This document shows, piece by piece, positions 1-64,000 of a stretch of 64,000 nucleotides of DNA. How positions within the stretch are numbered: position 1 is the stretch's first letter; every line of letters begins with the position of its first letter. Below the pieces are notes generated by a model. It was not told the origin of the DNA and made no database searches. It saw only the letters and a program-made list of their open reading frames with translations. Position numbers and translations under genes: made by a program. Origin of the DNA: Candidatus Nitrososphaera evergladensis SR1 (lineage in GTDB: Archaea > Thermoproteota > Nitrososphaeria > Nitrososphaerales > Nitrososphaeraceae); the NCBI RefSeq assembly GCF_000730285.1, contig NZ_CP007174.1, forward strand, positions 1,240,001-1,304,000. The letters are read 5' to 3'.

Positions 1-66
1 AGACCATCGTCTATGGATGTTGGAAACATCGTCGTCCTGCTTTGCCGCAAGCATTTCCCACTGCGC

Positions 67-237
67 TCATCCGGCTGGGAAAATGATTCTGATAGCGACC
101 GAGATTCCAATCATTGCGCCAGCGATAGCCATGACTATCTCGGGCTTGACCTTTATCCCCTTCGTTTCGTCTTCAAAGAACCTAAGAAGGCCTGCGCTTG
201 AAGCCGGCAGCGGGGCATTCTTTTTCTTGCTGCTCAT
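67..237 (-). CDS. Preprotein translocase subunit Sec61 beta (SecG-type)
   Basis: A 56-residue protein starting MSSKKKNAPLPAS, with a short charged N-terminus followed by one hydrophobic helix (about residues 34-52, IVMAIAGAMIGISVAIRII). This is the compact archaeal Sec61 beta layout: a cytosolic tail and a single tail-anchored membrane segment. In the family it is the small non-essential subunit of the SecYE-beta protein-conducting channel. The segment LLRFFEDETKGIKVKPEIV just before the helix is the part conserved in archaeal homologues. An AT-rich TATA-like stretch at about 262-271 (TTTAAA on the minus strand) lies some 30 nt upstream of the ATG, consistent with a leaderless transcript. Identification rests on size, topology and this pre-helix motif. 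Confidence 0.85.
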   Translation of the reverse strand: MSSKKKNAPLPASSAGLLRFFEDETKGIKVKPEIVMAIAGAMIGISVAIRIIFPAG

Positions 238-281
238 TTACGGTTCTAGTCATACTCTCTTCTTTTAAATACATTCCGATG

Positions 282-665
282 CTACTTTGCAGAAAGCGCC
301 CTCATCTTTTCGAGTATGCGCAGGTATGCTTCCAGCAGCTCGGCCTTTTGTCTCTGGATGGCTGTGTCCTTTTCGTCACGAAGTTCAGAAGCAAGCTCTG
401 CTATCTTGCCCTCGACAATGGCCGCCGAGGGGCCAAGGCCTGTTGTTGCTGCCTGGGCAGAAGGAACGACTGCTACTTTTTGCTGCTCCTCCTGGGGCAC
501 GCTCTCATTTCCGCAGTTGATGCAGCTGGTCCTGCCTGCAAGCCTCACCTGCACTCCTCCACACTTTGGGCAGGGCTCGCTTACAAGCGTGCCTCCCTTG
601 AGAAGGGCGGATGCGGCGCTCTTTATTCTTACGCCGCCCGCATCAGCAGTGGCAGAAGAAGACAT
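282..665 (-). CDS. UPF0148 / SSSCA1-type zinc-ribbon protein
   Basis: About 127 residues from MSSSATADAGG. The N-terminal part carries a zinc ribbon, CPKCGGVQVRLAGRTSCINC, with two CxxC pairs. It is followed by an Ala/Gln-rich linker and a C-terminal helical, coiled-coil-like tail. The arrangement matches the archaeal UPF0148 family (related to eukaryotic Sjogren autoantigen 1), whose role is not established. A GTG 27 nt upstream (position 692) could extend it by nine residues, but a TATA-like AAGATATTTG at about 695-705 on the minus strand favours the ATG at 665. It sits next to Sec61 beta and near eIF1, a core neighbourhood. Confidence 0.75.
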   Translation of the reverse strand: MSSSATADAGGVRIKSAASALLKGGTLVSEPCPKCGGVQVRLAGRTSCINCGNESVPQEEQQKVAVVPSAQAATTGLGPSAAIVEGKIAELASELRDEKDTAIQRQKAELLEAYLRILEKMRALSAK

Positions 666-990
666 ACGAAAACAGATTGGGGGCACCTGCACAAATATCT
701 TGTCGTCGTCGTTCCTTGCTCCTGTGGAGGCGTAATCAGTCTCTTAATTGAAAAAGCCAAAGTCGTTTAAATATTAGGCTGGCCTAAGGACTTTTACTCG
801 GTGAAGCTGGAGCACTGGGACTACTGGCATCATCAGTCACTAACCATCAATACCACCAGCATGGCCCTGGGTAGCAGCGGGAATGACTTTTCTCTCTCCC
901 CTGCACGCCTTCGGTCCTCTTCTTTTCTGTTGTTTCCTCTCTCACGCATAACAAGGCTTAATAATAGGCATCGTGAAATCGTGTTACTCG
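666..990. other. Intergenic region before eIF1
   Basis: About 325 nt without a convincing gene. It holds the divergent promoters: minus-strand AT-rich boxes near 695-705 and 765-775 for the UPF0148 gene, and a plus-strand TTAATAATAG at 957-966 about 27 nt before the eIF1 ATG. The stretch 800-900 is GC-balanced and could hold a small RNA, but I recognise no conserved box or secondary structure. Confidence 0.4.
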
Positions 991-1299
991 ATGGCGGTTA
1001 TCTGCAAGAAATGCGGCCTCCCTGATGACCTTTGCGCGTGCGGGGAGCTCGACAAGGAAGATGCACGAATTGTCATCCGCCTAGAGACGCGGCGATGGTC
1101 CAAGACTACCACCCTTATAGAGGGCATCAACCCCAAGCTCTCTGACATGCAGAAAATAGTCAAGGATCTAAAGAGCAGCTTTGCCTGCGGGGGAACCGCC
1201 AAGGACGGCTTTATCATGCTTCAGGGCGACCACCGCGACGATGTCAAGGGCTACCTCGTAAAGAAGGGCTTTAGCGAGGAAGCAATCGAAGTCCAGTAG
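991..1299 (+). CDS. Translation initiation factor 1 (eIF1/SUI1)
   Basis: A 102-residue SUI1-fold protein. An N-terminal zinc-knuckle-like segment (CKKCGLPDDLCAC) precedes the basic core RLETRRWSKTTTLIEGI and the conserved FACGGTAKDGFIMLQGDHRD motif. That motif is the signature loop by which SUI1/eIF1 proteins act at the ribosomal P site during start-codon selection. The ATG at 991 is chosen over the in-frame GTG at 973 because a TATA-like TTAATAATAG lies about 27 nt upstream and because family members start MAVICKKCG or similar. Length and motif agree with archaeal aIF1. Confidence 0.92.
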   Translation: MAVICKKCGLPDDLCACGELDKEDARIVIRLETRRWSKTTTLIEGINPKLSDMQKIVKDLKSSFACGGTAKDGFIMLQGDHRDDVKGYLVKKGFSEEAIEVQ

Positions 1300-1352
1300 C
1301 AGCAAATAGAGATAAGTTATTTTACTTGCTTCTGTAATTAGCGTCAAGAGAA

Positions 1353-3257
1353 TTGCAACGGGACGGTCTCTTGATTCCCTTTGCGGCGCTTGCCGTGGCA
1401 GTCGCGCTAACCATATTTGCCTGGTACACCGTGACAGTCTTTGTCAATGGCATAGAACAGGCGCGCTTTGAGGATGAAGTCCTTGCAACCGTCTTTTCCA
1501 TAAACAATCGTATGCAAGAGTACGAGCAGGTGCTATTTGGCGGAAAGGGCCTCTTTGCCTCGTCGCAGCAGGTAGAGCGAGCAGAGTGGAAGGCTTTTGT
1601 CGACAACCAGATGATCCAGAACAGGTTCCCCGGAGTGCAGGGCGTTGGCTTTGTCGAGCGCGTCACCGCCGGCGAACTTGCGTCGCACGTAGCAAGCGTG
1701 CGCAACGAAGGGTTTGCAGGTTATGTTGTAAGGCCAGATGTCCAAAAAGAAGTGTATTATCCTGTAGTGTTCATCGAGCCGTTTGACGCGAAAAACCGTC
1801 AGGCGCTTGGCTTTGACATATCGTCAGAGCAGGTGAGAAACGCGGCAATATCCCGTGCGCTGGAAAGCGGCCAGACGACCATAACGGGCAAGATAACACT
1901 TGTCACGGAAACCCAATCCGACATGCAGAGCGGGTTTCTGATGCTGGTTCCCGTGTACGAAAACGGTATGCCTGCCGGCACGCCAGACGAGCGCCGTGAA
2001 AACATCAGGGGCTTTGTCTATGCGCCGTTTCGCATGGACGATCTGATGAAAGGCATAACGGGCCTGGCTGCCCGCGACATCACGTTTTCGATACACGACG
2101 GCCAGAATCAGACCACGAATGAAAACCTGATGTTTGACCTTTCCTCAGTCGCCGGGACCAGAGGCGGCGACATTGACAGGTCGCTTGAAAAAACCGTCAT
2201 AATGGACATAGGAGGCAGGCAGTGGACGCTCGAGTTTGCCGCGCTCCGGTCCATACACTCTGGATTTGACATTTTCATACCGTACATCGTGCTTGTCGTC
2301 GGCTTTACGCTCAGCGGAGTGCTGTTTTATGTCATGTATTCTGCAAGCAGGCAGCGCGAAGAGACTGCAGAGCTTGTCTGGGCCGCAGAAGAGATAGCAA
2401 GGGGCAACCTTGACATCCGGCTCGACGACAATCTTCTTGCGTCGCAGGACAGGATAGGCAACCTTGCACGCGTCTTTGACGAGATGCGAAAAAGCGTCAA
2501 GGCCGGAACGGACGACCTGAAAAAGATGAACGAGGATCTGGTGCGCATCGACAAGATGAAGGAGGAGTTCTCGTCGATGGTGAGCCACGAGCTAAAGTCG
2601 CCCCTAACCCCGATAAAGTTTGGCGCTGACTCGCTTTTGGACCCAGAAAGCACCGGCAACCTGACAGAGGAGCAGAGGGGATACGCAAGGATGGTCATGC
2701 GCAACGCGACCAAGATGGAGAACCTGATAAACGACCTGATGGACTCGTACAAGCTCGACATTGACAAGCTGACGTTTGTCATGACCGAAAACGACATCGG
2801 GCAGATGGTCTCCCAGTGCGTCGCAGACCTTGCGCCCTATGCCAAGGACAAGGCGATAAAGCTAGAGGCCGACACAAAGGCGTCCGGCACGATCACGTGC
2901 GACAGAAAGCGAATCGACCAGGTGATCGCAAACCTCGTGAAAAACTCTGTTGATTTCGTGCCGGAAAGCGGGGGCAGGATAACGGTCAGGGCGGAGGACA
3001 CGGGAAACAAGGAAGTTGTATTTTCCGTAGAGGACAACGGGGTGGGCATACGTGCTGACAAGGTGGACAAGCTGTTTGAAAAGTTCTACCAGATAGACAC
3101 CACTGCAAAAAGAAAGTTTGGCGGAAGCGGCCTTGGCCTGCCTATCTCAAAGGGCATAGTGGAGGCGCACGGGGGCAGGATCTGGGTAGACAGGGAATAC
3201 AAGGGCGGGGCGGCCATCCGCTTTTCGCTCCCCAGAAAGAGCCTCCAGAGTCGCTGA
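1353..3257 (+). CDS. Membrane sensor histidine kinase with CHASE-type sensor
   Basis: A 634-residue kinase. TM1 is at about residues 7-30. An extracytoplasmic domain at about 40-240 has the CHASE signature (FPGVQGVGFVERV and YYPVVFIEPFDAKNRQALGFD). TM2 is at about 305-330, followed by a HAMP-like linker (330-385). The dimerisation domain has the phospho-acceptor H412 in SSMVSHELKSPLTP. The ATPase domain has an N box (VIANLVKNSVDF), a DNGVGI G1 box and a GGSGLGLPISKGIVEAHGG G2 region. Family knowledge: such kinases sense small extracellular ligands and phosphorylate a receiver protein. The start is a TTG, the first start-type codon after an in-frame TAA at 1335. No response regulator adjoins it, so its partner is unknown. 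Confidence 0.9.
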   Translation: MQRDGLLIPFAALAVAVALTIFAWYTVTVFVNGIEQARFEDEVLATVFSINNRMQEYEQVLFGGKGLFASSQQVERAEWKAFVDNQMIQNRFPGVQGVGFVERVTAGELASHVASVRNEGFAGYVVRPDVQKEVYYPVVFIEPFDAKNRQALGFDISSEQVRNAAISRALESGQTTITGKITLVTETQSDMQSGFLMLVPVYENGMPAGTPDERRENIRGFVYAPFRMDDLMKGITGLAARDITFSIHDGQNQTTNENLMFDLSSVAGTRGGDIDRSLEKTVIMDIGGRQWTLEFAALRSIHSGFDIFIPYIVLVVGFTLSGVLFYVMYSASRQREETAELVWAAEEIARGNLDIRLDDNLLASQDRIGNLARVFDEMRKSVKAGTDDLKKMNEDLVRIDKMKEEFSSMVSHELKSPLTPIKFGADSLLDPESTGNLTEEQRGYARMVMRNATKMENLINDLMDSYKLDIDKLTFVMTENDIGQMVSQCVADLAPYAKDKAIKLEADTKASGTITCDRKRIDQVIANLVKNSVDFVPESGGRITVRAEDTGNKEVVFSVEDNGVGIRADKVDKLFEKFYQIDTTAKRKFGGSGLGLPISKGIVEAHGGRIWVDREYKGGAAIRFSLPRKSLQSR

Positions 3258-3297
3258 TAATAAGGCATTTAAGCCGGCCGAACAAGTCTTTTCGCCA

Positions 3298-3729
3298 GTG
3301 CACAAGAACAACGTCAGGCGACGAGGCAAGCTTGAAAGCAACCTTGCAGAGACCGTGCGCATAGCATCCATAGTGCAAAAGGGCGTGGAAAGCGGCCGGT
3401 CCAGCTACGTCGAGATGAGGGCGCTTGCCAGGCTGACGAGCCAGAACGTCCGGGCAAAGGTGCACAAGATTCAGGCCGGCCTGGGAAAGGATGATGGCCT
3501 GAACGCGTTGCTAAAGGACGTTGCAACCGGCATGTCAGAAGGCTATGCCGACGTGCTTACGCCAAACGGCATAATCAGGGACGACAGGCTTGACACGCTG
3601 CTGTCGCTTGACTCTGACATTGTCACGTGCCTTGGCATAATTGCCAAAGACCGGCAAAAGGAAGCAGAAGACGTCCTGATGGGGCTTGTTGAAGAAAGGA
3701 AAAAGTTTGTGGCCGCCCTCAAAGCTTGA
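3298..3729 (+). CDS. Conserved hypothetical helical protein
   Basis: A 143-residue soluble, mostly helical, charged protein with a GTG start. I do not recognise a domain. The first 45 residues are Arg/Lys-rich (HKNNVRRRGKLESN), and the C-terminus KEAEDVLMGLVEERKKFVAALK looks like a coiled coil. The gene begins about 40 nt after the CHASE kinase stop on the same strand, so cotranscription is possible, but there is no receiver Asp pocket and it is not a response regulator. It ends 11 nt inside the convergent TFB gene. Codon use matches neighbouring genes, supporting reality. Confidence 0.6.
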   Translation: MHKNNVRRRGKLESNLAETVRIASIVQKGVESGRSSYVEMRALARLTSQNVRAKVHKIQAGLGKDDGLNALLKDVATGMSEGYADVLTPNGIIRDDRLDTLLSLDSDIVTCLGIIAKDRQKEAEDVLMGLVEERKKFVAALKA

Positions 3730-4633
3730 GGTGCGTCTTTAGGCCCTTGTAGCGGTTGCGGATGGTCACTTCTGTCACGCCTGCCGCCTCTGCCACGTCT
3801 TTTTGCGTCTTGTTCTCGCCGTTCATGACACACGCCACGTACAGCGCAGCTGCTGCCAGGCCCATCGGGTCCTTGCCTGCAGAGATCTTGCCTTCTTCTG
3901 CCTTTTTCAGGATTTCAAGTGCCTTCCTCTTTGTCTTTTCTGAAAGGCCTGCCTTGCTTGCAATCCTGGCAACACATTTCACCGGGTCGACGACTGGCAT
4001 CTTCAGGTCCAGTTCGCGGATGAGGAGGCGGTAGCACCTTGCAACATCCTTTTTCTTGATGTTGCTTGCGTTTGCGATGTCCTTGAGCGTCCTTGGCGTC
4101 TCGGTGTCGCGGCACGCCGCATAAAGCGCCGCTGCGACAAGTGCGGATATGGAGCGCCCGCGTACCAGGCCTTTTTCAAGTGCCTTTCTGTAAACATAGG
4201 CAGCTTTTTCGATTACCGCGTCGCCCACTGCAAGCTTGTCCTTCAAGCGGTCAAGCTCAGAGAACGCCTGGCGGAAGTTGCGGTCTACCGGCTCGTGCAC
4301 TTGGCTTCTGCTGTCCCACGTCCTGAGCCTTTCAATTGTACTCTTCATGGACGCGGAAAGAGGCTTGCCAGAGGCGTCCTTGTCGACTGGGCCGATGATC
4401 GTGGCAAGGCCCATGTCGTGCATGGCAAGCGACGTCGGGATGCCTGCCCTGCTCCTGTCCTCGTGCTCTTCTTTGGAAAAGGCGCGCCACTCCGGGCCCA
4501 TTTCCTCTATCCTTTCGCTTACCACGAAACCGCAGTTACCGCAAAACAGTTCTCCGCTGGAGTTGTCCGTGACCATTGACCCTCTGCCGCAACGGGGGCA
4601 GCGGTCGCCAAACATAGAGATATCTTTTACCAA
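3719..4633 (-). CDS. tfb: Transcription initiation factor IIB (TFB)
   Basis: A 304-residue archaeal TFB. The N-terminal zinc ribbon (CPRCGRGSMVTDNSSGELFCGNC) is followed by a B-finger/linker segment (GPEWRAFSKEEHEDRSRAG) and then two cyclin-fold repeats, about residues 110-200 and 205-300. The second contains the terminal helix-turn-helix (TQKDVAEAAGVTEVTIRNRYKGL) that reads the BRE next to TATA. TFB recruits RNA polymerase to TBP-bound promoters. The start could be the internal Met of MFGDRCPRCG, seven residues in. AT-rich boxes at about 4676-4703 provide the promoter. Thaumarchaea often carry several TFB paralogues, so this may be one of a set. Confidence 0.95.
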   Translation of the reverse strand: MVKDISMFGDRCPRCGRGSMVTDNSSGELFCGNCGFVVSERIEEMGPEWRAFSKEEHEDRSRAGIPTSLAMHDMGLATIIGPVDKDASGKPLSASMKSTIERLRTWDSRSQVHEPVDRNFRQAFSELDRLKDKLAVGDAVIEKAAYVYRKALEKGLVRGRSISALVAAALYAACRDTETPRTLKDIANASNIKKKDVARCYRLLIRELDLKMPVVDPVKCVARIASKAGLSEKTKRKALEILKKAEEGKISAGKDPMGLAAAALYVACVMNGENKTQKDVAEAAGVTEVTIRNRYKGLKTHLKL

Positions 4634-4824
4634 TTTCTATTCACCAAAACTCTTTTTTTGTTTCCCTTTTACGGCCTATATTTATATTTTATTCTAATAT
4701 ATAAACATTCTGTAGTCGCGGATACCGCAACAATACGCCTGCAAAAAGCGCCTGCTCAGCTTGCACGTTGCAAGAAAAGCTGCATACAGGCGCAAAGGTT
4801 GCAAATTGTGGAAAACTTGCGCGC
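4634..4824. other. Promoter region between TFB and a small basic ORF
   Basis: The left part (4660-4705) is strongly AT-rich with TATATATTAG-type elements for TFB on the minus strand. The right part, 4735-4815, is GC-balanced and contains short self-complementary words (GCCTG near 4737 and CAGGC near 4788; AGCTTGCA and TGCAAG) that could fold, but I cannot assign an RNA. Confidence 0.35.
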
Positions 4825-4929
4825 CTACCTTGGCTTGTGGCGCTTGCGCCTTTCTGCCTTGGCATATTTTTTGCTGCCAGACCTCTGGGCGCTGTAGGCG
4901 TGCGTCTTGTTGTTCTCGTGTCTTGCCAT
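4825..4929 (-). CDS. Small basic hypothetical protein (34 aa)
   Basis: The ATG at 4929 opens a 34-residue reading frame, MARHENNKTHAYSAQRSGSK then KYAKAERRKRHKPR, ending at TAG. It is extremely basic (13 Lys/Arg) and hydrophilic, like small ribosome- or nucleic acid-associated proteins. I recognise no named family. A good minus-strand TATA-like GAATATATAGC is centred about 26 nt upstream (4950-4960), the usual spacing for leaderless genes in this window. It shares its upstream region with the divergent gene at 5025. Confidence 0.5.
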   Translation of the reverse strand: MARHENNKTHAYSAQRSGSKKYAKAERRKRHKPR

Positions 4930-5024
4930 GCCTGCACTTGCAACTGACGCGCTATATATTCTATCATTCGTCGTGCGTCATAACAGCAAAAACATAAATG
5001 GAATGATGCACGACGGAAAGTCAT

Positions 5025-5354
5025 ATGCAAGGCAACCGCGTTCCGAGGTGGCTTGTTGAAAGCGACCCGTCATGGGAAAAATCAATCGACTCTGATCTGG
5101 GTATGCTAAAATGGACTAAAAAGGGCACCAACATCCAGGCAGTGTGCCCGCCAACAAGCATGTTCTGCGATGTACTGGGTCAAGATGACGCGCAGGGAGG
5201 CCTTGTAGACTTGAGGGCAGGAATAGAGCGCATGAACAGGCAGCAGCAGGCAAACCCTGCCCAAGGCATCTCGAAATACCTGTCGAGCCGCTACCTCAAC
5301 CCCGGCATAAACGGTCCGGCGCGCTTTGACCTGAGAAGGATGCGCAAGTTCTGA
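5025..5354 (+). CDS. Hypothetical protein (109 aa)
   Basis: A soluble, unrecognised protein of 109 residues with a Trp-rich N-terminus (VPRWLVESDPSWEKS) and a basic C-terminus (FDLRRMRKF). Codon choice (AAG, AGG, GGC, GAC) matches neighbours. A TATA-like ACATAAATGG at about 4992-5001 sits 27 nt upstream of the ATG. No transmembrane segment, signal peptide or metal motif is visible. It precedes rpiA by about 60 nt, but rpiA has its own TATA box, so an operon is doubtful. Confidence 0.65.
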   Translation: MQGNRVPRWLVESDPSWEKSIDSDLGMLKWTKKGTNIQAVCPPTSMFCDVLGQDDAQGGLVDLRAGIERMNRQQQANPAQGISKYLSSRYLNPGINGPARFDLRRMRKF

Positions 5355-5413
5355 CAACCTAACTTTTTATATCCTCTGCACAGTGCACACATACATACAG
5401 TTTGTCGTCTTCC

Positions 5414-6091
5414 ATGCTGCAGGATGCAATACAAAAGCTAGCCAAGGACACAGTAAGCAAATTTGTCAAGCCAAACCAGGTGGTGGGCCTCGGCAGCGGG
5501 AGCACGGCTGCCTACATTGTCCGGGAGATGGCAAGCCTGAAAGCCAAGGACACGCTCCTTTGCATCCCAACGTCATTGCAGATAAAGGTCGAGGCAGAGA
5601 AATCCGGCCTGCGCTTTGCCGACGAAAGCCGCATACCTGACATTGACGTTGTGTTCGACGGCGCCGACCAAATTGACGGCAGGTTTAACATGATAAAAGG
5701 CGGAGGCGGCGCGCTGTTGCGCGAAAAGATCCTGATATCGTCTGCCAAGACCGTCGTCATCGTAGCCGACGAGGCCAAGTTTGTCAAGTCGTTTTCAAGG
5801 TCCGTGCCAATTGAAGTCCACCCGATGGCCCGGACATCGGTTGCAAAGAGACTTGAGAAAATAGGAGCCAAGCCTGCCATGCGCACGCTTGACAAGGGCT
5901 ACCCGTTCATTACAGAGAACGGCAACATAATACTGGACACTGTGTTTCCGTCGATTTCTGACCCTGAAAGAGCCGAGCTGGAACTGAAAGGGATCCCCGG
6001 CGTGATGGAAGTGGGGATGTTTACGAGAAAGACAAACGTCTATTATTACAGGGCAAAGAGTGACGGCACGTTTGAGCTGGTCAACTCGTGA
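5414..6091 (+). CDS. rpiA: Ribose-5-phosphate isomerase A
   Basis: About 225 residues with the RpiA hallmarks: VGLGSGSTAAYIV (phosphate-binding loop), VFDGADQID (catalytic Asp region) and KGGGGALLREKI (active-site Lys and phosphate loop). It interconverts ribose-5-phosphate and ribulose-5-phosphate for nucleotide synthesis in the cytosol. The ATG at 5414 is taken as start. A TTG at 5402 would add four residues and is equally compatible with the strong TATA box TTTTTATAT at 5363-5371. Full length for the family. Confidence 0.93.
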   Translation: MLQDAIQKLAKDTVSKFVKPNQVVGLGSGSTAAYIVREMASLKAKDTLLCIPTSLQIKVEAEKSGLRFADESRIPDIDVVFDGADQIDGRFNMIKGGGGALLREKILISSAKTVVIVADEAKFVKSFSRSVPIEVHPMARTSVAKRLEKIGAKPAMRTLDKGYPFITENGNIILDTVFPSISDPERAELELKGIPGVMEVGMFTRKTNVYYYRAKSDGTFELVNS

Positions 6092-6151
6092 TACATAATC
6101 AGTAAAGTACGTGCATCATCTTTTTATCTCACCCTGACCGAGCTCTGCCTT

Positions 6152-6544
6152 ATGTCGGACAGTAATAGCAGCGCAGCCCCTCCGCCAGAGAAAAAATCCC
6201 TGATGACAGAGTTTATCATCTTTCTGAGGACATTTGGCGTAATCGGCCTTGCGATCGCATTTGTCATAGGCGCTGCCGCATCAAAGCTCGTGACGGCGTT
6301 TGTAAACGACATCGTAACTCCCATAGTCGGCCTTGCGCTTCCGTCCGGCGACTTGAAGACTATGGCTTATAATGTTACAAACAGCGTCACCGGCGCAACG
6401 ACGACATTCTCGTACGGGGACCTGATATCAAACATCATCGACTTTCTCATCATCGCCTTCATAGTCTTCCTGATGTACAAGCTCCTCTCCCGGTACAAGG
6501 TGTTCGGGGTGGAGGACAAGACAAAGCCTGCACCTCCAAAATGA
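6152..6544 (+). CDS. mscL: Large-conductance mechanosensitive channel (MscL family)
   Basis: A 130-residue protein with two transmembrane helices and the MscL layout. A cytosolic N-terminal helix is followed by TM1 (FVIGAAASKLVTAFVNDIVTPIVG, about residues 35-58), a periplasmic loop (60-88), TM2 (SYGDLISNIIDFLIIAFIVFLMYKL, about 88-112) and a charged C-terminus. In the family, homopentamers open on membrane tension to release solutes during osmotic downshock. The extra 20-residue Ser/Pro-rich N-terminus (MSDSNSSAAPPPEKK) is longer than in bacteria. Monocistronic, convergent with the amidohydrolase. Confidence 0.88.
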   Translation: MSDSNSSAAPPPEKKSLMTEFIIFLRTFGVIGLAIAFVIGAAASKLVTAFVNDIVTPIVGLALPSGDLKTMAYNVTNSVTGATTTFSYGDLISNIIDFLIIAFIVFLMYKLLSRYKVFGVEDKTKPAPPK

Positions 6545-6551
6545 TGCAAGA

Positions 6552-7952
6552 TCAGGGTCTTGCAACAAACTGGCCGTGTCCAAGCGCATCCTGCGCCACA
6601 TGGCCTGCCTCCATCACTACCTTGCCGCGAACCATCGTGAGCACCGGCCACCCCCTCAATTTCCATCCGTCGTATATCGTATAGTCAGAGTACGACTGCA
6701 AAAGCTCTGGCGTCGCCTTTTGCTCAAGGTCCATGTCTATCATCACAAGGTCTGCGTCAGAGCCCTGCTGTATCGTGCCCTTACTTGGGTACATGCCAAA
6801 TATCCTTGCAGTGTTGTAACTTGTGACCTCTGCAACCCTCTCTATGCTTATCCTGTCGCCGTTGACTCCCTGGTCGAGGAGCACGGGGAGCATGGTGGCA
6901 ATGCCTGGAAAGCCGGCAAGTGCCGACCACAGGTCGCCGTTTCCCATCTTTATGTCCAGCCTGTTTGCCACGTGGTCCGTACCCACGGTATCGATTATGC
7001 CGTTTCTGAGCGCCGACCAGACGCTCTGCACGTCGCTCTTTGAGCGTATGGGGGGCACCACCTTTCCCGTGACGCTTGCAAAATCGTACGTGTGGGTGAG
7101 GTACTGCGGGCAGGTCTCGATGTAATAGTTGGCGTTTCCCTTTTGCCTCTCGGCAAGAATCGCGTCAAGGGCTGCGTTTGAGCCAATGTGCACAAAGTAG
7201 AGGTTTGCACCAAACTTTCTGCCTAGTGTCGATATCTTGGCGACGCTTTCGGCCTCTGACTGCGGCGGCCTGCAGTCCGACCACGCCTTCAGGCCCGACA
7301 TGCCCATTTCCTTGCCGCGCCTGATGTGCTCTGCGCACACTGCCGGGTTTTCTGCGTGCACAAGTATGGTAGAGTGCTCCTTTGCGCCGACCTCGACTAT
7401 TGAAGAGAGGAGCGAGTCGTCCATGTTGACCTCGCCGTCCTTGACGCCGTGCTCGCCGGGCTCTAGGTCCATGTAGATGTGGTTGAGATCTGCTCCCAGG
7501 TTCATGTATATTTTCAGGGAATTGATACCCTTTTTCTTTAGGTAGGGTATGTCCTTGACCTGCTCCTTTCTCAGTATCGAGGCATGGATCGCATAATCGA
7601 TATAGTGGGCGCCCTTGCTTGCCTGCAGCTGCTTTTCCACTGCGCGGTAGTCGGTGTCGTATAAGCGCAGCATGCGCATCATGGTCGTGACGCCTCCGAC
7701 TGCCGCAGAGCGTGACTCTGTCAGAGCCGCCTCGTCAATAGGGGTATAGACGCCATAGTGGACGTGAGGGTCTATTGCGCCCGGCAAAACGTATCTGCCG
7801 GCCGCATTTATCCTCCTTGACGCGCTTGCGTTCTGCGACGGCTTTAGCGTCTTTATCCTGCCGTCTTCAATCGCGATGTCGCACTCGACGACTCCGACCT
7901 TGGGGATGACGGCCGACGCGTTTGTGATTAGTATGTCGCAAGAGTTTTCCAT
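6552..7952 (-). CDS. Dihydropyrimidinase/dihydroorotase-type cyclic amidohydrolase
   Basis: A 466-residue metal-dependent amidohydrolase. It has the PGAIDPHVHYG motif (two metal-binding His), a Lys in SLKIYMN at the usual carboxylated-lysine position, metal His in LVHAENP and FVHIGSN, and the Asp of GTDHV. The C-terminal beta sandwich carries the typical GSDADLVMIDM strand. The family hydrolyses cyclic amides (dihydropyrimidines, hydantoins, allantoin, dihydroorotate). Substrate cannot be fixed here; overall similarity is closer to hydantoinase/dihydropyrimidinase than to short dihydroorotases. An ATG at 7988 would add 12 residues, but the minus-strand TATA at about 7998-8008 predicts transcription starting inside that extension, so 7952 is preferred. 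Confidence 0.85.
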   Translation of the reverse strand: MENSCDILITNASAVIPKVGVVECDIAIEDGRIKTLKPSQNASASRRINAAGRYVLPGAIDPHVHYGVYTPIDEAALTESRSAAVGGVTTMMRMLRLYDTDYRAVEKQLQASKGAHYIDYAIHASILRKEQVKDIPYLKKKGINSLKIYMNLGADLNHIYMDLEPGEHGVKDGEVNMDDSLLSSIVEVGAKEHSTILVHAENPAVCAEHIRRGKEMGMSGLKAWSDCRPPQSEAESVAKISTLGRKFGANLYFVHIGSNAALDAILAERQKGNANYYIETCPQYLTHTYDFASVTGKVVPPIRSKSDVQSVWSALRNGIIDTVGTDHVANRLDIKMGNGDLWSALAGFPGIATMLPVLLDQGVNGDRISIERVAEVTSYNTARIFGMYPSKGTIQQGSDADLVMIDMDLEQKATPELLQSYSDYTIYDGWKLRGWPVLTMVRGKVVMEAGHVAQDALGHGQFVARP

Positions 7953-8027
7953 TCCCTGTGCCCTGTGTCCGGTAACACTTGCGGACATGTGCTCTTATGA
8001 TTTTATCGTTCTTTCTTTTGCTACTGA

Positions 8028-8040
8028 TGTTTTATATTCG
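8028..8040 (+). promoter_or_regulatory. TATA-like box of the tRNA-Ala gene
   Basis: TTTTATATTC about 27-35 nt upstream of the mature tRNA 5' end is the expected archaeal TATA position for a stable-RNA promoter. Confidence 0.55.
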
Positions 8041-8063
8041 GGCTATTGTTGCATGTGGCTTGC

Positions 8064-8136
8064 GGGCTGGTAGTTCAGGGGTAGTAATGCTCGCTTCGCA
8101 AGCGAGAGGTCGCGGGTTCAAATCCCGCCCAGTCCA
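8064..8136 (+). tRNA. tRNA-Ala (anticodon CGC)
   Basis: A 73-nt cloverleaf. The acceptor GGGCTGG pairs with CCAGTCC and has discriminator A; the third pair is G.U, the alanine identity element. The anticodon stem-loop is CTCGC-TTCGCAA-GCGAG, giving anticodon CGC (codon GCG). The T arm is GCGGG-TTCAAAT-CCCGC. The D arm (GTTC AGGGGTAGT) pairs weakly, which is tolerated. CCA is not encoded and there is no intron. Confidence 0.95.
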
Positions 8137-8144
8137 TTTCCTTT

Positions 8145-8411
8145 CTATGCTGCATTTCTCAGCGCTTTTTTGAATTCCAAAACGACGCCTCTCTTGGCGT
8201 CTATGCCAAGTGAAAATACTTCACCGGTTCCTAATGGAATGGACTCTACAACCTGCCCGCATGAAGGGCAATGCAAGTCATCGCCTGTAAGTTCCGTAAT
8301 TGATGATGCACACCAGTAGCAAGAATTGCACAGCAAGAAACTAACAGCGCCGCCCTTTCTTGGGGGTCTTTGTCCCTCTGTCATTGACAGCTGCTGTTCT
8401 AGATTGACCAT
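8145..8411 (-). CDS. Small zinc-ribbon protein
   Basis: About 88 residues with a four-Cys zinc ribbon, CNSCYWC...HCPSCGQVVESIPLG, followed by a beta-rich tail (GEVFSLGIDAKRGVVLEFKKAL). No named family recognised. The ATG at 8411 is preferred over 8438 because a minus-strand TATA (ATTTTTATAATGC, about 8437-8448) lies about 30 nt before it. It sits immediately after the tRNA in convergent orientation. Confidence 0.6.
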   Translation of the reverse strand: MVNLEQQLSMTEGQRPPRKGGAVSFLLCNSCYWCASSITELTGDDLHCPSCGQVVESIPLGTGEVFSLGIDAKRGVVLEFKKALRNAA

Positions 8412-8640
8412 AGGGAATTCGCTAATAGAAGATAGCATTATAAAAATATTCTGCAGTTGTCGTTATTCTGCGCGATTATATTTTCTCTTTTTGGTTAAAA
8501 CTTGGTTTCAATACCCTATTTTGATCGGAGTACCGGCACTGCGACATACGATCCTGCCGATTCGTTCGCTACCATTACCGTAAACCTGCTATGCGCAAAA
8601 ACGCGGTCATCTCTATTAGACGGGATATCCAATTAGGATC

Positions 8641-8823
8641 ATGGTAGAAACGAAAAAGTTGCTTCTTGAAGCTGAAATTCTAATTGACGTGCCAACGGAT
8701 ATTGTCGAAGATGAAGAAAGACTGGATGACGTTACAAAGGGATTGAGCAAGGCTCTGACCAAGGGACTCTACGATCAAGGAATAGACTTTCAGGTTAATC
8801 GAATGAGCTTTAAGTTGAAATAA
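8641..8823 (+). CDS. Hypothetical protein (60 aa)
   Basis: A 60-residue acidic protein: MVETKKLLLEAEILIDVPTD, then an Asp/Glu-rich segment and a helical C-terminus with DDVTKGLSKALTKGLYDQG. No signal, membrane or metal motif. Codon use is less GC-rich at third positions than neighbours. The frame is clean and ATG-initiated, but support is limited to that. Confidence 0.4.
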   Translation: MVETKKLLLEAEILIDVPTDIVEDEERLDDVTKGLSKALTKGLYDQGIDFQVNRMSFKLK

Positions 8824-8984
8824 AAAAGCTCCGGGCTGCCATCATCATGTCACACATTATTGTGCGTCTGAGCGCGAAAAACTATGTCGCAAAAGATTCG
8901 ATCATGCTATGTAAATTGATGATGCCTATAATGTATAAGGAAGAAAAATAGAGGAATGCGATGCGGGCAGGAGAGGTTTTGGGA

Positions 8985-9143
8985 TCAGCCGCCGTCGTCA
9001 TCATCATTTACGACAAGGCCGGCCGCCTGAAAGAAGCTGGTCAACGCGTGAACGTCGTTTATCTTGTAATAGTTTTGCATCGCGCTAATCATTGCATTGT
9101 CATAGTATAGGCGTCGCTGTAACATCTGCATTAGTATCTGCAT
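8985..9143 (-). CDS. Possible small protein (52 aa)
   Basis: A 52-residue open frame, MQILMQMLQRRLYYDNAMIS then AMQNYYKINDVHALTSFFQA and AGLVVNDDDDGG, with amphipathic helices and an acidic tail. The amino-acid composition looks protein-like, but I see no strong TATA box and the family is unknown. It lies in an otherwise gene-poor 580-nt stretch, so it may be a real short gene or a gene remnant. Confidence 0.3.
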   Translation of the reverse strand: MQILMQMLQRRLYYDNAMISAMQNYYKINDVHALTSFFQAAGLVVNDDDDGG

Positions 9144-9402
9144 GACTATCTGTGTTAAGCGTGTTTGTCAAAAATGATCAGAGCAAGCGGCCAATGATGT
9201 AACGCTGTCGCAAAATCCGGTATATTCTTTCAGGTTATTACCTGACGTCAAAGTTACAGACAGTCATTTTTCCCGATTATGGACGGCCTCCGTAAAACGA
9301 AAGCCAACTGTACTCGATTGTTTTGCCGGTGATGCAAAAAAAACTTTTCGAGGCAACTCTTCATTTTGGCTCATGTGTGTGCTCCTCTCCAAGTCGGCTT
9401 CT
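9144..9402. other. Gene-poor stretch between the 52-aa frame and the deacetylase
   Basis: About 260 nt downstream of the deacetylase stop. I see no ORF, tRNA or clear stem-loop here. Confidence 0.4.
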
Positions 9403-10473
9403 CTACGCTCCGCCGAGGCTTGGCCGGAGCGAGGAGATTATGGTGTTGATCAGGGGCGCTACGAGGTCTACGGTGGCCGCATCGTCGTTGTTGTTATCAT
9501 TGTTGTCATCATCACTGCCCGTTGCCGGAGCGGATGATGTTTGAGAATTGTTGTTGCTGACCGCGCCAGAGAACGTCCCTGTGTGGTAATTCTGGTCGTT
9601 TATCCATGTCAGCAATGTGTCAAGGTCTTTCATCTCATCCTGCGAGAGTTCCTCTGTTGGGTTGTTGCCTGCATCCTTTACCGTAAAGTCCTGCGGGTGC
9701 AGAGTCACCACCGCATAGCCGTAGCTGGCAATTGCGCTGTCTATCTGGCTTTCAATTTTGGAAAGCGGCGTCTTTGTCGGGGGGTCTGAATCGTACGTGT
9801 AAAAGCCAATCACCTGCGGAAGGTGGTACACGCCAAACTGGTCCTTGATGATGGTGTCAGAGCCGCCGGCTATTGCCTTGTACACCTTGTTGTCTGGGCT
9901 GTCTGGGTTGTCAGGATCGTAGATGCTCTCTATCTCTTGGTCAAATTCAGAACTCAGGATTTTCAGGCCGGCCTGATTTATCGCCTTTAGCGTGTCTTCG
10001 TTGTACGCGTTGTATGGGGCTACGAATATGCTGGTCTTGCTTCCAAACAGCTCTTCCATCTTTTGGTTGGCCATTTCCAGAGTCTTCTGCTGCTGTTGCA
10101 AGGAAAGCGTCCTGTAGTCTATGTGATTCCATCCGTGCAGGGACGTCTCAATCAGGCCCGTTGCGATGCCTTCCTTCACTTTGTTGACTATGACAGGATC
10201 GTTTCCGATGCTGTTCATTATTATCGGCAGGTCAAGGTTCTCGTTTCTTTCAATGAATTTGTCGATGATGGCAGTCTGGACATGAGTGATCCACTCGTCC
10301 TGGATGTCGTCCAGGCGAAATATCACGCAATTGCAGGCACCAGGCGCGGCGTGCGCCTTTGTCGGCAGCATAATATTGCCAGCGACGACCAGCGACAGAA
10401 TTGACGTCATCATTACAAAAGAAACAAGATGCTTCGATAGCTTTGTTGCACGGAAGGAAAAGTGTGTATTCAC
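9403..10473 (-). CDS. Secreted NodB-type polysaccharide deacetylase
   Basis: A 356-residue exported protein. A signal peptide/anchor (about 18-42, ending AHAAPG) precedes a NodB homology domain (about 45-300). Visible motifs are FRLDDIQD (motif 1 metal Asp pair), HGWNHIDY (motif 2 HxxxH), APYNAYN (motif 3) and TLHPQDF (motif 5 region). Carbohydrate esterase family 4 removes N-acetyl groups from cell-surface glycans; the substrate here is unknown. A low-complexity Asn/Asp tail (DDDNNDNNNDD) leads to a C-terminal hydrophobic helix (DLVAPLINTIISSL), perhaps an anchor. The domain is closely similar to the N-terminus of the 1424-residue protein at 11147-15421, so the pair arose by duplication. Confidence 0.82.
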   Translation of the reverse strand: MNTHFSFRATKLSKHLVSFVMMTSILSLVVAGNIMLPTKAHAAPGACNCVIFRLDDIQDEWITHVQTAIIDKFIERNENLDLPIIMNSIGNDPVIVNKVKEGIATGLIETSLHGWNHIDYRTLSLQQQQKTLEMANQKMEELFGSKTSIFVAPYNAYNEDTLKAINQAGLKILSSEFDQEIESIYDPDNPDSPDNKVYKAIAGGSDTIIKDQFGVYHLPQVIGFYTYDSDPPTKTPLSKIESQIDSAIASYGYAVVTLHPQDFTVKDAGNNPTEELSQDEMKDLDTLLTWINDQNYHTGTFSGAVSNNNSQTSSAPATGSDDDNNDNNNDDAATVDLVAPLINTIISSLRPSLGGA

Positions 10474-10820
10474 CGCTAACCGTATGCATAATTAACTATA
10501 TGTCAAAAACGACCAATTTGCAATGCTCGTAGATTTTCTATATAACTATAATCGCGGTCATAATGAGTTTTATTATTCAGATGATATAAATCGCAAAAGT
10601 TAGCGCAACTTTGCTAAAGAGAGCGCCTCTGCTTAAAAGTCCTAGTGGAAATAGTGTACTGCGGCACCAAAAATCTTTTGAATGCCTGCCCGAAGCAGAA
10701 TCTAGAGATTTCGTCCAGGACCGGCCATATTAAGACGCAGAACACACAAAATTGTAATAGAATATTTCTCTGATTTTCAGATATGAGTACTCATTTAAAT
10801 GACTAATTCCTATAATACTC
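10474..10820. other. Divergent promoter region
   Basis: 347 nt, AT-rich near both ends. On the plus strand ATTTAAATG (10791-10800) is 25 nt before the GTG of the winged-helix gene. No convincing gene; no strong hairpin. Confidence 0.4.
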
Positions 10821-11096
10821 GTGAAATACAGAAGCAGAATGGATATCGCTGCTGACGTACTTGAGGTTGCACAGGGCGGCGCAATAAAGACCAGGATAAT
10901 GTACAAGGCCTTCCTCTCGTTCCCGCAGCTGAAGGAGTATCTTGAGCTTTTGCAGGACGGTGGGCTGCTTGACTATGTGGCCGAGGAAAAAGAGTACCAT
11001 GCCACAGAGCGTGGAAAACGCTTTTTAAAAATGTACAAGGAGGTAGGACAGGCGATACTCCCGGCAGGGATCCGAAAGAAAAAGACTCTGGCGTAG
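10821..11096 (+). CDS. Winged-helix transcriptional regulator (small, Sso10a-like)
   Basis: A 91-residue winged-helix protein. The order is MDIAADVLEVAQ, IKTRIMYKAFLSFPQLKEYL (helix-turn-helix), then a wing with LLQDGGLLDYVAEEKEYHATERGKRFL and a basic tail. The layout matches small archaeal DNA-binding regulators with recognition helix and wing. The GTG start lies exactly 25 nt from a TATA-like ATTTAAATG; an internal ATG at 10839 is the alternative. It stands next to, and convergent with, the large surface protein gene; regulation of that gene is possible but not shown. Confidence 0.75.
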   Translation: MKYRSRMDIAADVLEVAQGGAIKTRIMYKAFLSFPQLKEYLELLQDGGLLDYVAEEKEYHATERGKRFLKMYKEVGQAILPAGIRKKKTLA

Positions 11097-11146
11097 GAAA
11101 CAAAAGAAAAAAAAGAAAAATAGCCTGGACTCTTTTTGCACCCGCC

Positions 11147-14100
11147 TTACCCGTGCGTCTGCTTCAATATCATGTACATGTCGTCGGCGGTATTGCTTGT
11201 CCAAGATGTCGTGTACTGCTGCCTGTACGTGTTTGTGCCGTCAAACGGGTCTGCCGCATCGCGGTCAAGCATCACTGCGATGAAATTGGTCGAGCTTCCG
11301 CTTGTGTACTTTATGCCTATTCTGTCTCCGGATTGCAGGGTGTACAGCTCGCCGTTTGACAGCGAGAAGGTATAATCTGTGTACGTCGTCGTGATGGTTG
11401 TGGCGTCCTTTGTACCAAACAGCTTTTTCACTGTCAGGTCAGGATTAAAGATGCCAATTTCTGCGGTACCTGTTGGAGTGCCTGTTTTCCTAAGCTTTAA
11501 CGTTATTTCGTCTATGCTCTTGCCTGCTAGCTGCGACGTCGGCGAGACAAACTCGGCATGTGCCTGCTGTGCAGAGTACGTGCTCAGGCCGGATGTCGCG
11601 GTAGTATCCGACATCTGCGTTACCGGGAAGGACGGGATGTTGATGGTGTAGGTTTCAGTGCTGGGGGCGCTGTCGTTTCCTGCCGTGTCCCTTCCAAAGA
11701 ACTTTAGGACAGTGCTGGAGGCGATTTGTATCGGCGATGTGTAGACGCTGCTTGAAGTTGTTGGCGTAGAGCCATCAAGGGTGTAGTATATCGTGGCAGG
11801 TTCGTTGGCAGCAAGCGTGACTGATACAGCTGCCGTGTACGTGCCGCCGACAGGCGTGGCAGTTACCGTCGGAGCAATGGTGTCTGTTGCATCGTGCGTC
11901 TGCTTCAATATCATGTACATGTCATCAGACGTAAAGCTGAGCCACGATGTCGTGTACTGCTGCCTGTACGTGTTTGTGCCGTCAAACGGGTCTGCCGCAT
12001 CGCGGTCAAGCATCACTGCCATGTAGTTGTTTGAATTGCCGCCAGCATACTTGATGCCTATCCTGTCGCCGGACTGGATGGTGTACAGGTCAAGGCCGGA
12101 TAGCGAGAAGGTATAGTCTGTATATGTAGAAGTCAGGGTGGCAGCATCTTTTGTACCAAACAGCTTTTTCACTGTAAGGTCAGGATTGAAAACGCCTACC
12201 TCTGCAGTTCCTGTTGGAGAGTTTGTCTTTCTCAGCTTTAGCGTTATCTGGTCAATGCTCTTGCCTACAAGCTGCGACGCCGGCGAGACAAACTCGGCAT
12301 GTGCCTGCTGTCCGGCATAGAGGCTTAGGCCCGAAGTTGCAGTGGTGTCAGACATGTGGGTTATCGGGAACGACGATGCCGAAATGGTGTAGGTTTCAGT
12401 CGTTACCACGCCAACATTGCCTATGCTGTCTTTTGCAAAGAACTTTAGAACAGTAGTCGTGCCCTGCCCTATGATTGGTATTGGCGCAGAGTAGACCGTG
12501 CTGTTTGTCGACGGAGTAGAGCCGTCCGTGGTGTAGTATATTGTAGAGCCCGGCTTGGACGCCGTCAGGGTGACTGACTGGCTGGCATTGTACACCCCGC
12601 CTGGCGGCGAAGCGGTGACGGATGGGGGCACCGTATCAATGACGTACGTCTCAACTACGACAAGGCCTTCGTTTCCTGCAGTGTCCTTTGCAAAGAACTT
12701 CAAGTCAGTGTTGGACGATATCTGTATTGGGCTACTGTACACGGGGCTGAATGTAGTGGGGGTCTGGCCGTCAGTTGTGTAGTATATTGTCGATGATTCG
12801 CTTGCTGTCAAAGTGACTGACTGCGCCGTGTTGTACAGGCCTCCTGGCGGCGAGGCGGTGACTGTAGGCGGAGTGGTGTCAAAAGTGTACGTCTCTGAAA
12901 CTATGGGAGTCGTCCTTCCAATGCCGTCCTTGCCAAAGAACTTCAAGTCAGTGTTGGACGATATCAGGATGGGGCCGGCATAGACCGTGCTGTTTTCGTT
13001 CGGCGTCGTGCCGTCCGTGGTGTAGTAGATTGTAAAGCCCGGTTCAGAAGCGGCAAGGGTCACGGACTGGGCAGAATTATAGAGACCTCCCTGTGGCGTG
13101 GCAGTCACTGTAGGCGCCGCGGCATCTATGACATATACCTCGGTTCCAGTCGCGCCGTTGTTGCCTGCAGTGTCCCTTGCAAAGAACTTGAGTGTCGTGC
13201 TTGAAGAGATTGCTATTGGGCCCGTATAGACCGTGCTGTTTGTCGACGGAGTAGAGCCGTCCGTGGTGTAGTATATCGTGGAGGAAGAGGGCTCGCTTGC
13301 TGTCAGCGTTACAGACTGGGCGACGGTGTATGTGCCTCCTGGCGGCGACGCCGTTACTGTCGGGCCAAGGCCGTCAACGATAAAGCTTCTGACGCTGCTG
13401 TACGGGCTCTTGTTGCTTGACGCGTCTGAGGACCTTACCTTCCAGTAGTATGTGGCGTCTCCAAGCGCCTCTGAAACAGCATAGGATGATTCAGTCAATC
13501 CTTGCTGGTTCACTACGGGGGAGCTAAAGTCAAGATTGTCGTCTACCAGCAGGTCATAAGTTACGGAAGATGATACAATGTCTGTCTCGTTGGACCAGTC
13601 CAGTGATAGCGTTGACGGGCTGTTTGTTACAGTTCCATTGGCTGGTGCAAGAAGCTGGGGCGCTGGCGGCGCCGTGGTGTCAACCACGTTTATGGCCTGG
13701 TTCGACGAGGCCGAGTTTCCTGATACGTCCGTAGCGGTCCAAGTCACGGTCGTCGTTCCAAGTGGAAATCCTGTGGCTTCCGACGCCCCCGGGGAATCGT
13801 TCGTCACGTTGGGCGACGGGTCGCTGTTGTCAAACACAAAGGGCTTGCCAAGGCTTACAGGCGTAAGCTCTCCTGTCGCCTCTATGGTCATTGACGGCGG
13901 CGCCGTGATGGTGGGCGCAGTTATATCCGGGCCTGCAAGGCTGACGCTAATGGGGGTAGAATCCCATTGCTGGTTTGCAAAGAAATCCGTTGCCCTGCTG
14001 ACTACCGTTGTGCTGCCCTGCGTTTTGATGTTGAGTATGTAATACCAATTAGCCCAGCTGCTGCCATTAGTTTGGGTTGCCTTCTGGTATGCAGTGGTGG

Positions 14101-15421
14101 ATGTTCGCACTTCGACCACCTTGACTCCTGATTGGCCGTCCGACGCAGTGCCCGTGACCAGAATGTTTACTCCTGCTGCAGGTCCTGAAATTGCAGCGCC
14201 AGCGGAAGGAGAGGTTGTCTTGACTGCAGGTCTTATCGCGTCGTTGGTTGGAGAGATGGTGACGTACTGTATGGCCGTTCCGACGTTGTTGTTGTCGTCA
14301 GTGGCAGACCACTTGACTGCCGTAGTCCCTCTTGGAAAGAGGTTTGAAGTAGCATTATTGGTGATGGTGGGATTGAGATCGATGTTGTCAGTGGCAGTGG
14401 CCGTTCCAAGCGAATTGACCGTGGCAGGGTTGTCCGGCGTCACCAGAGCAATATCTGCAGGAGGAGTGACCTTTGGCGGAACGTTGTCAATTATAGGCGG
14501 CAGGGGTATTTTTGTCACCGAAGAGAACGTCGTTATTTTGTATTGTTTGCCCTGAGCGTAGTCTATCAGGGTGTTCAAATCATTCAGCTCGTTCTGGTCG
14601 GCCGCATTTGAGGGCACGCCCTGTGCATTCTTGACTGCAAAGTCCTGGGGGTGGAGCGTTATCACTACATAGCCATAGCTGGCAATGGCATCGTCAATCC
14701 GGCTTTCGATCAAAGAAAGCGGGGTCTTTGTTGGTGGTTCTGAATCATAAGTGTAAAAGCCCACTTCCTGCGGAAGGTGGTACACGCCAAACTGGTCTTT
14801 TATGTCAAAGCCGGTTGCTGCTTTGTATATCTTGTTATTTGGGCTGTTTGGATTGTCAGGGTCATATATGCTTGGAAGCTCTTGGTCAAACTCGGAGCTT
14901 ATGATCTTTAGTCCCAGCTGGCTTGTCGCATTGAGTGTATTTACATTGTATGCGTTGTACGGCGGTATGAATATGTTGGACTTTCTTCCCCAAATGTCTT
15001 GCAATTTCTGGTTGGCCATTTCAAGGGTGTTCTTTTGGTCCTGGAGACTTAGCTGGCTATAGTCCACATGGTTCCATCCGTGGAGGTCAAGCTCGAACAA
15101 GTTGGACGAGTGGCCCTCCCTTACCTTACTTACGACCAAGGGGTCGTTGCCAACAAAATTCATGATGATGCCAAACGTGGCGTTCACGTTTCTATTGATG
15201 AACTGGTCCATCAACGCTACCTGGACAGAGTTGATCCAGTAATCCTGAATGTCGTCTATTCTAAAGATGACGCAGTTGCAGGAACCTGCAAGTGCCGCTT
15301 CTGACCTGTTAGGAATTGCAACAACATTGAAAATGAGAAGTACAACTGAAAAAAGTGCCAAGGAGTATCGCAGTGCGCTATAACCTGTACTACCTGAAAC
15401 AGATGTCGTGTCTCGTTTCAC
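11147..15421 (-). CDS. Giant secreted multidomain protein: NodB deacetylase + HYR/Fn3 + chitobiase-type repeats
   Basis: A 1424-residue exported protein. A signal/TM lies at about residues 18-42. The NodB deacetylase domain is at about 45-300 (FRIDDIQD, HGWNHVDY, PPYNAYN, TLHPQDF). HYR-like Ig repeats (about 310-395 and 500-580) flank an Ig-like segment. An Fn3-like domain is at about 585-685. Four tandem repeats of about 80 residues at 690-1020 have the signature TVTASPPGG...STIYYTTDGSTP...LKFFA(R/K)D, matching the chitobiase/beta-hexosaminidase C-terminal type, with a fifth at about 1180-1255. Two nearly identical modules of about 160 residues (FPITHMSDTTATSGLS...MYMILKQTH) surround the fifth repeat and form the C-terminus. 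Probably a cell-surface glycan-modifying adhesin. No C-terminal anchor is seen. Confidence 0.85.
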   Translation of the reverse strand: MKRDTTSVSGSTGYSALRYSLALFSVVLLIFNVVAIPNRSEAALAGSCNCVIFRIDDIQDYWINSVQVALMDQFINRNVNATFGIIMNFVGNDPLVVSKVREGHSSNLFELDLHGWNHVDYSQLSLQDQKNTLEMANQKLQDIWGRKSNIFIPPYNAYNVNTLNATSQLGLKIISSEFDQELPSIYDPDNPNSPNNKIYKAATGFDIKDQFGVYHLPQEVGFYTYDSEPPTKTPLSLIESRIDDAIASYGYVVITLHPQDFAVKNAQGVPSNAADQNELNDLNTLIDYAQGKQYKITTFSSVTKIPLPPIIDNVPPKVTPPADIALVTPDNPATVNSLGTATATDNIDLNPTITNNATSNLFPRGTTAVKWSATDDNNNVGTAIQYVTISPTNDAIRPAVKTTSPSAGAAISGPAAGVNILVTGTASDGQSGVKVVEVRTSTTAYQKATQTNGSSWANWYYILNIKTQGSTTVVSRATDFFANQQWDSTPISVSLAGPDITAPTITAPPSMTIEATGELTPVSLGKPFVFDNSDPSPNVTNDSPGASEATGFPLGTTTVTWTATDVSGNSASSNQAINVVDTTAPPAPQLLAPANGTVTNSPSTLSLDWSNETDIVSSSVTYDLLVDDNLDFSSPVVNQQGLTESSYAVSEALGDATYYWKVRSSDASSNKSPYSSVRSFIVDGLGPTVTASPPGGTYTVAQSVTLTASEPSSSTIYYTTDGSTPSTNSTVYTGPIAISSSTTLKFFARDTAGNNGATGTEVYVIDAAAPTVTATPQGGLYNSAQSVTLAASEPGFTIYYTTDGTTPNENSTVYAGPILISSNTDLKFFGKDGIGRTTPIVSETYTFDTTPPTVTASPPGGLYNTAQSVTLTASESSTIYYTTDGQTPTTFSPVYSSPIQISSNTDLKFFAKDTAGNEGLVVVETYVIDTVPPSVTASPPGGVYNASQSVTLTASKPGSTIYYTTDGSTPSTNSTVYSAPIPIIGQGTTTVLKFFAKDSIGNVGVVTTETYTISASSFPITHMSDTTATSGLSLYAGQQAHAEFVSPASQLVGKSIDQITLKLRKTNSPTGTAEVGVFNPDLTVKKLFGTKDAATLTSTYTDYTFSLSGLDLYTIQSGDRIGIKYAGGNSNNYMAVMLDRDAADPFDGTNTYRQQYTTSWLSFTSDDMYMILKQTHDATDTIAPTVTATPVGGTYTAAVSVTLAANEPATIYYTLDGSTPTTSSSVYTSPIQIASSTVLKFFGRDTAGNDSAPSTETYTINIPSFPVTQMSDTTATSGLSTYSAQQAHAEFVSPTSQLAGKSIDEITLKLRKTGTPTGTAEIGIFNPDLTVKKLFGTKDATTITTTYTDYTFSLSNGELYTLQSGDRIGIKYTSGSSTNFIAVMLDRDAADPFDGTNTYRQQYTTSWTSNTADDMYMILKQTHG
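11150..11632 (-). repeat. C-terminal module, copy 2 (direct repeat of 11893-12375)
   Basis: Encodes about 160 residues, from FPVTQMSDTTATSGLSTYSA through RDAADPFDGTNTYRQQYTTS to the end. Nucleotide identity to the other copy is visibly high; for example the words around the Tyr-Arg-Gln-Gln segment are unchanged. Confidence 0.85.
11893..12375 (-). repeat. C-terminal module, copy 1 (direct repeat of 11150-11632)
   Basis: Encodes the homologous block starting FPITHMSDTTATSGLSLYAG. The two copies are separated by one chitobiase-type repeat. High DNA similarity suggests recent duplication or ongoing conversion. Confidence 0.85.
12378..13370 (-). repeat. Tandem array of four chitobiase-type (CHB_HEX_C-like) coding repeats
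   Basis: Four in-frame repeats of roughly 240-250 nt, each encoding PTVTASPPGG, IYYTTDG(S/T/Q)TP and LKFFAKD blocks. The motif encoding TIYYTTDGSTPSTNSTVY recurs nearly verbatim near 12480-12545 and 13215-13280. Confidence 0.8.
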
Positions 15422-15811
15422 AATCTAGAGTTTTGTACCAGGTATATACTCAAGATTATCATAGTTGAGTTATACATGGAGATTTAAATTCATTAATATA
15501 GTTCTAGATGAATAAAATAGGTCACTATAACCTGATATTTCCATAGAATACCATTCTAAAGAAGTGGCCTGGCTGCCTCTTGTGTCATTTTTTGCAGATG
15601 CCACAAGCCGAATATTTGGCGCAATTGGCTATTGCTACTACTGCTATTATTATGGTTAATTCATGACCCGCAGCTTGGCAAGCATACGTCCTAGTGGGCA
15701 AACAAGGTGGAGAAGAAAAAAGGAGGAGGGGGCAGTGGCAGTCACAGGCTGCTATATACGCGCACACGATCTATGTGTACGTGCGCTGTAACAGCCAGTC
15801 CTGTCGCTTTT
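15422..15811. other. Intergenic region upstream of the giant surface protein
   Basis: 390 nt. The left half (15430-15560) is very AT-rich, with several TATA-like words on both strands serving the giant gene. The right half, GC-balanced, follows the TIG protein stop. No gene recognised. Confidence 0.4.
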
Positions 15812-16741
15812 TTATGGAGGTGGCGATGGGGGCATGTTTGTCGAAGCCGCGGCTGTTATGCTGAGGGTGGCTGAAGCTTTGACGCCGCTGCCGTCCGTTG
15901 CAGTAACCTGGTGGTCGCCAGCTGTTACGTTCTCGGGAATGGTCACAGCGACTGTAAATGCACCGTTGGCATCAGTCGTTATGGTAGAATTTGTATCTAC
16001 AGTATTGTCGTCTATAGCCAGCGTTACGTTTTGATCATTGCTAAAGCCAGTGCCGGCGATGTTCAGTTCGCTCCCTGTACTGACAGACGTTGGCGTCAGG
16101 ACAAGGGTTGCAATGCCAATTCCGGGATTCGGCGGTGGCAATGACGTTGCATTGCCCGGTGTAGTTGCAGTTTCGTTGCCGGGAGATGGAATTGAAGTCT
16201 CGTTGCCTGATGGAGCGCCCGCTGCTGCTGATGATGATGACGTTGTGTTGGCTGGCCCTTCCACGACGCTGAACGTGGCAGTTGCATTTTCTCCCATACT
16301 GCCTGCAACCGTTACTTCGTGGTCTCCACTTGTTGCGTTATCTGGTACAAGCGCTGTAGTATTGAACTCGCCCGTGGCAAATTGTATCATGTTGCCTGTG
16401 AGCAAGTATCCGTTATCGAATGTAAATCTAAATGTCTGCCCTGGTGAAAATCCTGTCCCCGCGATAGTAACGTTAGTGCCTGCCCCGCCAGAGTTTGGTG
16501 TCAAAGTGATTGTTGTTGTTCCAGCCGAAGTTTCATTGCCCGCCGGCGCGGTAGTAGTAGATGTCTCGTTACCTGACGGAATTGTAGAGGTTTCGTTACC
16601 TGGCGGCGTTATCGTCGTTTCGTTACCTTGTGTGGTCTGTGCTGCCGCGTTGCTTACTATCAACCCCGGCGCTGCAACCGCGCTTAGAATTGCTAGGCCA
16701 ACTAGTACAGCCAGTACCGTATGTCTTGATGTTTCGAACAT
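15812..16741 (-). CDS. Secreted TIG/IPT-domain protein with sequon-rich linkers
   Basis: A 309-residue exported protein. A signal peptide (about 1-35, ending SNAAAQT) precedes a Thr/Ser-rich linker built of repeated GNET(S/T) units. The first TIG/IPT-like Ig domain (about 78-160, ITLTPNSGGAGTNVTIAGTGF) is followed by a second GNETS-rich linker (about 165-200), a second TIG domain (about 207-295, LVLTPTSVSTGSELNIAGTGF) and a Pro-rich end. NET and NAT/NVT motifs are N-x-S/T N-glycosylation sites; archaeal surface proteins are glycosylated there by AglB. No membrane anchor at the C-terminus. Probably an S-layer-associated or secreted structural protein. Confidence 0.8.
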   Translation of the reverse strand: MFETSRHTVLAVLVGLAILSAVAAPGLIVSNAAAQTTQGNETTITPPGNETSTIPSGNETSTTTAPAGNETSAGTTTITLTPNSGGAGTNVTIAGTGFSPGQTFRFTFDNGYLLTGNMIQFATGEFNTTALVPDNATSGDHEVTVAGSMGENATATFSVVEGPANTTSSSSAAAGAPSGNETSIPSPGNETATTPGNATSLPPPNPGIGIATLVLTPTSVSTGSELNIAGTGFSNDQNVTLAIDDNTVDTNSTITTDANGAFTVAVTIPENVTAGDHQVTATDGSGVKASATLSITAAASTNMPPSPPP

Positions 16742-17130
16742 ATGCGTTCAATTAAATTTTGTATCAGTGCAAGTTAAGGGACGCTATGGATAGATGTTTC
16801 CATCTATCCTGCCGTGCAACATGCACGCGCAAAAAATGTCTTGCTCTAGAGAAAAAGCGTTAGTACGCTTCGACTAATGGTTGCAACTAGAAGTTTCACA
16901 AACCCGGATATTCGGGCGTTTCATTAGCGTAGGTCATTACGAGAATAACAATAGTACGGGAAAACGCATTCTTTTTACTGTGCATGAATCCATGTGTGCA
17001 GCTTCCAGTCTCTTATTTTTATCATCATGTATATGTGCGCGTACATGTGTGTTTACGTTGCAGCACGCTCTGTTGTTAGACGGCCTTTCTGCAAAAAGAG
17101 CATCTCTCGCGTTTGGCCGGCGTGTACTGG
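16742..17130. other. Intergenic region
   Basis: 389 nt between two minus-strand genes. It contains the promoter of the TIG protein (AT-rich, about 16745-16770). A short inverted word pair flanks 16790-16812 (GGATAGATG and CATCTATCC), a possible stem-loop. I find no gene. Confidence 0.35.
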
Positions 17131-17622
17131 TCAACACGTCTGCACGTTCTGTTTTAATTCCCTTTTCCACCTAGCATACCTTCTTGACGTCAAAGCCTTC
17201 AAATCCACTTCTCCTTTGGACATTGCTGTTGCCGGTTGAATGGCGTAGGCGTCTCGAGCTGGCACTTTCTCTCCTGCCGCGACAGCTACTTGCGGCCTTT
17301 TTCTTTTTGCCGATTCCTCGTAAATCCATATCAGGGTAGACAATGTATAAACCGGGACAAAGTCTCCTATCACAGGAATAAACTCTAGCGCGTTAATTGC
17401 GGCGGCTTTTTTGCTCCTTGTTATTGAATACAGCACTACGCTGATAAAGGCATCAGCGGCGTCGCCTATCAATGGCATGGCAAAGATGGGTGCTGCGACA
17501 TAATCCAGTATGTCTGCAGCGATTGAAATTCCAAGCGCAGAAGCCGCTCTCAGTCTAAATGGAATCTCCACCCTCTTGTCCAGCCGGGATGTCTCTACTC
17601 TTCTGTCGTGCGTTCTTCTCAA
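17131..17622 (-). CDS. Hypothetical membrane protein
   Basis: A 163-residue protein with a basic N-terminus and hydrophobic segments at about 25-65 (ALGISIAADILDYVAAPIFAMPLIGDAADAF) and 75-105 (INALEFIPVIGDFVPVYTLSTLIWIY), then a charged cytosolic tail. The paired motifs PLIGDAADAF and PVIGDFVP suggest an internal duplication of a helical hairpin with a conserved Gly-Asp. Such repeats occur in uncharacterised archaeal membrane proteins; function unknown. It lies between the TIG protein and the patatin, all on the minus strand. Confidence 0.65.
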   Translation of the reverse strand: MRRTHDRRVETSRLDKRVEIPFRLRAASALGISIAADILDYVAAPIFAMPLIGDAADAFISVVLYSITRSKKAAAINALEFIPVIGDFVPVYTLSTLIWIYEESAKRKRPQVAVAAGEKVPARDAYAIQPATAMSKGEVDLKALTSRRYARWKRELKQNVQTC

Positions 17623-17817
17623 TAGTAACTTTAACGTAAAGGATGCCTATAAGCATATCACTAGCGATATTAATTTCAAAATACACACGCTAGGTTGCAA
17701 AAATTCTGCCAGAATTAAAAAGATGACTCTTCCCTCCCCTCCCCAATACACAAATACTGCGGGATGTAGTCTGCTACCTCGATAGAAAAAGACGGAACTC
17801 CTGCGTACATTGTGTTG

Positions 17818-19473
17818 TCATACGTACCGCAGCGCATCCGAATACCCCTTGTCCAGCAGTTGCTTGATAGTGCCTGATGAAAAATCAAAGGCTTTCCCAT
17901 ATATGTCGTTTTTATCGTCCGCTGCAAGTTCTATCCTTACCACCTTTTCCACGTCAAACCGGCCTCCCAGCAAGTCGCCGTATTTTCTTTCCTTGCCGTT
18001 CCGCTTCTTGCTTTTTGGGTCTGCCGTCTCCAGAAAGTCGCGAATTTCAGACTCGGCTGTGTTTCTGTCTTTTGCTTGCTCGATTGCTATCCTGATCAAT
18101 TTGTTGGCCAAGTCAATGTAATCAGTCACAAGGTAAGCAATCTTTTGGTCATACTTTGTCTTGTCATGATACAGGATGTCGCCCACTCTATTCTGTACGC
18201 CGTCTGGATCCCTTGGAAAGTCGTCTCTTTCCACCGTCGGGTACAAATCAACTATATACACTTCTAGGTTTGGGACCGTAGCTGCATCTGTTTCTTTTGC
18301 TCTTGATATCGCGGCGGCCGTAGTTGCAGACAATGTATTTGCATGATTTCTTATTTTGTGCCAATAATCCCGGTGAGACTGCAATACTTCCCTTAATGGA
18401 GTATTGCTAAGGTAGAAGCCGTCCCAAAAGTATCTGACTCCCTTCTTCTTTAAAGTAGTACTTTTTCGATCCCGCCCTTCTTCAGTTATCGTGGTCGCCT
18501 CAAGGTCTGGCGGCCTGTACCTCAGGTGCGACGATATGCTCGTCAGCAGGTGGCCAATCCCGAGGCCCTGCTCGTACTCGATTACGTGCGTGTCTTTTCG
18601 TCCGTCATTATCGTCATCACTACTGTCTCCTGCCGTTTCGTGCGCATACTCTGTCTTCCATACGCCGTTTTCCTTTTCATAGCTGTCAAACGTCGCCGTG
18701 ATGGCGTCTTTTACATCCACGCTTACAAAAAGAAGCCTCGGCTCGTTTTTGTCGTAGCTGGTTTTTATCGAATGCTTTTCATAGTCCCAGTGTTTTTTTA
18801 TCGCCATTAACAGCGGCGCATTGCTGTAGCGAACAAGGTAGTTGTACGGATTGTTGAATCTAAAATCCGGCTGCACTATTCCCGGAGACAGGACATGCGG
18901 CGTTCCCCCGGACATGAATGCAAATTGATACCATGACCAGTAACGCCGTGCAGCCTCCTCTGAAGCCAAAGGACCAAGGTTATCTGGCCACAGGAAATAG
19001 TACGGCAGAAACAGGTTTTCCTCCCTCAGGTTTCCCGCTGGCAGGTTCGGCAGTACAAACTTGCCAAAAAAATCAGACTGCCATTTCCTGGCGTTTTCCC
19101 AGAATTGCCAACCGTTGCTGAACCATTTATTGTCCGGCCAAAATACTGGAGTTGAAATTTCCTGCCAAAAATTCCAGAGTACGTCTGAAGCTCCTTCCCA
19201 TTTCTTGTTTCTGACCACGTGATCCACGATGAGAGCTGCATTGATAGCCCCGGCCGAAGCGCCAGCAACGATATCAAACAGGTTTCCATGCTGCCTTTTG
19301 CCTCCTTCCTGTCTGTCATCCTCCAGCGGCGACAGTCTTTCTGACAGCGCCTTGAAAACGCCTGCCTCGTATGCACCAAGCGCTCCTCCGCCCTGAAGAA
19401 TCAGAGCCCTCTGCTTTTTGGGGACGTAACCTGCGTTCCCTCGTAGCGTTTTACTCTGGCTTTCTGGTTGCAT
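17818..19473 (-). CDS. Patatin-like phospholipase
   Basis: A 551-residue protein with the patatin fold markers: oxyanion loop ALILQGGGALGAYEAGVFKAL (about 28-48), nucleophile elbow GASAGAIN (GxSxG, about 91-98) and a dyad Asp in YFWDGFYLSNTPLREVL. The family hydrolyses acyl chains from lipids using a Ser-Asp dyad. The dyad motif is DGF rather than the common DGG/DGA. The protein is about 200 residues longer than minimal patatins, with a long charged insertion containing DDDNDGRK before the Asp. No signal peptide. In an organism with ether-linked membrane lipids, the substrate is an open question. Confidence 0.85.
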   Translation of the reverse strand: MQPESQSKTLRGNAGYVPKKQRALILQGGGALGAYEAGVFKALSERLSPLEDDRQEGGKRQHGNLFDIVAGASAGAINAALIVDHVVRNKKWEGASDVLWNFWQEISTPVFWPDNKWFSNGWQFWENARKWQSDFFGKFVLPNLPAGNLREENLFLPYYFLWPDNLGPLASEEAARRYWSWYQFAFMSGGTPHVLSPGIVQPDFRFNNPYNYLVRYSNAPLLMAIKKHWDYEKHSIKTSYDKNEPRLLFVSVDVKDAITATFDSYEKENGVWKTEYAHETAGDSSDDDNDGRKDTHVIEYEQGLGIGHLLTSISSHLRYRPPDLEATTITEEGRDRKSTTLKKKGVRYFWDGFYLSNTPLREVLQSHRDYWHKIRNHANTLSATTAAAISRAKETDAATVPNLEVYIVDLYPTVERDDFPRDPDGVQNRVGDILYHDKTKYDQKIAYLVTDYIDLANKLIRIAIEQAKDRNTAESEIRDFLETADPKSKKRNGKERKYGDLLGGRFDVEKVVRIELAADDKNDIYGKAFDFSSGTIKQLLDKGYSDALRYV

Positions 19474-19609
19474 GTGTGTACTCTCACTTTTTATTCAAAG
19501 TCGATATATTTTAGATGACTGGTGGCTATGGCCTATTCGCTAATGACAAGAATAGGTATTCAGTAGCAAGTAATGTACAATTTTTCCTAGGCCGACGTAT
19601 GCATATTCT

Positions 19610-20005
19610 CTAGAATGACAGCAACGTGTTTACCCTTTCGATGAGATCCTTGTTTCCAACTGGCTTTTGGATAAAGTGTCTTTTTCTCCGCCTGGGATCC
19701 TCTTCTTTTCCTGCCATCTCGTACTCCTCCAGGTCAGAGAGGGCAGACATGAAAATGACCTTGATCTTGTCATCGATATCTTGTAATTTTGCGTAAAGCT
19801 CAAAACCGTTCATCACTGGCATCCTGACGTCGAGGATCAAAAGATCATATAATCCTCCTTTGAATCTCTTTAACGCCAGGTCCGAGTCATAAAACGCATC
19901 GACTTCAAAGCCGTCTGATTCCAGGACTTTCTTGATAGTAAAAACAACATCCGGCTCGTCATCTACCACCATGATCCTTTTTCTATTGCTGTCCTGTTGC
20001 GTCAT
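19610..20005 (-). CDS. Single-domain response regulator (receiver)
   Basis: About 131 residues from MTQQDSNRKR. It is a CheY-like receiver: acidic pocket VVDDEPD, phospho-acceptor Asp in LLILDVRMP, Thr/Ser switch in FMSALSD and Lys in FIQKPVG. It has no output domain. It directly follows the histidine kinase gene on the same strand; with the longer start at 20038 the two overlap by 16 nt, so they form an operon. Presumably it takes phosphate from that kinase and relays it. Confidence 0.88.
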   Translation of the reverse strand: MTQQDSNRKRIMVVDDEPDVVFTIKKVLESDGFEVDAFYDSDLALKRFKGGLYDLLILDVRMPVMNGFELYAKLQDIDDKIKVIFMSALSDLEEYEMAGKEEDPRRRKRHFIQKPVGNKDLIERVNTLLSF

Positions 20006-20022
20006 TTTTTTGACGGTCTTGT

Positions 20023-22272
20023 CTATCCCTGCTTGCACCCCGGCACTGGGTCTTGCTGCTGGTCAGTGACTATGATGGTGGTGGGCAAAGTAAATGTAAA
20101 CGTCGCGCCCTTTTTCCTGTCATCGTCATCATTATTCTTGCCCCATATTCTGCCGCCATGCGCTTCTATGATCCCCTTTGAAATAAACAACCCAAGTCCG
20201 GTGCCTTTTTCAGATTTGGTGGTAAACTTTTCAAACATTATGGGAAGTATCTCTGGCGCTATTCCAGAGCCGCTATCTCTGACTGATACGATAACAAATT
20301 GACCGCTGCCGTCGTCTCTCTTTTCTCTTTCAACCGTAACTAAAACAGTTCCTTCTCCCCTGGTGAACCCAAAAGCGTTGCTTAGGAGATTAGAAATCAC
20401 CTGCTTTATCCTTTCTTTGTCTGCCTGTACGAAAATGTCATCATCGATTTTTTCAGACGGATAGATTAACTGTATGCTGTTATTGTTATTATTATTGTTA
20501 TAGTCGGGAGATTTTTTGTAATCCCGTATGGTGTCTTCTAGCAACTCTTTTAGGCTAAACTGCTCTTTGTCCAGCCTCAGTGATTGGCTCTCGATTCTAG
20601 TTACGTCCAGGATGTTCTCTGCGAGTCTGTGCAGCCTCTCGGCATTTCTCCTTATTATGTCAGCAAGCTCCCGCTGCTGATCGTTTGTTGCCTTGAAGTA
20701 AAGAAGCTCTGATAGCCCCATTATTGGTTGAATAGGGGATCTTAGCTCGTGGGCGGCTATGTTGATGAACTCTTGCTGCATCTTGCTGTGCGCCTTTAAT
20801 TTTTCAAGCAACTCGTTTTGCCGCCACATGCTCTCAAACATCGAAACGTACGACGACACCGTGGCCTTGCTGTTTGATAAAGTTGCCAGACCTATGGCTT
20901 CGCTAGTGGTCTCTTTTGCGTCATCTTCCAATTCAACGGCCAAAGAGAATCTTGAGTCAACTATCAAGAGAGAAATTTTGGTCTGCAATGTAGGTTCGGT
21001 GTATTTGATGTCGATGTCACCAGCAGCAGTCTTTTCCAGGTCATGCCGCCGCATTACCAGTTCTTCGCGCACATTTCTGGATACTTCTCCTATCCTGTCA
21101 TCAAACGGCGTCAGGATCCTGACTTTTACATTGCGTTTTCTTGCCGCGTCCATCAAGAGTTGCACCCCTCCGGCGCGCTCTTGGCGGTGAAACGCATTGG
21201 CCGTTGAAAACATCACTAGTATCTCGCTTTTTGCTGAATTGGCAAGGTCAAAGGCAATTTTTTGCACCTTGTCTGGGTCGTTTATTGTCACTATGTATTC
21301 AGGCTTTACTCCTTCTTCAATTTCTCTGATTTTTTGCTCGGCCGGCATCGCTTTTTTCCACAGGGTCTCAAAGAAATACTGTTGCTGCTCCACAAAGGCC
21401 CTTATCGTGCTGGTTACGAGTCTGCTTGGTATCTTTCCTTGGTGTTCGACTCCGCTGGCCGCATAAAGCCTCTTGTCGACTATTCCAAAGTTGCCCCTTA
21501 CTTTGTTCAAATGGCGCACGTCAGCAACTCTCATCAGTTGCTTGCAATAAGATACGTTGTCTCTTGTAATTTCCGTGATGAATCTTAACTTTACGCCTCT
21601 ATCCTTGAGCTTGGAATATTCAGTTTTGAGAGGCTCGTTGCCCAGAAATATTGATGGCCCTGCAGAGTCGGTGCAATTGTCAAATGTGTATTTTATGCTG
21701 GAAAAACATTCCACGACTTGGTTGAGGATACGATCAGCGCCGTACAACACCCGGGTCCTTTCAGGCTCTACCCCCTCCTCAATTTCCCTGAACCGGTCCT
21801 GCGCGGGAATCGAATTCTCCCAGAGGATTTCAAACAGGCAATGGCCCTGCCTGACAACCTCTTCAACATTGCTATAGATGACCTGCGTCAGAGGTTTGGC
21901 TTCTTCTAGAGTAGTAGTGGCCATGTATTCTGTTTCATTGACCGCAATGCCCCCTGTCATTCCGTTCAAATGGCGCACTTGTGCAATCTTCGCAAGTCGC
22001 TTGCAGTAGTGCAGGTTTGCTTTGGTGATCTCTGTGACAACCCTTATCTGGCCGCCCCTGCTTTTGATGTCCAAATAACCGTTCCAGTATGCTGGAACTT
22101 CAACTACTATGGATGCACCTCTGGAATCAAAAGAAATGTCCATCCTTTTCTTTACGTTTGACATGAACTTTATCCCCATTCCGACCGCCTTTTCGGCGCC
22201 GTACAGAACCCTGGTAGTCCCTGCCTCATGTCGCTCTGTTGATGATTCATCAGACAATTGTTGGCTCATCAT
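20023..22272 (-). CDS. Soluble histidine kinase with three tandem sensor modules
   Basis: A 749-residue kinase without transmembrane segments. Three homologous N-terminal modules (about 20-170, 173-325 and 327-485) each start with an EGV/TRVLYGA-type strand and end with an aromatic helix: LFEILWENSIPAQDRFREIE, FFETLWKKAMPAEQKIREIE and MFESMWRQN. Module 3 resembles the phospholipase-D-like fold used as a sensor in TrmB-type regulators (KSEILVMFSTANAF, NVKVRILTPF). The kinase core has H509 in NIAAHELRSPIQPI, an N box (ISNLLSNAFGF), a DSGSGIAPE G1 box and GTGLGLFISKGIIEAHGG. It is part of a signalling operon with the receiver downstream and cyclase-receiver upstream. Confidence 0.9.
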   Translation of the reverse strand: MMSQQLSDESSTERHEAGTTRVLYGAEKAVGMGIKFMSNVKKRMDISFDSRGASIVVEVPAYWNGYLDIKSRGGQIRVVTEITKANLHYCKRLAKIAQVRHLNGMTGGIAVNETEYMATTTLEEAKPLTQVIYSNVEEVVRQGHCLFEILWENSIPAQDRFREIEEGVEPERTRVLYGADRILNQVVECFSSIKYTFDNCTDSAGPSIFLGNEPLKTEYSKLKDRGVKLRFITEITRDNVSYCKQLMRVADVRHLNKVRGNFGIVDKRLYAASGVEHQGKIPSRLVTSTIRAFVEQQQYFFETLWKKAMPAEQKIREIEEGVKPEYIVTINDPDKVQKIAFDLANSAKSEILVMFSTANAFHRQERAGGVQLLMDAARKRNVKVRILTPFDDRIGEVSRNVREELVMRRHDLEKTAAGDIDIKYTEPTLQTKISLLIVDSRFSLAVELEDDAKETTSEAIGLATLSNSKATVSSYVSMFESMWRQNELLEKLKAHSKMQQEFINIAAHELRSPIQPIMGLSELLYFKATNDQQRELADIIRRNAERLHRLAENILDVTRIESQSLRLDKEQFSLKELLEDTIRDYKKSPDYNNNNNNNSIQLIYPSEKIDDDIFVQADKERIKQVISNLLSNAFGFTRGEGTVLVTVEREKRDDGSGQFVIVSVRDSGSGIAPEILPIMFEKFTTKSEKGTGLGLFISKGIIEAHGGRIWGKNNDDDDRKKGATFTFTLPTTIIVTDQQQDPVPGCKQG

Positions 22273-22364
22273 CGCTCCTTATCGTTATCATCGGCGCAGA
22301 GTTTGGGCCGGGTCGATTTTGACGGCATCTGCGCGTGCATTCAAGATGTCTCATGTTACCTTTT

Positions 22365-23711
22365 TCAATGCTGCTCGTGTCCTGCCAGGCATAATTCTAC
22401 CCTGTGGATGAACTGCTCTCGAAGGACCGGTTTTCTTATCACGTTGTGTGGCAGGATGCCAGAAAATATGCTGCAAAGTTCGTCTGCCGCATCAAGGGCG
22501 GATATGAAAAGGACATTGATGTTGGAATTGATAGCCTTTAGCCGCTGGTACAGTTGCAACCCGTTCATGCCCGGCATCCTTATGTCCAGAATGATGAGTC
22601 CATAATAGGAAGGATTCACTTCCCTGTACCGCTTCAGCGCTTCCTGCGGATTTACAAATACCTCGGCGCGATGCCCTTCGAGTCTGAGGAATTCCTTGAA
22701 AGTCAAGAGCATGTCTTGTTCATCGTCAACAACCATTACGTTAGTACTATTGCTCGTATGGCCGGCGGCAGCAATAATGGGTTTTGAAGGGCTATTGTTA
22801 TTGTTGTTATTCTTGGCAAAATGCAGCCTGCGAAGAATTTCCGATCCGTGCATGGTCTGCCTTGGAGATGGAGGGATGATCGAATCCCTGCCACTGCCGC
22901 TAATGTTGTCCCTTTTTTTCGCTATCACTGAATAAACGGGATAAAAATGCTTGAGGCCAATGTCGTATCCTCCAATGTCCTCAAAGGAAAAGTCGTTGAA
23001 GGAAAAAGCCTTTACAATCTGGTAAAGGTCGCCTCCAATCACCATGCCGTTTTGAGCCGCCATGCGGTTTATCTTGGCGCACAAATTCATCGTGGAGCCG
23101 AACAGGTCTTCTGTTCGAGATGTTGCTGATTTGGCTATCTCCACCCTTCCATAATCAGCGCTAATGCGGTATTCCAGAGACGGCAGGTTCATGACGTTTA
23201 GCTCAAAGTTGATGCCGTCATGAGCGGCAATCATCGCGCAACCGCATTCAAGAACATCTTTGAAAGCAGAATTATTTGCCGGATCGGCAGTTTTTGGAAA
23301 ATAACATATCAGACAATCGCCTGCGATTTTGATTATTCTTGCATCGAATCTTCTCGCTATCTGGCCTATCTTGCTAAAAAACATCGAATAGTACTGCCTG
23401 ATTCTGTTTGGATCGTCTATCCCTGCCGTGATTCTGGTTGAGCCAATTATGTCTACAAAGCAAACGCAATAGTTGCATGAAAAAAGAAATGATATCTCAT
23501 CGTCTCCAAAAGAAGAGCGCAACTCGCTTTCTGCATCTTGCATTTTTCGCTGTCCGAAGTCATTACCATCAAATATGTTGCTGTCTCTGTTCAATTTCGC
23601 GGTGTTTGTTCTAAATGTAAATGCGTCGATGCTATCTGCAAGCATTCGCTTCTCCCCTGACAGTGCGTAAAGAGGATGAGAACGATGATGATGCGAGCGT
23701 TTGCTTTCCAA
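22365..23711 (-). CDS. Class III nucleotidyl cyclase fused to a receiver domain
   Basis: A 448-residue protein. The cyclase homology domain is at about 80-262: metal-binding D87 in FVDIIGST, K128 and D132 in IIKIAGDCLICYF, and N209 in DLFGSTMNLCAK. The canonical transition-state Arg four residues after that Asn is replaced by K213. A flexible Asn-rich linker (about 270-322) leads to a receiver (about 324-445) with VVDDEQD, phospho-Asp D376 in IILDIRMP and KPV. This suggests phosphorylation control of cyclic nucleotide synthesis. The order cyclase-then-receiver is unusual; receivers are normally N-terminal. It lies between the winged-helix-receiver and the triple-sensor kinase genes on the same strand. 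Confidence 0.85.
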   Translation of the reverse strand: MESKRSHHHRSHPLYALSGEKRMLADSIDAFTFRTNTAKLNRDSNIFDGNDFGQRKMQDAESELRSSFGDDEISFLFSCNYCVCFVDIIGSTRITAGIDDPNRIRQYYSMFFSKIGQIARRFDARIIKIAGDCLICYFPKTADPANNSAFKDVLECGCAMIAAHDGINFELNVMNLPSLEYRISADYGRVEIAKSATSRTEDLFGSTMNLCAKINRMAAQNGMVIGGDLYQIVKAFSFNDFSFEDIGGYDIGLKHFYPVYSVIAKKRDNISGSGRDSIIPPSPRQTMHGSEILRRLHFAKNNNNNNSPSKPIIAAAGHTSNSTNVMVVDDEQDMLLTFKEFLRLEGHRAEVFVNPQEALKRYREVNPSYYGLIILDIRMPGMNGLQLYQRLKAINSNINVLFISALDAADELCSIFSGILPHNVIRKPVLREQFIHRVELCLAGHEQH

Positions 23712-23881
23712 CTCTAAATATCTGCCATCGCCGCTGAAGGATACTACCCGCTTTCTCTGGAAGAGGAAGATAAAACATGCTGCCCACGCATGGAGATGCT
23801 GCGCATTCGAATTAAACGTCGCTCACCGGCCAGTAACTGACCTGCCAGTAATTGCCAAATACTACAGAAGAAAAATCTATT

Positions 23882-24694
23882 CTATTCTGCTCTCGTACCA
23901 ACGCTGTTCTTGGACAAAATATGCCTGACTTTCTTCAAAAAGACTTCTTTGTCGATGGGTTTTTTCATAATATCTTCGGAAGTGACGCCCGGCAGGATGC
24001 TGATCATTTCTTTTGCCGCATCAAGGGCAGTTATGAAAATGACCTTGCACGAAGGATTCATGGCCTTGAGGCTCTGGTATATCTGGAGCCCGTTGAGATC
24101 GGGCATTCTTATGTCGAGGATCACCAGGTCGTAATAGGTGGGCCTTGCGGCAAAATCGCGTAAGGCGCTATATGCATCCAAGAACGCCCCTACGCTATAG
24201 CCTTCCAGGGACAGAAACGACTGATAGGTTACCAGTATGTCGGGTTCATCGTCTACCAGCATGATGCTGCGAAACTCGTGAGCTGTATCTGCCCTGTCGT
24301 CGGATCTCACTGCCGCTTTTTCAGACAAGGATCTACCCGATGATTGTGGTGGTCTTTGTTGGAACTGAAAACCACCTCTTCCTTCTTCTTCTGCCTGTTT
24401 GTTCTTTGCATCGGGCACAGAGGCATTTACCACTGCAGAGGGGCTCAGCAACTTGCCATTGACCTGCCTCCCGACTTCGGTAATGGAAACATAATCCCAT
24501 TTGTCAGAGCTCACCTCTATCCACTCTAGTAACTTTAGCATCTTGATGTATCTCAAGCAAACGTTATAGTTCAATCCTGTTTTTGTGGCGAGGTTGGTCT
24601 TTTTCATCGGTCCGCTTGTTTCCAAAGCCTCAAGTATCCTCTTTGTGACGTCAAAAGAGAACGACCCTGTGATGTCTTCTGTTCCCGATGCCAT
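23882..24694 (-). CDS. Winged-helix DNA-binding protein fused to receiver
   Basis: A 270-residue fusion. The N-terminal winged helix (about 10-85) has ILEALETSGPMKKTNLATKTGLNYNVCLRYIKML (helix-turn-helix) and a wing DYVSITEVG. A Gln/Ser-rich linker follows (about 95-140). The receiver (about 142-260) has LVDDEPD, phospho-Asp in LVILDIRMP, FITALD and KKPID. It has the reverse domain order to bacterial response regulators, as seen in several thaumarchaeal regulators. It is first in the minus-strand signalling block and likely its transcriptional output. Confidence 0.87.
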   Translation of the reverse strand: MASGTEDITGSFSFDVTKRILEALETSGPMKKTNLATKTGLNYNVCLRYIKMLKLLEWIEVSSDKWDYVSITEVGRQVNGKLLSPSAVVNASVPDAKNKQAEEEGRGGFQFQQRPPQSSGRSLSEKAAVRSDDRADTAHEFRSIMLVDDEPDILVTYQSFLSLEGYSVGAFLDAYSALRDFAARPTYYDLVILDIRMPDLNGLQIYQSLKAMNPSCKVIFITALDAAKEMISILPGVTSEDIMKKPIDKEVFLKKVRHILSKNSVGTRAE

Positions 24695-24849
24695 ACTACT
24701 ATCACCAACTCATAGGGATATCTCCGGCCGTCCAATGCATTTATGGTTATCCGAACAAGAGTTTAGCATATCTGTTCTTTAATGTTCAAAGTTTAGCCCC
24801 TGATGATATTTTTCCTTCAATGTGGCACAGGCATCTTGGTCTATCTCTA

Positions 24850-26868
24850 TCACTTCCATCCCAGCGCCTGCGCAGACTTTGCCGCGGCATCGTCAAGTGC
24901 CTGTTTTGGCTCCTTTTTGCCATAGTAAACGTCGTCAATGGCTTCTCTGATGTGTTCAGCAATCTGCGGATACTCTGGTATGCTGGGTCGGCTGCGGCCA
25001 TGCTGAATCATCGAGACCATGTCGTCAAAGAACGGATTTGTCTGCCGGAGCTGTTGCGAATAAGGACCTTCACCTATGGGTAGCTGTGTCGGAAGGTAGT
25101 TGTATTTTGCCAGCCACGGCGCAAGTATCTCTGGCTCTACCATCAGCGAGATCAATTCCCATGCAAGTTCCTTGTGCCGAGAGGTTACGGGAATGCTCAG
25201 CTCCCATCCTCCCATCAAGGTTGTTGTCTGGGTATTCTGGTTGGGGACTGGGAGCATTGGGATAAAGCCTACCTTCTTGTCCAGGTCTTGTTTCTGGTCT
25301 GGACTGAATTCTCCTGGGACGTGAGACGCTTCAATCATCACTGCAAACTTTTTGTCTGCAAACTCTTTTCCCCAGAAGTGACTCTTTTGCGGCACTATCC
25401 CTGCGTCCACCTGGTGCTTGAGAAACGTCAGCGCTTCCACCCCTTTGGAACTGTTGTATGCGGGAAACCAGTAGACGCCCTTTGTCGGATGCCCGCTTTT
25501 CTGCTCCAGGATGTCTCCTCCAAGCATCCACAAATACGGATACCACAAGTCCGGAGAATGGCTTGCGCCAGTCAGGTGGACCCCTTCTATTCCCTTGGGC
25601 CTTAGCGAGGCGTCTAGTTTCTTTGCGGACTCGATGTATCCGTCCCATGTCTTTAGCGAGTCCGGGTCAACGCTTGCAGCTTCAAGCAGGTCTTTCCAGT
25701 AATACATCCCTCTCACGTCGGTCCATACCCAGATGCCGTACGTCTTGCCCTTGTACGCCCCTCCGTCCCAGTTTGACTGGTACCAGTCCAAAGCCCTTCC
25801 CCAGCTTTTTGTATAATTGCCAAGGTCCGTCAAGAGTCCTTTTTCGGCCAGCTCTCCAAGCCATATCTGGTCCACCGACATCAGATCGACTTCGGTCCCG
25901 TTGGCAACCGACTTGATGAGCTGGTTCCGCTCTTCTGGATATGCAAACTGCTTTTCGACCACCTGGATGTCAAGGTCCGGATGCCTTTCCCTCAGTTTCT
26001 GGAGCGCGCTATCGATAAGGGCGTGGAACCGTTCTTCGTCGCCCAGGTTGTCAAGTATGGCCGTGAGCGTGACTTGTTTTTTCTGTGCTGCCGCCTTCTG
26101 CCCTTCTTGCCCTGTTGTCTGTGGCGGCAAAGAAGATGAATCGCCCCTCTCCAACCTGACCTCTGCGTTCATGTCCAGAGACCATCCCGGCGCCAGCTTG
26201 CTCTGGGCGGCAAGTATCTGTATTTTCAAAGGAGGTTGTTGGTTTGAGCCAGTGCCTGCCGGCAATCTGGCATCATCTGCAGTTGTCGCCTTGCCTATCA
26301 GCTTGAGGGTCTGGACCTGAGAAGAAGAAGGCTGATGCTCGCTGCCTGCGCTTTCGCGCGCTATGATGATGTATCCAATGATTCTCATCAAATGAGAATT
26401 TATCAGGTAGTATGCGTGACCTGAATGAACCTGCAATTCTTTATTGTTGCCAATCTTTACCGTGCCATTCATTATGTCCATCGATACTACTGCTTTCGTA
26501 GATTTCCACACTGAAAGATTCAGGGTTATCCGTGCGTCCTCCCGGAGGGACGACTTGACTTGACCTTGGCTCGCAGAGCCGACCGCAACCAGCGTATAGT
26601 TCAGGTTGGCCGTATATGGTTCCGTGATTGCAGCTCCCATTGCAAGGTGTTCTTTGTGTCTTTGCTCTGCTGTGGCATTTACGTAATAATCCCTCTCTTT
26701 TTCCCCTCTTGTACTGGTCCCAATTACACCGGCGGAACTGCTACTATTGTTATTGTTGTTGTTGCCTGCCGCTGCCGCAAGTGCGCTTGAGGCTCCTATA
26801 ACAACTATGTTGAAAAGAATAATTCCTACTGTTATTATTCTGAAAATAGAATGCTCTAATGAATTCAT
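24850..26868 (-). CDS. Extracellular solute-binding protein (family 1-like) with extra N-terminal domain
   Basis: A 672-residue exported protein. Signal peptide at about 8-33 (FRIITVGIILFNIVVIG...ALAAAA), then an Asn/Ser linker. An unassigned beta-rich domain of about 200 residues (about 60-265) is followed by a periplasmic-binding domain (about 275-672) of the maltose/multiple-sugar type: ERFHALIDSALQKLRERHPDLDIQV, EVDLMSVDQIWLGELAEKGLL, FADKKFAVMIEASHVPG, MGGWELSIPV and ELAWELISLM. In ABC importers such proteins deliver sugars to a permease, but no permease or ATPase gene is in this window. It is divergent from a Cache kinase. Confidence 0.85.
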   Translation of the reverse strand: MNSLEHSIFRIITVGIILFNIVVIGASSALAAAAGNNNNNNSSSSAGVIGTSTRGEKERDYYVNATAEQRHKEHLAMGAAITEPYTANLNYTLVAVGSASQGQVKSSLREDARITLNLSVWKSTKAVVSMDIMNGTVKIGNNKELQVHSGHAYYLINSHLMRIIGYIIIARESAGSEHQPSSSQVQTLKLIGKATTADDARLPAGTGSNQQPPLKIQILAAQSKLAPGWSLDMNAEVRLERGDSSSLPPQTTGQEGQKAAAQKKQVTLTAILDNLGDEERFHALIDSALQKLRERHPDLDIQVVEKQFAYPEERNQLIKSVANGTEVDLMSVDQIWLGELAEKGLLTDLGNYTKSWGRALDWYQSNWDGGAYKGKTYGIWVWTDVRGMYYWKDLLEAASVDPDSLKTWDGYIESAKKLDASLRPKGIEGVHLTGASHSPDLWYPYLWMLGGDILEQKSGHPTKGVYWFPAYNSSKGVEALTFLKHQVDAGIVPQKSHFWGKEFADKKFAVMIEASHVPGEFSPDQKQDLDKKVGFIPMLPVPNQNTQTTTLMGGWELSIPVTSRHKELAWELISLMVEPEILAPWLAKYNYLPTQLPIGEGPYSQQLRQTNPFFDDMVSMIQHGRSRPSIPEYPQIAEHIREAIDDVYYGKKEPKQALDDAAAKSAQALGWK

Positions 26869-27195
26869 GTTTAATTGTATGTATGCGAAGATAAACTAAT
26901 TAGCACTTCGCGTTTTGGTTAGAGCATGTAGAACTCATAATAGAGTTCTGTAATTAGTACTCTGGCTCGTGTTACTTTATTATTAAAATAATACTGGGTC
27001 GGCCAGTCGCCAGAAAAAAATCAAAATGCAAACCTGACAACGGTTTCTGGTCCGGAGATGTTGTATATTTTCTATTATTGAATTTCAATATAATGAAATT
27101 CGTTATATATCGCTGGCAATTTTATAGATCTGCTATTATTAGAAGCAAATCGCCAGCTAATTTTATTAGATTCTGTACATATTTGTTGACTTGTA
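26869..27195. other. Divergent promoter region, solute-binding protein / Cache kinase
   Basis: 327 nt, very AT-rich (26900-27190), with many TATA-like words on both strands. The inverted word pair CAATATAATG/CATTATATTG is not exact. No gene is seen. Both neighbours probably start transcription here and could be co-regulated. Confidence 0.45.
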
Positions 27196-29034
27196 TTGCC
27201 TTTGAATTTTATCAAGCGAAAACTCGTGGAATACTCGCTTGGACCCAAGGCAAGGACAACTGGCGTCATTTCCGTGATATTTGTCATCGTGCTTTCAGTT
27301 GGATTGTTCATTTATACCCTGAACGTGACAGAAAGCAGCATCAAGGCAAGCCTGTTTGATCAACAAAAAGAGCGTCAGGTTGAAGCAGCAACCAAGATTT
27401 CAGAACACATCGGATCAGATCTCAACCTTGTTTTAAGCACGCTTGACGGGCTAGCAAATTCGTACTACTTGCAGGAAGGCGATTTGCATAGTCAAGATGC
27501 AAGGAGCCTCGTAGAAGAAAAATATGCCCAGCTTGACCCCACAGTTAAGGGTCTGTTCGTGCTGGACAAGAATGATATCGTGACGATAAGCCTGGCCCCG
27601 CCCAGTTCAGAAACCTTTCTCAGCGCAGATTTTTCGCTCAGGGATTGGGTGATAGAAACAAGAGCGAATCATCAGCCGGTATTTTCTAATGGATTTGAAA
27701 GACAAGGCATGTACCGGGTTTTCATTTCCTATCCGATAATAAACAAAAGCACTCACGAGTACATCGGGATAATAGGCGTATCGATACCCACGGTCTCTTT
27801 TTTTGCGCATTACGCAAACGTTGAGGATATCAATTCGCAGTTTCTGATAGCCTATGATCACGACGGAGTCATGCTGGCCAACGGTGCAAGCGCGAGCTTG
27901 GTAGGGAAAAACTTTTTTGGAAAAGAGGCGCAGGCTTCTATAAATCACAACCCCGTCCTGAACAACCTGACCAAAAGCCTCTTGCAGGGGCATTCAGGCT
28001 ATGGCGTGTATGACTATGGGGATGGCGAAAGGATTACCACGCAATATCCGGTATTTGTCCAGGGCAAGCCCACATACTTTATTCAACTAGTAACGCCCAC
28101 TACCCAGATTTATTCAGAAGTTAATGATGCCCTTTTTGCAGAAAGAACCAAACTGGGATTGCTCCTAACCGGCACAATCTCTGCGATAACGATACTGGTC
28201 ATACTTCTCATCAAGTGGAATAACATCTTGAACAAGGAAGTGAAAATCAGGACACGCGAACTAGGAGAAGCAAACGAGCGGCTGCAAGCCAACATCAAAA
28301 CGCAGAGAGAATTTCTCAACATTGCGGCACACGAGCTTCGAACCCCAATACAGCCGATACTGGGCCTTGCAGAAGTGCTTTACGATACTGACAACAGCGG
28401 CAGCAGCAATAGCAATGATAATAATTCTAGCTCTACAATTGTTGCCAGCTCGCAGGAGAAACACCTTCTTGAGATCATAATTAGAAACGCCAGAAGATTG
28501 CAGGGGCTCAGCGAAGACCTGCTTGACGTTTCAAGAATCGAATCGCAATCATTAAAGCTGAACAAGGTGAGATTTAATCTGGCTGATGTGGTGGCGCGTA
28601 CTGTTGAAGATCTTGGAAATTCATTTGCCAGCGGCGACAAGAAGGTAGAGCTTGTAGCCGTCCCGTATGAAGGCAGAGAGGGAGATGTAATTGTAAACGC
28701 GGACAAGGAAAGGATAGTCCAAGTGATTTCCAATCTTTTGCACAACGCCCTGGAATTTACCCGGGAAGGAACGATATGGACAAGCATTCAGCGAAAGGAC
28801 GGCCAGACAATTGTTACAGTGAGAGACACGGGCGACGGCATAGACGCCGAGGTATTTCCCAGACTGTTTACAAAGTTCGTTACAAAGTCGAAAAAAGGCA
28901 CCGGACTTGGGTTGTTTATTTCAAAGGGGATCATAGAAGCGCATGGCGGCAAGATGTGGGCCGAGAACAACGCCAACGGAAAGGGTGCGGCCTTTTTCTT
29001 TAGCATACCTGATGATGATAATAATACTGCCTAG
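27196..29034 (+). CDS. Membrane histidine kinase with dCache-type sensor
   Basis: A 612-residue kinase. TM1 is at about 22-42. The extracytoplasmic double Cache-like domain at about 45-315 has SLRDWVIETRANHQPVFSNGF and the downstream IIGVSIPTVSF strand. TM2 is at about 319-341 and is followed by a short helix. H379 lies in NIAAHELRTPIQPI, with an N box (ISNLLHNALEF), DTGDGIDAE and GTGLGLFISKGIIEAHGG. It recognises an extracellular small molecule by family analogy. The TTG at 27196 is used; a TTG at 27202 or GTG at 27226 are alternatives. The catalytic half is very close to that of the kinase at 20023-22272, so the two diverged mainly in their sensors. Confidence 0.9.
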   Translation: MPLNFIKRKLVEYSLGPKARTTGVISVIFVIVLSVGLFIYTLNVTESSIKASLFDQQKERQVEAATKISEHIGSDLNLVLSTLDGLANSYYLQEGDLHSQDARSLVEEKYAQLDPTVKGLFVLDKNDIVTISLAPPSSETFLSADFSLRDWVIETRANHQPVFSNGFERQGMYRVFISYPIINKSTHEYIGIIGVSIPTVSFFAHYANVEDINSQFLIAYDHDGVMLANGASASLVGKNFFGKEAQASINHNPVLNNLTKSLLQGHSGYGVYDYGDGERITTQYPVFVQGKPTYFIQLVTPTTQIYSEVNDALFAERTKLGLLLTGTISAITILVILLIKWNNILNKEVKIRTRELGEANERLQANIKTQREFLNIAAHELRTPIQPILGLAEVLYDTDNSGSSNSNDNNSSSTIVASSQEKHLLEIIIRNARRLQGLSEDLLDVSRIESQSLKLNKVRFNLADVVARTVEDLGNSFASGDKKVELVAVPYEGREGDVIVNADKERIVQVISNLLHNALEFTREGTIWTSIQRKDGQTIVTVRDTGDGIDAEVFPRLFTKFVTKSKKGTGLGLFISKGIIEAHGGKMWAENNANGKGAAFFFSIPDDDNNTA

Positions 29035-29093
29035 TCACATCATCACCGTCTATTCAAAAGTTGGATTCAACAGTACAAGAACATATCTATCTA

Positions 29094-29396
29094 CTACCGG
29101 CCTGCCTTTCCAAGCCGGCTTTCAACGGCGTCCAGATTTTCTTTCAAGAAATTCTTGTACGCAATTAGGATTTTTTTCTGACTGACCTTTGGAATGCTGT
29201 CTATGCTGTCAAGCAGGTATTCCATCTCGTGAGATATGTTGTTGACGTGATCGTCTATTGCCACCCTGTCCTCAATTGCAGTTGTAACTGAGCGCAGTTG
29301 GTCTTTGATAATCTGAGCCGCTGACCTTGTTCTTGGCGAAACTTTCTTTAGCTGTTCTTTGGCGCTGGAGTTCCTGCTTGCTTTCCTTGCAACCAT
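29094..29396 (-). CDS. Hypothetical helical protein (100 aa)
   Basis: About 100 residues from MVARKASRNSSAKEQ. A basic N-terminus is followed by long amphipathic helices with heptad-like patterning (VAIDDHVNNISHEMEYLLDSIDSIP, KKILIAYKNFLKENLDAVESRL). No known family. The ATG at 29396 is chosen because the region upstream to 29477 has atypical composition for coding. Convergent with the Cache kinase. Confidence 0.5.
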   Translation of the reverse strand: MVARKASRNSSAKEQLKKVSPRTRSAAQIIKDQLRSVTTAIEDRVAIDDHVNNISHEMEYLLDSIDSIPKVSQKKILIAYKNFLKENLDAVESRLGKAGR

Positions 29397-29518
29397 GTCA
29401 TATAAAATCGCGTTGCATCTAATTAATCTTGAAGGTTCATGCTGAATAAAGCATATGCTTACTTTGTGCGCCGCCATACAAAAGAATCACGAGCCGTAGG
29501 CTGCCCTTGTACGATGGC

Positions 29519-29833
29519 CTAAACGTGATGAGCGTGGCTCTCGTTTAGTTCCTCTTGCTCCTTGGCAATTTCCATGTCTTCTTCTGTAGATTCTTCATGC
29601 AGCGTTCCGTGCGCTTCTTTTTCCAGGTGTTGCTTTCTATCCTCGTCTGTATTGAACACCGCTCCACAAACAAAACACTGGAAATCTGCAGTCACTTTTT
29701 CGATGCCGTGAAAACTTTGCCTAGAATCTGGAATGGCTGAAGATGATTCTTCATCTACTCTGACATTCTTGCTGCTGTTGTTGTTGGCGGCATCATTATT
29801 ATTTTCGTCCCTTCTTTCTGATGTGTCTGCCAT
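29519..29833 (-). CDS. C2H2 zinc-finger protein
   Basis: A 104-residue hydrophilic protein. An Asn/Ser-rich N-terminus precedes one C2H2 finger, FQCFVCGAVFNTDEDRKQHLEKEAHG (about residues 51-76), with CxxC and HxxxxxH spacing. The tail is acidic and His-rich (ESHAHHV). Single C2H2-like fingers are common in thaumarchaea; roles are largely unknown. Related fingers are at 31663 and 55243 in this window. Confidence 0.7.
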   Translation of the reverse strand: MADTSERRDENNNDAANNNSSKNVRVDEESSSAIPDSRQSFHGIEKVTADFQCFVCGAVFNTDEDRKQHLEKEAHGTLHEESTEEDMEIAKEQEELNESHAHHV

Positions 29834-29917
29834 AACTAGATCTGATTCATTATAGGAAACCGTGACTCATAAAGCTGTCAAGACGCTTTTTCTCGTCTTC
29901 TGTTACTGTAACGATTA

Positions 29918-30106
29918 TTACCTTTGGCCGGGTTTTTTGATTTCTGACTCTAGGCATCCTTCGCGTTTATGCTGACTTTGGACAGCCTTTGCTTCCATTA
30001 TCGTGTTGCAGAACTGTTTGAGGTTATGCCGCTCGCAAATTACTCTGTAGCCCATCTCTGTACCTGTGACTATGTATGGGCAATGCTTGCTATTTAGTAT
30101 TGGCAT
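29918..30106 (-). CDS. Small Cys/His-rich protein (62 aa)
   Basis: A 62-residue frame with KHCPYIVTGTEMGYRVICER then HNLKQFCNTIMEA and HKREGC. The four Cys and several His residues could bind zinc. No family recognised. ATG start, composition plausible. It lies between the C2H2 gene and malic enzyme, all on the minus strand. Confidence 0.45.
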   Translation of the reverse strand: MPILNSKHCPYIVTGTEMGYRVICERHNLKQFCNTIMEAKAVQSQHKREGCLESEIKKPGQR

Positions 30107-30270
30107 TAACCCTCTGTTCTATCAAGCCTCTGGAGTGCTTGTCGTATCAATGCAGCAGCTCATCGTTCCTCTTGCCATGGCAAGCCATGGGAAACAAAAA
30201 AAATAGAAAAGCAATAGGATGAGGCGCAACGCAAATGTTGTTGTGGCCGTGGCTCCAGCCGCTGCTACTA

Positions 30271-31509
30271 TTATTGTTGCGACATGACTTGCCCCTTGGC
30301 ATCAATGTGCTTCATTACTGCGTCCCGCAGCGTCTGCGTAACAACCGGGAGTATTCTGGGGTCGTTTACCTTTGGGATTATGAAACTCTCTGTCAGATGC
30401 TTGCGGTCAACAAGGCTCGCAATGGCAAAAGCCACTGCGACGAGCATGTCTTCGTCTAGGTATCTGGCGTGCAGATCCAGCAAGGCTCGTAGAACAGACG
30501 GGAACACCACTGCGTTATTGATCTGGTTGGCAAAATCCGACCTGCCAGTTGCGGCTATTCTGGCTCCTGCGGCTAGCGCGTCAGGGGGAAGTACCTCCGG
30601 ATCCGGGTTGCTCAATGCAAATACTATGGCATCTTTGTTCATCGTCCTGACCATGTCGCGGCTTACGATGTTTCCCCTGCCTGAAACTCCTATGAACAGA
30701 TCTGCTCCCTTGATGACTTCTTTGATGCTGCCGCTGACTTTATCGGCATTGGTCCTCTTGGCTATTTCCTGGCGGTACTTGTTCTTGCTGCCCTCATCAT
30801 TACTGCTACTGACAATATCTGCCCTTCCTTCGTATATTGCGCCTTTGCTGTCTGCAACTATGATGTCTCTGCAGCCTGCCTGCTCTAGTATCCTGTATAT
30901 GCCGTACCCTGCAGAGCCTGCCCCTGCAATGATAACCTTGATTCTATCCATTTTTTTTCCAGTCAAGTCAAGTGCGTTTACCAGCGCGGCCAGGGTGATC
31001 ACGGCAGTACCGTGCTGGTCGTCATGAAACACCGGGATGTCAAGCTCTTCTTTTAGCGCCTCCACAATTTCAAGCACTTTTGGGGACTCTATGTCTTCGA
31101 TGTTGACCGCTCCAAATCCTGGCTGGATTGCCTTTGCAATCCTGATTATCTCTTGCTTGTCCTGAGTAGCTATGCACAGAGGTATCGCGTTAATGTCAGC
31201 AAGCGACTTGAACAAAACCGACTTGCCTTCCATGACGGGGATTGCGGCTTCCGGCCCGACGTTTCCTAGCCCCAGAACCCTCGTGCCGTCGCAGATTATG
31301 GCCACGTTGTTCCATTTTGAGGTGTACTCGTAGGCCAGCTCTTTGTTTCCGCTTATCTCTCTGGACACATAGGCTACCCCTGGCGTGTAAATCAAGCCCA
31401 GAGTGCCTTTTTCTTCTTCAAATATACTGTCAACAGACACCCTGTTGTGTATCTCTATCTTGCCCCTAAGCATCCTGTGAAGGTTGATTGCGTCTTCCTT
31501 CAGTCCCAT
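30271..31509 (-). CDS. Malic enzyme (oxaloacetate-decarboxylating malate dehydrogenase)
   Basis: A 412-residue enzyme of the short prokaryotic type. Catalytic Tyr lies in LGLIYTPGVAYVSREI, Lys in VLFKSLADINAIP, metal ligands in NIEDIESPKV and HDDQHGTAV, the dinucleotide-binding loop is IIAGAGSAGYGIYRIL, and the C-terminal Asn is in ALSNPDPEVLPPDA. It converts malate to pyruvate and CO2 with NAD(P). In autotrophic thaumarchaea it links the C4 pool to pyruvate. Cofactor preference cannot be fixed from the sequence. No operon partner. Confidence 0.93.
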   Translation of the reverse strand: MGLKEDAINLHRMLRGKIEIHNRVSVDSIFEEEKGTLGLIYTPGVAYVSREISGNKELAYEYTSKWNNVAIICDGTRVLGLGNVGPEAAIPVMEGKSVLFKSLADINAIPLCIATQDKQEIIRIAKAIQPGFGAVNIEDIESPKVLEIVEALKEELDIPVFHDDQHGTAVITLAALVNALDLTGKKMDRIKVIIAGAGSAGYGIYRILEQAGCRDIIVADSKGAIYEGRADIVSSSNDEGSKNKYRQEIAKRTNADKVSGSIKEVIKGADLFIGVSGRGNIVSRDMVRTMNKDAIVFALSNPDPEVLPPDALAAGARIAATGRSDFANQINNAVVFPSVLRALLDLHARYLDEDMLVAVAFAIASLVDRKHLTESFIIPKVNDPRILPVVTQTLRDAVMKHIDAKGQVMSQQ

Positions 31510-31662
31510 GTGATCTTTTTACACCGAAATGATAATGCCGCTTCTTGCTCTTATGTCTTGGAGAACTCAATCGGTGCACGGTACTAGATGCCTGGGTCAA
31601 GCTTTTTGAATAAATGCCCTACGCCTGTCAGGCCATTGTTAAACAATAAAATTTTATCGTAG

Positions 31663-31908
31663 ATGTGCAATAATTTTTGTGTGCTTTTGGGAAAAAAGTT
31701 CTCTTGCGACCAGTGCCCTGCCAGATTTGAAAATTACGACGACCTCATAAAACACGCCCGGGAAGTGCATCATCATGCGATTGTCCGCTGCCAAGATTGC
31801 GGCAAGGAATTCATACATGAAAAGGACAGGCTCCACCACGTCAGACAAGAACACGTAAAGAAAACCCGATTCAGGGAGAACAAGAACCTGTACCGGCACG
31901 ACGTGTAA
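31663..31908 (+). CDS. Two-finger C2H2 zinc-finger protein
   Basis: An 81-residue basic protein with two consecutive C2H2 fingers: FSCDQCPARFENYDDLIKHAREVHH (about 13-37) and VRCQDCGKEFIHEKDRLHHVRQEH (about 41-64). Each has CxxC and HxxxH/HxxxxH. The tail is basic. The tandem finger layout resembles DNA- or RNA-binding fingers. No family name is certain. Monocistronic. Confidence 0.75.
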   Translation: MCNNFCVLLGKKFSCDQCPARFENYDDLIKHAREVHHHAIVRCQDCGKEFIHEKDRLHHVRQEHVKKTRFRENKNLYRHDV

Positions 31909-32120
31909 AGAATCTAAAGCCTCAAGATAAAGTGGATGTACGCCGGAAAAAGTTCAGCGGCAACTTTGAATGAGATTCTGACCAGTGCGTCGGTATGTTT
32001 TGGCAAAAAGAAAAAAGTGCAAGAGGGCGATAGACCCTCTTTTTGTCTGGAGCTTTTCCAAACAGCGGCACGCGTGGCTGCCTATGTAGAGGCCGCGATG
32101 TCGTATCATCTGGGCAGTAG

Positions 32121-32945
32121 TTACGACGCAACCTGCAGGTTATAGGCTGTTATTAGGTTGGGATGAATCTTGGTATGTGCTATCTCCATGATGTCCATCG
32201 GAGAAGCCTTGCCTTTAATCGCATTGACAAACGATGGAAACGCCCCGTCAAGTCCTGTCACTGCGTTGTCTGTCCCAGAGAGGGCTTTTGATTTGATCTG
32301 CTGGTACAACTCTTGCGCCTTTTCTGCAAAAGCCAGAGAGCTCTGGTAGTTGGGGACGCTTACAACGGTTGATGTTGTAGTAGTATTGCCTTGCATGCTG
32401 CTATTCTCAGACTGCATAGCCGACATGTCGGTCATGTTGCCTTCAAAGCCTACCGCTTCACCGTAATGCTCAAGCGCTTCGTTTACCAGGTTTGCTACTA
32501 CTGCAGCCTGGATGGTTGAATTGTCTACCTGCGACTTCTCAATTCGGATCTGCACTGCCTCATCCAGCAGGTCGCTGACTGCCTGTACGTCTTGCTTTAC
32601 TTCGTCAGCGCTTGCACCTGAGTCTATGGCGGTTTTCAGCTGCTCGATTGATGATGGGAGGTCGGTAGCTATCCTTTTGTTCTTTTCTGCTATTTCCTTC
32701 AAGGTGGAATTGGTCAGCGCTTCGGCTGCATGCTCCATGTGGTGGTTTGCTACTTCCTTGTCTGAAGTATTGTTGCCGGCAAGAGAGGTCTCTACCTTTA
32801 TCTGCTGCACCATTGTAAGGAATTCTACGTTTTCGCTGCCTTGAAATGTGTGCGCGTACGCCCTGTTAACCGGGCCTAGGGCAATGGCCGATCCAAGGAG
32901 GATCACAGAAGCAAAAATGGCCAAAGCCATCAAGATTGTCTTCAT
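32121..32945 (-). CDS. Secreted helical protein, unknown function
   Basis: A 274-residue exported protein. The signal peptide (about 1-31, ending NRAYAHT) is followed by a largely alpha-helical body of about 240 residues with regularly spaced His (VANHHMEHAAEALT near residue 66, LEHYGEAVG). Several N-glycosylation sequons are present (NNTS, NST, NMT, NTTT). The Met-rich stretch (NMTDMSAMQSENSSMQGN, about 173-190) could bind metal. I do not know a named family. It is probably periplasmic or surface-bound. Confidence 0.7.
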   Translation of the reverse strand: MKTILMALAIFASVILLGSAIALGPVNRAYAHTFQGSENVEFLTMVQQIKVETSLAGNNTSDKEVANHHMEHAAEALTNSTLKEIAEKNKRIATDLPSSIEQLKTAIDSGASADEVKQDVQAVSDLLDEAVQIRIEKSQVDNSTIQAAVVANLVNEALEHYGEAVGFEGNMTDMSAMQSENSSMQGNTTTTSTVVSVPNYQSSLAFAEKAQELYQQIKSKALSGTDNAVTGLDGAFPSFVNAIKGKASPMDIMEIAHTKIHPNLITAYNLQVAS

Positions 32946-33080
32946 GTGAAGAATTCTCTGCCGATTAGATTAAAGCATTGTAGTACACGTGCCGAATTAT
33001 CAAAACGTTTAGATGTACCATATAGTATGAATTGCTTATAGCTGCATACTGCATAATATTCCGGCAAATACATATGCAAG

Positions 33081-33449
33081 GTGCGCAAAATTCCCGTAAC
33101 TGAGTTAAATCATTCTTTTATTCTGCAAGTGCTACCTATCATATGGGATTTGAAAAAAGAAGATTATGGAGAAAAAGGCTTTGACAGCGATATGGTGCTG
33201 AAACTACTCTCTGCGATCAACGGGGGTTCTGAGGAAAATCAGCTGGAATCTGCGGCCGGCATTTCAAGCAAGCAATTGAGCCGGTACCTGAAAGAATTTA
33301 TAAAAGACGGCCTTGTCGGTTACGCTGTTTCTGACGGTAAAACCCTTGTGATAACTGAAAAGGGGTCTAGGTTCCTGATATCGTACGAGCGCGTTGCTGC
33401 ATCACAGGCTGAACACGAGTCTCCCAAAGGACTCCTTGACCTCAAATGA
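33081..33449 (+). CDS. Winged-helix transcriptional regulator
   Basis: A 122-residue regulator. SDMVLKLLSAINGGSEENQL precedes a helix-turn-helix (ESAAGISSKQLSRYLKEFIKDGL) and a wing (LVITEKGSRFLISY). The GTG start is 26 nt from a TATA-like CATAATATTCC, so a leaderless transcript is likely. The C-terminus is short and hydrophilic. It resembles small archaeal regulators that bind near promoters; target unknown. Confidence 0.75.
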   Translation: MRKIPVTELNHSFILQVLPIIWDLKKEDYGEKGFDSDMVLKLLSAINGGSEENQLESAAGISSKQLSRYLKEFIKDGLVGYAVSDGKTLVITEKGSRFLISYERVAASQAEHESPKGLLDLK

Positions 33450-33511
33450 CTTTTTCCTGCATGATTGTTGCGCACATACATATATACCGACTAACGCAAA
33501 CAGCAAAAAGG

Positions 33512-33555
33512 GCCCGCCGTATCTTCTCGCATATGGGACGGGCATGAATTTTTTT
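33512..33555 (+). terminator. Stem-loop with T-run
   Basis: GCCCG pairs with CGGGC and the inner CGTAT with ATATG (one G.T), interrupted by a small bulge, followed by a seven-T run at 33549-33555. It lies downstream of the winged-helix gene and may terminate it; it also borders the convergent membrane-protein gene. Confidence 0.5.
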
Positions 33556-33784
33556 ACTTTCGTCTTATGCCTAGCGCCAGCATCCATCCTCCCAGCGTAA
33601 AAATCACGATTGGGAGCATCGACGTCAGGTATAGATCGCCGCCGCTTGTCAGGCCGCAATTGTCAAGGCAGTCTGGAGTGGTGGGTTGCAAACTCACGTA
33701 CAAAAACAGCAAAACCCCTGCTGCTATTATGCCTCCGCCCAGTGCGACAAGCTTTGCCTTCATTTCCTTTCTTTCTCTCTGCAT
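33554..33784 (-). CDS. Small membrane protein with two helices
   Basis: About 76 residues from MQRERKEMKAKL. TM1 is VALGGGIIAAGVLLFLYVSL, then an extracytoplasmic loop with two Cys (DCLDNCGLTSGG), then TM2 SMLPIVIFTLGGWMLALGI and a terminal IRRK. The upstream extension to 33916 overlaps a divergent gene and looks non-coding. Function unknown. Confidence 0.5.
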   Translation of the reverse strand: MQRERKEMKAKLVALGGGIIAAGVLLFLYVSLQPTTPDCLDNCGLTSGGDLYLTSMLPIVIFTLGGWMLALGIRRK

Positions 33785-33877
33785 CCTGTTGTATGACGGC
33801 TTATTTATCGCCTTGGCTTTTTTGAGTAACAATGTTACACGTGGTATAAGAGCGCGTATTGTGGATATTATACGTCG

Positions 33878-34078
33878 GTGACAGGGTTGAAAAGAGCTTA
33901 TGCAAAGTGGCTGCAATACGCCGGAATAGGCGCTGGCATATCTCTGGCAGGAGGTCTAGTCCTGCATGTTCCTCTCTTGCAGATAGTCGTGTCTATGGCG
34001 CTGACGGCCGGCCTTGTTTTCAGCGGCTTTGCAATGCAGTCGGCGGGTCGGCCCGAAAAGGCAGTACAACAACAATAA
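33878..34078 (+). CDS. Small membrane protein (66 aa)
   Basis: A 66-residue GTG-initiated frame with two hydrophobic stretches (YAGIGAGISLAGGLVLHV and LLQIVVSMALTAGLVFSGFAMQ) and a basic N-terminus. No family. It precedes the HExxH gene by 12 nt, so cotranscription is likely. Confidence 0.45.
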   Translation: MTGLKRAYAKWLQYAGIGAGISLAGGLVLHVPLLQIVVSMALTAGLVFSGFAMQSAGRPEKAVQQQ

Positions 34079-34090
34079 CAATAAAAAAAA

Positions 34091-34576
34091 GTGGCATCCT
34101 TGAAATCAATGCGCCTCAACCGTAGTGTGATACAGTGGTCCGTCATACTGTACATCGCGCTTGTAATCCCTGTCAGCCTGTTGCACGAGACAGGACATGC
34201 CCTTGTGTGCTCTGCAAGCGGCTTTGACTATTCGCTGTGGATAGACGGCACGGGCGGCCACATGGTCTGTGCCCACACGCCAAGTAATTCAGTTGCGTAC
34301 GGCGCTATGGGCGGGCTGTTTGGATTGATGGGAAGCGCCGCAATAATCGGGTTCTGGGCTGCTGCAAAAAGGCATCCTGCAGTGCTAGTCGTCGGCCTTG
34401 CCTATGCCGTTGATCAGGCAGCCAAGCTGATCCTCGAAGGATTCTTTACGCCGCTCTACGCGTCCGGCGCAACCGACCTCTTTCTGACTGCCCTGCAACT
34501 TGTATCGTGGATAGGCTTGACTATTTACTTTGCAAGGACTCCAAAAATCCAAGCAGTGACAAGCCGTACAAAGTAA
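34091..34576 (+). CDS. Membrane HExxH metallopeptidase-like protein (M50-like)
   Basis: A 161-residue membrane protein with a zinc-metallopeptidase motif HETGH (H32, E33, H36) in the first hydrophobic segment, LVIPVSLLHETGHALVCSASG, as in site-2-protease/M50 enzymes. Three further hydrophobic stretches follow (GGLFGLMGSAAIIGFWAAA, AVLVVGLAYAVDQAAKLILE, ATDLFLTALQLVSWIGLTIYF). The second M50 motif (LDG) is not evident; an Asp is present in VDQAA. It could be a minimal intramembrane protease. GTG start. Confidence 0.6.
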   Translation: MASLKSMRLNRSVIQWSVILYIALVIPVSLLHETGHALVCSASGFDYSLWIDGTGGHMVCAHTPSNSVAYGAMGGLFGLMGSAAIIGFWAAAKRHPAVLVVGLAYAVDQAAKLILEGFFTPLYASGATDLFLTALQLVSWIGLTIYFARTPKIQAVTSRTK

Positions 34577-34662
34577 AACAGCGTGCGAGCCGTCTCACGA
34601 CGTCATGATGTATACACACCTAAGTAGTAGCGATGCATGATGATAACATGATATCAAACTAG

Positions 34663-35427
34663 ATGGCAGAAAACGCGCTGCTTCAATCTCTGCTGTGGGG
34701 ATTTGTTTCCAGCCTCTCTTTGCTGCTTGGGGCGGTGACCGGACTTACTTTCCGTCTTCCAAGAAAGGTCATTGCAAGCATAATGGCGTTTGGAAGCGGC
34801 GTCTTGGTAGTCGCATTGACGTTCTCGCTCTTGGGCGAGGCTTTCCGGTCTTCTCAGGACATCCTGCCTTTGATGGCAGGGTTTGTGGCGGGGGGGTTTG
34901 CGTATAATTTTGCCAATCTTCTTCTTGGCAAGGTCACCGGGGTTCCGCGCAGGAGGCGCCCAGACGGAGAAAAGAAGAGCACGGACGCTGCTGCGCCTCC
35001 CGGACTTGCGCTTCTGGTGGGCTCTGTCATGGACAACATACCGGAAAACATTGCCCTTGGGATCTCTATCGTGGCGGCCGGGACAGCGAACCCCGTCCTT
35101 GCCGTCGCCATCTTTCTTTCCAACTATCCAGAGGCCCTTTCATCTGTGGAGGGGATGAAATCAGACGGAATGAGCAAGAAATTCATACTTGTCAGCTGGT
35201 CAGTCGTGGTGGCGGTTGGGACGGTAGCCTCTGCAATAGGCTTTGCCCTGCTTGCCGGCTCAAACCCTGCAGTCATCTCTTTTTTCCTTTCCTTTGCATC
35301 CGGCGCAATACTTGTCATGCTTATCGAGTCCATGATACCTGAAGCATTCAGAGAAGGGGGAAGCCAGATCGGGCTGGCGACACTTGCAGGATTTGCCCTT
35401 GCGTTTGTCGTCCACCATTTTCTCTGA
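34663..35427 (+). CDS. ZIP-family metal transporter
   Basis: A 254-residue membrane protein with about eight predicted helices and the ZIP hallmarks. Helix 4 carries VGSVMDNIPENIALGIS (metal-binding N/P/E pattern) and helix 5 SNYPEALSSVEGM. A charged loop lies between helices 3 and 4 (RRRRPDGEKKS). ZIP proteins move zinc, iron or other divalent ions into the cytosol. The second metal-site motif is intact. Monocistronic. Confidence 0.85.
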   Translation: MAENALLQSLLWGFVSSLSLLLGAVTGLTFRLPRKVIASIMAFGSGVLVVALTFSLLGEAFRSSQDILPLMAGFVAGGFAYNFANLLLGKVTGVPRRRRPDGEKKSTDAAAPPGLALLVGSVMDNIPENIALGISIVAAGTANPVLAVAIFLSNYPEALSSVEGMKSDGMSKKFILVSWSVVVAVGTVASAIGFALLAGSNPAVISFFLSFASGAILVMLIESMIPEAFREGGSQIGLATLAGFALAFVVHHFL

Positions 35428-35460
35428 TGACTGTGGTGAAAAACATCAAGATCTCTTGTT

Positions 35461-36678
35461 CTAAGGGATTCTGGCTTTGCAGAATTCCTTTAGCGCGTCA
35501 TCCTGCGTCTGTTGTATCACGTTTTTCAGGTTCACGGTTTCTGAATAAAACGGGGGCAGGTTGCGCAGCATGTCTGCCAGCTCAGAGGCGTCCTGCCTTG
35601 GGAGAACGTATTCCAGCTGGCCCCTGCTTTCCTTTGGGAGCTTGCCCTCAAAAAACGAGCCCAGAGATCCGACCTCCATCATGCCTGTTGGATCTCTTGC
35701 TGGGCCAAAGAAGATTGCTACCTTGCAATATTTTGGATGGGCCAGGTATCGCTTGCCGTTTTTTCCAGCGTCATTTACTAGCGAATGATACTTGCGCATT
35801 ATGTCAAGCAAGGGTGTCTGCTCTACAGGGTTTGCGCCTCCTGCCAGCAGGATGTTCCCAAAAGGGTCGATGATGCAGGCGGAATTGAACAATCCCGTGT
35901 ATCTGTGGGATTCTCTTGCCTTGTCCACCAGGACATGCCCAAGCGCAGTGCATGACGCGCCCCGATCCAAAGTGTGCTTCTCAGAGAATGCGTCGGGGTT
36001 GTACCGCTTGATTGTTTTCACAACACGCGACAAAGGCTTGCTCTTGGCAAGCGATCTGGGGTTTTCAAGGCTATCTGGCGAAAAAATCCAGTCTTTGTTT
36101 ATGCTTTTTCTGATCTTGTCCAGGCTGGACCTGAAAGCCTTGGTGGAGCGCTTTTCAAACAGCGGGTCGATCTCGATTCCGGAAAAGATGGAACCTTGCG
36201 ATCCTGCAAATGCCCTCTTGTTACCTCGCAGGCCAAATGCGGAGAATCTTGCCGCCTTTTCTTGCCGCAGTTCTGCCGGCAGCGTGGTCAAGTCGTTCTG
36301 GCCCCAGCAGCTGACGCCACATTCAGAGTCGTCAGAGATCCGGATGACGTTCAGACCAGACCTCAGGATTGCTCCTGTGCACATTATGCACGGGTCAAGG
36401 GAGCATATTATGGTCATGTCTGCAGCCAAAGGCAACGATGATTTGGAAAGGTAATACCAGTCCACAAGCTGTTTTTCAACATGCGCAGTAGGGTCGACCA
36501 CTGTGTCTCGCACTATTACCCTGTTTGGCACCTTTTTCAGCACTTTTCCGGTGCTGTTTTCAATCAAGAGGCCGCCTACTCCAAACGTGCCCCTTGCAGC
36601 TGCTTTTTCAGCCTCCTCTGTCGCTATCCCAGCGCACTTTTCAGCAAGCAGGCTAACGCCGCTATCGTTACGGTTCAT
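35461..36678 (-). CDS. Zinc-dependent cytidine/tRNA-adenosine deaminase-like protein
   Basis: A 405-residue protein. The N-terminal deaminase domain has the zinc ligands H66 in TAHVEKQ and C97/C100 in LDPCIMCTGAIL, with E68 as proton shuttle. The first Ala of the common HAE motif is Val (HVE). The C-terminal half (about 200-405) has a second deaminase-like fold core (CTALGHVLVDKARES, NSACIIDPFGNILLAGGANPVEQTPLLD) without the zinc ligands. This recalls two-domain eukaryotic editing deaminases, with one active and one degenerate domain. Substrate unknown. Confidence 0.72.
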   Translation of the reverse strand: MNRNDSGVSLLAEKCAGIATEEAEKAAARGTFGVGGLLIENSTGKVLKKVPNRVIVRDTVVDPTAHVEKQLVDWYYLSKSSLPLAADMTIICSLDPCIMCTGAILRSGLNVIRISDDSECGVSCWGQNDLTTLPAELRQEKAARFSAFGLRGNKRAFAGSQGSIFSGIEIDPLFEKRSTKAFRSSLDKIRKSINKDWIFSPDSLENPRSLAKSKPLSRVVKTIKRYNPDAFSEKHTLDRGASCTALGHVLVDKARESHRYTGLFNSACIIDPFGNILLAGGANPVEQTPLLDIMRKYHSLVNDAGKNGKRYLAHPKYCKVAIFFGPARDPTGMMEVGSLGSFFEGKLPKESRGQLEYVLPRQDASELADMLRNLPPFYSETVNLKNVIQQTQDDALKEFCKARIP

Positions 36679-36898
36679 TTCCTATTGTGCGATGTATAGC
36701 TTGCGTGGAAGCTAAAAAACCCTGTATGTAGGTTGACGTTTGGCTCCGAGTGCAAAACACATCATCTTGTTTTCAGGTCCGTCTAGACTCTTCATCGCCG
36801 CACATGCTATAGTGCAATGATGCAGTACTTGATGCTTGCGTTCCTGCGACAACAGCAGCAGGCTAACTTAAATAACATAAGAACGCGCGTAATCTCTA
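36679..36898. other. Intergenic region
   Basis: 220 nt. The right end has the TATA-like TTAAATAAC at about 36869-36877 for the small zinc protein. No other gene is seen. Confidence 0.4.
36865..36878 (+). promoter_or_regulatory. TATA-like promoter of the 39-aa zinc protein
   Basis: AACTTAAATAAC is centred about 27 nt before the GTG start, the spacing seen for leaderless genes here. Confidence 0.5.
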
Positions 36899-37018
36899 GT
36901 GAGAAAATTTAACAAGACAACCAGTGGCAAGTGCGAATGCATCTGCCACAGCAGGCCAAATACCGACTATTGTGGGTATTGCTCGCCTGCGCACAGGCGT
37001 ACCACGTACGCAAAGTAA
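36899..37018 (+). CDS. Small Cys-rich zinc-binding protein (39 aa)
   Basis: A GTG-initiated 39-residue frame with KCECICHSRPNTDYCGYCSP, ending HRRTTYAK. It has six Cys (CxCxC and CxxC) plus His residues, a plausible zinc knuckle. It is basic overall. Its TATA box supports expression. No family recognised. It belongs to a set of tiny Cys-rich proteins in this window (also 41322, 55243 and 57380). Confidence 0.55.
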   Translation: MRKFNKTTSGKCECICHSRPNTDYCGYCSPAHRRTTYAK

Positions 37019-37129
37019 ATCAGGCTCCGTGCAATCCCTCCTGGCACGCCCTCATTTCTTTTCTTGTCTAGTATATCGAGTTTGAAAGCATATATCAAGA
37101 CGTCCTTTCCAGTATAATGTTATACACAC

Positions 37130-37684
37130 ATGTCTGCAAGCAACAACAACAGCAAGAAAAAGACAAAGTTCAGCATTCTGGCAATAGCCATCGTAGCGGC
37201 AGTCGCAATTGCAATTGCCCTTCAGGCGGGTTATGCTTCTGCGCAGCAGCAAGGCAGCAATAGCACCATCGTGCGAGTCCAGAAAACCGTCATGTCCGCC
37301 CCTGCGCCAGTCACCGCTCAAGGGCACCCGACCCACCAGGTCGTCTTTGCCCTCCCGCTAAGAGACGACGGCAGGATCTGGTCCGGCACGGTCACTTTCA
37401 CTGCAAGCAAGCCAATAGAGATAGAGGTGATGCACAGGTACAACCCTGCCGTGGCGCCCACCGCCGAGTACGGCCAGCCGCCGGTCGCCGTCATCAACGG
37501 CACCACGATAACCTACTCGCACATGACAGGAATCGTCGACACGCCAATCCTTTCAGGAGACTCGCCAATCTCGTCAGGCACCTTTGACTTTACGGGGAGC
37601 GCCCTTGTCTTCCACAAGAGAAGCGGCGAGCCCTTTACCGTGACCTACACGATTGACGCGGTTGCAAAAACCCTGACGCAATGA
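37130..37684 (+). CDS. Secreted hypothetical protein
   Basis: A 184-residue exported protein. A Lys-rich N-terminus and hydrophobic segment at about 15-38 end at ASAQQQ, a typical cleavage site. The body is beta-rich (VVFALPLRDDGRIWSGTVTFTASKPIEIEVMHRY, TFDFTGSALVFHK). One conserved-looking stretch, GTTITYSHMTGIVDTPILSGDSPISSG, suggests a sandwich fold. N-glycosylation sequons (NST, NGT) are present. Function unknown. Confidence 0.65.
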   Translation: MSASNNNSKKKTKFSILAIAIVAAVAIAIALQAGYASAQQQGSNSTIVRVQKTVMSAPAPVTAQGHPTHQVVFALPLRDDGRIWSGTVTFTASKPIEIEVMHRYNPAVAPTAEYGQPPVAVINGTTITYSHMTGIVDTPILSGDSPISSGTFDFTGSALVFHKRSGEPFTVTYTIDAVAKTLTQ

Positions 37685-37725
37685 GATGCGAGAGCCGGCC
37701 ACGCGCCTAACCTCCTTACTCTTTT

Positions 37726-38712
37726 TTATGGTCTTCTTTTCGCAATCACGATGGCAAGCGCCGCGCCGGCTGCCGCTGCAATTGCGATTGCATAGTACGT
37801 CTGCATCCTCAGGTCCTGCACCGGCTTTATGACCGAGTCGTAAGGCTGGATTGAAAACACTGCCCAGGTAGCGCCCGGCACCCTGACAGGATGATACGCG
37901 ACAAGCATCTCCTTGCCTCCTATTGACTCGACTGCCACGCCTGATTCGCCGGAGATGGCCTTTTTGTATACGTCCATTTCTGCAAGAGGCTTGCTGGCCT
38001 CTTCAAGCGAGGGTACTATTTTGTTCGAATAGACTACTTCATGACCATGCTGGTCAGCATAGGTAAAACGCCTGCCGTCATCGTTGTCAAACATGTCCTT
38101 TGCAAACTTGTCCAAGTTTTGAAGGTGGACAATTCCTATCCAGACGCCTTTCAGCTCGTCGCCAGAAGTAACCGGAACTGCCACTGCTGACGCGCTTGCG
38201 CCGCTTGACGCAGAAATGTACACTTCGCCAAGGTACGTCGAGCCGCTGTTCACTGCGCCCTTGAAGTAGTCGCGGAATGCAAAGTTGGTGCTTGTCAGGT
38301 TCATCTGCCTATAGTACGGCTCTTCCATGTACATCTCGCCGTTTGGAAGTATGAACGCTATGGCCTCGATGTCTTGGCTCTTTGACAAGACCGACTGTGC
38401 TACCTGCCTCTTTTCTGCATCGACGTTCTGCGGCACTCCGTGGAGCTCTTTGGTCATCTGCGCAACATACGGCGCGCCAGCTGTCACCTGCGGCAGGCTG
38501 CCTGTTGCTTCCATGAGGGACGCTATGGTGGAAAGCTTGCCCTCAGTGGCAATGGCCAGCGCGCGAACGTCGCTTGCTTCTTTTTTTCTTATCTCTTGCT
38601 CAAGCGCGTTGATGCTGGCCGTGCCAACAGCTGCAAGTATTATGATGGCTAGTGCGACCGCAACAGAATATGCTGCAAGATTTCTGGCCTTGCCTGACAA
38701 CAATAACGTCAT
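37726..38712 (-). CDS. Membrane Cache-domain protein without output domain
   Basis: A 328-residue protein. TM1 is at about 12-36. An extracytoplasmic Cache domain at about 40-300 has FAFRDYFKGAVNSGSTYLGEVYIS and the downstream VWIGIVHLQNLDKF and VAYHPV. TM2 is at about 304-322 with a short cytosolic end (AKRRP). Cache domains bind small ligands, usually for kinases or chemoreceptors; this one has no kinase, HAMP or signalling helix, so it cannot signal alone. It is divergent from a second Cache protein. Confidence 0.8.
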   Translation of the reverse strand: MTLLLSGKARNLAAYSVAVALAIIILAAVGTASINALEQEIRKKEASDVRALAIATEGKLSTIASLMEATGSLPQVTAGAPYVAQMTKELHGVPQNVDAEKRQVAQSVLSKSQDIEAIAFILPNGEMYMEEPYYRQMNLTSTNFAFRDYFKGAVNSGSTYLGEVYISASSGASASAVAVPVTSGDELKGVWIGIVHLQNLDKFAKDMFDNDDGRRFTYADQHGHEVVYSNKIVPSLEEASKPLAEMDVYKKAISGESGVAVESIGGKEMLVAYHPVRVPGATWAVFSIQPYDSVIKPVQDLRMQTYYAIAIAAAAGAALAIVIAKRRP

Positions 38713-38898
38713 CTTGTACCATCCTGCTACGTGCAGGATATAATCTTTTTATAGAATTTTCCTCGGATGCCGGCACACGATATTTTTTTGGATGTGTGTA
38801 AAATTTGCCAATGCGCAGCTTAAGCCGCTCGATTTGATGCAGGTGCAAGTGGGAGAAAAAAATAGAACAATGTTCGTACAGTTATTATATTCAAGCGG

Positions 38899-39804
38899 GT
38901 GTCCTTGCTGATAGGGTATAGCTTGCAGAGAATAGTGGTAATAGCTGCAGCAGTTATTGTTGCGGCAGCCATCGTGGCTGCGGCAGGCATTATCGTTGCA
39001 TACCCGCTTCAGGCGGCAAACCCTAAACCCGTGGACCGCTCGCCAGACCTGCGTCTCCTTGCCTCCAACCTTGAAGAAAGGATCGCAGGCTATGTCAAAG
39101 TGATGGAATTGACAGGAATGATGCCTGAAGTGAGAAGCACCGATTCGCTCTCGCTTGTAAGTACCGCCCAGATGGGCATCCCTCAGGACGCGGACGTGGC
39201 CAAGAGACAAGTCGCAAAGAACATCATTGCCACGTACGGCGACGACAACGTTGCAAGCATCTTTTTCCTCACGCCGGAGGGAAACATCTACATCGGCGAG
39301 CCCTTTGAGCAGCAAAAGCAGCTGCCGAGACTGAACTATTCTGATCGGGACTGGTACCAGGGGGTTTCTTCCACCAAAGAAGCATACGTCAGCTCTGTCT
39401 TCATGTCCGCAGCCATACACGAGCCTGCAGTCGCAGTGGCCGTGCCAGTCTACGGGCAGACGGCAGCAGGCGCAGAAGAAAAGGACAACAATATTATCGG
39501 CTACTGGGTGGCAATCATCAACCTTGACGGGATTGAAAAGGGCTTGAAGCAGCTTGAAGGTAGCTCGCGGATAATATTCGTGGATCACAACGGGACTGAA
39601 ATTGCCGACTCGGCAAGGGACCCTTCAGCTGCAAGGACCGACCTGAGAAGCTTTTCAAACCTTGAAAGCGTCAAGGCCGCGCTTGCGGGCAAGAGTGGTT
39701 CCATCGTAGAGGTCATTGACGGCAAGAGCATGAGGGTAAGCTATGCTCCTGTAAAGGCACAACCACACACGTGGGCGGTAGTGTCGATGCAGCCAGAAGG
39801 CTGA
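38899..39804 (+). CDS. Membrane-anchored Cache-domain protein (second of a divergent pair)
   Basis: A 301-residue protein. TM1 is at about 10-34 and is very Ala/Val-rich. A Cache domain at about 45-295 has LNYSDRDWYQGVSSTKEAYVSSVF and SYAPVKAQPHTWAVVSMQPEG at the very end. It has no second TM or output domain. GTG start. It aligns with the neighbour at 37726 (both have VAKRQVA-type and DRDWY/FRDYF motifs). Possibly an extracellular ligand trap or a subunit of a larger receptor. Confidence 0.75.
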   Translation: MSLLIGYSLQRIVVIAAAVIVAAAIVAAAGIIVAYPLQAANPKPVDRSPDLRLLASNLEERIAGYVKVMELTGMMPEVRSTDSLSLVSTAQMGIPQDADVAKRQVAKNIIATYGDDNVASIFFLTPEGNIYIGEPFEQQKQLPRLNYSDRDWYQGVSSTKEAYVSSVFMSAAIHEPAVAVAVPVYGQTAAGAEEKDNNIIGYWVAIINLDGIEKGLKQLEGSSRIIFVDHNGTEIADSARDPSAARTDLRSFSNLESVKAALAGKSGSIVEVIDGKSMRVSYAPVKAQPHTWAVVSMQPEG

Positions 39805-39848
39805 TGAGAGATTTTATTTGTCTATGCTCTTGCATTATCTGAATATAG

Positions 39849-40712
39849 TTGGACAGCTCTGATAGTTTTGTCGTCAGGCCGATGAAGCGGCAGGAGCTTG
39901 ACCTTGCGCTTGGCTGGGCTGCAAGCGAGGGGTGGAATCCTGGCTTGCATGACGCCTGCGCATTCTATGATTTTGATTCCAAGGGGTACTTCGTCGGGCT
40001 GCTTTCTGGCGTCCCTGTAGGCTGCATCTCTGCCGTGGCCTACGACGACACTTTTGGGTTCCTTGGGCTCTATATCGTCAAACCTAAGCACCGAGGCAGG
40101 GGCTTTGGGATGAAGCTGTGGCGCCATGCTCTGCGGCGCCTTGGGGACCGCAACATCGGCCTTGACGGTGTAGTTGGGCGCCAGCGCGACTATGAACGCG
40201 AAGGCTTTGTGCTTGCGCACAGAAACATCCGCTATGAGTCAGCCGGTACGATAGCAGCACGTACGATGCCGCGCAATGTGGTTGACCTGCGAAAAAAATA
40301 CAGCATAGATGACGTTGCGGAATATGAAAAGAGGCTCTTTCCTGCACAGCGCGCCAGGTTTCTGGACAGGTGGCTGAATCCTCCACAGGGAGCCGCCCTA
40401 GGCTATGTGGATGACAAAAGCGGCAGGCTTGCCGGATACGGCGTCATTCGCAGGTGCGTGCGCGGATATAAAATAGGCCCCTTGTTTGCGGACACGCACG
40501 ACGCAGCAAGGGATCTGCTCATTGGATTGGCGGGACATGCCGCCGGGGAACCTGTATACATCGATGTCCCAGAAGCAAACGGGATGGCCGTTGACTTGGC
40601 AAAAGAGGCAGGGATGAACAAAGTGTTTGAAACTGCGAGGATGTACAACGTTTCCAAGCCCGACCTTGACATTTTGCGAACCTATGGCGTGACCACTCTT
40701 GAGCTGGGCTGA
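39849..40712 (+). CDS. GNAT-family N-acetyltransferase (tandem)
   Basis: A 287-residue protein. The N-terminal GNAT domain (about 6-130) has the acetyl-CoA-binding motif LYIVKPKHRGRGFGMKLWRHA (R/QxxGxG/A). The C-terminal half (about 150-280) resembles a second, degenerate GNAT-like domain (LAGYGVIRRCVRGYKIGPLFADTHDAARDLL). It transfers an acetyl group to an unknown amine. Start is a TTG about 30 nt after an AT-rich TTTTATTTG. The small gene at 40759 follows closely, so a transcript of two genes is possible. Confidence 0.8.
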   Translation: MDSSDSFVVRPMKRQELDLALGWAASEGWNPGLHDACAFYDFDSKGYFVGLLSGVPVGCISAVAYDDTFGFLGLYIVKPKHRGRGFGMKLWRHALRRLGDRNIGLDGVVGRQRDYEREGFVLAHRNIRYESAGTIAARTMPRNVVDLRKKYSIDDVAEYEKRLFPAQRARFLDRWLNPPQGAALGYVDDKSGRLAGYGVIRRCVRGYKIGPLFADTHDAARDLLIGLAGHAAGEPVYIDVPEANGMAVDLAKEAGMNKVFETARMYNVSKPDLDILRTYGVTTLELG

Positions 40713-40758
40713 TACTGTGAAAAAAATTTGCTTAAATGAGGGGTGGTTGATGGAGCAT

Positions 40759-41214
40759 ATGCGCACATATATGCAGCAGACTGGAAACGCAGCTGGCGAT
40801 GTCGAATACTGCAGCTGGCAAGAGATTCAGGAGCTGACGCGCAAAATTGCCACATCCTTGCATGACAAAGCCGCAAAACACGACTGCATACTGGCAATAG
40901 CAAACGGCGGGATAATTCCTGCCAAACTCTTGGCGGAGGAGCTTGGCATCGACCAGATAATGTTGATTCCCATCAGGAACAAGCAGATAATTGAAGCAGA
41001 AATGCCGTCCTTGCAAAAGGGGAAAAAGTACCTCGTAGTCGATGACATCTATGACACCGGCGACATTTACCAAAAAGTTGCAAGAGTCATGCAGGGCTTT
41101 GACTGCACGTTTGCATTCTGCATGAGCCGCTATCATCAGGAATTTGGAATTTATGGGAAACTGCTAAACCACAAGCGATGGATAGTTTTTCCATGGGAAA
41201 AAGCACAGGCATAG
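40759..41214 (+). CDS. Phosphoribosyltransferase-family protein
   Basis: About 151 residues from MRTYMQQTGN; an ATG at 40750 is the alternative. It has the PRTase motif YLVVDDIYDTGDIY (PRPP-binding loop with acidic pair) and the upstream IANGGIIPAKLLAEELGI. Enzymes of this type transfer phosphoribose to a base such as hypoxanthine, guanine or xanthine. The flexible hood differs from HGPRTs, so substrate is undetermined. A TATA-like TTGCTTAAATG (about 40729-40739) supports the start at 40759. Confidence 0.78.
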   Translation: MRTYMQQTGNAAGDVEYCSWQEIQELTRKIATSLHDKAAKHDCILAIANGGIIPAKLLAEELGIDQIMLIPIRNKQIIEAEMPSLQKGKKYLVVDDIYDTGDIYQKVARVMQGFDCTFAFCMSRYHQEFGIYGKLLNHKRWIVFPWEKAQA

Positions 41215-41321
41215 CCGGCCGGCCATGTGGTTTTGCTAGATATTATATTTCCCCTGCCTGCAGCTGAAATCCCGTATATACGTATATTCAAAAAGGGGCT
41301 TGTGCTACACGTAGTGTATAG

Positions 41322-41459
41322 ATGGCAAGAAAGACAGTCTATGGCAAGTGCCCCAAGTGCAAGGCCCGGGGCGACCTCGTCGTTATGTCCGGCACGCCAG
41401 GCAAAGAGAAGTTCAAGTGCAACCAGTGCTACCACGTTTTTGGGATGGACGAGCTGTGA
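41322..41459 (+). CDS. Small zinc-ribbon protein (45 aa)
   Basis: A 45-residue ATG-initiated frame with YGKCPKCKARGDLVVMSGTP then GKEKFKCNQCYHVFGMDEL. Two CxxC pairs form a zinc ribbon. Its stop overlaps the GTG of the next gene (41456) by GTGA, so the two are translationally coupled. A TATA-like TATACGTATATTC near 41276-41290 supports it. Confidence 0.65.
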   Translation: MARKTVYGKCPKCKARGDLVVMSGTPGKEKFKCNQCYHVFGMDEL

Positions 41460-41728
41460 TCTATCGGTGTTCTGACGGACACATCAGCTTTGCAAAGGAG
41501 CCTCTTTTGCACTGCGGCATGAAGGGCTGCGAAAATTCAGCTGACGCGGTAAGTACTGTTGATATCGAGTGGTTTTACCGCATAAGCCCGTCTGGCCTTG
41601 CGATAAACGAACAGGACTTGCACATGATTCTAAAAGACAGGAACATGCCGCAGGATGTCAAGGACAGGGTGCGCGAAATTTTTCCTGCAGTACCGGAGAA
41701 AAAGAAACGGTTCTTTGGACTGCGGTAA
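41456..41728 (+). CDS. Hypothetical protein (90 aa), coupled to the zinc ribbon
   Basis: The GTG at 41456 overlaps the stop of the 45-residue gene. The protein begins VIYRCSDGHISFAKEPLLHC then GMKGCENSADAV; the first three Cys and His residues suggest metal binding. The C-terminus is basic (VPEKKKRFFGLR). Longer starts exist upstream but would overlap the zinc ribbon in another frame; the coupled GTG is most likely. No family. Confidence 0.55.
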   Translation: MIYRCSDGHISFAKEPLLHCGMKGCENSADAVSTVDIEWFYRISPSGLAINEQDLHMILKDRNMPQDVKDRVREIFPAVPEKKKRFFGLR

Positions 41729-42119
41729 AAGATTGAAGAATGAGAAGAGGAAGAAGGTAAACGGCGCTTGGCGATCCTGCATCAACGACCTGTTACAGCC
41801 CATGCCGTTAAAGTCGCGGTTTTCACCTTTTGACGCAGTTTTGTTTTTTTCGTGCGTGCGTATGCCGCCAAGCGCCAACCTCAAGTATCGGGTGTCGGCA
41901 CTATCATCCAGCTACATTATGCAGTTCTACTATAAAAAATTACCGTGAACTGTATTTATCTTATGATTTTGGTAATGAATAACATTTTAGATATAGTTTC
42001 TTTGCATTTTATGAATTATGTATATTTTCATGCTCTAGGTTTGGCATCAATCTGCCAATGTCGATGATATGCATGGTAAACGCTGCTAATCGCCTTGCAC
42101 GCATACTAAATATCCTGCA
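41729..42119. other. Intergenic region with long inverted repeat
   Basis: 391 nt without a convincing gene. It holds a perfect 11-bp inverted repeat (41763-41773 and 41866-41876) with a 92-nt interior, and an AT-rich block (41930-42060) with promoter-like sequence. Confidence 0.45.
41763..41876. repeat. Perfect 11-bp inverted repeat around 92 nt
   Basis: GGCGCTTGGCG at 41763-41773 is exactly complementary to CGCCAAGCGCC at 41866-41876. Could be a long-range stem of an RNA or a DNA site. An upstream TAAAAGATTG at 41725-41735 is a possible TATA. Confidence 0.5.
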
Positions 42120-42578
42120 ATGGCAACTAGAACAAAAACATCATCAAAATGTACCAGAACCTTAACAAAGCCCGTAGGGTCACCAGTGCATGTGCAGTAC
42201 GACGAACTGTGCAACCGCATACTGGAGCTTGAAAGCTCTATCCGCTTTGTGGCACTTGCAGATCATCTGGGCCTGCTGATAGCGACTGTGTACCGAAAGG
42301 GCTTGGTTCCTCTTGCGACCAAGGATGAGACCGCCAAGTACGCCGGCCAGCTCGTGCTCCTCACCGGCGCCGTCTCGGGAGGCAAGTTCATGTCCAAGGT
42401 GGGCAAGATGCAGTACGTGGTGGGCAAGTTCGAGAACCTCGTGAGGGCAACCATCCCGATAGTATCAGACGACTATGACAAGTACTACCTGTTAATGTCG
42501 CTTGACGTCGACTCGGACTATGTGCACGTCATCGACAGGGTGCTTGCCTTCTTGCGAGAAAACCACTCGGCGTTCTAG
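42120..42578 (+). CDS. Roadblock/DUF6659-like conserved protein
   Basis: A 152-residue protein with YDELCNRILELESSIRFVALADHLGLLIATVYRKGLVPLATKDE, then VGKFENLVRATIPI and YYLLMSLDVDSDYVHVIDRVLAF. The pattern (sensing-type PAS/roadblock-like alpha-beta fold) matches a thaumarchaeal family of unknown function often present in several copies. Role unknown; no catalytic residues stand out. Confidence 0.65.
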   Translation: MATRTKTSSKCTRTLTKPVGSPVHVQYDELCNRILELESSIRFVALADHLGLLIATVYRKGLVPLATKDETAKYAGQLVLLTGAVSGGKFMSKVGKMQYVVGKFENLVRATIPIVSDDYDKYYLLMSLDVDSDYVHVIDRVLAFLRENHSAF

Positions 42579-42582
42579 CTGG

Positions 42583-42924
42583 CTACCCTTTCTTTTCCGG
42601 GTTTGGCATAGAACTTACTATTGTCTGAAGTTCTGAAACAATGCCTTCGACTGACTTTATCTCTGTCAGCGGCCGGACCGTCCTCTGCACCAGAGGCATA
42701 GACGGCAGCAGGAACAATACTTGCTGCAGCTCGTCGTTTGACGCCACGTCAAGGACGATTATCCCGCCGGGCGAGTCTGCAAACGCGTATGCAAACTTGA
42801 TCTTGCCCTGTTCTTTCAACTCTTGGTACGTGGCAAAGGTCTGCTGGAGCATCTTCATCTGCGCGACTGCGACTTCGGGTCCGACAAACTCTAGCTTTAC
42901 TGTGTCGATGACAAGAAACAGCAT
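42583..42924 (-). CDS. Small ferredoxin-like (dimeric alpha/beta barrel) protein
   Basis: About 113 residues from MLFLVIDTVKLEFVG. The sequence FATYQELKEQGKIKFAYAFADSPGGIIVLDVASNDELQQVLFLLPSMPL fits muconolactone-isomerase-like dimeric ferredoxin folds. The upstream extension to 43005 looks non-coding (it overlaps the promoter of the HHE gene). Function unknown. Confidence 0.6.
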   Translation of the reverse strand: MLFLVIDTVKLEFVGPEVAVAQMKMLQQTFATYQELKEQGKIKFAYAFADSPGGIIVLDVASNDELQQVLFLLPSMPLVQRTVRPLTEIKSVEGIVSELQTIVSSMPNPEKKG

Positions 42925-43013
42925 ATTGCCCAATAATTGCTGCCGGCGCCAATAAGTCTGTCGGTATAATGTGCTAATAATGTTGATATGCTGGCTCCCA
43001 TCCAAAAAGTGCC

Positions 43014-43577
43014 ATGTCGTCGTCTACAGAATCGCTGCGCAACGACCATTTCCTCATTGAAAAGATGATGAGGGCGCTCAACGTAACCGCGGACCTGCTG
43101 CAAGCCGGCAAGTCCATTCCCGCGCCGTTCCTTGAGCAGGCGCTGGACTTTACAAAGAACTTTACCAACGTCTGCCACCACGGCAAGGAGGAAGACACGC
43201 TGTTTCCTACGCTGGAAAGGGGCGGCATGCCAAGGCAGGGCGGGCCGATAGCAAGGATGCTCCTTGAGCATGAGATGACAAAACAGCTTGCAGAAAAGAT
43301 GGACGTATCTGCCAAGGCGTACGTACAGACCGGCAACGCCGGCCAGCTTGTCGCAGATATTCGCAGCTACACCGACCACGTCTCGCAGCATTTGACAAAG
43401 GAGAATTTCCGCTTGTTTGCGATGGCCGACATGATGCTTCAGGGAAAAGCCGCGCAGGTAAACCAAGAGCTTGCCAAGACGGAAGAAGCAAAACTGCAGT
43501 CGCTTGGCAAAACCCGGAGCCACTATGAGCAGCTGGTCAAAAGCTACGACGCCGAGATAAGAAAGAATCAGGCATAG
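43014..43577 (+). CDS. Hemerythrin HHE-domain protein
   Basis: A 187-residue helical bundle with the HHE cation-binding pattern: LRNDHFLIEKMM (first His), VCHHGKEEDTLFP (HxxxE), LLEHEMTKQL (His-Glu) and YTDHVSQHLTKENFRLF (two further His). Such proteins bind two iron atoms and sense or scavenge O2, NO or iron. The five-nt gap to the downstream zinc protein at 43583 and the PDZ gene at 44006 suggest an operon. Confidence 0.85.
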   Translation: MSSSTESLRNDHFLIEKMMRALNVTADLLQAGKSIPAPFLEQALDFTKNFTNVCHHGKEEDTLFPTLERGGMPRQGGPIARMLLEHEMTKQLAEKMDVSAKAYVQTGNAGQLVADIRSYTDHVSQHLTKENFRLFAMADMMLQGKAAQVNQELAKTEEAKLQSLGKTRSHYEQLVKSYDAEIRKNQA

Positions 43578-43582
43578 CCGCA

Positions 43583-43993
43583 ATGGCCCAAGAGCAGGAT
43601 GACGAAATAGAAAAGATGCTCCGTGAGCTGCACGCGTCATACTTGAAAGCAAACGAATACGATGAGGGCGACCCGATTTTCTACCGGATAAACTACCGGC
43701 TTGCAGACGCATTTTCCCTCACTAGAGAGGAAGCAGAGAACTACCACGCAGAATACCACAAGAAAAACCCCCGGCGCGTGTCGGAGGGATTCTGCGACGC
43801 TTGTAATAGGATAGTTGGCATCATCCCGATAATCTACGGAGTGCAGGAAGGCGACATGGAGCGCATGAAGGCCGCAGAAGCGCAAGGGCGGCTGATAATT
43901 GGCGACATAACGCAAGTCCGGGAAGGCGCCAAGGTGGCAATGTTTGGCTGCAAGGTCTGCAAAACCCCGCTTGCAAAATACGGCAGCATCTGA
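43583..43993 (+). CDS. Zinc-binding conserved protein
   Basis: A 136-residue protein. The C-terminal half has two CxxC pairs (FCDACNRIVG and FGCKVCKTPL) that likely bind one zinc. The N-terminal half is helical and acidic with a tyrosine-rich stretch. No known family. It is only 5 nt downstream of the HHE gene, so the two are probably cotranscribed. Confidence 0.6.
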   Translation: MAQEQDDEIEKMLRELHASYLKANEYDEGDPIFYRINYRLADAFSLTREEAENYHAEYHKKNPRRVSEGFCDACNRIVGIIPIIYGVQEGDMERMKAAEAQGRLIIGDITQVREGAKVAMFGCKVCKTPLAKYGSI

Positions 43994-44005
43994 CATAGAG
44001 AAAAG

Positions 44006-44503
44006 TTGTTATCTGCGCCTGTGTGGAAATATTTCGTGGCACACAGCCTGGCAAGCACCGTCGCGGCGTTTGCAATACTCTTTGTCATAGTGGGGATTTC
44101 CTTTGCGTACGTGAGCGCAAACCCCGTGACCGTCCAAAACAACCCGCAGACCGAGCAAAGGCCGTGGACTGGAATAAGCGGATCAAACTTGACTCCTGCA
44201 ATAGCAAAGGCAATGGGGACCAACGAGCAATCGGGCTTTCTCGTAGTAGAGGTCGCGCCCAACAGTCCTGCAGAAAAGGCGGGCATAAAGGGCGGCGATA
44301 GGGCAGTCACTGTGGACGGCAGGCAAGTGCTCGTAGGCGGAGACATTATCATAGAGGTTGACGGCCAGCCAGTGACAGGCTTTACAGATATCCAGCAGCA
44401 CTTTCAGCAAAAGCACGTGGGCGACACCATGCGCTTTACAGTAGTCAGGGGCAGCGTCACAATGCAGATTCCTGTAGTCCTTGAAGAAAGCCCCGCTACC
44501 TAG
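44006..44503 (+). CDS. Membrane-anchored PDZ-domain protein (no protease)
   Basis: A 165-residue protein. A TM anchor at about 12-37 (SLASTVAAFAILFVIVGISFAYV) is followed by a short linker and one PDZ domain (about 60-155): GFLVVEVAPNSPAEKAGIKGGD (carboxylate-binding loop) and GGDIIIEVDGQPVTGFTDIQQHF. This is the PDZ of DegP/HtrA type, but no Ser protease domain is attached. It might recruit substrates or partners extracytoplasmically. TTG start; a GTG at 44021 is possible. It ends 46 nt before the aminotransferase, which has its own TATA. Confidence 0.7.
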   Translation: MLSAPVWKYFVAHSLASTVAAFAILFVIVGISFAYVSANPVTVQNNPQTEQRPWTGISGSNLTPAIAKAMGTNEQSGFLVVEVAPNSPAEKAGIKGGDRAVTVDGRQVLVGGDIIIEVDGQPVTGFTDIQQHFQQKHVGDTMRFTVVRGSVTMQIPVVLEESPAT

Positions 44504-44549
44504 GTTCCAGGTCCAACCCCTTAATAGCACCTTTGGTCAAGACATTTTC

Positions 44550-45797
44550 GTGAAATACGCCAAGATATCAGGCGAGCTTCCCGGGCCTATAGCATCCGAC
44601 GTTATTGCAACCATGAAAAAGAACTGCTACGACTCGACGTTTACGTACCCGCTTGTCATCGCCAGCGGCAGCGGCTGCGTGGTAAAGGACGTCGACGGCA
44701 ACTCGTTTCTTGACTTTACGTCAAACATAGGCGCCTGCCCGCTTGGCTACTCGCATCCCGACGTCATCGGAGTGATTGCCGAAATGAGCCGGAACGGCGC
44801 GCACAAAATAGCCGGCCAGGACTTTTACTGCAAGGAGCACGCCGACCTTGCAGAGCAGTTTGTCTCTGTGCTCCCGGACGGCTTCAAGGCGTTTTTCATC
44901 AACTCTGGCGCAGAGGCGGTCGAAAACGCGATCAAAATAGCCTACAGAAAGGGGTTCGCAGAAGGCCAGCCTGTCCTCCCGGGCGTTTCATGTACCGGCG
45001 CCTTCCACGGAAGGACGCTTGGCGCGCTGTCGTTTACGTACAGCAAGCCTGTGCAAAAGGCAGGCTTTCCCGAGCTTGCAGTGCTGAGGATAAAGTTCTG
45101 CACGTCAGATGGCGACCAAGAGATCGACGCTATTGAAAAGGCACTTGCCGGCAACAAAGTGGCTTTTGTGTTGACCGAGATAGTGCAGGGAGAGGGCGGC
45201 TACAACATCGCAAGCCAGCGGTTTGTGCAGAACCTGCGCGACGCAACAAAAAAGCACGGCGTGCCCCTGATACTTGACGAGGTTCAGTCAGGGATGGGCC
45301 GGACGGGCAAGTGGTGGGCGTTTGAGCACTATGGCGTCTTGCCGGACATCATGAGTGCGGCAAAGGCCCTGCAGGTAGGCGCCACGGCGTACAAAAGCGA
45401 GTATGACCCCGACCAGCACGGCGTCCTTTCAAGCACGTGGGGCGGCGGAAGCAGGATAGACCTTGCAGTGGGCGCAACCGTGATTGAGGTGATAAAGCGC
45501 GACAGGCTCCTTGCCAATGTGCTTGTGATGGGCGAGCGGCTGAAAAAAGGGCTTGCAGACCTTGCTGCAGGCAAAAAGGGCATAATCGACGTGCGGGGGC
45601 TTGGCCTCATGATAGGGATAGAGTTTGACACAAAGGAAAACCGGGATGCTGTCCTCATGCAGGCGTTCCGGCGCGGGCTACTCTTGCTTCCCGCCGGCCA
45701 GAAGGCCATGCGCGTGATACCCCCGCTTGTTATCACTGCTGAGGAGGTCGACGAGGGGCTTGAACTGATGGCGACAGCAGCCGCTGCAAGCCTCTAG
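44550..45797 (+). CDS. PLP-dependent class III aminotransferase
   Basis: A 415-residue fold-type I aminotransferase. PLP-phosphate motif INSGAEAVENAIKIA, PLP-pyridine Asp in LILDEVQSGMGRTGKWWAFEH, and the Schiff-base Lys in MSAAKALQVGATA. Class III enzymes move amino groups between omega-amino acids or acetylornithine/4-aminobutyrate and 2-oxo acids. Substrate cannot be fixed. The GTG at 44550 is preferred over the ATG at 44481 because TTAATAG lies about 27 nt before it and the longer start overlaps the PDZ gene. Convergent with an acyl-CoA dehydrogenase, four nt of overlap. Confidence 0.82.
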   Translation: MKYAKISGELPGPIASDVIATMKKNCYDSTFTYPLVIASGSGCVVKDVDGNSFLDFTSNIGACPLGYSHPDVIGVIAEMSRNGAHKIAGQDFYCKEHADLAEQFVSVLPDGFKAFFINSGAEAVENAIKIAYRKGFAEGQPVLPGVSCTGAFHGRTLGALSFTYSKPVQKAGFPELAVLRIKFCTSDGDQEIDAIEKALAGNKVAFVLTEIVQGEGGYNIASQRFVQNLRDATKKHGVPLILDEVQSGMGRTGKWWAFEHYGVLPDIMSAAKALQVGATAYKSEYDPDQHGVLSSTWGGGSRIDLAVGATVIEVIKRDRLLANVLVMGERLKKGLADLAAGKKGIIDVRGLGLMIGIEFDTKENRDAVLMQAFRRGLLLLPAGQKAMRVIPPLVITAEEVDEGLELMATAAAASL

Positions 45798-47029
45798 TAC
45801 GCCGCGTACTCGTCTCCAAGGACCTCTGACGCTATCTTTAGTTCGAGCACTTCGTTTGCACCCTCGTAGATCATTGTTGCGCGCGAGTCGAGGAAGTGGC
45901 GCGCCACACGCGCAGTCTTCTTGTATCCTGCAGAGCCAAACACCTGCACCGACCTGTTGGCGCACTCAAACGAGCGGTTGCTTGCATGGAATTTTGCAAT
46001 GGCGGCAAGCCTGTCTGTCTCTGCCCTGAGCATCGTGTATTCCCCGTTCTGCCTGCCAAGTCTGTCGAGCCATTTTGCGCCGTTTTCTTTTTTCAAGCCT
46101 TCGACGTATTCGTGGAGCCTCTGCCTTGCAGCGGCCGCCCTGTAGACTAGCCAGTGCGAGCTTTCAATGTCGACTGCAATCCTTGCGATGTGCTCCTGTA
46201 TAAGCTGCTTTTTTGCAAGCGGCCCACCGTGCTGGTGGCGCGATTTTGCATATGCAGCAGCTTCTGCAAGGCAGTCCTCCATTACGCCTGCTGCGCCGGC
46301 GGCCACGCTGAGCCTGCCGTCGATGAGCGCGCTATATGCGATGCTCAGGCCCTGGCCCTTTTTGCCAAGCAGGTTCTTTTTTGGAACCATGCACCTGTCA
46401 AAATTGATCTCGGCGTTTTTGACCGTGAGAAGGCCCATCTTGTTTTTCATCTCTTTTGTCGAGAGCCCTTTTGCGTCGCCGTCGACTATAAAGGCCGACA
46501 CCCTGCCGGTGGAAGGGTCCTTGGCGTACGTCGTCATGACGCCGGCAAACGTGCCATTTCCAATCCAGTGCTTTTTGCCCTTCAGCACAAACCCCTCGGA
46601 CGTTTCCTCAAACGTCGTGGTCATTGCCGCAGGGTCGCTTCCGGCCGCCGGCTCTGTGAGGGCAAACGCCATCGCCTTTTTGCCAGAAGTCGTGTCCGGG
46701 AGGTACTCTTTTTTCTGTTCCTCGCTGCCCCACCCCTGCAGCACCAGCTGCCCGATAGAGGTGTGCGCAGAAAAGAAGGTTCGAAGCGAGCTCCCCTCCT
46801 GCCCTATCCTTTCGATGGCAAGCGCGTAGGTGAGCATGTCAAGGCCAAGGCCGCCGTATTTTTTTGATATCGGGCAGCCCGTCATCCCTATCCTGCCAAA
46901 CACGGGCACGACCATTTCGTTGAGCTTTTCTGCAAGGTATGCCTCGTCTTCGTACGGCCTTATCTCCCTGCACGCCGCATCGACACTGCCAAGAAATTCC
47001 TGCTGTTTTTTTGATACGTTAAAGTTCAT
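45794..47029 (-). CDS. Acyl-CoA dehydrogenase
   Basis: A 411-residue FAD enzyme of the acyl-CoA dehydrogenase family. N-terminal helical domain, FALTEPAAGSDPAAMTTTFE (substrate loop), beta domain with GKKHWIGNGTFAGVMTTY, and a C-terminal helical bundle with FGSAGYKKTARVARHFLDSRATMIYEGANEVLELKIA. It oxidises an acyl-CoA to the enoyl-CoA. The start MNFNVSKKQQEF at 47029 is chosen because upstream sequence to 47248 overlaps the divergent MaoC gene. It is paired with MaoC, implying an enoyl-CoA route. Confidence 0.88.
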   Translation of the reverse strand: MNFNVSKKQQEFLGSVDAACREIRPYEDEAYLAEKLNEMVVPVFGRIGMTGCPISKKYGGLGLDMLTYALAIERIGQEGSSLRTFFSAHTSIGQLVLQGWGSEEQKKEYLPDTTSGKKAMAFALTEPAAGSDPAAMTTTFEETSEGFVLKGKKHWIGNGTFAGVMTTYAKDPSTGRVSAFIVDGDAKGLSTKEMKNKMGLLTVKNAEINFDRCMVPKKNLLGKKGQGLSIAYSALIDGRLSVAAGAAGVMEDCLAEAAAYAKSRHQHGGPLAKKQLIQEHIARIAVDIESSHWLVYRAAAARQRLHEYVEGLKKENGAKWLDRLGRQNGEYTMLRAETDRLAAIAKFHASNRSFECANRSVQVFGSAGYKKTARVARHFLDSRATMIYEGANEVLELKIASEVLGDEYAAY

Positions 47030-47082
47030 CTCGGAAATGTCAGAATAATGATAAGACACGCCTGCTTGAAATTCGCGGCGTA

Positions 47083-47092
47083 GGTATAAAAG
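47083..47092 (+). promoter_or_regulatory. TATA box of the MaoC gene
   Basis: GTATAAAAGC about 27 nt before the ATG at 47116 is a near-consensus archaeal TATA box. Confidence 0.7.
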
Positions 47093-47115
47093 CGAGGCTG
47101 CGCGACTTTCAGCAG

Positions 47116-47565
47116 ATGAAGTTTGGCGAGTTTGCCATCGGCCAGGAATTTTCCACGTCCGTGACGATAACAGAGGCTGATTTTCACGCCTACATTTCTT
47201 TTGCCCGCACAAGAAACATCCTGCACGAAAACCGCGAGCTTGCCGCAAAGGAAGGCATCAAAGGCACGCTCGTGCCGGGCAGGGCAATCATCGCAAGGGC
47301 TGAAGGCGAGATGACGCGCCTGCCTGCGTTTTCTGACTGCATCATGCTCCTGTACGGGATGGACGGCGACCCCGAGTGGGCAGGGCGCCAGACGCGTTTT
47401 TTAGGCGAAGTGTACGCCGGCGACACGCTTGACGTCAAGTACAGGGTGGCATCAAAAAAGGAGGAAAAGAACGGCTATGGGATATTGCGGGTTGACTATG
47501 AAATAAGCCGCTTCGGGAAAACCGTAGTCGTGTCGAAGGGCAACCTGTACCGGATAAAGATCTAG
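47116..47565 (+). CDS. MaoC-like enoyl-CoA hydratase
   Basis: A 149-residue hot-dog-fold protein: VTITEADFHAYISFARTRNILHENRELAAKEGIKGTLVPG spans the hydratase-2 motif region with the catalytic Asp/His replaced by the less usual TRNILHEN. The C-terminal half has GRQTRFLGEVYAGDTLDVKYRV. MaoC family members hydrate enoyl-CoA (R-specific) or act as thioester hydratases. It is divergent from the acyl-CoA dehydrogenase, sharing 87 nt, so the two likely serve the same chain-shortening route. Confidence 0.8.
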   Translation: MKFGEFAIGQEFSTSVTITEADFHAYISFARTRNILHENRELAAKEGIKGTLVPGRAIIARAEGEMTRLPAFSDCIMLLYGMDGDPEWAGRQTRFLGEVYAGDTLDVKYRVASKKEEKNGYGILRVDYEISRFGKTVVVSKGNLYRIKI

Positions 47566-48052
47566 CTTTGCTAAAACACGCAAGCCGTGTGCCATGTACA
47601 TGTGCGCGTTTCCAGTGGACTACAAATACAAGCGTAGTTGTAGTAGGTTTTAGTTCTTTTATGGTTGAGGCTTAATTATGCGGAAAGGTGTTGCAAATAT
47701 TCTTCTTTTGATTGCACGTCCTGCCTTTTGAGAGTCCAAAAAACATCCACAAAAAACATGCTCCTTTCTTGCATGTCAATGATCTTTGAGCAGCAAAAAA
47801 GTAATCATGGGTCCATGCGGCGGAGCCATGAGGCTTGGCACTCAAATATTGCAAATTATTGGCTCAATTGTTTGATTAATTGTTCAACCCGGCTTGCATG
47901 GATTACACGGCTAACCATTTCTTCCACAAATGTCGAGTGAAAACCTTAGTCATTGCAAGATCTATTGAAAACCAATTATCCCAGACTCTGTTTAAAAATT
48001 CTCAAGTTACTCTTCTCAACGCTTTAAAACATTGGCCGCAAGATTACGCGAG
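47566..48052. other. Gene-poor region
   Basis: 487 nt with no convincing reading frame. It has lower GC than the genes around and scattered short AT runs. TTTAAAACATTGG at 48020-48033 is the promoter of the glycine-rich gene. Possibly relics of a gene on either strand, but I recognise nothing. Confidence 0.4.
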
Positions 48053-48460
48053 ATGTCGAATAGCATCATCAAAAACAAAGTGGCATTCCTATCACTGCTG
48101 ATAGTGGGTGTCGCAATAGCATCATACACCCTTGGCACGCCTGCCAGCGCGTTTGCCGCCGGAGACGGTGGGAACGGTGGTAATGGCGGCAATGGTGGAA
48201 ATGGCGGCGATAGCCATGGTTCCGGCAATGCCGGCGATGGAGGAAACGGTGGAAACGGCGGTAATGGCGGCGATGCCGTTGGCGCTGGAAACGGCGGGAA
48301 CGGTGGCGACGGAGGAAACGGTGGAAATGGCGGCGATAGTTTCGGTTCAGGCGATGCAGGCAACGGCGGTAATGGCGGCAATGGCGGGAACGGTGGCGAC
48401 GGAGGCAGCAGCGACGACGAAGACGAGGACAACTGGAATTACGACGACTGCGGCTGCTGA
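48053..48460 (+). CDS. Exported glycine/asparagine-rich repeat protein
   Basis: About 135 residues. A signal peptide (about 1-33, [24 protein letters not shown]) is followed by about 85 residues of GGNGGNGGN repeats punctuated by [11 protein letters not shown] and AVGAGN. The C-terminus is acidic and ends [15 protein letters not shown]. No tertiary domain is predicted; Gly-Gly-Asn tripeptides suggest an extended polyglycine-II-like or silk/collagen-like structure. The acidic Cys-ending tail could bind metal or attach covalently. ATG at 48053 is 27 nt from TTTAAAA. Confidence 0.65.
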
Positions 48461-48472
48461 GAGCCTACACCA

Positions 48473-48512
48473 TAAGAGAGAGAAGCATTTCTCTCTCTTA
48501 CCTTCCATCTCT
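48473..48512 (+). terminator. 12-bp palindromic hairpin after the Gly-rich gene
   Basis: TAAGAGAGAGAA and TTCTCTCTCTTA (48473-48500) form a perfect 12-bp stem with a 4-nt loop, followed by pyrimidine-rich sequence with T runs. It is a likely terminator of the Gly-rich gene, whose stop ends at 48460. Confidence 0.6.
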
Positions 48513-48546
48513 TTTTTCTTTCTTCTGGAGCATATGTGTGCATATA

Positions 48547-48582
<36 letters not shown>

Positions 48583-48726
48583 TGGGACTAGATTTCGAAA
48601 CACATTCTTGCCATGGCAGTAGTAGTCGTTGCTTTTACAAAAAAGCCCACGGGCTTTTCCATGCGCAGGGAAGATTCCCTTTCTTGGTCACTAAAAGTTA
48701 AAAATTGGTCATATGCTCAACTGGCG

Positions 48727-49143
48727 ATGCAAGATTCAGAACTTCTTATCGCAAGCACTTTCAAAGTCCTGGGGGACAAAATGGCGTGCAATCTTTTGGT
48801 GGCATCTGCAAGCGATACCGGCGTTCATCCTATAGCCGCAATGAAAAAGATGGCATTGACAAGAAAGCAGTTCTATTCAAGACTGGCCCGCCTCAAAAAA
48901 CTGAAACTGATCAAAAAGATGGGGGAAAACTACGTTCCTACCTTGCAAGGGCTGCTCGTGGTTAACAACCTTCTCCCGATGATGAGGGAAATAATAGAGA
49001 GCAGGTGGAAAATAGACTCTATAGACAAGTTGATGACAGACAAAGAATTTACGAATAGCCATGTGGAAGAAATAATAGATACACTATTGCGCGGGTCTGC
49101 TCTTAGAAAAGAGGTGCTCAGCATTCTGCAAAAGGCCGAGTAG
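48727..49143 (+). CDS. Winged-helix regulator (ArsR/TrmB-like)
   Basis: A 138-residue regulator from MQDSELLIAS. Helix-turn-helix: VHPIAAMKKMALTRKQFYSRLARLKKLKLIKKMGENYVPT. The C-terminus is helical (MREIIESRWKIDSIDKLMTDKEF...VEEIIDTLL). It is paralogous to the first third of the 332-residue protein downstream (both have LTRKQ(F/Y)YSRL...KLIKK), so the two regulators are related. A TATA-like TTAAAAATTGG about 27 nt before the ATG supports this start rather than the ATG at 48613. Confidence 0.78.
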   Translation: MQDSELLIASTFKVLGDKMACNLLVASASDTGVHPIAAMKKMALTRKQFYSRLARLKKLKLIKKMGENYVPTLQGLLVVNNLLPMMREIIESRWKIDSIDKLMTDKEFTNSHVEEIIDTLLRGSALRKEVLSILQKAE

Positions 49144-49185
49144 CAATTCCGTTACCTTTTAATCATTCCCTTATGGACCCTATAC

Positions 49186-50184
49186 ATGCCAATTTCCCAT
49201 AGCAAATTTGCTAATCCAGATTCTTATAGGAACCCGAGGCTCAGCAAGCAAATAAGGAAAATCTTGGCAGACGACATTGCAGTCCGACTTCTTTACATGG
49301 CACACGAAGGGTTTCTCGCAAAGAACTTTGCATACAAGAGCATGGGCATAACGAGAAAGCAATATTACTCGCGCCTAAAGCCGCTGATCAAGCTGCAGTT
49401 CATTGAAAAGGTAGCCAGCAGCGACACCGGCCGCCGGAACAAAAGCATGTACGTGGCCACGACTCTTGGCAAGATGATCTTTCGAACCCAGGTAAGGATG
49501 ATAGAAGAGCTGTCAGAGAACATTGAAAACGTCAACCTGATCGAAAGAATCAAGACAGACTACCAGCACATCGGAAACGACAAAATCGCCAAGATCTCTA
49601 CAATCCTTCTGGACAACACGAGCGTCCTGCGAGACGTCTTTGCGAGCATGGGCAACAAACACGACCTTGACGTCCTTTCCGATTATGAAACAGCCATCTC
49701 CACTTCGTGCGACCTGATTTCCAAAGCCAAGTCCCGGGTGCTAGTCGCGTCAAGGTACGTGCATCCTGACGCGGTAAAGGAGATGGTGCGCGCCGCAAGC
49801 TACAACAACATCGAGGTTCGCTCGATAATCGAGCAATCCATACTTGCAAAGAGGATTGCAGACTTGAAGGTGGACAGCGAGGAAAAGCTGAATGCAAACG
49901 CCCAGTTGCTATTTCCTGCCATTACATCCGGCATAAAGTACCGCTACTCTGAAGTCTATTACACGTTCTTGGTCGTGGACAACCTTGTTTCAATCATCGA
50001 GGTCCTGAGCCCCTTTGACCAGCAGTTCCTGCTTGCGCTCAAGTTCAATTCCAGAGCAATCAGCGAACGGCTCGGCGCAATATTTGAGTCCATGTGGAAG
50101 CGGTCTATGATGCCCTATGAATCAGCTGCCAGCTACCTCTCTTCTTCTTCCCATGCTCCTTCTTCCATCATAAAAAGGAACTAG
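49186..50184 (+). CDS. Winged-helix regulator with C-terminal PLD-like sensor module
   Basis: A 332-residue regulator. The winged helix (about 28-115) has MGITRKQYYSRLKPLIKLQFIEKV and a wing MYVATTLGKMIF. A linker helix leads to a sensor (about 160-315): DYETAISTSCDLISKAKSRVLVASRYVHPDAV...IEVRSIIEQ and a final IFESMWKRSM. That module resembles the C-terminal sensor of TrmB-type regulators and the modules of the histidine kinase at 20023-22272. It probably binds a small ligand. It sits directly upstream of the UbiA cluster. Confidence 0.8.
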   Translation: MPISHSKFANPDSYRNPRLSKQIRKILADDIAVRLLYMAHEGFLAKNFAYKSMGITRKQYYSRLKPLIKLQFIEKVASSDTGRRNKSMYVATTLGKMIFRTQVRMIEELSENIENVNLIERIKTDYQHIGNDKIAKISTILLDNTSVLRDVFASMGNKHDLDVLSDYETAISTSCDLISKAKSRVLVASRYVHPDAVKEMVRAASYNNIEVRSIIEQSILAKRIADLKVDSEEKLNANAQLLFPAITSGIKYRYSEVYYTFLVVDNLVSIIEVLSPFDQQFLLALKFNSRAISERLGAIFESMWKRSMMPYESAASYLSSSSHAPSSIIKRN

Positions 50185-50186
50185 CT

Positions 50187-50213
50187 GCCCCAAAAAGGGG
50201 CGCTCTCTTTTTG
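50187..50213 (+). terminator. GC hairpin with T-run after the sensor-regulator gene
   Basis: GCCCC-AAAAA-GGGGC (50187-50201) forms a perfect 5-bp stem, followed by CTCTCTTTTTG. It closes the transcript at 50184 and separates it from UbiA1. Confidence 0.65.
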
Positions 50214-50265
50214 TATTGCAAGAACAGCAAAAAGGACATCAATAAGGGTACAAGATAATCCAAGG

Positions 50266-51234
50266 ATGACGCTTGCAGGAGAGTGCAACACGCATACTAC
50301 TAACAAGCTAACCCTTAAGCAAGGGCTTCTCCTTCTCCATTCAAAGAAGCAGCCGCTTGGGTACGCCACCGCCGGCGCCGTGACGTACATGTTTTCTTCA
50401 ATCCTGGCAGGCTCGTTTTCTCCGTTTCTGAATGCGCTGGTTTTTGGCGTGCTCTATGCCATGTATTCTGCAATTTACCTCTATAACGACATCGTTGATC
50501 TGAATATTGACAAAATCAATTCAAAGGACAGACTAGTTGCTTCCGGCAAGACAACGCCAAGACAGGCAAAAAAGATGGTGGGATTTCTTTTCGTCATAGC
50601 CGCGCTTTTGACTTTTCTTGCCAGCAGCTACTTTGGCCCCGCCAGAGGGCTACAAAACTACCTGACAATATCAGTTACAGTCTCGGCCTCCGTGTTTCTG
50701 GGCATAATCTATTCGCACCCGCGAATATACCTGAAGAAAAGATTTCCCTTCAAGTCTGTATCTATAGCGTCAGGCGCGGGCCTGGCAAGTTTGGTCGGAT
50801 GGGCCATTTCAAGCACGGACTTTACTCCATCGACGCTGCTGTCCGCATTATCGACATCGGCGGTTATCTTTGTAATGTCAATACTGTTCGACTTGAGGGA
50901 CCTGAAAGGGGACAGGCTTCACAACGTCGGGACCTTCCCAATCGTGCTGGGCGTGGATGCAAGCCGCAAGATGATGTACTGCAATCTGGCAGTTCCAGTG
51001 CTTGCAGCCATAATAACTGCAACGCTGCTTGGGGAGCGCGTTGGGCCAATAACTCTGGGCATCCTAGCCGCAGTAAGCGTAATTGGGATCAAAGCGCTGT
51101 CACGATTGGGGAGCAACGGCCTTGAGGACAAAAAGACCTTCTTAAATAGCGTGGTTACAATGAGGAGGTTGTACTATCTCACTCAATTGGGGATGGGCTC
51201 GCTGGCAATAGGCAACATGACGACACTTCACTAG
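50266..51234 (+). CDS. UbiA-family prenyltransferase 1
   Basis: A 322-residue membrane protein with about nine predicted helices. Prenyl-diphosphate motif 1 is LYNDIVDLNIDKINSKDR (N74, D75, D78, D82; NDxxDxxxD), and motif 2 is FDLRDLKGDR (D212, D216). UbiA enzymes attach polyprenyl chains to aromatic rings, glycerol ethers (DGGGP synthase) or heme. The acceptor is not determined. Context with a second UbiA, PrpD and cupin suggests a dedicated pathway. Confidence 0.85.
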   Translation: MTLAGECNTHTTNKLTLKQGLLLLHSKKQPLGYATAGAVTYMFSSILAGSFSPFLNALVFGVLYAMYSAIYLYNDIVDLNIDKINSKDRLVASGKTTPRQAKKMVGFLFVIAALLTFLASSYFGPARGLQNYLTISVTVSASVFLGIIYSHPRIYLKKRFPFKSVSIASGAGLASLVGWAISSTDFTPSTLLSALSTSAVIFVMSILFDLRDLKGDRLHNVGTFPIVLGVDASRKMMYCNLAVPVLAAIITATLLGERVGPITLGILAAVSVIGIKALSRLGSNGLEDKKTFLNSVVTMRRLYYLTQLGMGSLAIGNMTTLH

Positions 51235-51474
51235 GGACAAAAATTGCTATTGTTGCTGCTGTGGCATCGAATTATCATATACGCGTGGTGGGGCAGCAAC
51301 AGAAGAGGAATGGTAATTTGTCAAATGGCGTTGAAAACAAAAAAATATTTTCTGATGCTGCTGTTTACTGGCGTTGCATCTCTAGTTATCTTTAATCGGA
51401 TCAGACCGTTCTTTTGGCACGTTCTTTAGGGTTATTTACGCTGTACATCATATAAAAAGAAGCAGACACCTGAA
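51235..51474. other. Intergenic region before the winged-helix gene
   Basis: 240 nt. A short hydrophobic frame exists here but has weak coding character. ACATCATATAAAAAGAAG at 51446-51463 is the promoter of the next gene. Confidence 0.4.
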
Positions 51475-51921
51475 TTGTTCCTAGACGGCTCTGCATTGTT
51501 TGCATATCCGGAACCAGACCTAAGTTTTGAACGGTTTCGAGGAAGCGTCATTATTTTTCAAAAGTATCTGGCGCAGAGTAATTATGCAGATTCTGAATTC
51601 TCCTTGGCAAGTATTACTTTTATTGTTGTTTCATTTGGAGGCAACACGTTGACTACTGCGACTAGTATTACCTATTTTTCACGCGTTGCCGCTGTATTGG
51701 CAAATGAAAACAGGATGGGAATAACTAACTTGGCCATGGCCGCCCGGATGAACCACAAGAGATGTCTGTCTATCGTCCTGCTGATGGAAAGGTGTGGCTA
51801 TGTGAGGCTGGTAAGCGATGGGAGGAAAAAAGAAGTGATCGTGACCGAAAGAGGACTGGACTATTTCAAGCAATTCGTGTCGCTTGTACTTCCGATAACA
51901 TCTATTATAGTTACGCGCTAA
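51475..51921 (+). CDS. Winged-helix regulator
   Basis: A 148-residue frame with a TTG start. The conserved portion is FSRVAAVLANENRMGITNLAMAARMNHKRCLSIVLLMERCGYVRLVSDGRKKEVIVTERGLDYFKQF (about 67-135), a clear winged helix. The N-terminal part is atypical and may be untranslated, in which case translation could begin internally. CATATAAAAAG about 23-25 nt before the TTG supports the start. It lies between the two UbiA genes. Confidence 0.6.
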   Translation: MFLDGSALFAYPEPDLSFERFRGSVIIFQKYLAQSNYADSEFSLASITFIVVSFGGNTLTTATSITYFSRVAAVLANENRMGITNLAMAARMNHKRCLSIVLLMERCGYVRLVSDGRKKEVIVTERGLDYFKQFVSLVLPITSIIVTR

Positions 51922-52001
51922 CCTGTGCTCCTTACATGCTTACTTTTCGTACGTACAGCTTGTAAGCCAAAGTTATAAGAAAAAATTTCATCAACACTGC
52001 A

Positions 52002-53006
52002 GTGCATTCTTCCTCTTATCCGGAGCTTGGCAGAAAACAGCAACGACAAGAAGAGAACAGAAACGCAAGTGCGAATAATGTCTCTTTTCTACGTTCCCAG
52101 CTAATTCTTTTTCAGTCACGGCAGAAATGGGGGTTGGTTTACTCTCTTGCGACGGTGGTGGGCTTGTTCTGCTTGCCCGGCGCATTGGGTGTTTTTGGAC
52201 AGCAACAACAAACCTTGCCGATTCTTGACGTGGTGCAAAAAAGTGCGCCGCTTCCCTTCATTTCGCTTTTGATAACCATCGGCATGTATGTTCTCAATGA
52301 CCTTGCTGATTCAGATCTCGACAAGGCCAATGGGAAAAAGAGGCCGATACCTTCTGGGCTGGTCTCAAAGAGGCAGGCCCTGGAATTTGTCATGATGACC
52401 AACGGGATTGCCGTCATCCTTTCTCTGGTCACGCTAAACGTCGTTACAATGGTGATGGTCGTACCAATGCTGGTCATTGGCATCCTCTACTCTTCCCGCA
52501 AGGCGGCATTTGAGAACAAGTTTGTCGTCAAGAACGTGTCAATCGCGGTTTTTTACATGCTCTGCGCGCTGCTTGGGATGACCTCGGGCTATACCCTGGG
52601 TCTTGCTGTCGACAATCCGTTTGTGGCGATTCGTGCCGCTGCGGCTCTTGGGATCATGGTCTTTATCTCCTCGATTTTGAATGACCTTGGAGACATTGAA
52701 GGAGACAGGCAAGCAGGGAGGCGGACAATACCGATTGTCATGGGCGAACAGGGCACGATAAAGATGGCAATCGCGCTGGCGGCAGGCCTGTTTGCGATAT
52801 CGTGGCTCACGTACTGGCTGAGTGGAGGTTCAGGGCTGGTTACGGCCGTACTGACGACCTTGTTCTCGGCACTGATAGGAGCGAGGATCGCAAACTTACG
52901 CAAGGGCGTCAATGACGTTGATTTCCTGCGTCGCCAGCACAAGAATTTCGTTCCTCTCCACTTTTTGCTGCAACTCTTTCTGTTTGGAGGAGGTGCGCTG
53001 TTTTAA
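52002..53006 (+). CDS. UbiA-family prenyltransferase 2
   Basis: A 334-residue membrane protein. Motif 1 is NDLADSDLDKANGKKRPIPSG (D100, D103, D107), motif 2 LNDLGDIEGDRQAGRRTIPIVMG. Predicted nine helices. The motif layout and KRPIPSG follow archaeal UbiA enzymes (DGGGP synthase and relatives). Only weakly similar to UbiA1 outside motifs. Start GTG at 52002. Its stop TAA overlaps the PrpD ATG by one nt (TAATG), so the two are translationally coupled. Confidence 0.85.
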   Translation: MHSSSYPELGRKQQRQEENRNASANNVSFLRSQLILFQSRQKWGLVYSLATVVGLFCLPGALGVFGQQQQTLPILDVVQKSAPLPFISLLITIGMYVLNDLADSDLDKANGKKRPIPSGLVSKRQALEFVMMTNGIAVILSLVTLNVVTMVMVVPMLVIGILYSSRKAAFENKFVVKNVSIAVFYMLCALLGMTSGYTLGLAVDNPFVAIRAAAALGIMVFISSILNDLGDIEGDRQAGRRTIPIVMGEQGTIKMAIALAAGLFAISWLTYWLSGGSGLVTAVLTTLFSALIGARIANLRKGVNDVDFLRRQHKNFVPLHFLLQLFLFGGGALF

Positions 53007-54355
53007 TGATGATGATGGTAGATAATACGCTAGAAAAAGAAGACGACAACGTTGCTTTCAAGCTTGCAGGCATTGTTGTCGACGACATAAGATTCGGCAA
53101 ATTGCCTGCGGAAGTGGTGAGCAAAGCAGAGCTGTTTCTGCTCAACGGCCTTGGGTGTTTGGTTGCAGGAAGGGCGACTGAAATAGGGAGAGGGATAAAT
53201 TTCGACGAATCGCTGACTGGCAAGGAAAAGCGCTGGGTAGAAACCGTCAAGCCCACGCCTGAACAATACAAGATGTACCGCGACGCTTCAGGGACATTTT
53301 CAACAGAACTTACGACGGTGTGCCTTGCGGGAATCAACCACCCGGATTCCGTGGTAGTCCCGGTCCTGTTGAACATGGGCCAGAAAGAGAGCAGCAGGGA
53401 AGCCATCGTTGAAGCCCTGGTGGCAGGAACAGAAGTCATGGCCAAGATAGGCATACTTTTGAATCCGTCATTGTATTACAAGGGCTGGCATTCCACGGGC
53501 GTATGCGGCATTTTCGGAGCTGCGGCAGTCGCCTGCAAACTGCTGCAGAAAACAAAAGAAGAGACAGCCAATGCGTTTCAACTGGCTGCCGGCCTGGCAA
53601 GCTCTGATTTTTACAGGCTGGACAAGAAATACCCCGTAATAAAAGTAGCAAATCCCGGAATTGCCTCTGTAGCAGGAGTATCTGCAGCTACGCAAGAGCA
53701 GCAGAAGAATTGCGGTGCGGAATTGAAAAGAACAAGCGTTGATGATTTTGTGGGCACGTTCAGAGACGGCAACAACAATTCTCAGAGCATAGACTGGACA
53801 AGATACGACATCTTGGAGCTCTTTTTCAAGTCGATGCCGGTTGTTTGCGCCTTCCATGCGATTCTGGAACCGTTGCATGACCTGCTTGCTAAAAACCAGA
53901 TAGATGCCGCCGACATTGCCAAGATCAAGGTTGGCTATCATAAAATACCAAGCGATTATTATTCTGGCCATACTGCACGCTCCGTATATGGGGCACAGAC
54001 CAGCCTGCCTTATTCAGTCGCAATACTTGCAAAGACGCATCATGCAGGCATCGAGACGTTTACTAAAGATGTCTTGAAAGACAAGGACGTCCAGCGGATT
54101 GCCGATTCCGTCGAGATAGTTCCAAGCGAGCGGAAAGGAACAGACGACTTGATTGCAGGAGAAATTGAGCTGGTACTGGCAGGTGGCGAGAAATACAGCG
54201 GCAAAGTGGACAAGGCTCTAGGCTGCAGTCCCAAAGATGTTCCTGCCAAATTTTTCCAGCTGGCAAGATTTGGCGGATTAAATGAGGAGGCAGCAAGACG
54301 CGTTTATCGCAAAATCGCGGACAAAGAGTATGACTTGGAGGATTTGAGAATATAA
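53006..54355 (+). CDS. MmgE/PrpD-family protein
   Basis: A 449-residue cytosolic protein of the MmgE/PrpD fold. NGLGCLVAGRATEIGRG, HPDSVVVPVLLNMG, YKGWHSTGVCGIFGAAAVACKLLQKTKEE (active-site region with His), VKPF-type segment replaced by KVANPGIAS, MPVVCAFHAILEP and SVYGAQTSLPYSVAI. The family contains 2-methylcitrate dehydratase and cis-aconitate decarboxylase, which act on small tricarboxylates. In this cluster the substrate may be different. It starts ATGATGATGATG with several Met, so the exact start is uncertain. Confidence 0.85.
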   Translation: MMMMVDNTLEKEDDNVAFKLAGIVVDDIRFGKLPAEVVSKAELFLLNGLGCLVAGRATEIGRGINFDESLTGKEKRWVETVKPTPEQYKMYRDASGTFSTELTTVCLAGINHPDSVVVPVLLNMGQKESSREAIVEALVAGTEVMAKIGILLNPSLYYKGWHSTGVCGIFGAAAVACKLLQKTKEETANAFQLAAGLASSDFYRLDKKYPVIKVANPGIASVAGVSAATQEQQKNCGAELKRTSVDDFVGTFRDGNNNSQSIDWTRYDILELFFKSMPVVCAFHAILEPLHDLLAKNQIDAADIAKIKVGYHKIPSDYYSGHTARSVYGAQTSLPYSVAILAKTHHAGIETFTKDVLKDKDVQRIADSVEIVPSERKGTDDLIAGEIELVLAGGEKYSGKVDKALGCSPKDVPAKFFQLARFGGLNEEAARRVYRKIADKEYDLEDLRI

Positions 54356-54356
54356 A

Positions 54357-54866
54357 ATGATTAGAGCTCCAGAAATAACGGCATTAAGAGAAGAAGAAGA
54401 GCAACGCAGTGCGCGAAAATACATCTTCAAGCCGTCAATCCGGCCTGCCTCTGAGCTCAAAGGGCACAAAGACGGTCAGGGAACAAGATATGTGTTTGTG
54501 GATAGCAAGCTGGTGCCTGCCGCAAACTTTTACACTATTGTACGGGTCGTCAAGAATGTTAAAGAAGACAAGATTAGCCACGTAGACATTCACAAGCATG
54601 ATTGCGACAGTGCTTTCATCTTTCTTGGCGATTCGCCCAATTTTGAAGGGTTGACCTGCGAGGTGATGCTGGATGATGAAACATTTACGGTTCAAAGCCC
54701 TGCAACGGTGTACATTCCTGCTGGGGTGATGCACACATACAGGTTCATCAGCGGATCCGGGATGTACTGGAACATTGTTTTGTCCGGCGACTATAACTCG
54801 AGGACTATGCTGCAGCAGCAATCCATCCCGTTTGCTGCTGGGCGGAAGGAGATTATTCAGCCCTAG
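54357..54866 (+). CDS. Cupin-domain protein
   Basis: A 169-residue cupin. The barrel begins ISHVDIHKHDCDSAFIFLGD (metal His pair) and the second motif is SPATVYIPAGVMHTYRFISGSGMYWNIVLSGD (final His). It starts 1 nt after the PrpD stop and probably belongs to the same transcript. Cupins act as isomerases, decarboxylases or dioxygenases; without residue tests the reaction is open. End overlaps the convergent zinc-ribbon membrane protein by four nt. Confidence 0.78.
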   Translation: MIRAPEITALREEEEQRSARKYIFKPSIRPASELKGHKDGQGTRYVFVDSKLVPAANFYTIVRVVKNVKEDKISHVDIHKHDCDSAFIFLGDSPNFEGLTCEVMLDDETFTVQSPATVYIPAGVMHTYRFISGSGMYWNIVLSGDYNSRTMLQQQSIPFAAGRKEIIQP

Positions 54867-55183
54867 AATCCCGCCTTTTTCATCTTGGATCCGCAGTTTG
54901 GGCACGACACCTTGTTGTGCTTGGTGCCGCAGTTTATGCAGTAATAGTGGACGCCGCCCTCATTCTTTTGGTCAAAGGGGTTTCTAAACAGCGAGCCCTG
55001 CTGCCGTCCAATCTGCTTCATAAAGCGGTATCTGCGGTAGTACGCAATGCCAAAGATGACTGGCAGTAGCACCATGAGCGAGTATGGAAAGTCGATGAAC
55101 ATGGTGATTACGATGCTTATTGCAAAGTAGATTCCAAGCCAGAGGATCTGCTGGTACAGGAACCGCTTTGCGCTTGCGTCCAT
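54863..55183 (-). CDS. Membrane protein with C-terminal zinc ribbon
   Basis: A 106-residue protein. Two TM segments (about 12-52: ILWLGIYFAISIVITMF and FPYSLMVLLPVIFGIAYY) are followed by a basic stretch and a zinc ribbon (CINCGTKHNKVSCPNC; CxxC...CxxC). It may be a small membrane-associated regulator or assembly factor. No name. Confidence 0.65.
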   Translation of the reverse strand: MDASAKRFLYQQILWLGIYFAISIVITMFIDFPYSLMVLLPVIFGIAYYRRYRFMKQIGRQQGSLFRNPFDQKNEGGVHYYCINCGTKHNKVSCPNCGSKMKKAGF

Positions 55184-55242
55184 ACTTGTCTATATAGATA
55201 CTCGCACCTGCTACATATATTCTGCGAGCCAGGTTTTATGGC

Positions 55243-55386
55243 TTAGCCTTCCGGAGCAAGGTGGCACATGATGTGACCGAGGAGCTTTTCATGCATGTGC
55301 GCGTCCTCGTCTGACAGGAAAACTGTGCTGCAGCGCTCGCAGTAAAACAGCCTGTCCTGAAGCAGTGTTCCGGAATCCTGTTCCAT
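55243..55386 (-). CDS. Small C2H2 zinc-finger protein (47 aa)
   Basis: From MEQDSGTLLQ at 55386: FYCERCSTVFLSDEDAHMHEKLLGH is a C2H2 finger (CxxC, HxxxxxxH). The short size suggests it works as a single-finger nucleic acid or protein-binding module. The upstream frame to 55470 looks non-coding. Confidence 0.55.
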   Translation of the reverse strand: MEQDSGTLLQDRLFYCERCSTVFLSDEDAHMHEKLLGHIMCHLAPEG

Positions 55387-55475
55387 AATAATGACAGTGG
55401 TGTGTCGCAGGATTGTAGCTATAAACGCTGTGGGTTGACATTGTAGACGCGCCGCGGAAAATGCGTTCACCCTAC

Positions 55476-57311
55476 TTACTGTTCTTCTTCCTCCTCCACA
55501 AAGTCAAGGAGCGTCCGCTGCGCCTCATGCCTTCCGGGGTGGGCCAGGTTGGTGACGCGCAGGCCGACCTTTCTTACCGGCGCGTCAAGGTCGAACCTGT
55601 CGACCAGCTGCGGAATTGCCGCAAGGATGCTCTCGCGCCTTTGCTGCGGGCCCTGGTACGACATCTCCCTCGTCTCGACGGAAAAGTCGGACTTTACTAT
55701 TTTTACCCCCACCGTACGGAACAGGTAGCCTCTGCCTGCCACCCTGTCGTACAGCTCGTCACAGAGGGCGGTCAGCTCGGCAAGGACTTGCTTTCTGTCC
55801 TTCGCATACACCTCCAGGCTGTGCTCGGTGCTTATCGAGACATGGTCCTCCCTTGGCACTACAGGATCGCTGTCTGCGCCCGTTGCCACCTGCCACATCC
55901 ACAGGCCGTTTCTGCCAAAGCGCGACGTCAGCTTTTGCACGTCGCACGCCGCAAGCTGGCCTATGGTGGCAATCCCTATCTTTTTCAGCTCCTGCTGGGT
56001 CTTGGGGCCGATGCCGGAGATCCTGCCAACCTCAAGGGGCGCAAGGAAATCCTGCAGCCTGTCTGGGTAGACCACGGTGACCCCGTCAGGCTTTTTGAAA
56101 TCTGATGCTATCTTGGCCGCCGACTTGGACGGCGCGACCCCTATTGAGACTGACAGGCCGCACCTTTCCCTTATCGCCCTCTTGACGGACGATGCATACT
56201 CGTAAGGGCTTGCGTCGCCGGCGGCCTTTGAAGTGCAGTCCAAAAACGCCTCGTCGATGCTCGCCTGCTCTATCACGTCTGCAAACCCTGAAAGGACCTC
56301 CATCACCTTCTCGGATACCTGCTTGTAGTACGCAATGTCCACTGGCCGAAGCTCCATGTCGGGGCACAGAGCTATTGCCCTTGCAAGCGGCATGGCCGAC
56401 CTGACGCCAAACCTGCGCGCCTCGTACGAGCAGGACGATACCACTCCCCGCGTTATCTTGCCAGCGGGCTGGTCGGTCATTATCACGGCGTGCGGCCTGC
56501 CCTTGAGGGCCGGCTCGCGTAACTCCTCGCAGGAAGGGTAAAAGGCGTTGAGGTCGACGCAGAGCACCATCCTGCTGCCGGCTGACCATCTTGGTGCAGG
56601 CACGGGCAGGGCAGGCGCAGGCATGGGGCCTGCATACTTGCGCTCCGGCAGGCCGAGGTGCCTGAGCGCGGCGTTTGCGCCCTGCGGGCTGTCTGCGATT
56701 ATTATCGACATGTCGACCTGGCTTTCTTCTTGCCCTGCTTCTTTGAGGGCGATTTCAAGCTCGGCCTTCCAGTTGCCGCCGTCGCCGGCAAGCCTCAGAA
56801 AGATGAAATCTGACGTGATGGCCGCCCGTGCATTCATGCCGCTCCTCCAGTACATGGAAGCGCCGTGCTTTCTCAGGATGTTGTACGTGGTATCCTGAAA
56901 CCACGAAGGGTGGGCAAAGTCAAGGATTGCCGAATAGCCGTGGTATGTGCATGTGGCAAGCACTCTTTCCAGCCATTTCTGTCCGTCCTGAAGCGCAAGA
57001 CCCCGTGGCGCCCTAATTACTACTGCAAGCGTCTTTTCCTCTATCGGCCTAAAAGCTTCAAGCAGGTTTGAAAGCGCGCTACCCTCTTCTACTATAGTAG
57101 TGGTGGCCTGCTCTGGTATCCTGACCACAAAGCGAAAGCCTTCCGGCGTCTCGCGCGCCCACCTCCAGAACGAGTGCTCGTAGGTGGCCGGTACGCCCAC
57201 CTCGACGACGTCAAACACCCGGGAATAATGAGAAAGGTACTCCTTTGGCGCAAGCGCCTGCGGGTAAAAGTTGCCAAACCTCCATCCCGCGCACCCTACG
57301 AAATGCCTCAA
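55476..57311 (-). CDS. DUF72 domain fused to DNA polymerase IV (Y-family)
   Basis: A 611-residue fusion. The N-terminal DUF72 domain (about 1-225) has FVGCAGWRFGNFYP, FRFVVRIPEQAT and LDFAHPSWF. A Pro/Ala linker (about 228-245) joins Y-family polymerase IV (about 248-590): metal D253 in VLCVDLNAFYPSCEE, catalytic SIDEAFLD, GIGPKTQQELKKIGI (HhH thumb) and the little finger. The C-terminus EAQRTLLDFVEEEEEQ contains a PIP-like QxxLxxF motif that would bind PCNA. Y-family enzymes copy past DNA lesions. The covalent link to DUF72 is unusual; DUF72 is of unknown biochemical role. Confidence 0.9.
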   Translation of the reverse strand: MRHFVGCAGWRFGNFYPQALAPKEYLSHYSRVFDVVEVGVPATYEHSFWRWARETPEGFRFVVRIPEQATTTIVEEGSALSNLLEAFRPIEEKTLAVVIRAPRGLALQDGQKWLERVLATCTYHGYSAILDFAHPSWFQDTTYNILRKHGASMYWRSGMNARAAITSDFIFLRLAGDGGNWKAELEIALKEAGQEESQVDMSIIIADSPQGANAALRHLGLPERKYAGPMPAPALPVPAPRWSAGSRMVLCVDLNAFYPSCEELREPALKGRPHAVIMTDQPAGKITRGVVSSCSYEARRFGVRSAMPLARAIALCPDMELRPVDIAYYKQVSEKVMEVLSGFADVIEQASIDEAFLDCTSKAAGDASPYEYASSVKRAIRERCGLSVSIGVAPSKSAAKIASDFKKPDGVTVVYPDRLQDFLAPLEVGRISGIGPKTQQELKKIGIATIGQLAACDVQKLTSRFGRNGLWMWQVATGADSDPVVPREDHVSISTEHSLEVYAKDRKQVLAELTALCDELYDRVAGRGYLFRTVGVKIVKSDFSVETREMSYQGPQQRRESILAAIPQLVDRFDLDAPVRKVGLRVTNLAHPGRHEAQRTLLDFVEEEEEQ

Positions 57312-57379
57312 GTGCAGAGGAGCTTGCTCCGGCCCTTATAACGTGGGAGACACTTCCGGGAGAGGGGGAGAGGTGCTTC

Positions 57380-57535
57380 TCAAGCAGCGCCTGCTTTTGC
57401 TGCCTTCTCTGCATACTCGATTGCAGGGTGGCACGAGTAGCAGTAGCTGCACCGGATGCACGAGTATGCTGTGCGTTTGCCGCACCACTTGCATTCGCTA
57501 TACCTTGGCTTTAACGGCGAGAGGTACTCGTGCAT
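57380..57535 (-). CDS. Small Cys-rich zinc protein (51 aa)
   Basis: From MHEYLSPLKPRYSECKWCGK to RTAYSCIRCSYCYSCHPAIE and a helical tail. Eight Cys in four CxxC-type pairs (CKWC, CIRC, CYSC plus one) suggest two zinc sites. ATG start; upstream promoter not examined further. Lies upstream of the DUF72-Pol IV gene on the same strand, so could be cotranscribed. Confidence 0.6.
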   Translation of the reverse strand: MHEYLSPLKPRYSECKWCGKRTAYSCIRCSYCYSCHPAIEYAEKAAKAGAA

Positions 57536-57631
57536 CTATGTACGTTAGATGATTGTCGATTCAGGTACATGACCTTTACTCTCATGCAGATTCAAATACC
57601 TGCCAGTGGCAACCACTGCCGTAATAATATC

Positions 57632-58120
57632 ATGCCAACTGCCAAGATTCAGACAAAACACGGCGACATCGCTATCGAGTTCTTTCCGGACGTTGCGCCA
57701 AAGCACGTCGAGAATTTCAAAAAGCTTGCCTCAAGCGGCTTTTTTGACGGCACGCTGTTCCACAGGATAGTGCCAGGGTTTGTAATCCAGGGGGGCGACC
57801 CGCTGACAAAGAATGCGACAAACAAGGGCCGGTGGGGAACCGGCGGCCCCGGATGGAACGTAAAAGCCGAGTTCAACAAGACCAAGCACTCGCGGGGAGT
57901 GCTGTCGATGGCCCGGGCAATGGATCCAAACAGCGCCGGCTCGCAGTTCTTTATCGTCCTGAAAGACTCGAACTTTCTTGACGGCCAGTACACCGTCTTT
58001 GGCAAGGTGACATCGGGGATGGACGTTGTCGACAAGATTGCCGCCCTGAAGACAGACGCAAACGACGCTCCGGCAGACCCCGAGCAGGCAAGGATGACAA
58101 AAGTCACGTACAGTGACTAG
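57632..58120 (+). CDS. Cyclophilin-type peptidyl-prolyl cis-trans isomerase
   Basis: A 162-residue cyclophilin: IQTKHGDIAIEFFPDVAPKHVENF, GTLFHRIVPGFVIQGGDP (catalytic Arg and Phe), GVLSMARAMDPNSAGSQFFIVL and LDGQYTVFGKVTSGMDVVDKI. Catalyses proline isomerisation during folding in the cytosol. The start MPTAKIQTKHG at 57632 is preferred; an in-frame ATG at 57530 would add 34 residues of atypical sequence. Confidence 0.9.
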   Translation: MPTAKIQTKHGDIAIEFFPDVAPKHVENFKKLASSGFFDGTLFHRIVPGFVIQGGDPLTKNATNKGRWGTGGPGWNVKAEFNKTKHSRGVLSMARAMDPNSAGSQFFIVLKDSNFLDGQYTVFGKVTSGMDVVDKIAALKTDANDAPADPEQARMTKVTYSD

Positions 58121-58707
58121 CTGGAGCCGGCGATGACTGCCTTGAGCATCGCCACCCATGCTTTTTTGTTCACAGAATCGTTCAAGCCTAACATCCTGTT
58201 CACGGCAAGGCCGTCATAAAGCGCGACGAGCGCTATTGCGATGCCGGCAACATCTACGTCCTTTCTGATGAATCCTTCCTCAACCTTCTTTTTGAGACCT
58301 TCTAGGACATGCTCGTGAACCTTGAGGTGGTATTCGTACATTGCTTTTTTGAGCCGGGGGTTCCGGGTGGACTCTACTACCATCTCTAGCATCACCCTGT
58401 CGTTTCCGCGCTCGCGCCGGCGTATGTTGTCAAAGATTTCCTCGGCGTCAGAGGCGGCATTTTCCTTCTTTGTGAACAGGTGTGCGTCATGCTTGTCGCC
58501 TGCCTTCAGGCTCATCTCGCAGACTCCAAGAAAAAGGTCCTCCTTGCTCTTGAAGTACAGGTACAGAGTGCCCTTGCTCAGGCCCAGCCGGCGTGAAATG
58601 TCGTCCATCTTGGTCTTGTCATAGCCGGTCTGCGAAAAGCTCTCAATCGCTGCCTGGACTATTCTGTCGCGCACTTCTGCCTTGTGAGCGCTTGTCACCT
58701 TGGGCAT
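58117..58707 (-). CDS. TetR-family transcriptional regulator
   Basis: A 196-residue regulator. N-terminal HTH: DRIVQAAIESFSQTGYDKTKMDDISRRLGLSKGTLYLYFKSKEDLF (TetR signature). The C-terminal ligand-binding domain is all-helical. A perfect 14-bp palindrome TGACTGGCCAGTCA at 58772-58785, about 65 nt before its ATG, is a likely operator. It converges with the cyclophilin gene (4 nt overlap). TetR proteins usually repress themselves and a neighbouring gene; the divergent side has no obvious target. Confidence 0.9.
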   Translation of the reverse strand: MPKVTSAHKAEVRDRIVQAAIESFSQTGYDKTKMDDISRRLGLSKGTLYLYFKSKEDLFLGVCEMSLKAGDKHDAHLFTKKENAASDAEEIFDNIRRRERGNDRVMLEMVVESTRNPRLKKAMYEYHLKVHEHVLEGLKKKVEEGFIRKDVDVAGIAIALVALYDGLAVNRMLGLNDSVNKKAWVAMLKAVIAGSS

Positions 58708-58771
58708 TCTCTCTCAAGCTCCCTCCCAGACGTTCCCAGTAGTTGTTGCCGGCGGGGGCTAATAAGCATAC

Positions 58772-58785
58772 TGACTGGCCAGTCA
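58772..58785. promoter_or_regulatory. Palindromic TetR-type operator candidate
   Basis: TGACTGGCCAGTCA is a perfect 14-bp palindrome upstream of the TetR gene. Its size and symmetry are typical of TetR operators. Confidence 0.65.
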
Positions 58786-58932
58786 TTTTTTTGCTAAAAG
58801 ATGCGAAAAGTCTGGACGATATCTGGAAGGATGGTTTTAACAATAACTATGAGAGTCGCAGCGGCCGTCTTTTGGTGCCAGTAGTTCTCTGCTTTGGAGC
58901 GCGGCTTGCCAGTTCAGAGAGCAACGCTCCTC

Positions 58933-59436
58933 TTATTTTATCATGTCAAGAAGGCCGGGATTTTCCAGCAGCGCGTTGTTGTACGCCCTCTCGCTCAGTT
59001 TGTCGGCCTCGCTGTTTTGCTCGCGGGGGACCCACGTTATAGAGATGTCGGCAAACTTTTTTCTCAACAACGCGGCTCTTTGAAAGAGGGGGATTATCTG
59101 CTTGTGTTTTACACGAAACTCGCCGCTCATCTGCTTGACCACCAGCTGCGAATCGCCCTTTACCTCCACCTTGCGAGAAGCGTGGCCGTTTTCGTCAAGC
59201 CATTCCAGCGCCCTTATCAAGGCGGTGTATTCGGCAACGTTGTTTGTGGACTGTGCAGACGGCTCCGCTGCAATTCCAGAATCGCTGTGCAAGAGCCTGC
59301 CGCTGCCCTTTTCCTTGATGATGTAAGCATAGCACGCGATGCCGCCCGGGTTTTTGGGCAGGCAAAGGCCGTCAAAATGCACCTCGATGACAATATTATC
59401 TGTAGTAGTAGTCTTGCTCACGGGCATTGCTCGCAT
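58933..59436 (-). CDS. rnhA: RNase HI-family protein
   Basis: A 167-residue RNase H fold with the metal-binding acidic residues: VHFDGLCLPKNPGG (Asp1), NNVAEYTALIRAL (Glu), VKGDSQLVVKQMSG (Asp2) and NSEADKLSERAYN (Asp3). It degrades RNA in RNA-DNA hybrids. The start MRAMPVSK or MPVSK is uncertain. The order and length fit archaeal/bacterial type 1 RNase H. Confidence 0.88.
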   Translation of the reverse strand: MRAMPVSKTTTTDNIVIEVHFDGLCLPKNPGGIACYAYIIKEKGSGRLLHSDSGIAAEPSAQSTNNVAEYTALIRALEWLDENGHASRKVEVKGDSQLVVKQMSGEFRVKHKQIIPLFQRAALLRKKFADISITWVPREQNSEADKLSERAYNNALLENPGLLDMIK

Positions 59437-59442
59437 ATGTTG

Positions 59443-59640
59443 TTACGCAGGCCTAATTATCACTATATCGCCGGTCAAGTCGTCGAGCCTATCCTTGGCG
59501 GCGTTTGTCACGTTTTCTATGACAGGGTTGTCGCCTATCTTTTTGGCGCCTTGGATTATGCCTGAAAAGAAGGTCTGCCACCCAAGGCCGATAATTGCAA
59601 GGACTACTATTCCCACTACTATCCATGTCAATAGTCCCAT
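59443..59640 (-). CDS. Small single-span membrane protein
   Basis: About 65 residues from MGLLTWIVVGIVVLAIIGLG; one N-terminal TM helix, then a soluble tail (TFFSGIIQGAKKIGDNPVIE, NVTNAAKDRLDDLTGD). It follows RNase HI upstream on the same strand with a six-nt gap. Function unknown. Confidence 0.5.
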   Translation of the reverse strand: MGLLTWIVVGIVVLAIIGLGWQTFFSGIIQGAKKIGDNPVIENVTNAAKDRLDDLTGDIVIIRPA

Positions 59641-59756
59641 ATACTGAAAATGCACAAAAACGGTATTAAGAATTCAGGAAAAAGGTTCTGTAAGTATCAG
59701 CCAAGTCAAGACAGAAACGAACATTGCAGAGCTCTCAAAAGATATGCTGTTTTTGT

Positions 59757-60387
59757 CTAACGAGGCTTGACCGCCACGTCTAGTCTCATTTCGTCGACCC
59801 TCATTGCATGTGGCCCTCCACTCGTGATGTCAGAAACCACGTATGCGCCGGTATCAGTTTTGCATGTGTGGTTCAAATGATTTTCTGACTGCCAAGGAGA
59901 ATGACGACCGCCGATCTCCTTCATTTTGCTAGGGGAGAAGACGGCGGTACGAAAGAGATCAGGGGGAACTGGCGATCCCAGAACAATACCGCCAGCCCGC
60001 TTCTGACCCCGATTAGACTTCTGGAGGTGAAGGTTGTGGAATTGCGTACCTTCTGCCCTAGTCTTTCTTATTATTCATTAAAACCATTGCGTGTACAATG
60101 TACCCTTTTTATTGCAGAAAAAATGCACAGCATTCAGAATATTGGTTTTTCACGACATAATCTCGTCTGAAAACTACCAAACAAGCTTGAAAAGAACAAA
60201 CAAACTCTGGCTGCGTCGTGTCCGGAACAAGCAACGAATTAAACTGTAATTTTGTTGCATAAACTTTTGGTTCTGCAAACTTGGCAATATTCAAGGTAAG
60301 GTCAAAGCGATCAGGTAGACCATCCTTATTTCTATCGATAGTCAATGGAATCCGCAACGTACAACTTTGATAGAATCGCGTTTCCAT
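59757..60387 (-). pseudogene. Possible decayed secreted protein gene
   Basis: Two minus-strand coding-like pieces in the expected order. The first (60387-60109) reads LRIPLTIDRNKDGLPDRFDL then TLNIAKFAEPKVYATKLQF, with an EF-hand-like DxNxDG. The second ends SDITSGGPHAMRVDEMRLDV then AVKPR and TAG (59757). They are in different frames or separated by stops. A genuine small gene is possible for either piece. Evidence is compositional only. Confidence 0.3.
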
Positions 60388-60426
60388 ACATTATTAATTG
60401 GAGATGCTAATTTGTCCAATTGCAGA

Positions 60427-60981
60427 ATGTCCAAAAAAACAAACGTACCGGAGCAGCCGGCTTCCGCAACCCTGCCGGCCGACAATCTGGAACGCAATCT
60501 TGCCGTTGCACAACCAAACACCAATCAGAAACTTCCTCACATTGGAGTGGTTGGAGATACGTACACCATCCTTCTCACTGGTAAAGACACGGGAGGCCGC
60601 TTTTGCCTTATTGACATGCATATACCCCCGGGTGGCGGGCCACCTCCACACCGTCACGACTTTGAAGAAACTTTCATCATGCTTGAAGGCGAACTTGAGG
60701 CTACCTTCCGCGGCACGAAACGCGCCGTGCGCGCGGGTGAGACGATCAACATCCCGGCAAACGCGCCGCATCAGTTTCGCAACTCATCCTCTCAGCCCGT
60801 AAGAATGCTTTGCATCTGTTCACCGCCTGGTCAGGAGGATTTCTTCATGGAGGTTGGCGTACCGGTCGCAACCCGCACAACGCCTCCACCTATGCTTGAC
60901 GAAGCGGCGCAAGCAGAATTCAGAGCAAAGGCCGCTGCACTTGCTCCAAAGTATCGAACAGAGCTACTCCAACACGCCTGA
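60427..60981 (+). CDS. Cupin-domain protein (Cupin_2)
   Basis: A 184-residue cupin: DMHIPPGGGPPPHRHDFEETFIMLEGELEAT (metal-binding HxH...E) and GETINIPANAPHQFRNSSSQPVRMLCICSPPG (second His). It has a linker with Pro/Ala at both ends. The closest-looking homologues are bacterial-type; composition and codon use hint at horizontal transfer. TATTAATT at about 60390-60398 is 29 nt before the ATG at 60427. Confidence 0.8.
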   Translation: MSKKTNVPEQPASATLPADNLERNLAVAQPNTNQKLPHIGVVGDTYTILLTGKDTGGRFCLIDMHIPPGGGPPPHRHDFEETFIMLEGELEATFRGTKRAVRAGETINIPANAPHQFRNSSSQPVRMLCICSPPGQEDFFMEVGVPVATRTTPPPMLDEAAQAEFRAKAAALAPKYRTELLQHA

Positions 60982-61380
60982 CGGAACGACGGTACTCCTC
61001 GGCAGTTTCATGTTGTAGTGGTTCTTCTTCCCCTCAGAGTCATCTATGTAATCTTCATAACCTACATAGCTCTACAGTTTACGATAACATCGTGTTTCTG
61101 TGAGTAAACAGGGGATTTCCGTTTTTTTCCCTGTTGTCAGTGTTAGAAATGTTTTCCTGCATTTGTTACCGTAGCATTGAGGATAAGAGTATCAAACTTG
61201 ATGTGAATTGATTTTGCATCTGATCCTTAATATGCTCAGGTATTCCGCCATAATCAATTTCAAGTTATGACAAGCCAATTCAATATGACCAGAGACTGGT
61301 GCGCTTTTCTGTAACTTTGTTGTGAAATATAATATAGCTAGAGGTAAACTTGGCATCTGTCGATACCTTTTCTTTGCATC
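60982..61380. other. Gene-poor region
   Basis: 399 nt, low GC. On the minus strand a coding-like piece EIDYGGIPEHIKDQMQNQ (around 61240-61260) and a following stop-rich region suggest a relic. No intact gene. AAATATAATATAG at about 61325-61338 may be the promoter of the coiled-coil gene. Confidence 0.35.
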
Positions 61381-61542
61381 ATGCGACTATTGCCGATGGC
61401 CGTCTCCGGCTACCGGCATACTGACAAGAGCAGGCAAGAGCTGATAGAAGAGATAGCGAGGCTGAAGGAAAAACTAAAGGCAAAAGATGAGGAAATAGGA
61501 CTTCTCAAGAAAAGGCTTGCGCTTTACAAGACGTTGAAATGA
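61381..61542 (+). CDS. Small coiled-coil protein (53 aa)
   Basis: An ATG-initiated 53-residue frame whose C-terminal two-thirds, RQELIEEIARLKEKLKAKDE then EIGLLKKRLALYKTLK, is a textbook heptad pattern. It looks like a dimerising or scaffold peptide. No family name. Codon use matches. Confidence 0.6.
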   Translation: MRLLPMAVSGYRHTDKSRQELIEEIARLKEKLKAKDEEIGLLKKRLALYKTLK

Positions 61543-61580
61543 CAAGAAAAGAAAAAAAGAAGGAGGGGACTGCTGTCCCT
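61543..61580 (-). terminator. Hairpin terminator of the SIMPL gene
   Basis: GGGAC-TGCT-GTCCC at 61566-61579, with the plus-strand A-run before it giving a T-run on the minus-strand transcript. It lies just after the SIMPL-domain gene stop. Confidence 0.6.
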
Positions 61581-61587
61581 TTCTGCC

Positions 61588-62418
61588 TTAACCCATCGTG
61601 AAGACGACTTGGACGTTCAGCGTGACCTGCTGCTGGCCCGGAACTATCGGGGTTGTCGGCGCTCCGCCCACGGCTGCATTGGCAAAGTCCTTGTAGATGA
61701 CCGGGAAGTAGATGTCGTTGAGGCTTATCGACTGGACGCCTGTAACGTTCGTGTCTACTGCGCTTGCGGCCTTGTCCGCACGGTTCCTTGCGTTGTCGAT
61801 TGCCTTCTCGATGAGGCTGTCGCGGATCTCTTGTTGCTTTGCGTCAGAGATAAAGAAGTATGCGCCGTTCACGTTGTTCGCACCTGCGCCTACTGCTGTG
61901 TCGATTATCTTGCCGACGTCAGAGCTTGCGTCAACCGTCACTGTGACAGAGTTGACTGCCCTGTAGCCGGTGATCTCGCTCTTTGGCTTGCATTCTGGGG
62001 GCTGCGGGTAGATTTCAATGCATACAGGGCTTACCGTGTCGTACACCGGGAAGATGCTGTAGTAGCTTGTGGCAATCTGGCTGTCGGTGATGCCCAGCGC
62101 CTTGAGTGCGTCAATCACCTTCTGCATCAGCTTGGCGTTTGCGGCCGCTGCTTCTGCAGCAGTCGTGCTGTTTGTCTCGACGCCTATGGTCACGCTGACT
62201 TTGTCAGGAGTGACATTGGTGCTTGCGGTGCCCGTAGTGCTCACGGTCGGCTTGCTGTTGTTGTTATTGCCGTTGCCATTGTTCTGCGTTGGCTGCTGTT
62301 GCGCAGCTGCCGTTGTCATTGACTGGCCGCCAAGTATGCTGGCTGCCACAAGGCCGATTGCAAGTATGCCTGCAATCAGCACAAGATTGCGGTTATTCTT
62401 CATGTTCTGATATGACAT
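61588..62418 (-). CDS. Secreted SIMPL-domain (DUF541) protein
   Basis: A 276-residue exported protein. Signal peptide at about 10-38 (LVLIAGILAIGLVAASILGG...AAAQQQ), Asn-rich linker (NGNGNNNNS), then the SIMPL domain (about 55-275): VSTTGTASTNVTPDKVSVTIGVETNSTTAAEA, KVIDALKALGITDSQIATSYYSIFPVYD and a long SEITGYRAVNSVTVTV. A Cys pair (VCIEIYPQPPEC) may form a disulphide. SIMPL proteins form oligomeric rings with unclear roles, found in surface-associated settings. It is monocistronic. Confidence 0.85.
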   Translation of the reverse strand: MSYQNMKNNRNLVLIAGILAIGLVAASILGGQSMTTAAAQQQPTQNNGNGNNNNSKPTVSTTGTASTNVTPDKVSVTIGVETNSTTAAEAAAANAKLMQKVIDALKALGITDSQIATSYYSIFPVYDTVSPVCIEIYPQPPECKPKSEITGYRAVNSVTVTVDASSDVGKIIDTAVGAGANNVNGAYFFISDAKQQEIRDSLIEKAIDNARNRADKAASAVDTNVTGVQSISLNDIYFPVIYKDFANAAVGGAPTTPIVPGQQQVTLNVQVVFTMG

Positions 62419-62718
62419 GACGTTCTATATTGCAGGGGCTTGATAACTAAGCCTAGGTTTCAGAACGCGTTTCAAGTGCCTGTTCTGCGTTTCAGAACGG
62501 CCATTTTATAGTCAGTTGACGAGCTATCTAGCAGGCAGTTTTTTGTAAATATTATATTGCAAATTATAAAAAATACCTATCTTGACAAAAGGATACGTCA
62601 TCTGTCGAAGTTAACCATAAAATGTGGAACGCGGGCGCCAAAAGGGGTGTTCTAAAGTGTAGAATTAAGATGGATCGGTTGGTTAATAATGATGGTAGAG
62701 AGGTTCAGAAAATAGAAA
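62419..62718. other. Promoter region between SIMPL and beta-propeller genes
   Basis: 300 nt. The middle (62540-62600) is very AT-rich with TATATTGCAAATTATAAAAAATACC; the imperfect repeat GTTTCAGAACGCGTTTC/GCGTTTCAGAACGG sits at about 62456-62496. No gene. Confidence 0.45.
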
Positions 62719-64000
62719 ATGGCACGTTACTCGATGTATGGGATGGCTGGCATTGGAATCGCTGCCGCCATCGGCTTTGTGCTTATACTGGGGTCTATCG
62801 GAGGCAACATTGCCGCCAAGGGGCCCGGCTCGCCGGCTTTTATGGGTGGAAACGGCACTACTACTGGTGGCGGCGCTCCTGCCGTCCTTACCATGGCATC
62901 GAGCCAGAACATCGCCAAGTTCTCCTCTCTTGATGAGTTGCGGGCGTTTCTGGCAAACGTCGAAGCCGGCCGCAACGCGTTTTCGACTGCCCTAACTGGG
63001 ATACCAGGTAGTTTTGAAGCTTATCAAGTTCGCCTTGGCGTAACCGATTCTGACGTGCGCCCTACACCTCCTTCAACTCTTGAGGGAGGTACGACCTCTG
63101 CACCTTCCATGTCTGGCAAGGCTCTCACAACAAATGAAAACAGCCAGAATGCCAATGTGTTCTCTAGCACCAACAACCAAGTGGCCGGCGTCGACGAGCC
63201 TGACTTTGTAAAAAACGACGGCAAGTACGCATATGTCTTGTCGGGCGATAAGCTGACGATATCTGACGTGTACCCTCCGGAGAATGCCACCATAGTTTCC
63301 AAGATAGGTCTTGACATCAAGGGCGGCCAGTACCTGCAAGAGATGATCCTGAACAACGACACGCTTGTTGTGTTTTACACCGAATACGCGCAGGATTATG
63401 TCATCCCGCAGTACGAGTTTGCGCCGCAGCCAATATCTGCGCCCAAGACACACGCCCTCTTGCTTGACGTATCTGACAGGGCAAACCCCAAGACGGTCCA
63501 CGACTATGTCGTAAGCGGCTCGTACGACGACGCCAGGATGATAGGCGACCGCGTGTACCTTGTCACGACAAGCGACCTGTACAGCTACCGCCAGCCGCTT
63601 GTGCCAAAGATAACAGAATCGTCAAGGACCGTTGTTGCGCCTGACATCTATTACTTCCAGAACCCTGAGCCGTACTACAACTTTAACACAGTGACATCGA
63701 TTGATCTCGCAAACAAGGATGACGACATCATCGATTCCAAGACGTTCATGATGAACCCCTCGTCGACCCTGTACGTGTCGCAGGACAACATCTACATCGC
63801 CTACCAGAAATACCTGCCGTACAACTATTACGAGCAGTCAAGCCGCGACAGGTTCTTTGCAGCGGTGGTCCCGCTCCTGCCGCAGGACGCGCAGGACAAG
63901 ATAAAGGCGGTGGACTCGGATGTGTCGATACCTGCATCTGACAAGTGGGACAGGATTGCTACAATCCTTGAAGACACGTACAACGGCATGGGCGAGTCTG
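62719..64000 (+). CDS. Secreted beta-propeller domain protein (partial, runs off the window)
   Basis: From MARYSMYGMAGIGIAAAIG: signal/TM at about 7-33 (GMAGIGIAAAIGFVLILGSIGG), low-complexity linker, and at about 139-160 the motif SSTNNQVAGVDEPDFVKNDGKYAYVLSGDKL, typical of the archaeal secreted beta-propeller family. Repeated blades follow (SIDLANKDDDIIDSKTF, YVSQDNIYIAYQKYLPYNY). It continues past position 64000. No stop in 427 codons, so this is a full-length start of a long protein. Confidence 0.85.
   Translation, partial: MARYSMYGMAGIGIAAAIGFVLILGSIGGNIAAKGPGSPAFMGGNGTTTGGGAPAVLTMASSQNIAKFSSLDELRAFLANVEAGRNAFSTALTGIPGSFEAYQVRLGVTDSDVRPTPPSTLEGGTTSAPSMSGKALTTNENSQNANVFSSTNNQVAGVDEPDFVKNDGKYAYVLSGDKLTISDVYPPENATIVSKIGLDIKGGQYLQEMILNNDTLVVFYTEYAQDYVIPQYEFAPQPISAPKTHALLLDVSDRANPKTVHDYVVSGSYDDARMIGDRVYLVTTSDLYSYRQPLVPKITESSRTVVAPDIYYFQNPEPYYNFNTVTSIDLANKDDDIIDSKTFMMNPSSTLYVSQDNIYIAYQKYLPYNYYEQSSRDRFFAAVVPLLPQDAQDKIKAVDSDVSIPASDKWDRIATILEDTYNGMGES

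Follow-up and report, generated by a model that had tools for sequence, protein, structure and literature searches.

An accessory UbiA prenyltransferase locus with dedicated regulators and neighbouring PrpD-fold and cupin genes in Candidatus Nitrososphaera evergladensis

Introduction

In ammonia-oxidising archaea, the enzyme that forms the second lipid ether bond has not been identified, and the roles of extra UbiA proteins are a standing question. No orthologue of DGGGP synthase has been identified in Thaumarchaeota (PMC6431249; PMC4244643). We describe here a locus of Candidatus Nitrososphaera evergladensis SR1 that contains two such UbiA genes. The described systems closest to its components are the UbiA superfamily prenyltransferases (DGGGP synthase 6m31, 4od4, chlorophyll synthase 9sau), the MmgE/PrpD-fold enzymes IRG1/cis-aconitate decarboxylase and iminodisuccinate epimerase, the regulators TrmB and TrmBL2, and the cupin domains fused to homocitrate/2-isopropylmalate-synthase-like proteins (P. 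aeruginosa PA1217-type, Nocardiopsis, Brevibacillus). The literature searched yielded no function for these synthase-cupin fusions and no paper describing the locus, and the main text of the Ca. N. evergladensis genome paper mentions neither prenyltransferase nor PrpD. An original prediction, made from the sequence, proposed that UbiA, PrpD and cupin act in a shared pathway under the control of upstream regulators.

Results

Organization of the locus

The window, i.e., the whole stretch of 64,000 nucleotides that was analysed, corresponds to positions 1240001-1304000 of a single-contig 2.954-Mb genome. Coordinates are those of the window unless given as genome positions, and statements on the genome itself are based on targeted searches. 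At the 5' side of the block lie two forward-strand genes that encode regulators, as predicted, and are of wHTH type: HTHa (48727..49143), a small winged-helix protein with a weak Pfam HTH_45 match, and HTHb (49186..50184), a TrmB-like protein with weak DUF7436/PLDc_2 matches. A terminator-like hairpin with a T tract (50186..50202, forward strand), a candidate from a pattern scan that does not in itself speak for a function, lies 3' of HTHb. There follow, all on the forward strand and all intact, the genes for UbiA1 (50266..51234), a winged-helix protein with weak Pfam winged-helix matches and an uncertain start codon (wHTH; 51475..51921), UbiA2 (52002..53006), PrpD (53006..54355) and a single-domain cupin (54357..54866). 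A zinc-ribbon gene on the minus strand (54863-55183) converges on the cupin gene, the two stop codons overlapping.

The stop codon of UbiA2 holds the PrpD start (TAATG). The overlap on which the predicted coupling rests is present, but with four tandem ATGs at this place translation of PrpD may really begin as much as 9 nt further downstream. After a gap of 1 nt the cupin gene begins, also as predicted. Shine-Dalgarno-like sites are located within the upstream genes, GGAGGAGGTG ahead of PrpD and TTGGAGG ahead of the cupin, and a TATA-like TTATAAG read off the sequence (51973..51979, forward strand), about 22 nt 5' of the UbiA2 GTG, suggests that UbiA2 has its own promoter. Given the overlapping stop and start, the 1-nt gap, the internal Shine-Dalgarno sites and the TATA-like box, UbiA2, PrpD and cupin likely form a single operon. 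The likely transcription units, as judged from the sequence, are HTHa-HTHb, UbiA1, wHTH and UbiA2-PrpD-cupin, and we consider co-expression to be probable.

UbiA1 and UbiA2 belong to an accessory superclade

Both predicted prenyltransferases were assigned by Pfam (E 4e-32 and 6e-32; 112 and 111 bits against a curated cut-off of 34.2), and they share with the described superfamily members the fold, the length and the two Asp-rich metal motifs. The latter read NDIVDLNID (NDxxDxxxD) and DLRDLKGD (DxxDxxxD) in UbiA1, and NDLADSDLD and NDLGDIEGD in UbiA2, in agreement with the prediction that two UbiA genes with intact metal motifs flank a winged-helix gene. Unlike DGGGP synthase and chlorophyll synthase, however, UbiA1 and UbiA2 fall in a superclade of their own, are linked to dedicated regulators and, at this locus but at no other, have PrpD and cupin beside them. 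A tree of 54 UbiA proteins recovered this accessory superclade (99/97), which contained UbiA1 with a gene at 1089 kb of the genome, and UbiA2 with a gene at 737 kb and its orthologues. UbiA1 formed a long branch, sister to the 1089-kb type, and its exact placement is unsure. UbiA2 was nested among Nitrososphaeraceae sequences and is therefore a second copy of a native type. The genome has seven UbiA genes. Two exceed the heme-o-synthase cut-offs, a third resembles MenA without reaching the cut-off, and the remaining four belong to neither group.

Dedicated regulators accompany the superclade

In relatives, the genes commonly present on the flanks of UbiA2-like genes are a TrmB-like one (~300 aa) and a small wHTH gene (~131 aa); the latter is kin to HTHa, as is HTHb. 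A relative of HTHa or HTHb was found within 1.5 kb in 26 of the 29 loci recovered with UbiA2, a set that includes a few repeat views of one gene; the remaining three are situated at contig ends. A Pfam UbiA survey found regulator-family genes at 3/3 superclade loci and 0/27 other loci, and none was found at the three UbiA genes of other type in the genome itself, i.e., 0/30 other UbiA loci in total. Regulator control of UbiA is thereby supported far more strongly than when it was originally proposed. The HTHb profile detected six clear members in the genome, a pair at every one of its three accessory UbiA loci; among these six, the one at genome position 1088759 is a short, weaker match, and two further, still weaker matches cover the HTH part only. 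The HTHa-HTHb pair of the window adjoins UbiA1 and not UbiA2 directly. The link is strong without being absolute, since a few regulator-family members in a relative's genome (G056) are located away from UbiA.

The structural model of HTHb is of moderate confidence (pTM 0.53), and its best PDB fold matches are TrmBL2, at the top, and TrmB, with which it shares a wHTH and a PLD-like C-terminal effector domain. It differs from both in its low sequence similarity to them and in adjoining UbiA genes rather than sugar-transport genes. The wHTH gene at 51475 had only distant relatives, in three genomes of the family, and was rejected as a member of the HTHa/HTHb family. A search for a common operator motif upstream of UbiA genes found none. 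The regulator-UbiA linkage offers a handle on the signals to which these prenyltransferases respond.

PrpD has an IRG1-like fold and a changed pocket

PrpD carries the MmgE/PrpD N- and C-terminal domains (Pfam PF03972 and PF19305; E 8e-23 and 4e-14), and no curated NCBIfam family model matched it. A structural comparison with MmgE and cis-aconitate decarboxylase had been proposed at the outset; a fold search with the AlphaFold model (pTM 0.89) gave IRG1/cis-aconitate decarboxylase and iminodisuccinate epimerase as the nearest solved structures, those of MmgE and PrpD ranking behind them. The likeness is one of fold (TM about 0.74-0.79), whereas identity to these two enzymes is ~17-19% and a UbiA gene as neighbour sets our enzyme apart. 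The residues named for bsIRG1, i.e., D91, H102, Y146, H151, K200, K266 and C271 (PMC7347537), correspond to E101, H112, Y157, H162, K213, K275 and V280, so that six of the seven positions are kept or conservative. C271 is changed and the adjacent Asp pair is lost, DFDD becoming ELTT; the alignment shows the second of these two Asp residues to be near-invariant. A PrpD devoid of catalytic residues was considered and dropped, as this mapping shows most of them kept, with the second Asp pair lost. From the alignment and the model, PrpD is best regarded as a member of the family whose pocket has changed, judged from the ELTT and V280 substitutions, and not as a methylcitrate dehydratase.

The cupin and its neighbourhoods

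By Pfam alone the cupin assignment is weak (Cupin_2, E 0.028), and its identity was confirmed by relatives, across which the HxH...H metal residues H79, H81 and H126 are invariant in the alignment; a Ser takes the place of the Glu that is usual in motif 1. Most closely related to it, with 43-50% identity and the same HxHxCDS motif and ends, are domains at the C terminus of homocitrate/isopropylmalate-synthase-like proteins, encoded in Nocardiopsis, in Brevibacillus and on a plasmid of P. aeruginosa. Our cupin, in contrast, stands alone and is paired with PrpD rather than with a synthase domain. The fused forms (loci L072, L149 and L150, in Pseudomonas aeruginosa, Nocardiopsis and Brevibacillus) reside in clusters of biosynthetic-type genes, e.g., NRPS, dioxygenase and ThiF-like. 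The subfamily is rare.

Two further neighbourhoods bear on the locus. A betaproteobacterial MAG carries a cupin gene (30% identity) directly 3' of a PrpD gene, in a cluster of tricarboxylate-transport type that lacks UbiA. In marine Nitrosopumilaceae, all nine loci read (L073-L080, L082) show a 29-37%-identical cupin gene divergent to a UbiA-fold gene of ~227 aa, a relative of which matches Pfam UbiA (E 7e-10), and a UbiE-like methyltransferase gene adjoins in five of the nine. The Asp motifs of this short UbiA-like neighbour are degenerate and not of the canonical form, so the parallel with our locus may not be a chemical one. The nine cases probably stem from one event, and cupin-UbiA adjacency would then represent approximately two independent events.

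The block is a species-specific insertion

The genomes of two relatives, G083 and G056, share the outer neighbours of the block: genes for an acyl-CoA dehydrogenase and a MaoC-like protein border it on one side and a Dpo4-like gene on the other, where G083 also keeps the zinc-ribbon gene. The block itself is missing from the syntenic site in both. DNA identity to G083 resumes at position 54862, right where the cupin gene ends, and GC3 is 0.46-0.65 in the block as against 0.68-0.73 in flanking genes. The block is an accessory, species-specific insertion, and the locus was probably assembled recently. At its left edge lie a dispersed repeat of ~65 bp (47595-47665) with many matching places in G083, and a glycine-rich repeat gene region (47810-48405) with relatives elsewhere in that genome.

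PrpD-fold matches were obtained in only 13 of 201 genomes of the order. The 12 besides our own show ~22-32% identity and belong to families other than Nitrososphaeraceae, and none of the 51 other genomes of the family in this sample has PrpD. The cupin is likewise absent from every one of the 69 other family genomes searched for it. Pattern scans of genome and viral contigs found no close PrpD relative, the cupin had no match in a phage collection, and neither cupin nor UbiA2 was found in viral contigs. Among the genomes searched, the full UbiA-PrpD-cupin set is confined to this one, a result that goes against a conserved pathway and that the original prediction had itself named as a refutation. 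A conserved synteny of the three was rejected on these grounds, the block being missing in relatives. What survives of the predicted grouping is pairwise, cupin with UbiA in Nitrosopumilaceae and PrpD with cupin in the one betaproteobacterium.

Discussion

The explanation that we favour, with its chances evenly balanced, is that a regulated accessory UbiA module took up the polycarboxylate-processing enzymes PrpD and cupin. The base would be the lineage-specific Nitrososphaeraceae module: a prenyltransferase with intact metal motifs, accompanied by a single dedicated winged-helix regulator or by two, including a TrmB-like one whose sensor domain is of the PLD type. The genome of this species would have received a further copy of the module, with two UbiA genes, next to the zinc-ribbon gene, and the PrpD-fold enzyme and cupin would have joined behind UbiA2 in one operon. 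The substrate of PrpD would be a small di- or tricarboxylate, which its His/Lys/Tyr set would isomerise, decarboxylate or dehydrate. The metal cupin would handle the same kind of acid, and UbiA2 would move a prenyl group from a diphosphate onto the resulting acceptor or another hydrophobic one, the regulators turning the block on in response to a ligand. In favour of this explanation are the operon-type spacing, the absence of the block at the syntenic site in relatives and its lower GC3, the regulator linkage of the superclade, the fold and residues of PrpD, and the recurrence of the cupin subfamily in synthase fusions, beside a PrpD and beside a UbiA-fold gene. Against it count the single observation of the complete set, the alteration of the PrpD pocket at a near-invariant Asp, the lack of canonical motifs in the UbiA-like neighbour of the Nitrosopumilaceae cupin and the regulator-family members of G056 that are not next to UbiA. 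That UbiA, PrpD and cupin work in one joint pathway is about an even prospect, with a prenylated small molecule as a possible product. If functional, the addition of PrpD and cupin would bring UbiA chemistry to acceptors not known before. A bolder version, which we regard as rather unlikely, is a ligand-controlled archaeal pathway in which UbiA prenylates a small (poly)carboxylic acid or a cupin-modified product to give a new class of isoprenoid-acid conjugates, with cupin/UbiA-like/UbiE-like methyltransferase variants in marine ammonia oxidisers.

Alternatively, the genes may be neighbours by chance, a variable insertion site having gathered another UbiA-regulator module and, independently of it, a PrpD-cupin pair of bacterial type for small-acid catabolism, with perhaps a common transcript but no common pathway. 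This is a real possibility, if one we would not bet on. The species-specificity of PrpD and cupin is in its favour, as are the occupation of the insertion site by other genes in relatives, the UbiA2 orthologues elsewhere, which lack PrpD and cupin, and the betaproteobacterial pair without UbiA. The tight UbiA2/PrpD overlap and the independent recurrence of cupin-UbiA adjacency in Nitrosopumilaceae speak against it. Chance alone is made less attractive by the UbiA-regulator link together with the recurring cupin-UbiA and cupin-PrpD neighbours.

Uptake of PrpD and cupin by a UbiA module also has to be weighed against a role of the UbiA proteins in making a membrane lipid or quinone, e.g., as the DGGGP synthase still sought for the second ether bond or as an enzyme that prenylates quinones, with PrpD and cupin only tuning precursor supply. 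DGGGP synthase and chlorophyll synthase are indeed among the closest PDB and NCBIfam models, some of these UbiA genes have a UbiE-like methyltransferase nearby, and the gap left by DGGGP synthase in Thaumarchaeota (PMC6431249; PMC4244643) invites such a role. All NCBIfam subfamily scores were far below cut-off, however, with 55 and 82 bits against 296 for the DGGGP synthase equivalog models, and we consider this reading improbable. Within the family the superclade has a patchy distribution, and no g2 genome yielded it, so that it cannot provide an essential lipid step there; on account of this distribution UbiA2 was rejected as a general answer to the missing enzyme. Every genome surveyed has two heme-o-synthase-like and one MenA-like UbiA (L157-L184; genome positions 1391928, 2584491 and 1631679 in our own), and the complete Nitrosopumilaceae genome G102 has only those. 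The missing DGGGP synthase, if a UbiA protein, is probably one of the three. With the three types found in all surveyed genomes now separated from the accessory, regulator-linked superclade, the question of the second ether bond and that of the extra UbiA roles become testable.

That PrpD belongs to a methylcitrate cycle with its remaining genes elsewhere, an outcome the original prediction had allowed for, has next to no probability and was ruled out: a PEP-mutase/methylisocitrate-lyase-like (PrpB-like) protein is encoded at genome positions 1452079-1452807 on the minus strand, but it scores below all NCBIfam cut-offs (277 vs 354 bits for methylisocitrate lyase), PrpD lacks an NCBIfam match and is nearer in fold to IRG1 and iminodisuccinate epimerase than to PrpD or MmgE, and the other Nitrososphaera genomes sampled are without it. 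Finally, in four Nitrososphaera genomes (L083, L088, L089, L092), an alpha/beta hydrolase gene and a UbiE-like methyltransferase gene lie beside an HTHb-UbiA-HTHa triad.

Follow-up and report, generated by a model that had tools for sequence, protein, structure and literature searches.

Why does an archaeal DNA polymerase carry a DUF72 barrel at its N-terminus, and what can this arrangement tell us about DUF72? The question is raised by one gene in a 64,000-nucleotide stretch of Candidatus Nitrososphaera evergladensis SR1 DNA (hereafter called the window), which comes from a 2.95 Mb genome assembled as a single contig. DUF72 proteins (PF01904), to which we take YecE to belong, are widespread and have solved structures, and we know of no function assigned to them. 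An earlier note on the window held that covalent fusion to a lesion-bypass polymerase implies a DNA-damage-related role for DUF72, a family that it described as having no known biochemistry. The description needs tempering, as predictions exist: one computational study puts TM1631 forward as an endonuclease acting on DNA lesions (PMC3828134).

Results

A single frame joins a DUF72 barrel to a Y-family polymerase

The gene is a single unbroken frame on the minus strand of the window, running from 57311 to 55476 including the stop codon (55476–55478), and it encodes 611 amino acids. We place its start at a TTG codon because all 21 fusions compared have a start codon at this position or one codon earlier (17 TTG, 3 ATG and 1 CTG), and because a TATA-like hexamer, TTATAA (57336–57341, minus strand), is centred ∼27 nt upstream of it. 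The orthologue in genome G132 has the same hexamer at the same spacing. The position of the hexamer would fit a leaderless archaeal transcript.

The features that follow all lie on the minus strand. Residues 1–222 (56646–57311) form a degenerate DUF72 TIM barrel, identified by Pfam (residues 16–180, model positions 1–165 of 217, E 2e-23, 84 bits against a cut-off of 25.3) and by comparison of an AF2 model with solved structures. A Pro/Ala-rich linker (residues 223–246; 56574–56645) connects the barrel to the polymerase; it is variable in the alignment and includes the lowest interior pLDDT of the model, at residues 233–236. Residues 247–592 (55536–56573) constitute a Y-family DNA polymerase IV (DinB), with Pfam matches to IMS (residues 252–404, E 2e-43, the full model 1–148 of 148), IMS_HHH (residues 416–447, model 1–32 of 32) and IMS_C (residues 492–592, model 3–101 of 109). 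The NCBIfam DinB model PRK02406 is passed at 291.6 bits (cut-off 256), and a fold search matches the fusion model to a Dbh–Dpo4 chimera (Z 29.7) and to a DinB–DNA complex (Z 29.6). Motif I, which reads VDLNAFYPSCEE, and SIDEAF are both intact. The catalytic carboxylates, Asp of motif I and Asp-Glu of motif III, are likewise kept across the set, the motif I pattern and SIDEA[FY] being present in 24 of the 24 complete fusions, counts that leave out L035, which is cut by a contig end.

Like DNA polymerase IV/DinB enzymes of the Dpo4–Dbh group, the fusion has an IMS domain, a thumb HhH, a little finger, the catalytic motifs and a PIP-type tail. It differs from them in the added N-terminal DUF72 barrel and linker, ∼246 residues in all, and in the reading of its motif I, VDLNAFYPSCEE; the NAFY within this motif is known from UmuC. 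The gene is that of a DNA polymerase of the lesion-bypass (DinB/Pol IV) type, with an activity predicted from its domains and motifs.

The protein ends in a low-pLDDT C-terminus (below 50 at residues 601–611 in the AF2 model) that includes QRTLLDFV (residues 598–605; 55497–55520), directly followed by EEEEEQ. This tail has the conserved Q-x-x-[LIM]-x-x-[FY] pattern of a PIP box, and Q[KR][TS]xxD[FY] occurs in the last 20 residues of every complete fusion (24/24). We regard QRTLLDFV as a putative PCNA-binding PIP motif. In these respects our analysis bears out the earlier note, which had described one frame that joins DUF72 to a complete Y-family polymerase and closes with a tail of the PCNA-interacting type.

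The fused genes of genus g2 (L036, L037, L039, L040, L044, L046 and L049) have a variable polymerase insert, tens of residues long, after the SIDEA motif. The genome also encodes a second, ordinary DinB without DUF72 (L007, G000:C1:1405942–1406406), whose open frame overlaps a neighbouring one that we recognised by eye as resembling phosphoglycerate kinase. Downstream of the fusion, at 54863–55183 on the minus strand, lies a gene whose short product has a C-terminus bearing two CxxC pairs; the gene is kept in the nearest relatives only, and a Pfam search of the product gave no family.

The fusion is real and old

A sequencing error that joined two genes would produce the same frame, as the earlier note had recognised. 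We turn to a survey of 300 genomes of the class, supplemented by checks of open reading frames. Within Nitrososphaeraceae, the window's own family (f1), the fusion is present in 22 of the 45 sampled genomes, in one frame in 21 of them and split over two contigs in G248. The G132 orthologue is 90% identical to the fusion and intact, 22 further complete fusions are also intact, and none of the 24 complete copies has a break in the frame. The presence of intact orthologues in so many genomes rules out a sequencing error. A protein search with the fusion returned 13 relatives, named as Nitrososphaera, Nitrososphaeraceae and other thaumarchaeal groups. This is a real fusion, and an old one. It is also not universal in the family: seven of the 45 genomes (G121, G194, G285, G082, G201, G231 and G276) have a polymerase from this group that carries no DUF72, and we found neither form in 16, several of which are incomplete assemblies.

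The gene neighbourhood of the fusion is conserved within the genus only, and beyond the genus we found no conserved repair-gene neighbourhood. On one contig of an uncultured member of the Nitrososphaeraceae, a Ku gene (PF02735, E 3.2e-46; L013:1071–1877) lies ∼3 kb upstream of the fusion. A link to defence systems was considered and dropped, since PADLOC gave no family for the fusion or for a DUF72 encoded next to dinB. Copies of the fusion on plasmids or phages were also considered and set aside: among at least 5000 matching plasmid records, not one has a single place covering 80% of it. The 25 matches listed among plasmid records correspond to the polymerase half; DUF72 alone has matches in 187 plasmid and 21 phage records. 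In one of the phage records, that of the provirus Pro-Nvie1 (FR725450.1), the DUF72 (66–836) lies at the record's edge, where the annotation gives the sequence as archaeal host. In the open-access literature that we found, including the available parts of PMC11791011, PMC5797428 and PMC10811736, there is no report of a DUF72–DinB fusion. Both halves are known families; it is the architecture, and the degenerate state of the fused DUF72, that this literature does not report.

Loss of the presumed active site in the fused DUF72

The phosphate-site residues of Tm1631, as given in the available part of PMC3828134, are N44, K72, Q114, R145 and R191. We aligned 55 DUF72 rows with Tm1631, leaving out L076 (a DUF72 of under 200 aa, also left out of the tree), and all five of these letters fell in register. 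In Tm1631 numbering, E42, Y48, K72, T78, H79, E143, R145 and R191 are present in each of the 34 unfused rows. The 21 fused rows have no equivalent of H79, a single equivalent of R145, and four each of Y48 and T78. At the R145 position the window's protein has A133 (56913–56915). Other positions are partly retained: E42 in 11/21, R191 in 12/21, K72 in 8/21 with Arg in 11 more (K or R in 19/21), and E143 in 11/21 with Asp in eight more (E or D in 19/21). The Asn239 equivalent is found in 32/34 unfused rows versus 2/21 fused ones, D or N at position 44 in 33/34 versus 11/21, and Q at position 114 in 33/34 versus 7/21. Every fused row (21/21) has gaps where the FNNH loop would have its His and Gly. 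Most pocket positions vary even inside the fused set.

Compared with the DUF72 family (PF01904; TM1631/1vpq and EF0366/1vpy), the fused domain has the core motifs GW, FYP, W..TP..F.F and SW. It differs in its diverged C-terminal fifth, in the absence of the FNNH loop, in the loss of His79, Arg145 and Tyr48 from most copies, and in its attachment to a polymerase. Sequence and fold both place it in DUF72 (PF01904), and the pocket residues do not; it is a member of the family by descent and fold, not by pocket. The earlier note had called this DUF72 domain complete. That is correct for the fold, which has eight strands in the AF2 model, but not for the conserved residues, given that the Pfam match ends at position 165 of 217 and that the residues of the presumed active site are missing. 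Judged from the alignment, that site no longer exists in the fused DUF72. Given this loss, and given that seven genomes of the family have the polymerase alone, the view that the fused copy reveals how DUF72 acts as an enzyme is not supported.

Might the barrel still have enzyme activity, using a rearranged pocket to process lesions or the ends of DNA beside the polymerase? Its fold is intact, it is under purifying selection (see below), and E143, K72 and R191 are retained in part, in the proportions given above. Set against these points, almost none of the 21 copies keeps His79, Arg145 or the FNNH loop, and most pocket positions vary from one fused copy to the next; we consider a surviving enzyme quite unlikely.

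The barrel keeps its fold under constraint

The AF2 model of the fusion (mean pLDDT 88.7, pTM 0.66) has all eight barrel strands. A fold search with the whole model gave only polymerases among the matches listed, so we folded the barrel alone (pLDDT 80.5, with seven strands assigned at a minimum of three residues). Its best solved matches are 1vpq (Z 20.4, rmsd 2.7 over 214 residues), 1vpy (Z 19.7) and 1ztv (Z 19.4), all of them DUF72 proteins; the next match has a Z of 14.0. TIM barrels of the Endonuclease IV type are of the same barrel class, but the match to Endonuclease IV (5zhz, Z 12.9), a fold comparison alone, is far weaker than those to DUF72 (Z ∼20) and level with those to sugar epimerases (13–14). 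No UV-damage endonuclease is among the best 50 barrel matches listed, a result that excludes nothing.

Across 11 pairs, NG86 dN/dS is 0.11–0.23 for the DUF72 part and 0.10–0.28 for the polymerase part. In most pairs the fused barrel has changed more quickly than the polymerase: identities are 53% versus 74% between the window's genome (G000) and G137, and 85% versus 92% between G000 and G132. Several residues are conserved in the fused copies specifically. R60 is present in 21/21 fused domains versus 2/17 related unfused DUF72s, Q139 in 21/21 versus 1/17, and W113 in 21/21 versus 0/17. W113 lies in a stretch (residues 107–125; 56937–56993) that has fused-only conserved positions at 110, 111, 113, 123 and 125. 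By these comparisons the fused DUF72 is under purifying selection and has new invariant residues. Together, the retained fold, the constraint and the fused-only residues would argue for a new, non-catalytic use of the barrel rather than for decay.

Decay is nevertheless what a second reading proposes, in which the barrel is a passenger, a neutral fusion on its way out that has been kept because it is harmless. This reading draws on the lost pocket, the seven of 45 family genomes whose polymerase has no DUF72, the faster evolution of the barrel in most pairs, and, just ahead of the L016 polymerase, what may be a vestige of the barrel's final strand and helix (E 0.017). It is opposed by the low dN/dS across the DUF72 domain, by the residues conserved in fused copies only and by the frame that stays open in 24/24 complete fusions, and we judge it unlikely. 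Upstream of the polymerase-only genes L017, L031, L033 and L034 we found no convincing DUF72 remnant.

DUF72 and dinB are neighbours in genomes without the fusion

If DUF72 and the polymerase were associated before they were fused, genomes lacking the fusion might have the two genes side by side, a check that the earlier note had proposed. This is what we found in 14 genomes of f4, f7 and f12, three other families of the window's order, where an unfused, full-length DUF72 (Pfam model 1–216) lies directly upstream of dinB on the same strand. There are 15 such pairs (two in G200), from 11/16 sampled genomes of f4, 2/5 of f7 and 1/1 of f12. The gap between the open frames is 3 to 29 nt in the ten pairs with listed ORFs, and in L038 the two genes share a frame that is interrupted by just one TAG. 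In f2 genomes DUF72 and dinB are far apart, among the matches listed. Outside the order, no DUF72–IMS pair within 5 kb was seen among the matches listed for the samples of the phylum (131 genomes, read by eye).

In a polymerase tree of 50 rows, with three g8 polymerase-only genes left out, the fused polymerases and those of the operon pairs group together (100/100), apart from general DinB, which includes the gene at G000:C1:1405942. Two polymerase-only genes (L089 and L017) are nested among the fused polymerases on starred branches, where losses would be expected to lie; three others (L086, L033 and L092) are at its unresolved base. The fused domains are a single group in the DUF72 tree, with a long stem (1.28), and this group is placed with the stand-alone DUF72s of the same family (97/91). 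A direct line from the operon partner to the fused DUF72 that leaves out the stand-alone proteins is rejected at p-AU 0.009, a value to be read with caution given the long fused stem and the naming of the groups after a first tree had been seen. Because a group of fused and operon domains only is rejected, the fused copy is probably derived from a duplicate of the family's stand-alone gene, and not directly from the operon pair. The stand-alone sibling in the window's own genome is broken. Its pieces (L003–L005, at G000:C1:1552302–1552906, outside the window) are in different frames, belong to the same clade as the fused domain and are each closest to L062; intact relatives are found in other genomes of the family.

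PIP-like tails on unfused DUF72s

In this clade the C-terminal tails of unfused DUF72s include EQQTLFGS, KQASLGDF and KQSSISDFFE. We scored Q..[LIVM] within the last 12 residues, adding 80 DUF72 loci sampled from the class and the phylum and leaving out L126, which is open at a contig end. The pattern is present in 10/10 operon DUF72s and 7/7 stand-alone clade members, but it was chosen after these 17 tails (17/17) had been seen; 8 of the 11 further clade members, assigned later by BLAST, have it as well, and the three misses (L127–L129) are from outside the class. Overall, it is found in 25 of 28 unfused clade DUF72s, which are related to each other and so do not amount to 28 independent observations, versus 13/188 unrelated ORFs; in other DUF72s the counts are 5/17 and 6/68, and shuffling the tails gives a mean of 4.7 and a maximum of 11 of 28. 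The stricter Q..[LIVM]..[FYW] is present in fewer of them (2/10 operon, 3/7 stand-alone and 3/11 BLAST-assigned DUF72s), and we call the tails PIP-like because many of them are without the full aromatics of a PIP box.

The polymerases of the operon pairs mostly have no tail Gln (Q..[LIVM] in 1/10), as if clamp contact in these pairs were made by the DUF72 partner. The PIP-like tails of the stand-alone proteins suggest that DUF72 is a candidate sliding-clamp client. A second archaeal type of DUF72, of ∼390–425 aa (for example L103, L104, L105, L107 and L114–L118), has a C-terminal extension of ∼130 residues (CKH...W.F) in place of a PIP-like tail.

These tails bear on a third alternative, that the barrel is a dimerisation or solubility module with no link to damage. 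A conserved flat patch of TM1631 is read as a homodimer interface in the available part of PMC3828134, which is in keeping with such a role. A generic module would leave unexplained, however, why stand-alone DUF72s of the clade adjoin dinB and carry clamp-type tails, and we hold this alternative to be improbable.

A link between DUF72 and a bypass polymerase is also described for PolB2. In the available text of PMC11791011, DUF72 genes, together with SRAP genes, are enriched near polB2 in a neighbourhood that comprises PolB2, iRadA and PPB2, and clamp-binding motifs occur on one or other subunit of the PolB2 complexes. The PolB2 neighbourhood differs in that its polymerase is of the B family and in that no DUF72 fusion is described in that text.

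Discussion

The reading that we favour, with a probability of roughly 0.55, is that a bypass polymerase has here captured a DUF72, now without its pocket, as a docking module, and that the fusion arose in a lineage already pairing DUF72 with the polymerase. The fused DUF72 is probably a non-catalytic module for docking to DNA or to a partner protein.

Such a history could have run as follows. In an ancestor within the order, a catalytically intact DUF72 and dinB would have stood side by side, as they do in living genomes, and the two proteins probably worked jointly on the sliding clamp. In the Nitrososphaeraceae, a copy of DUF72 would then have become fused in frame to the polymerase, giving the gene now observed. 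Freed of its own task, this copy would have lost the pocket, kept the fold and gained conserved residues, as its sequences and model indicate. The C-terminal PIP motif, by binding PCNA, could bring the fusion to stalled forks, where the barrel might hold the polymerase near the damaged template or near another repair factor. The module would be useful and not essential, its usefulness being suggested by dN/dS, and so it is absent from several lineages.

Several observations count against the docking view: the pTM of 0.66 of the fusion model, the faster evolution of the barrel in most pairs, the seven polymerase-only genomes, the lack of a wider repair neighbourhood, the rejection of direct descent from the operon partner, and a PIP assignment that is based on a motif. 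The damage-related role put forward in the earlier note is reasonable as a matter of association, drawing as it does on the recurrence of the fusion, the adjacency of the unfused genes, the PIP-like tails and the enrichment near polB2 (in the available text of PMC11791011). What finds no support is the use of the fused copy as a guide to DUF72 enzymology.

A broader proposal, which we advance tentatively and at less than even odds, is that DUF72s across the class are clamp-bound partners of DNA polymerases that process or recognise lesions and are encoded beside a bypass polymerase, and that in Nitrososphaeraceae a pocket-less copy was hard-wired to the polymerase as a module for docking to lesions or partners. 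If this is true, DUF72, so far without a role, would gain one. The fusion, the adjacency and the clamp-type tails turn a vague question about DUF72 into direct tests, and the intact-looking and pocket-less versions of one barrel make a natural pair for finding the chemistry of DUF72.
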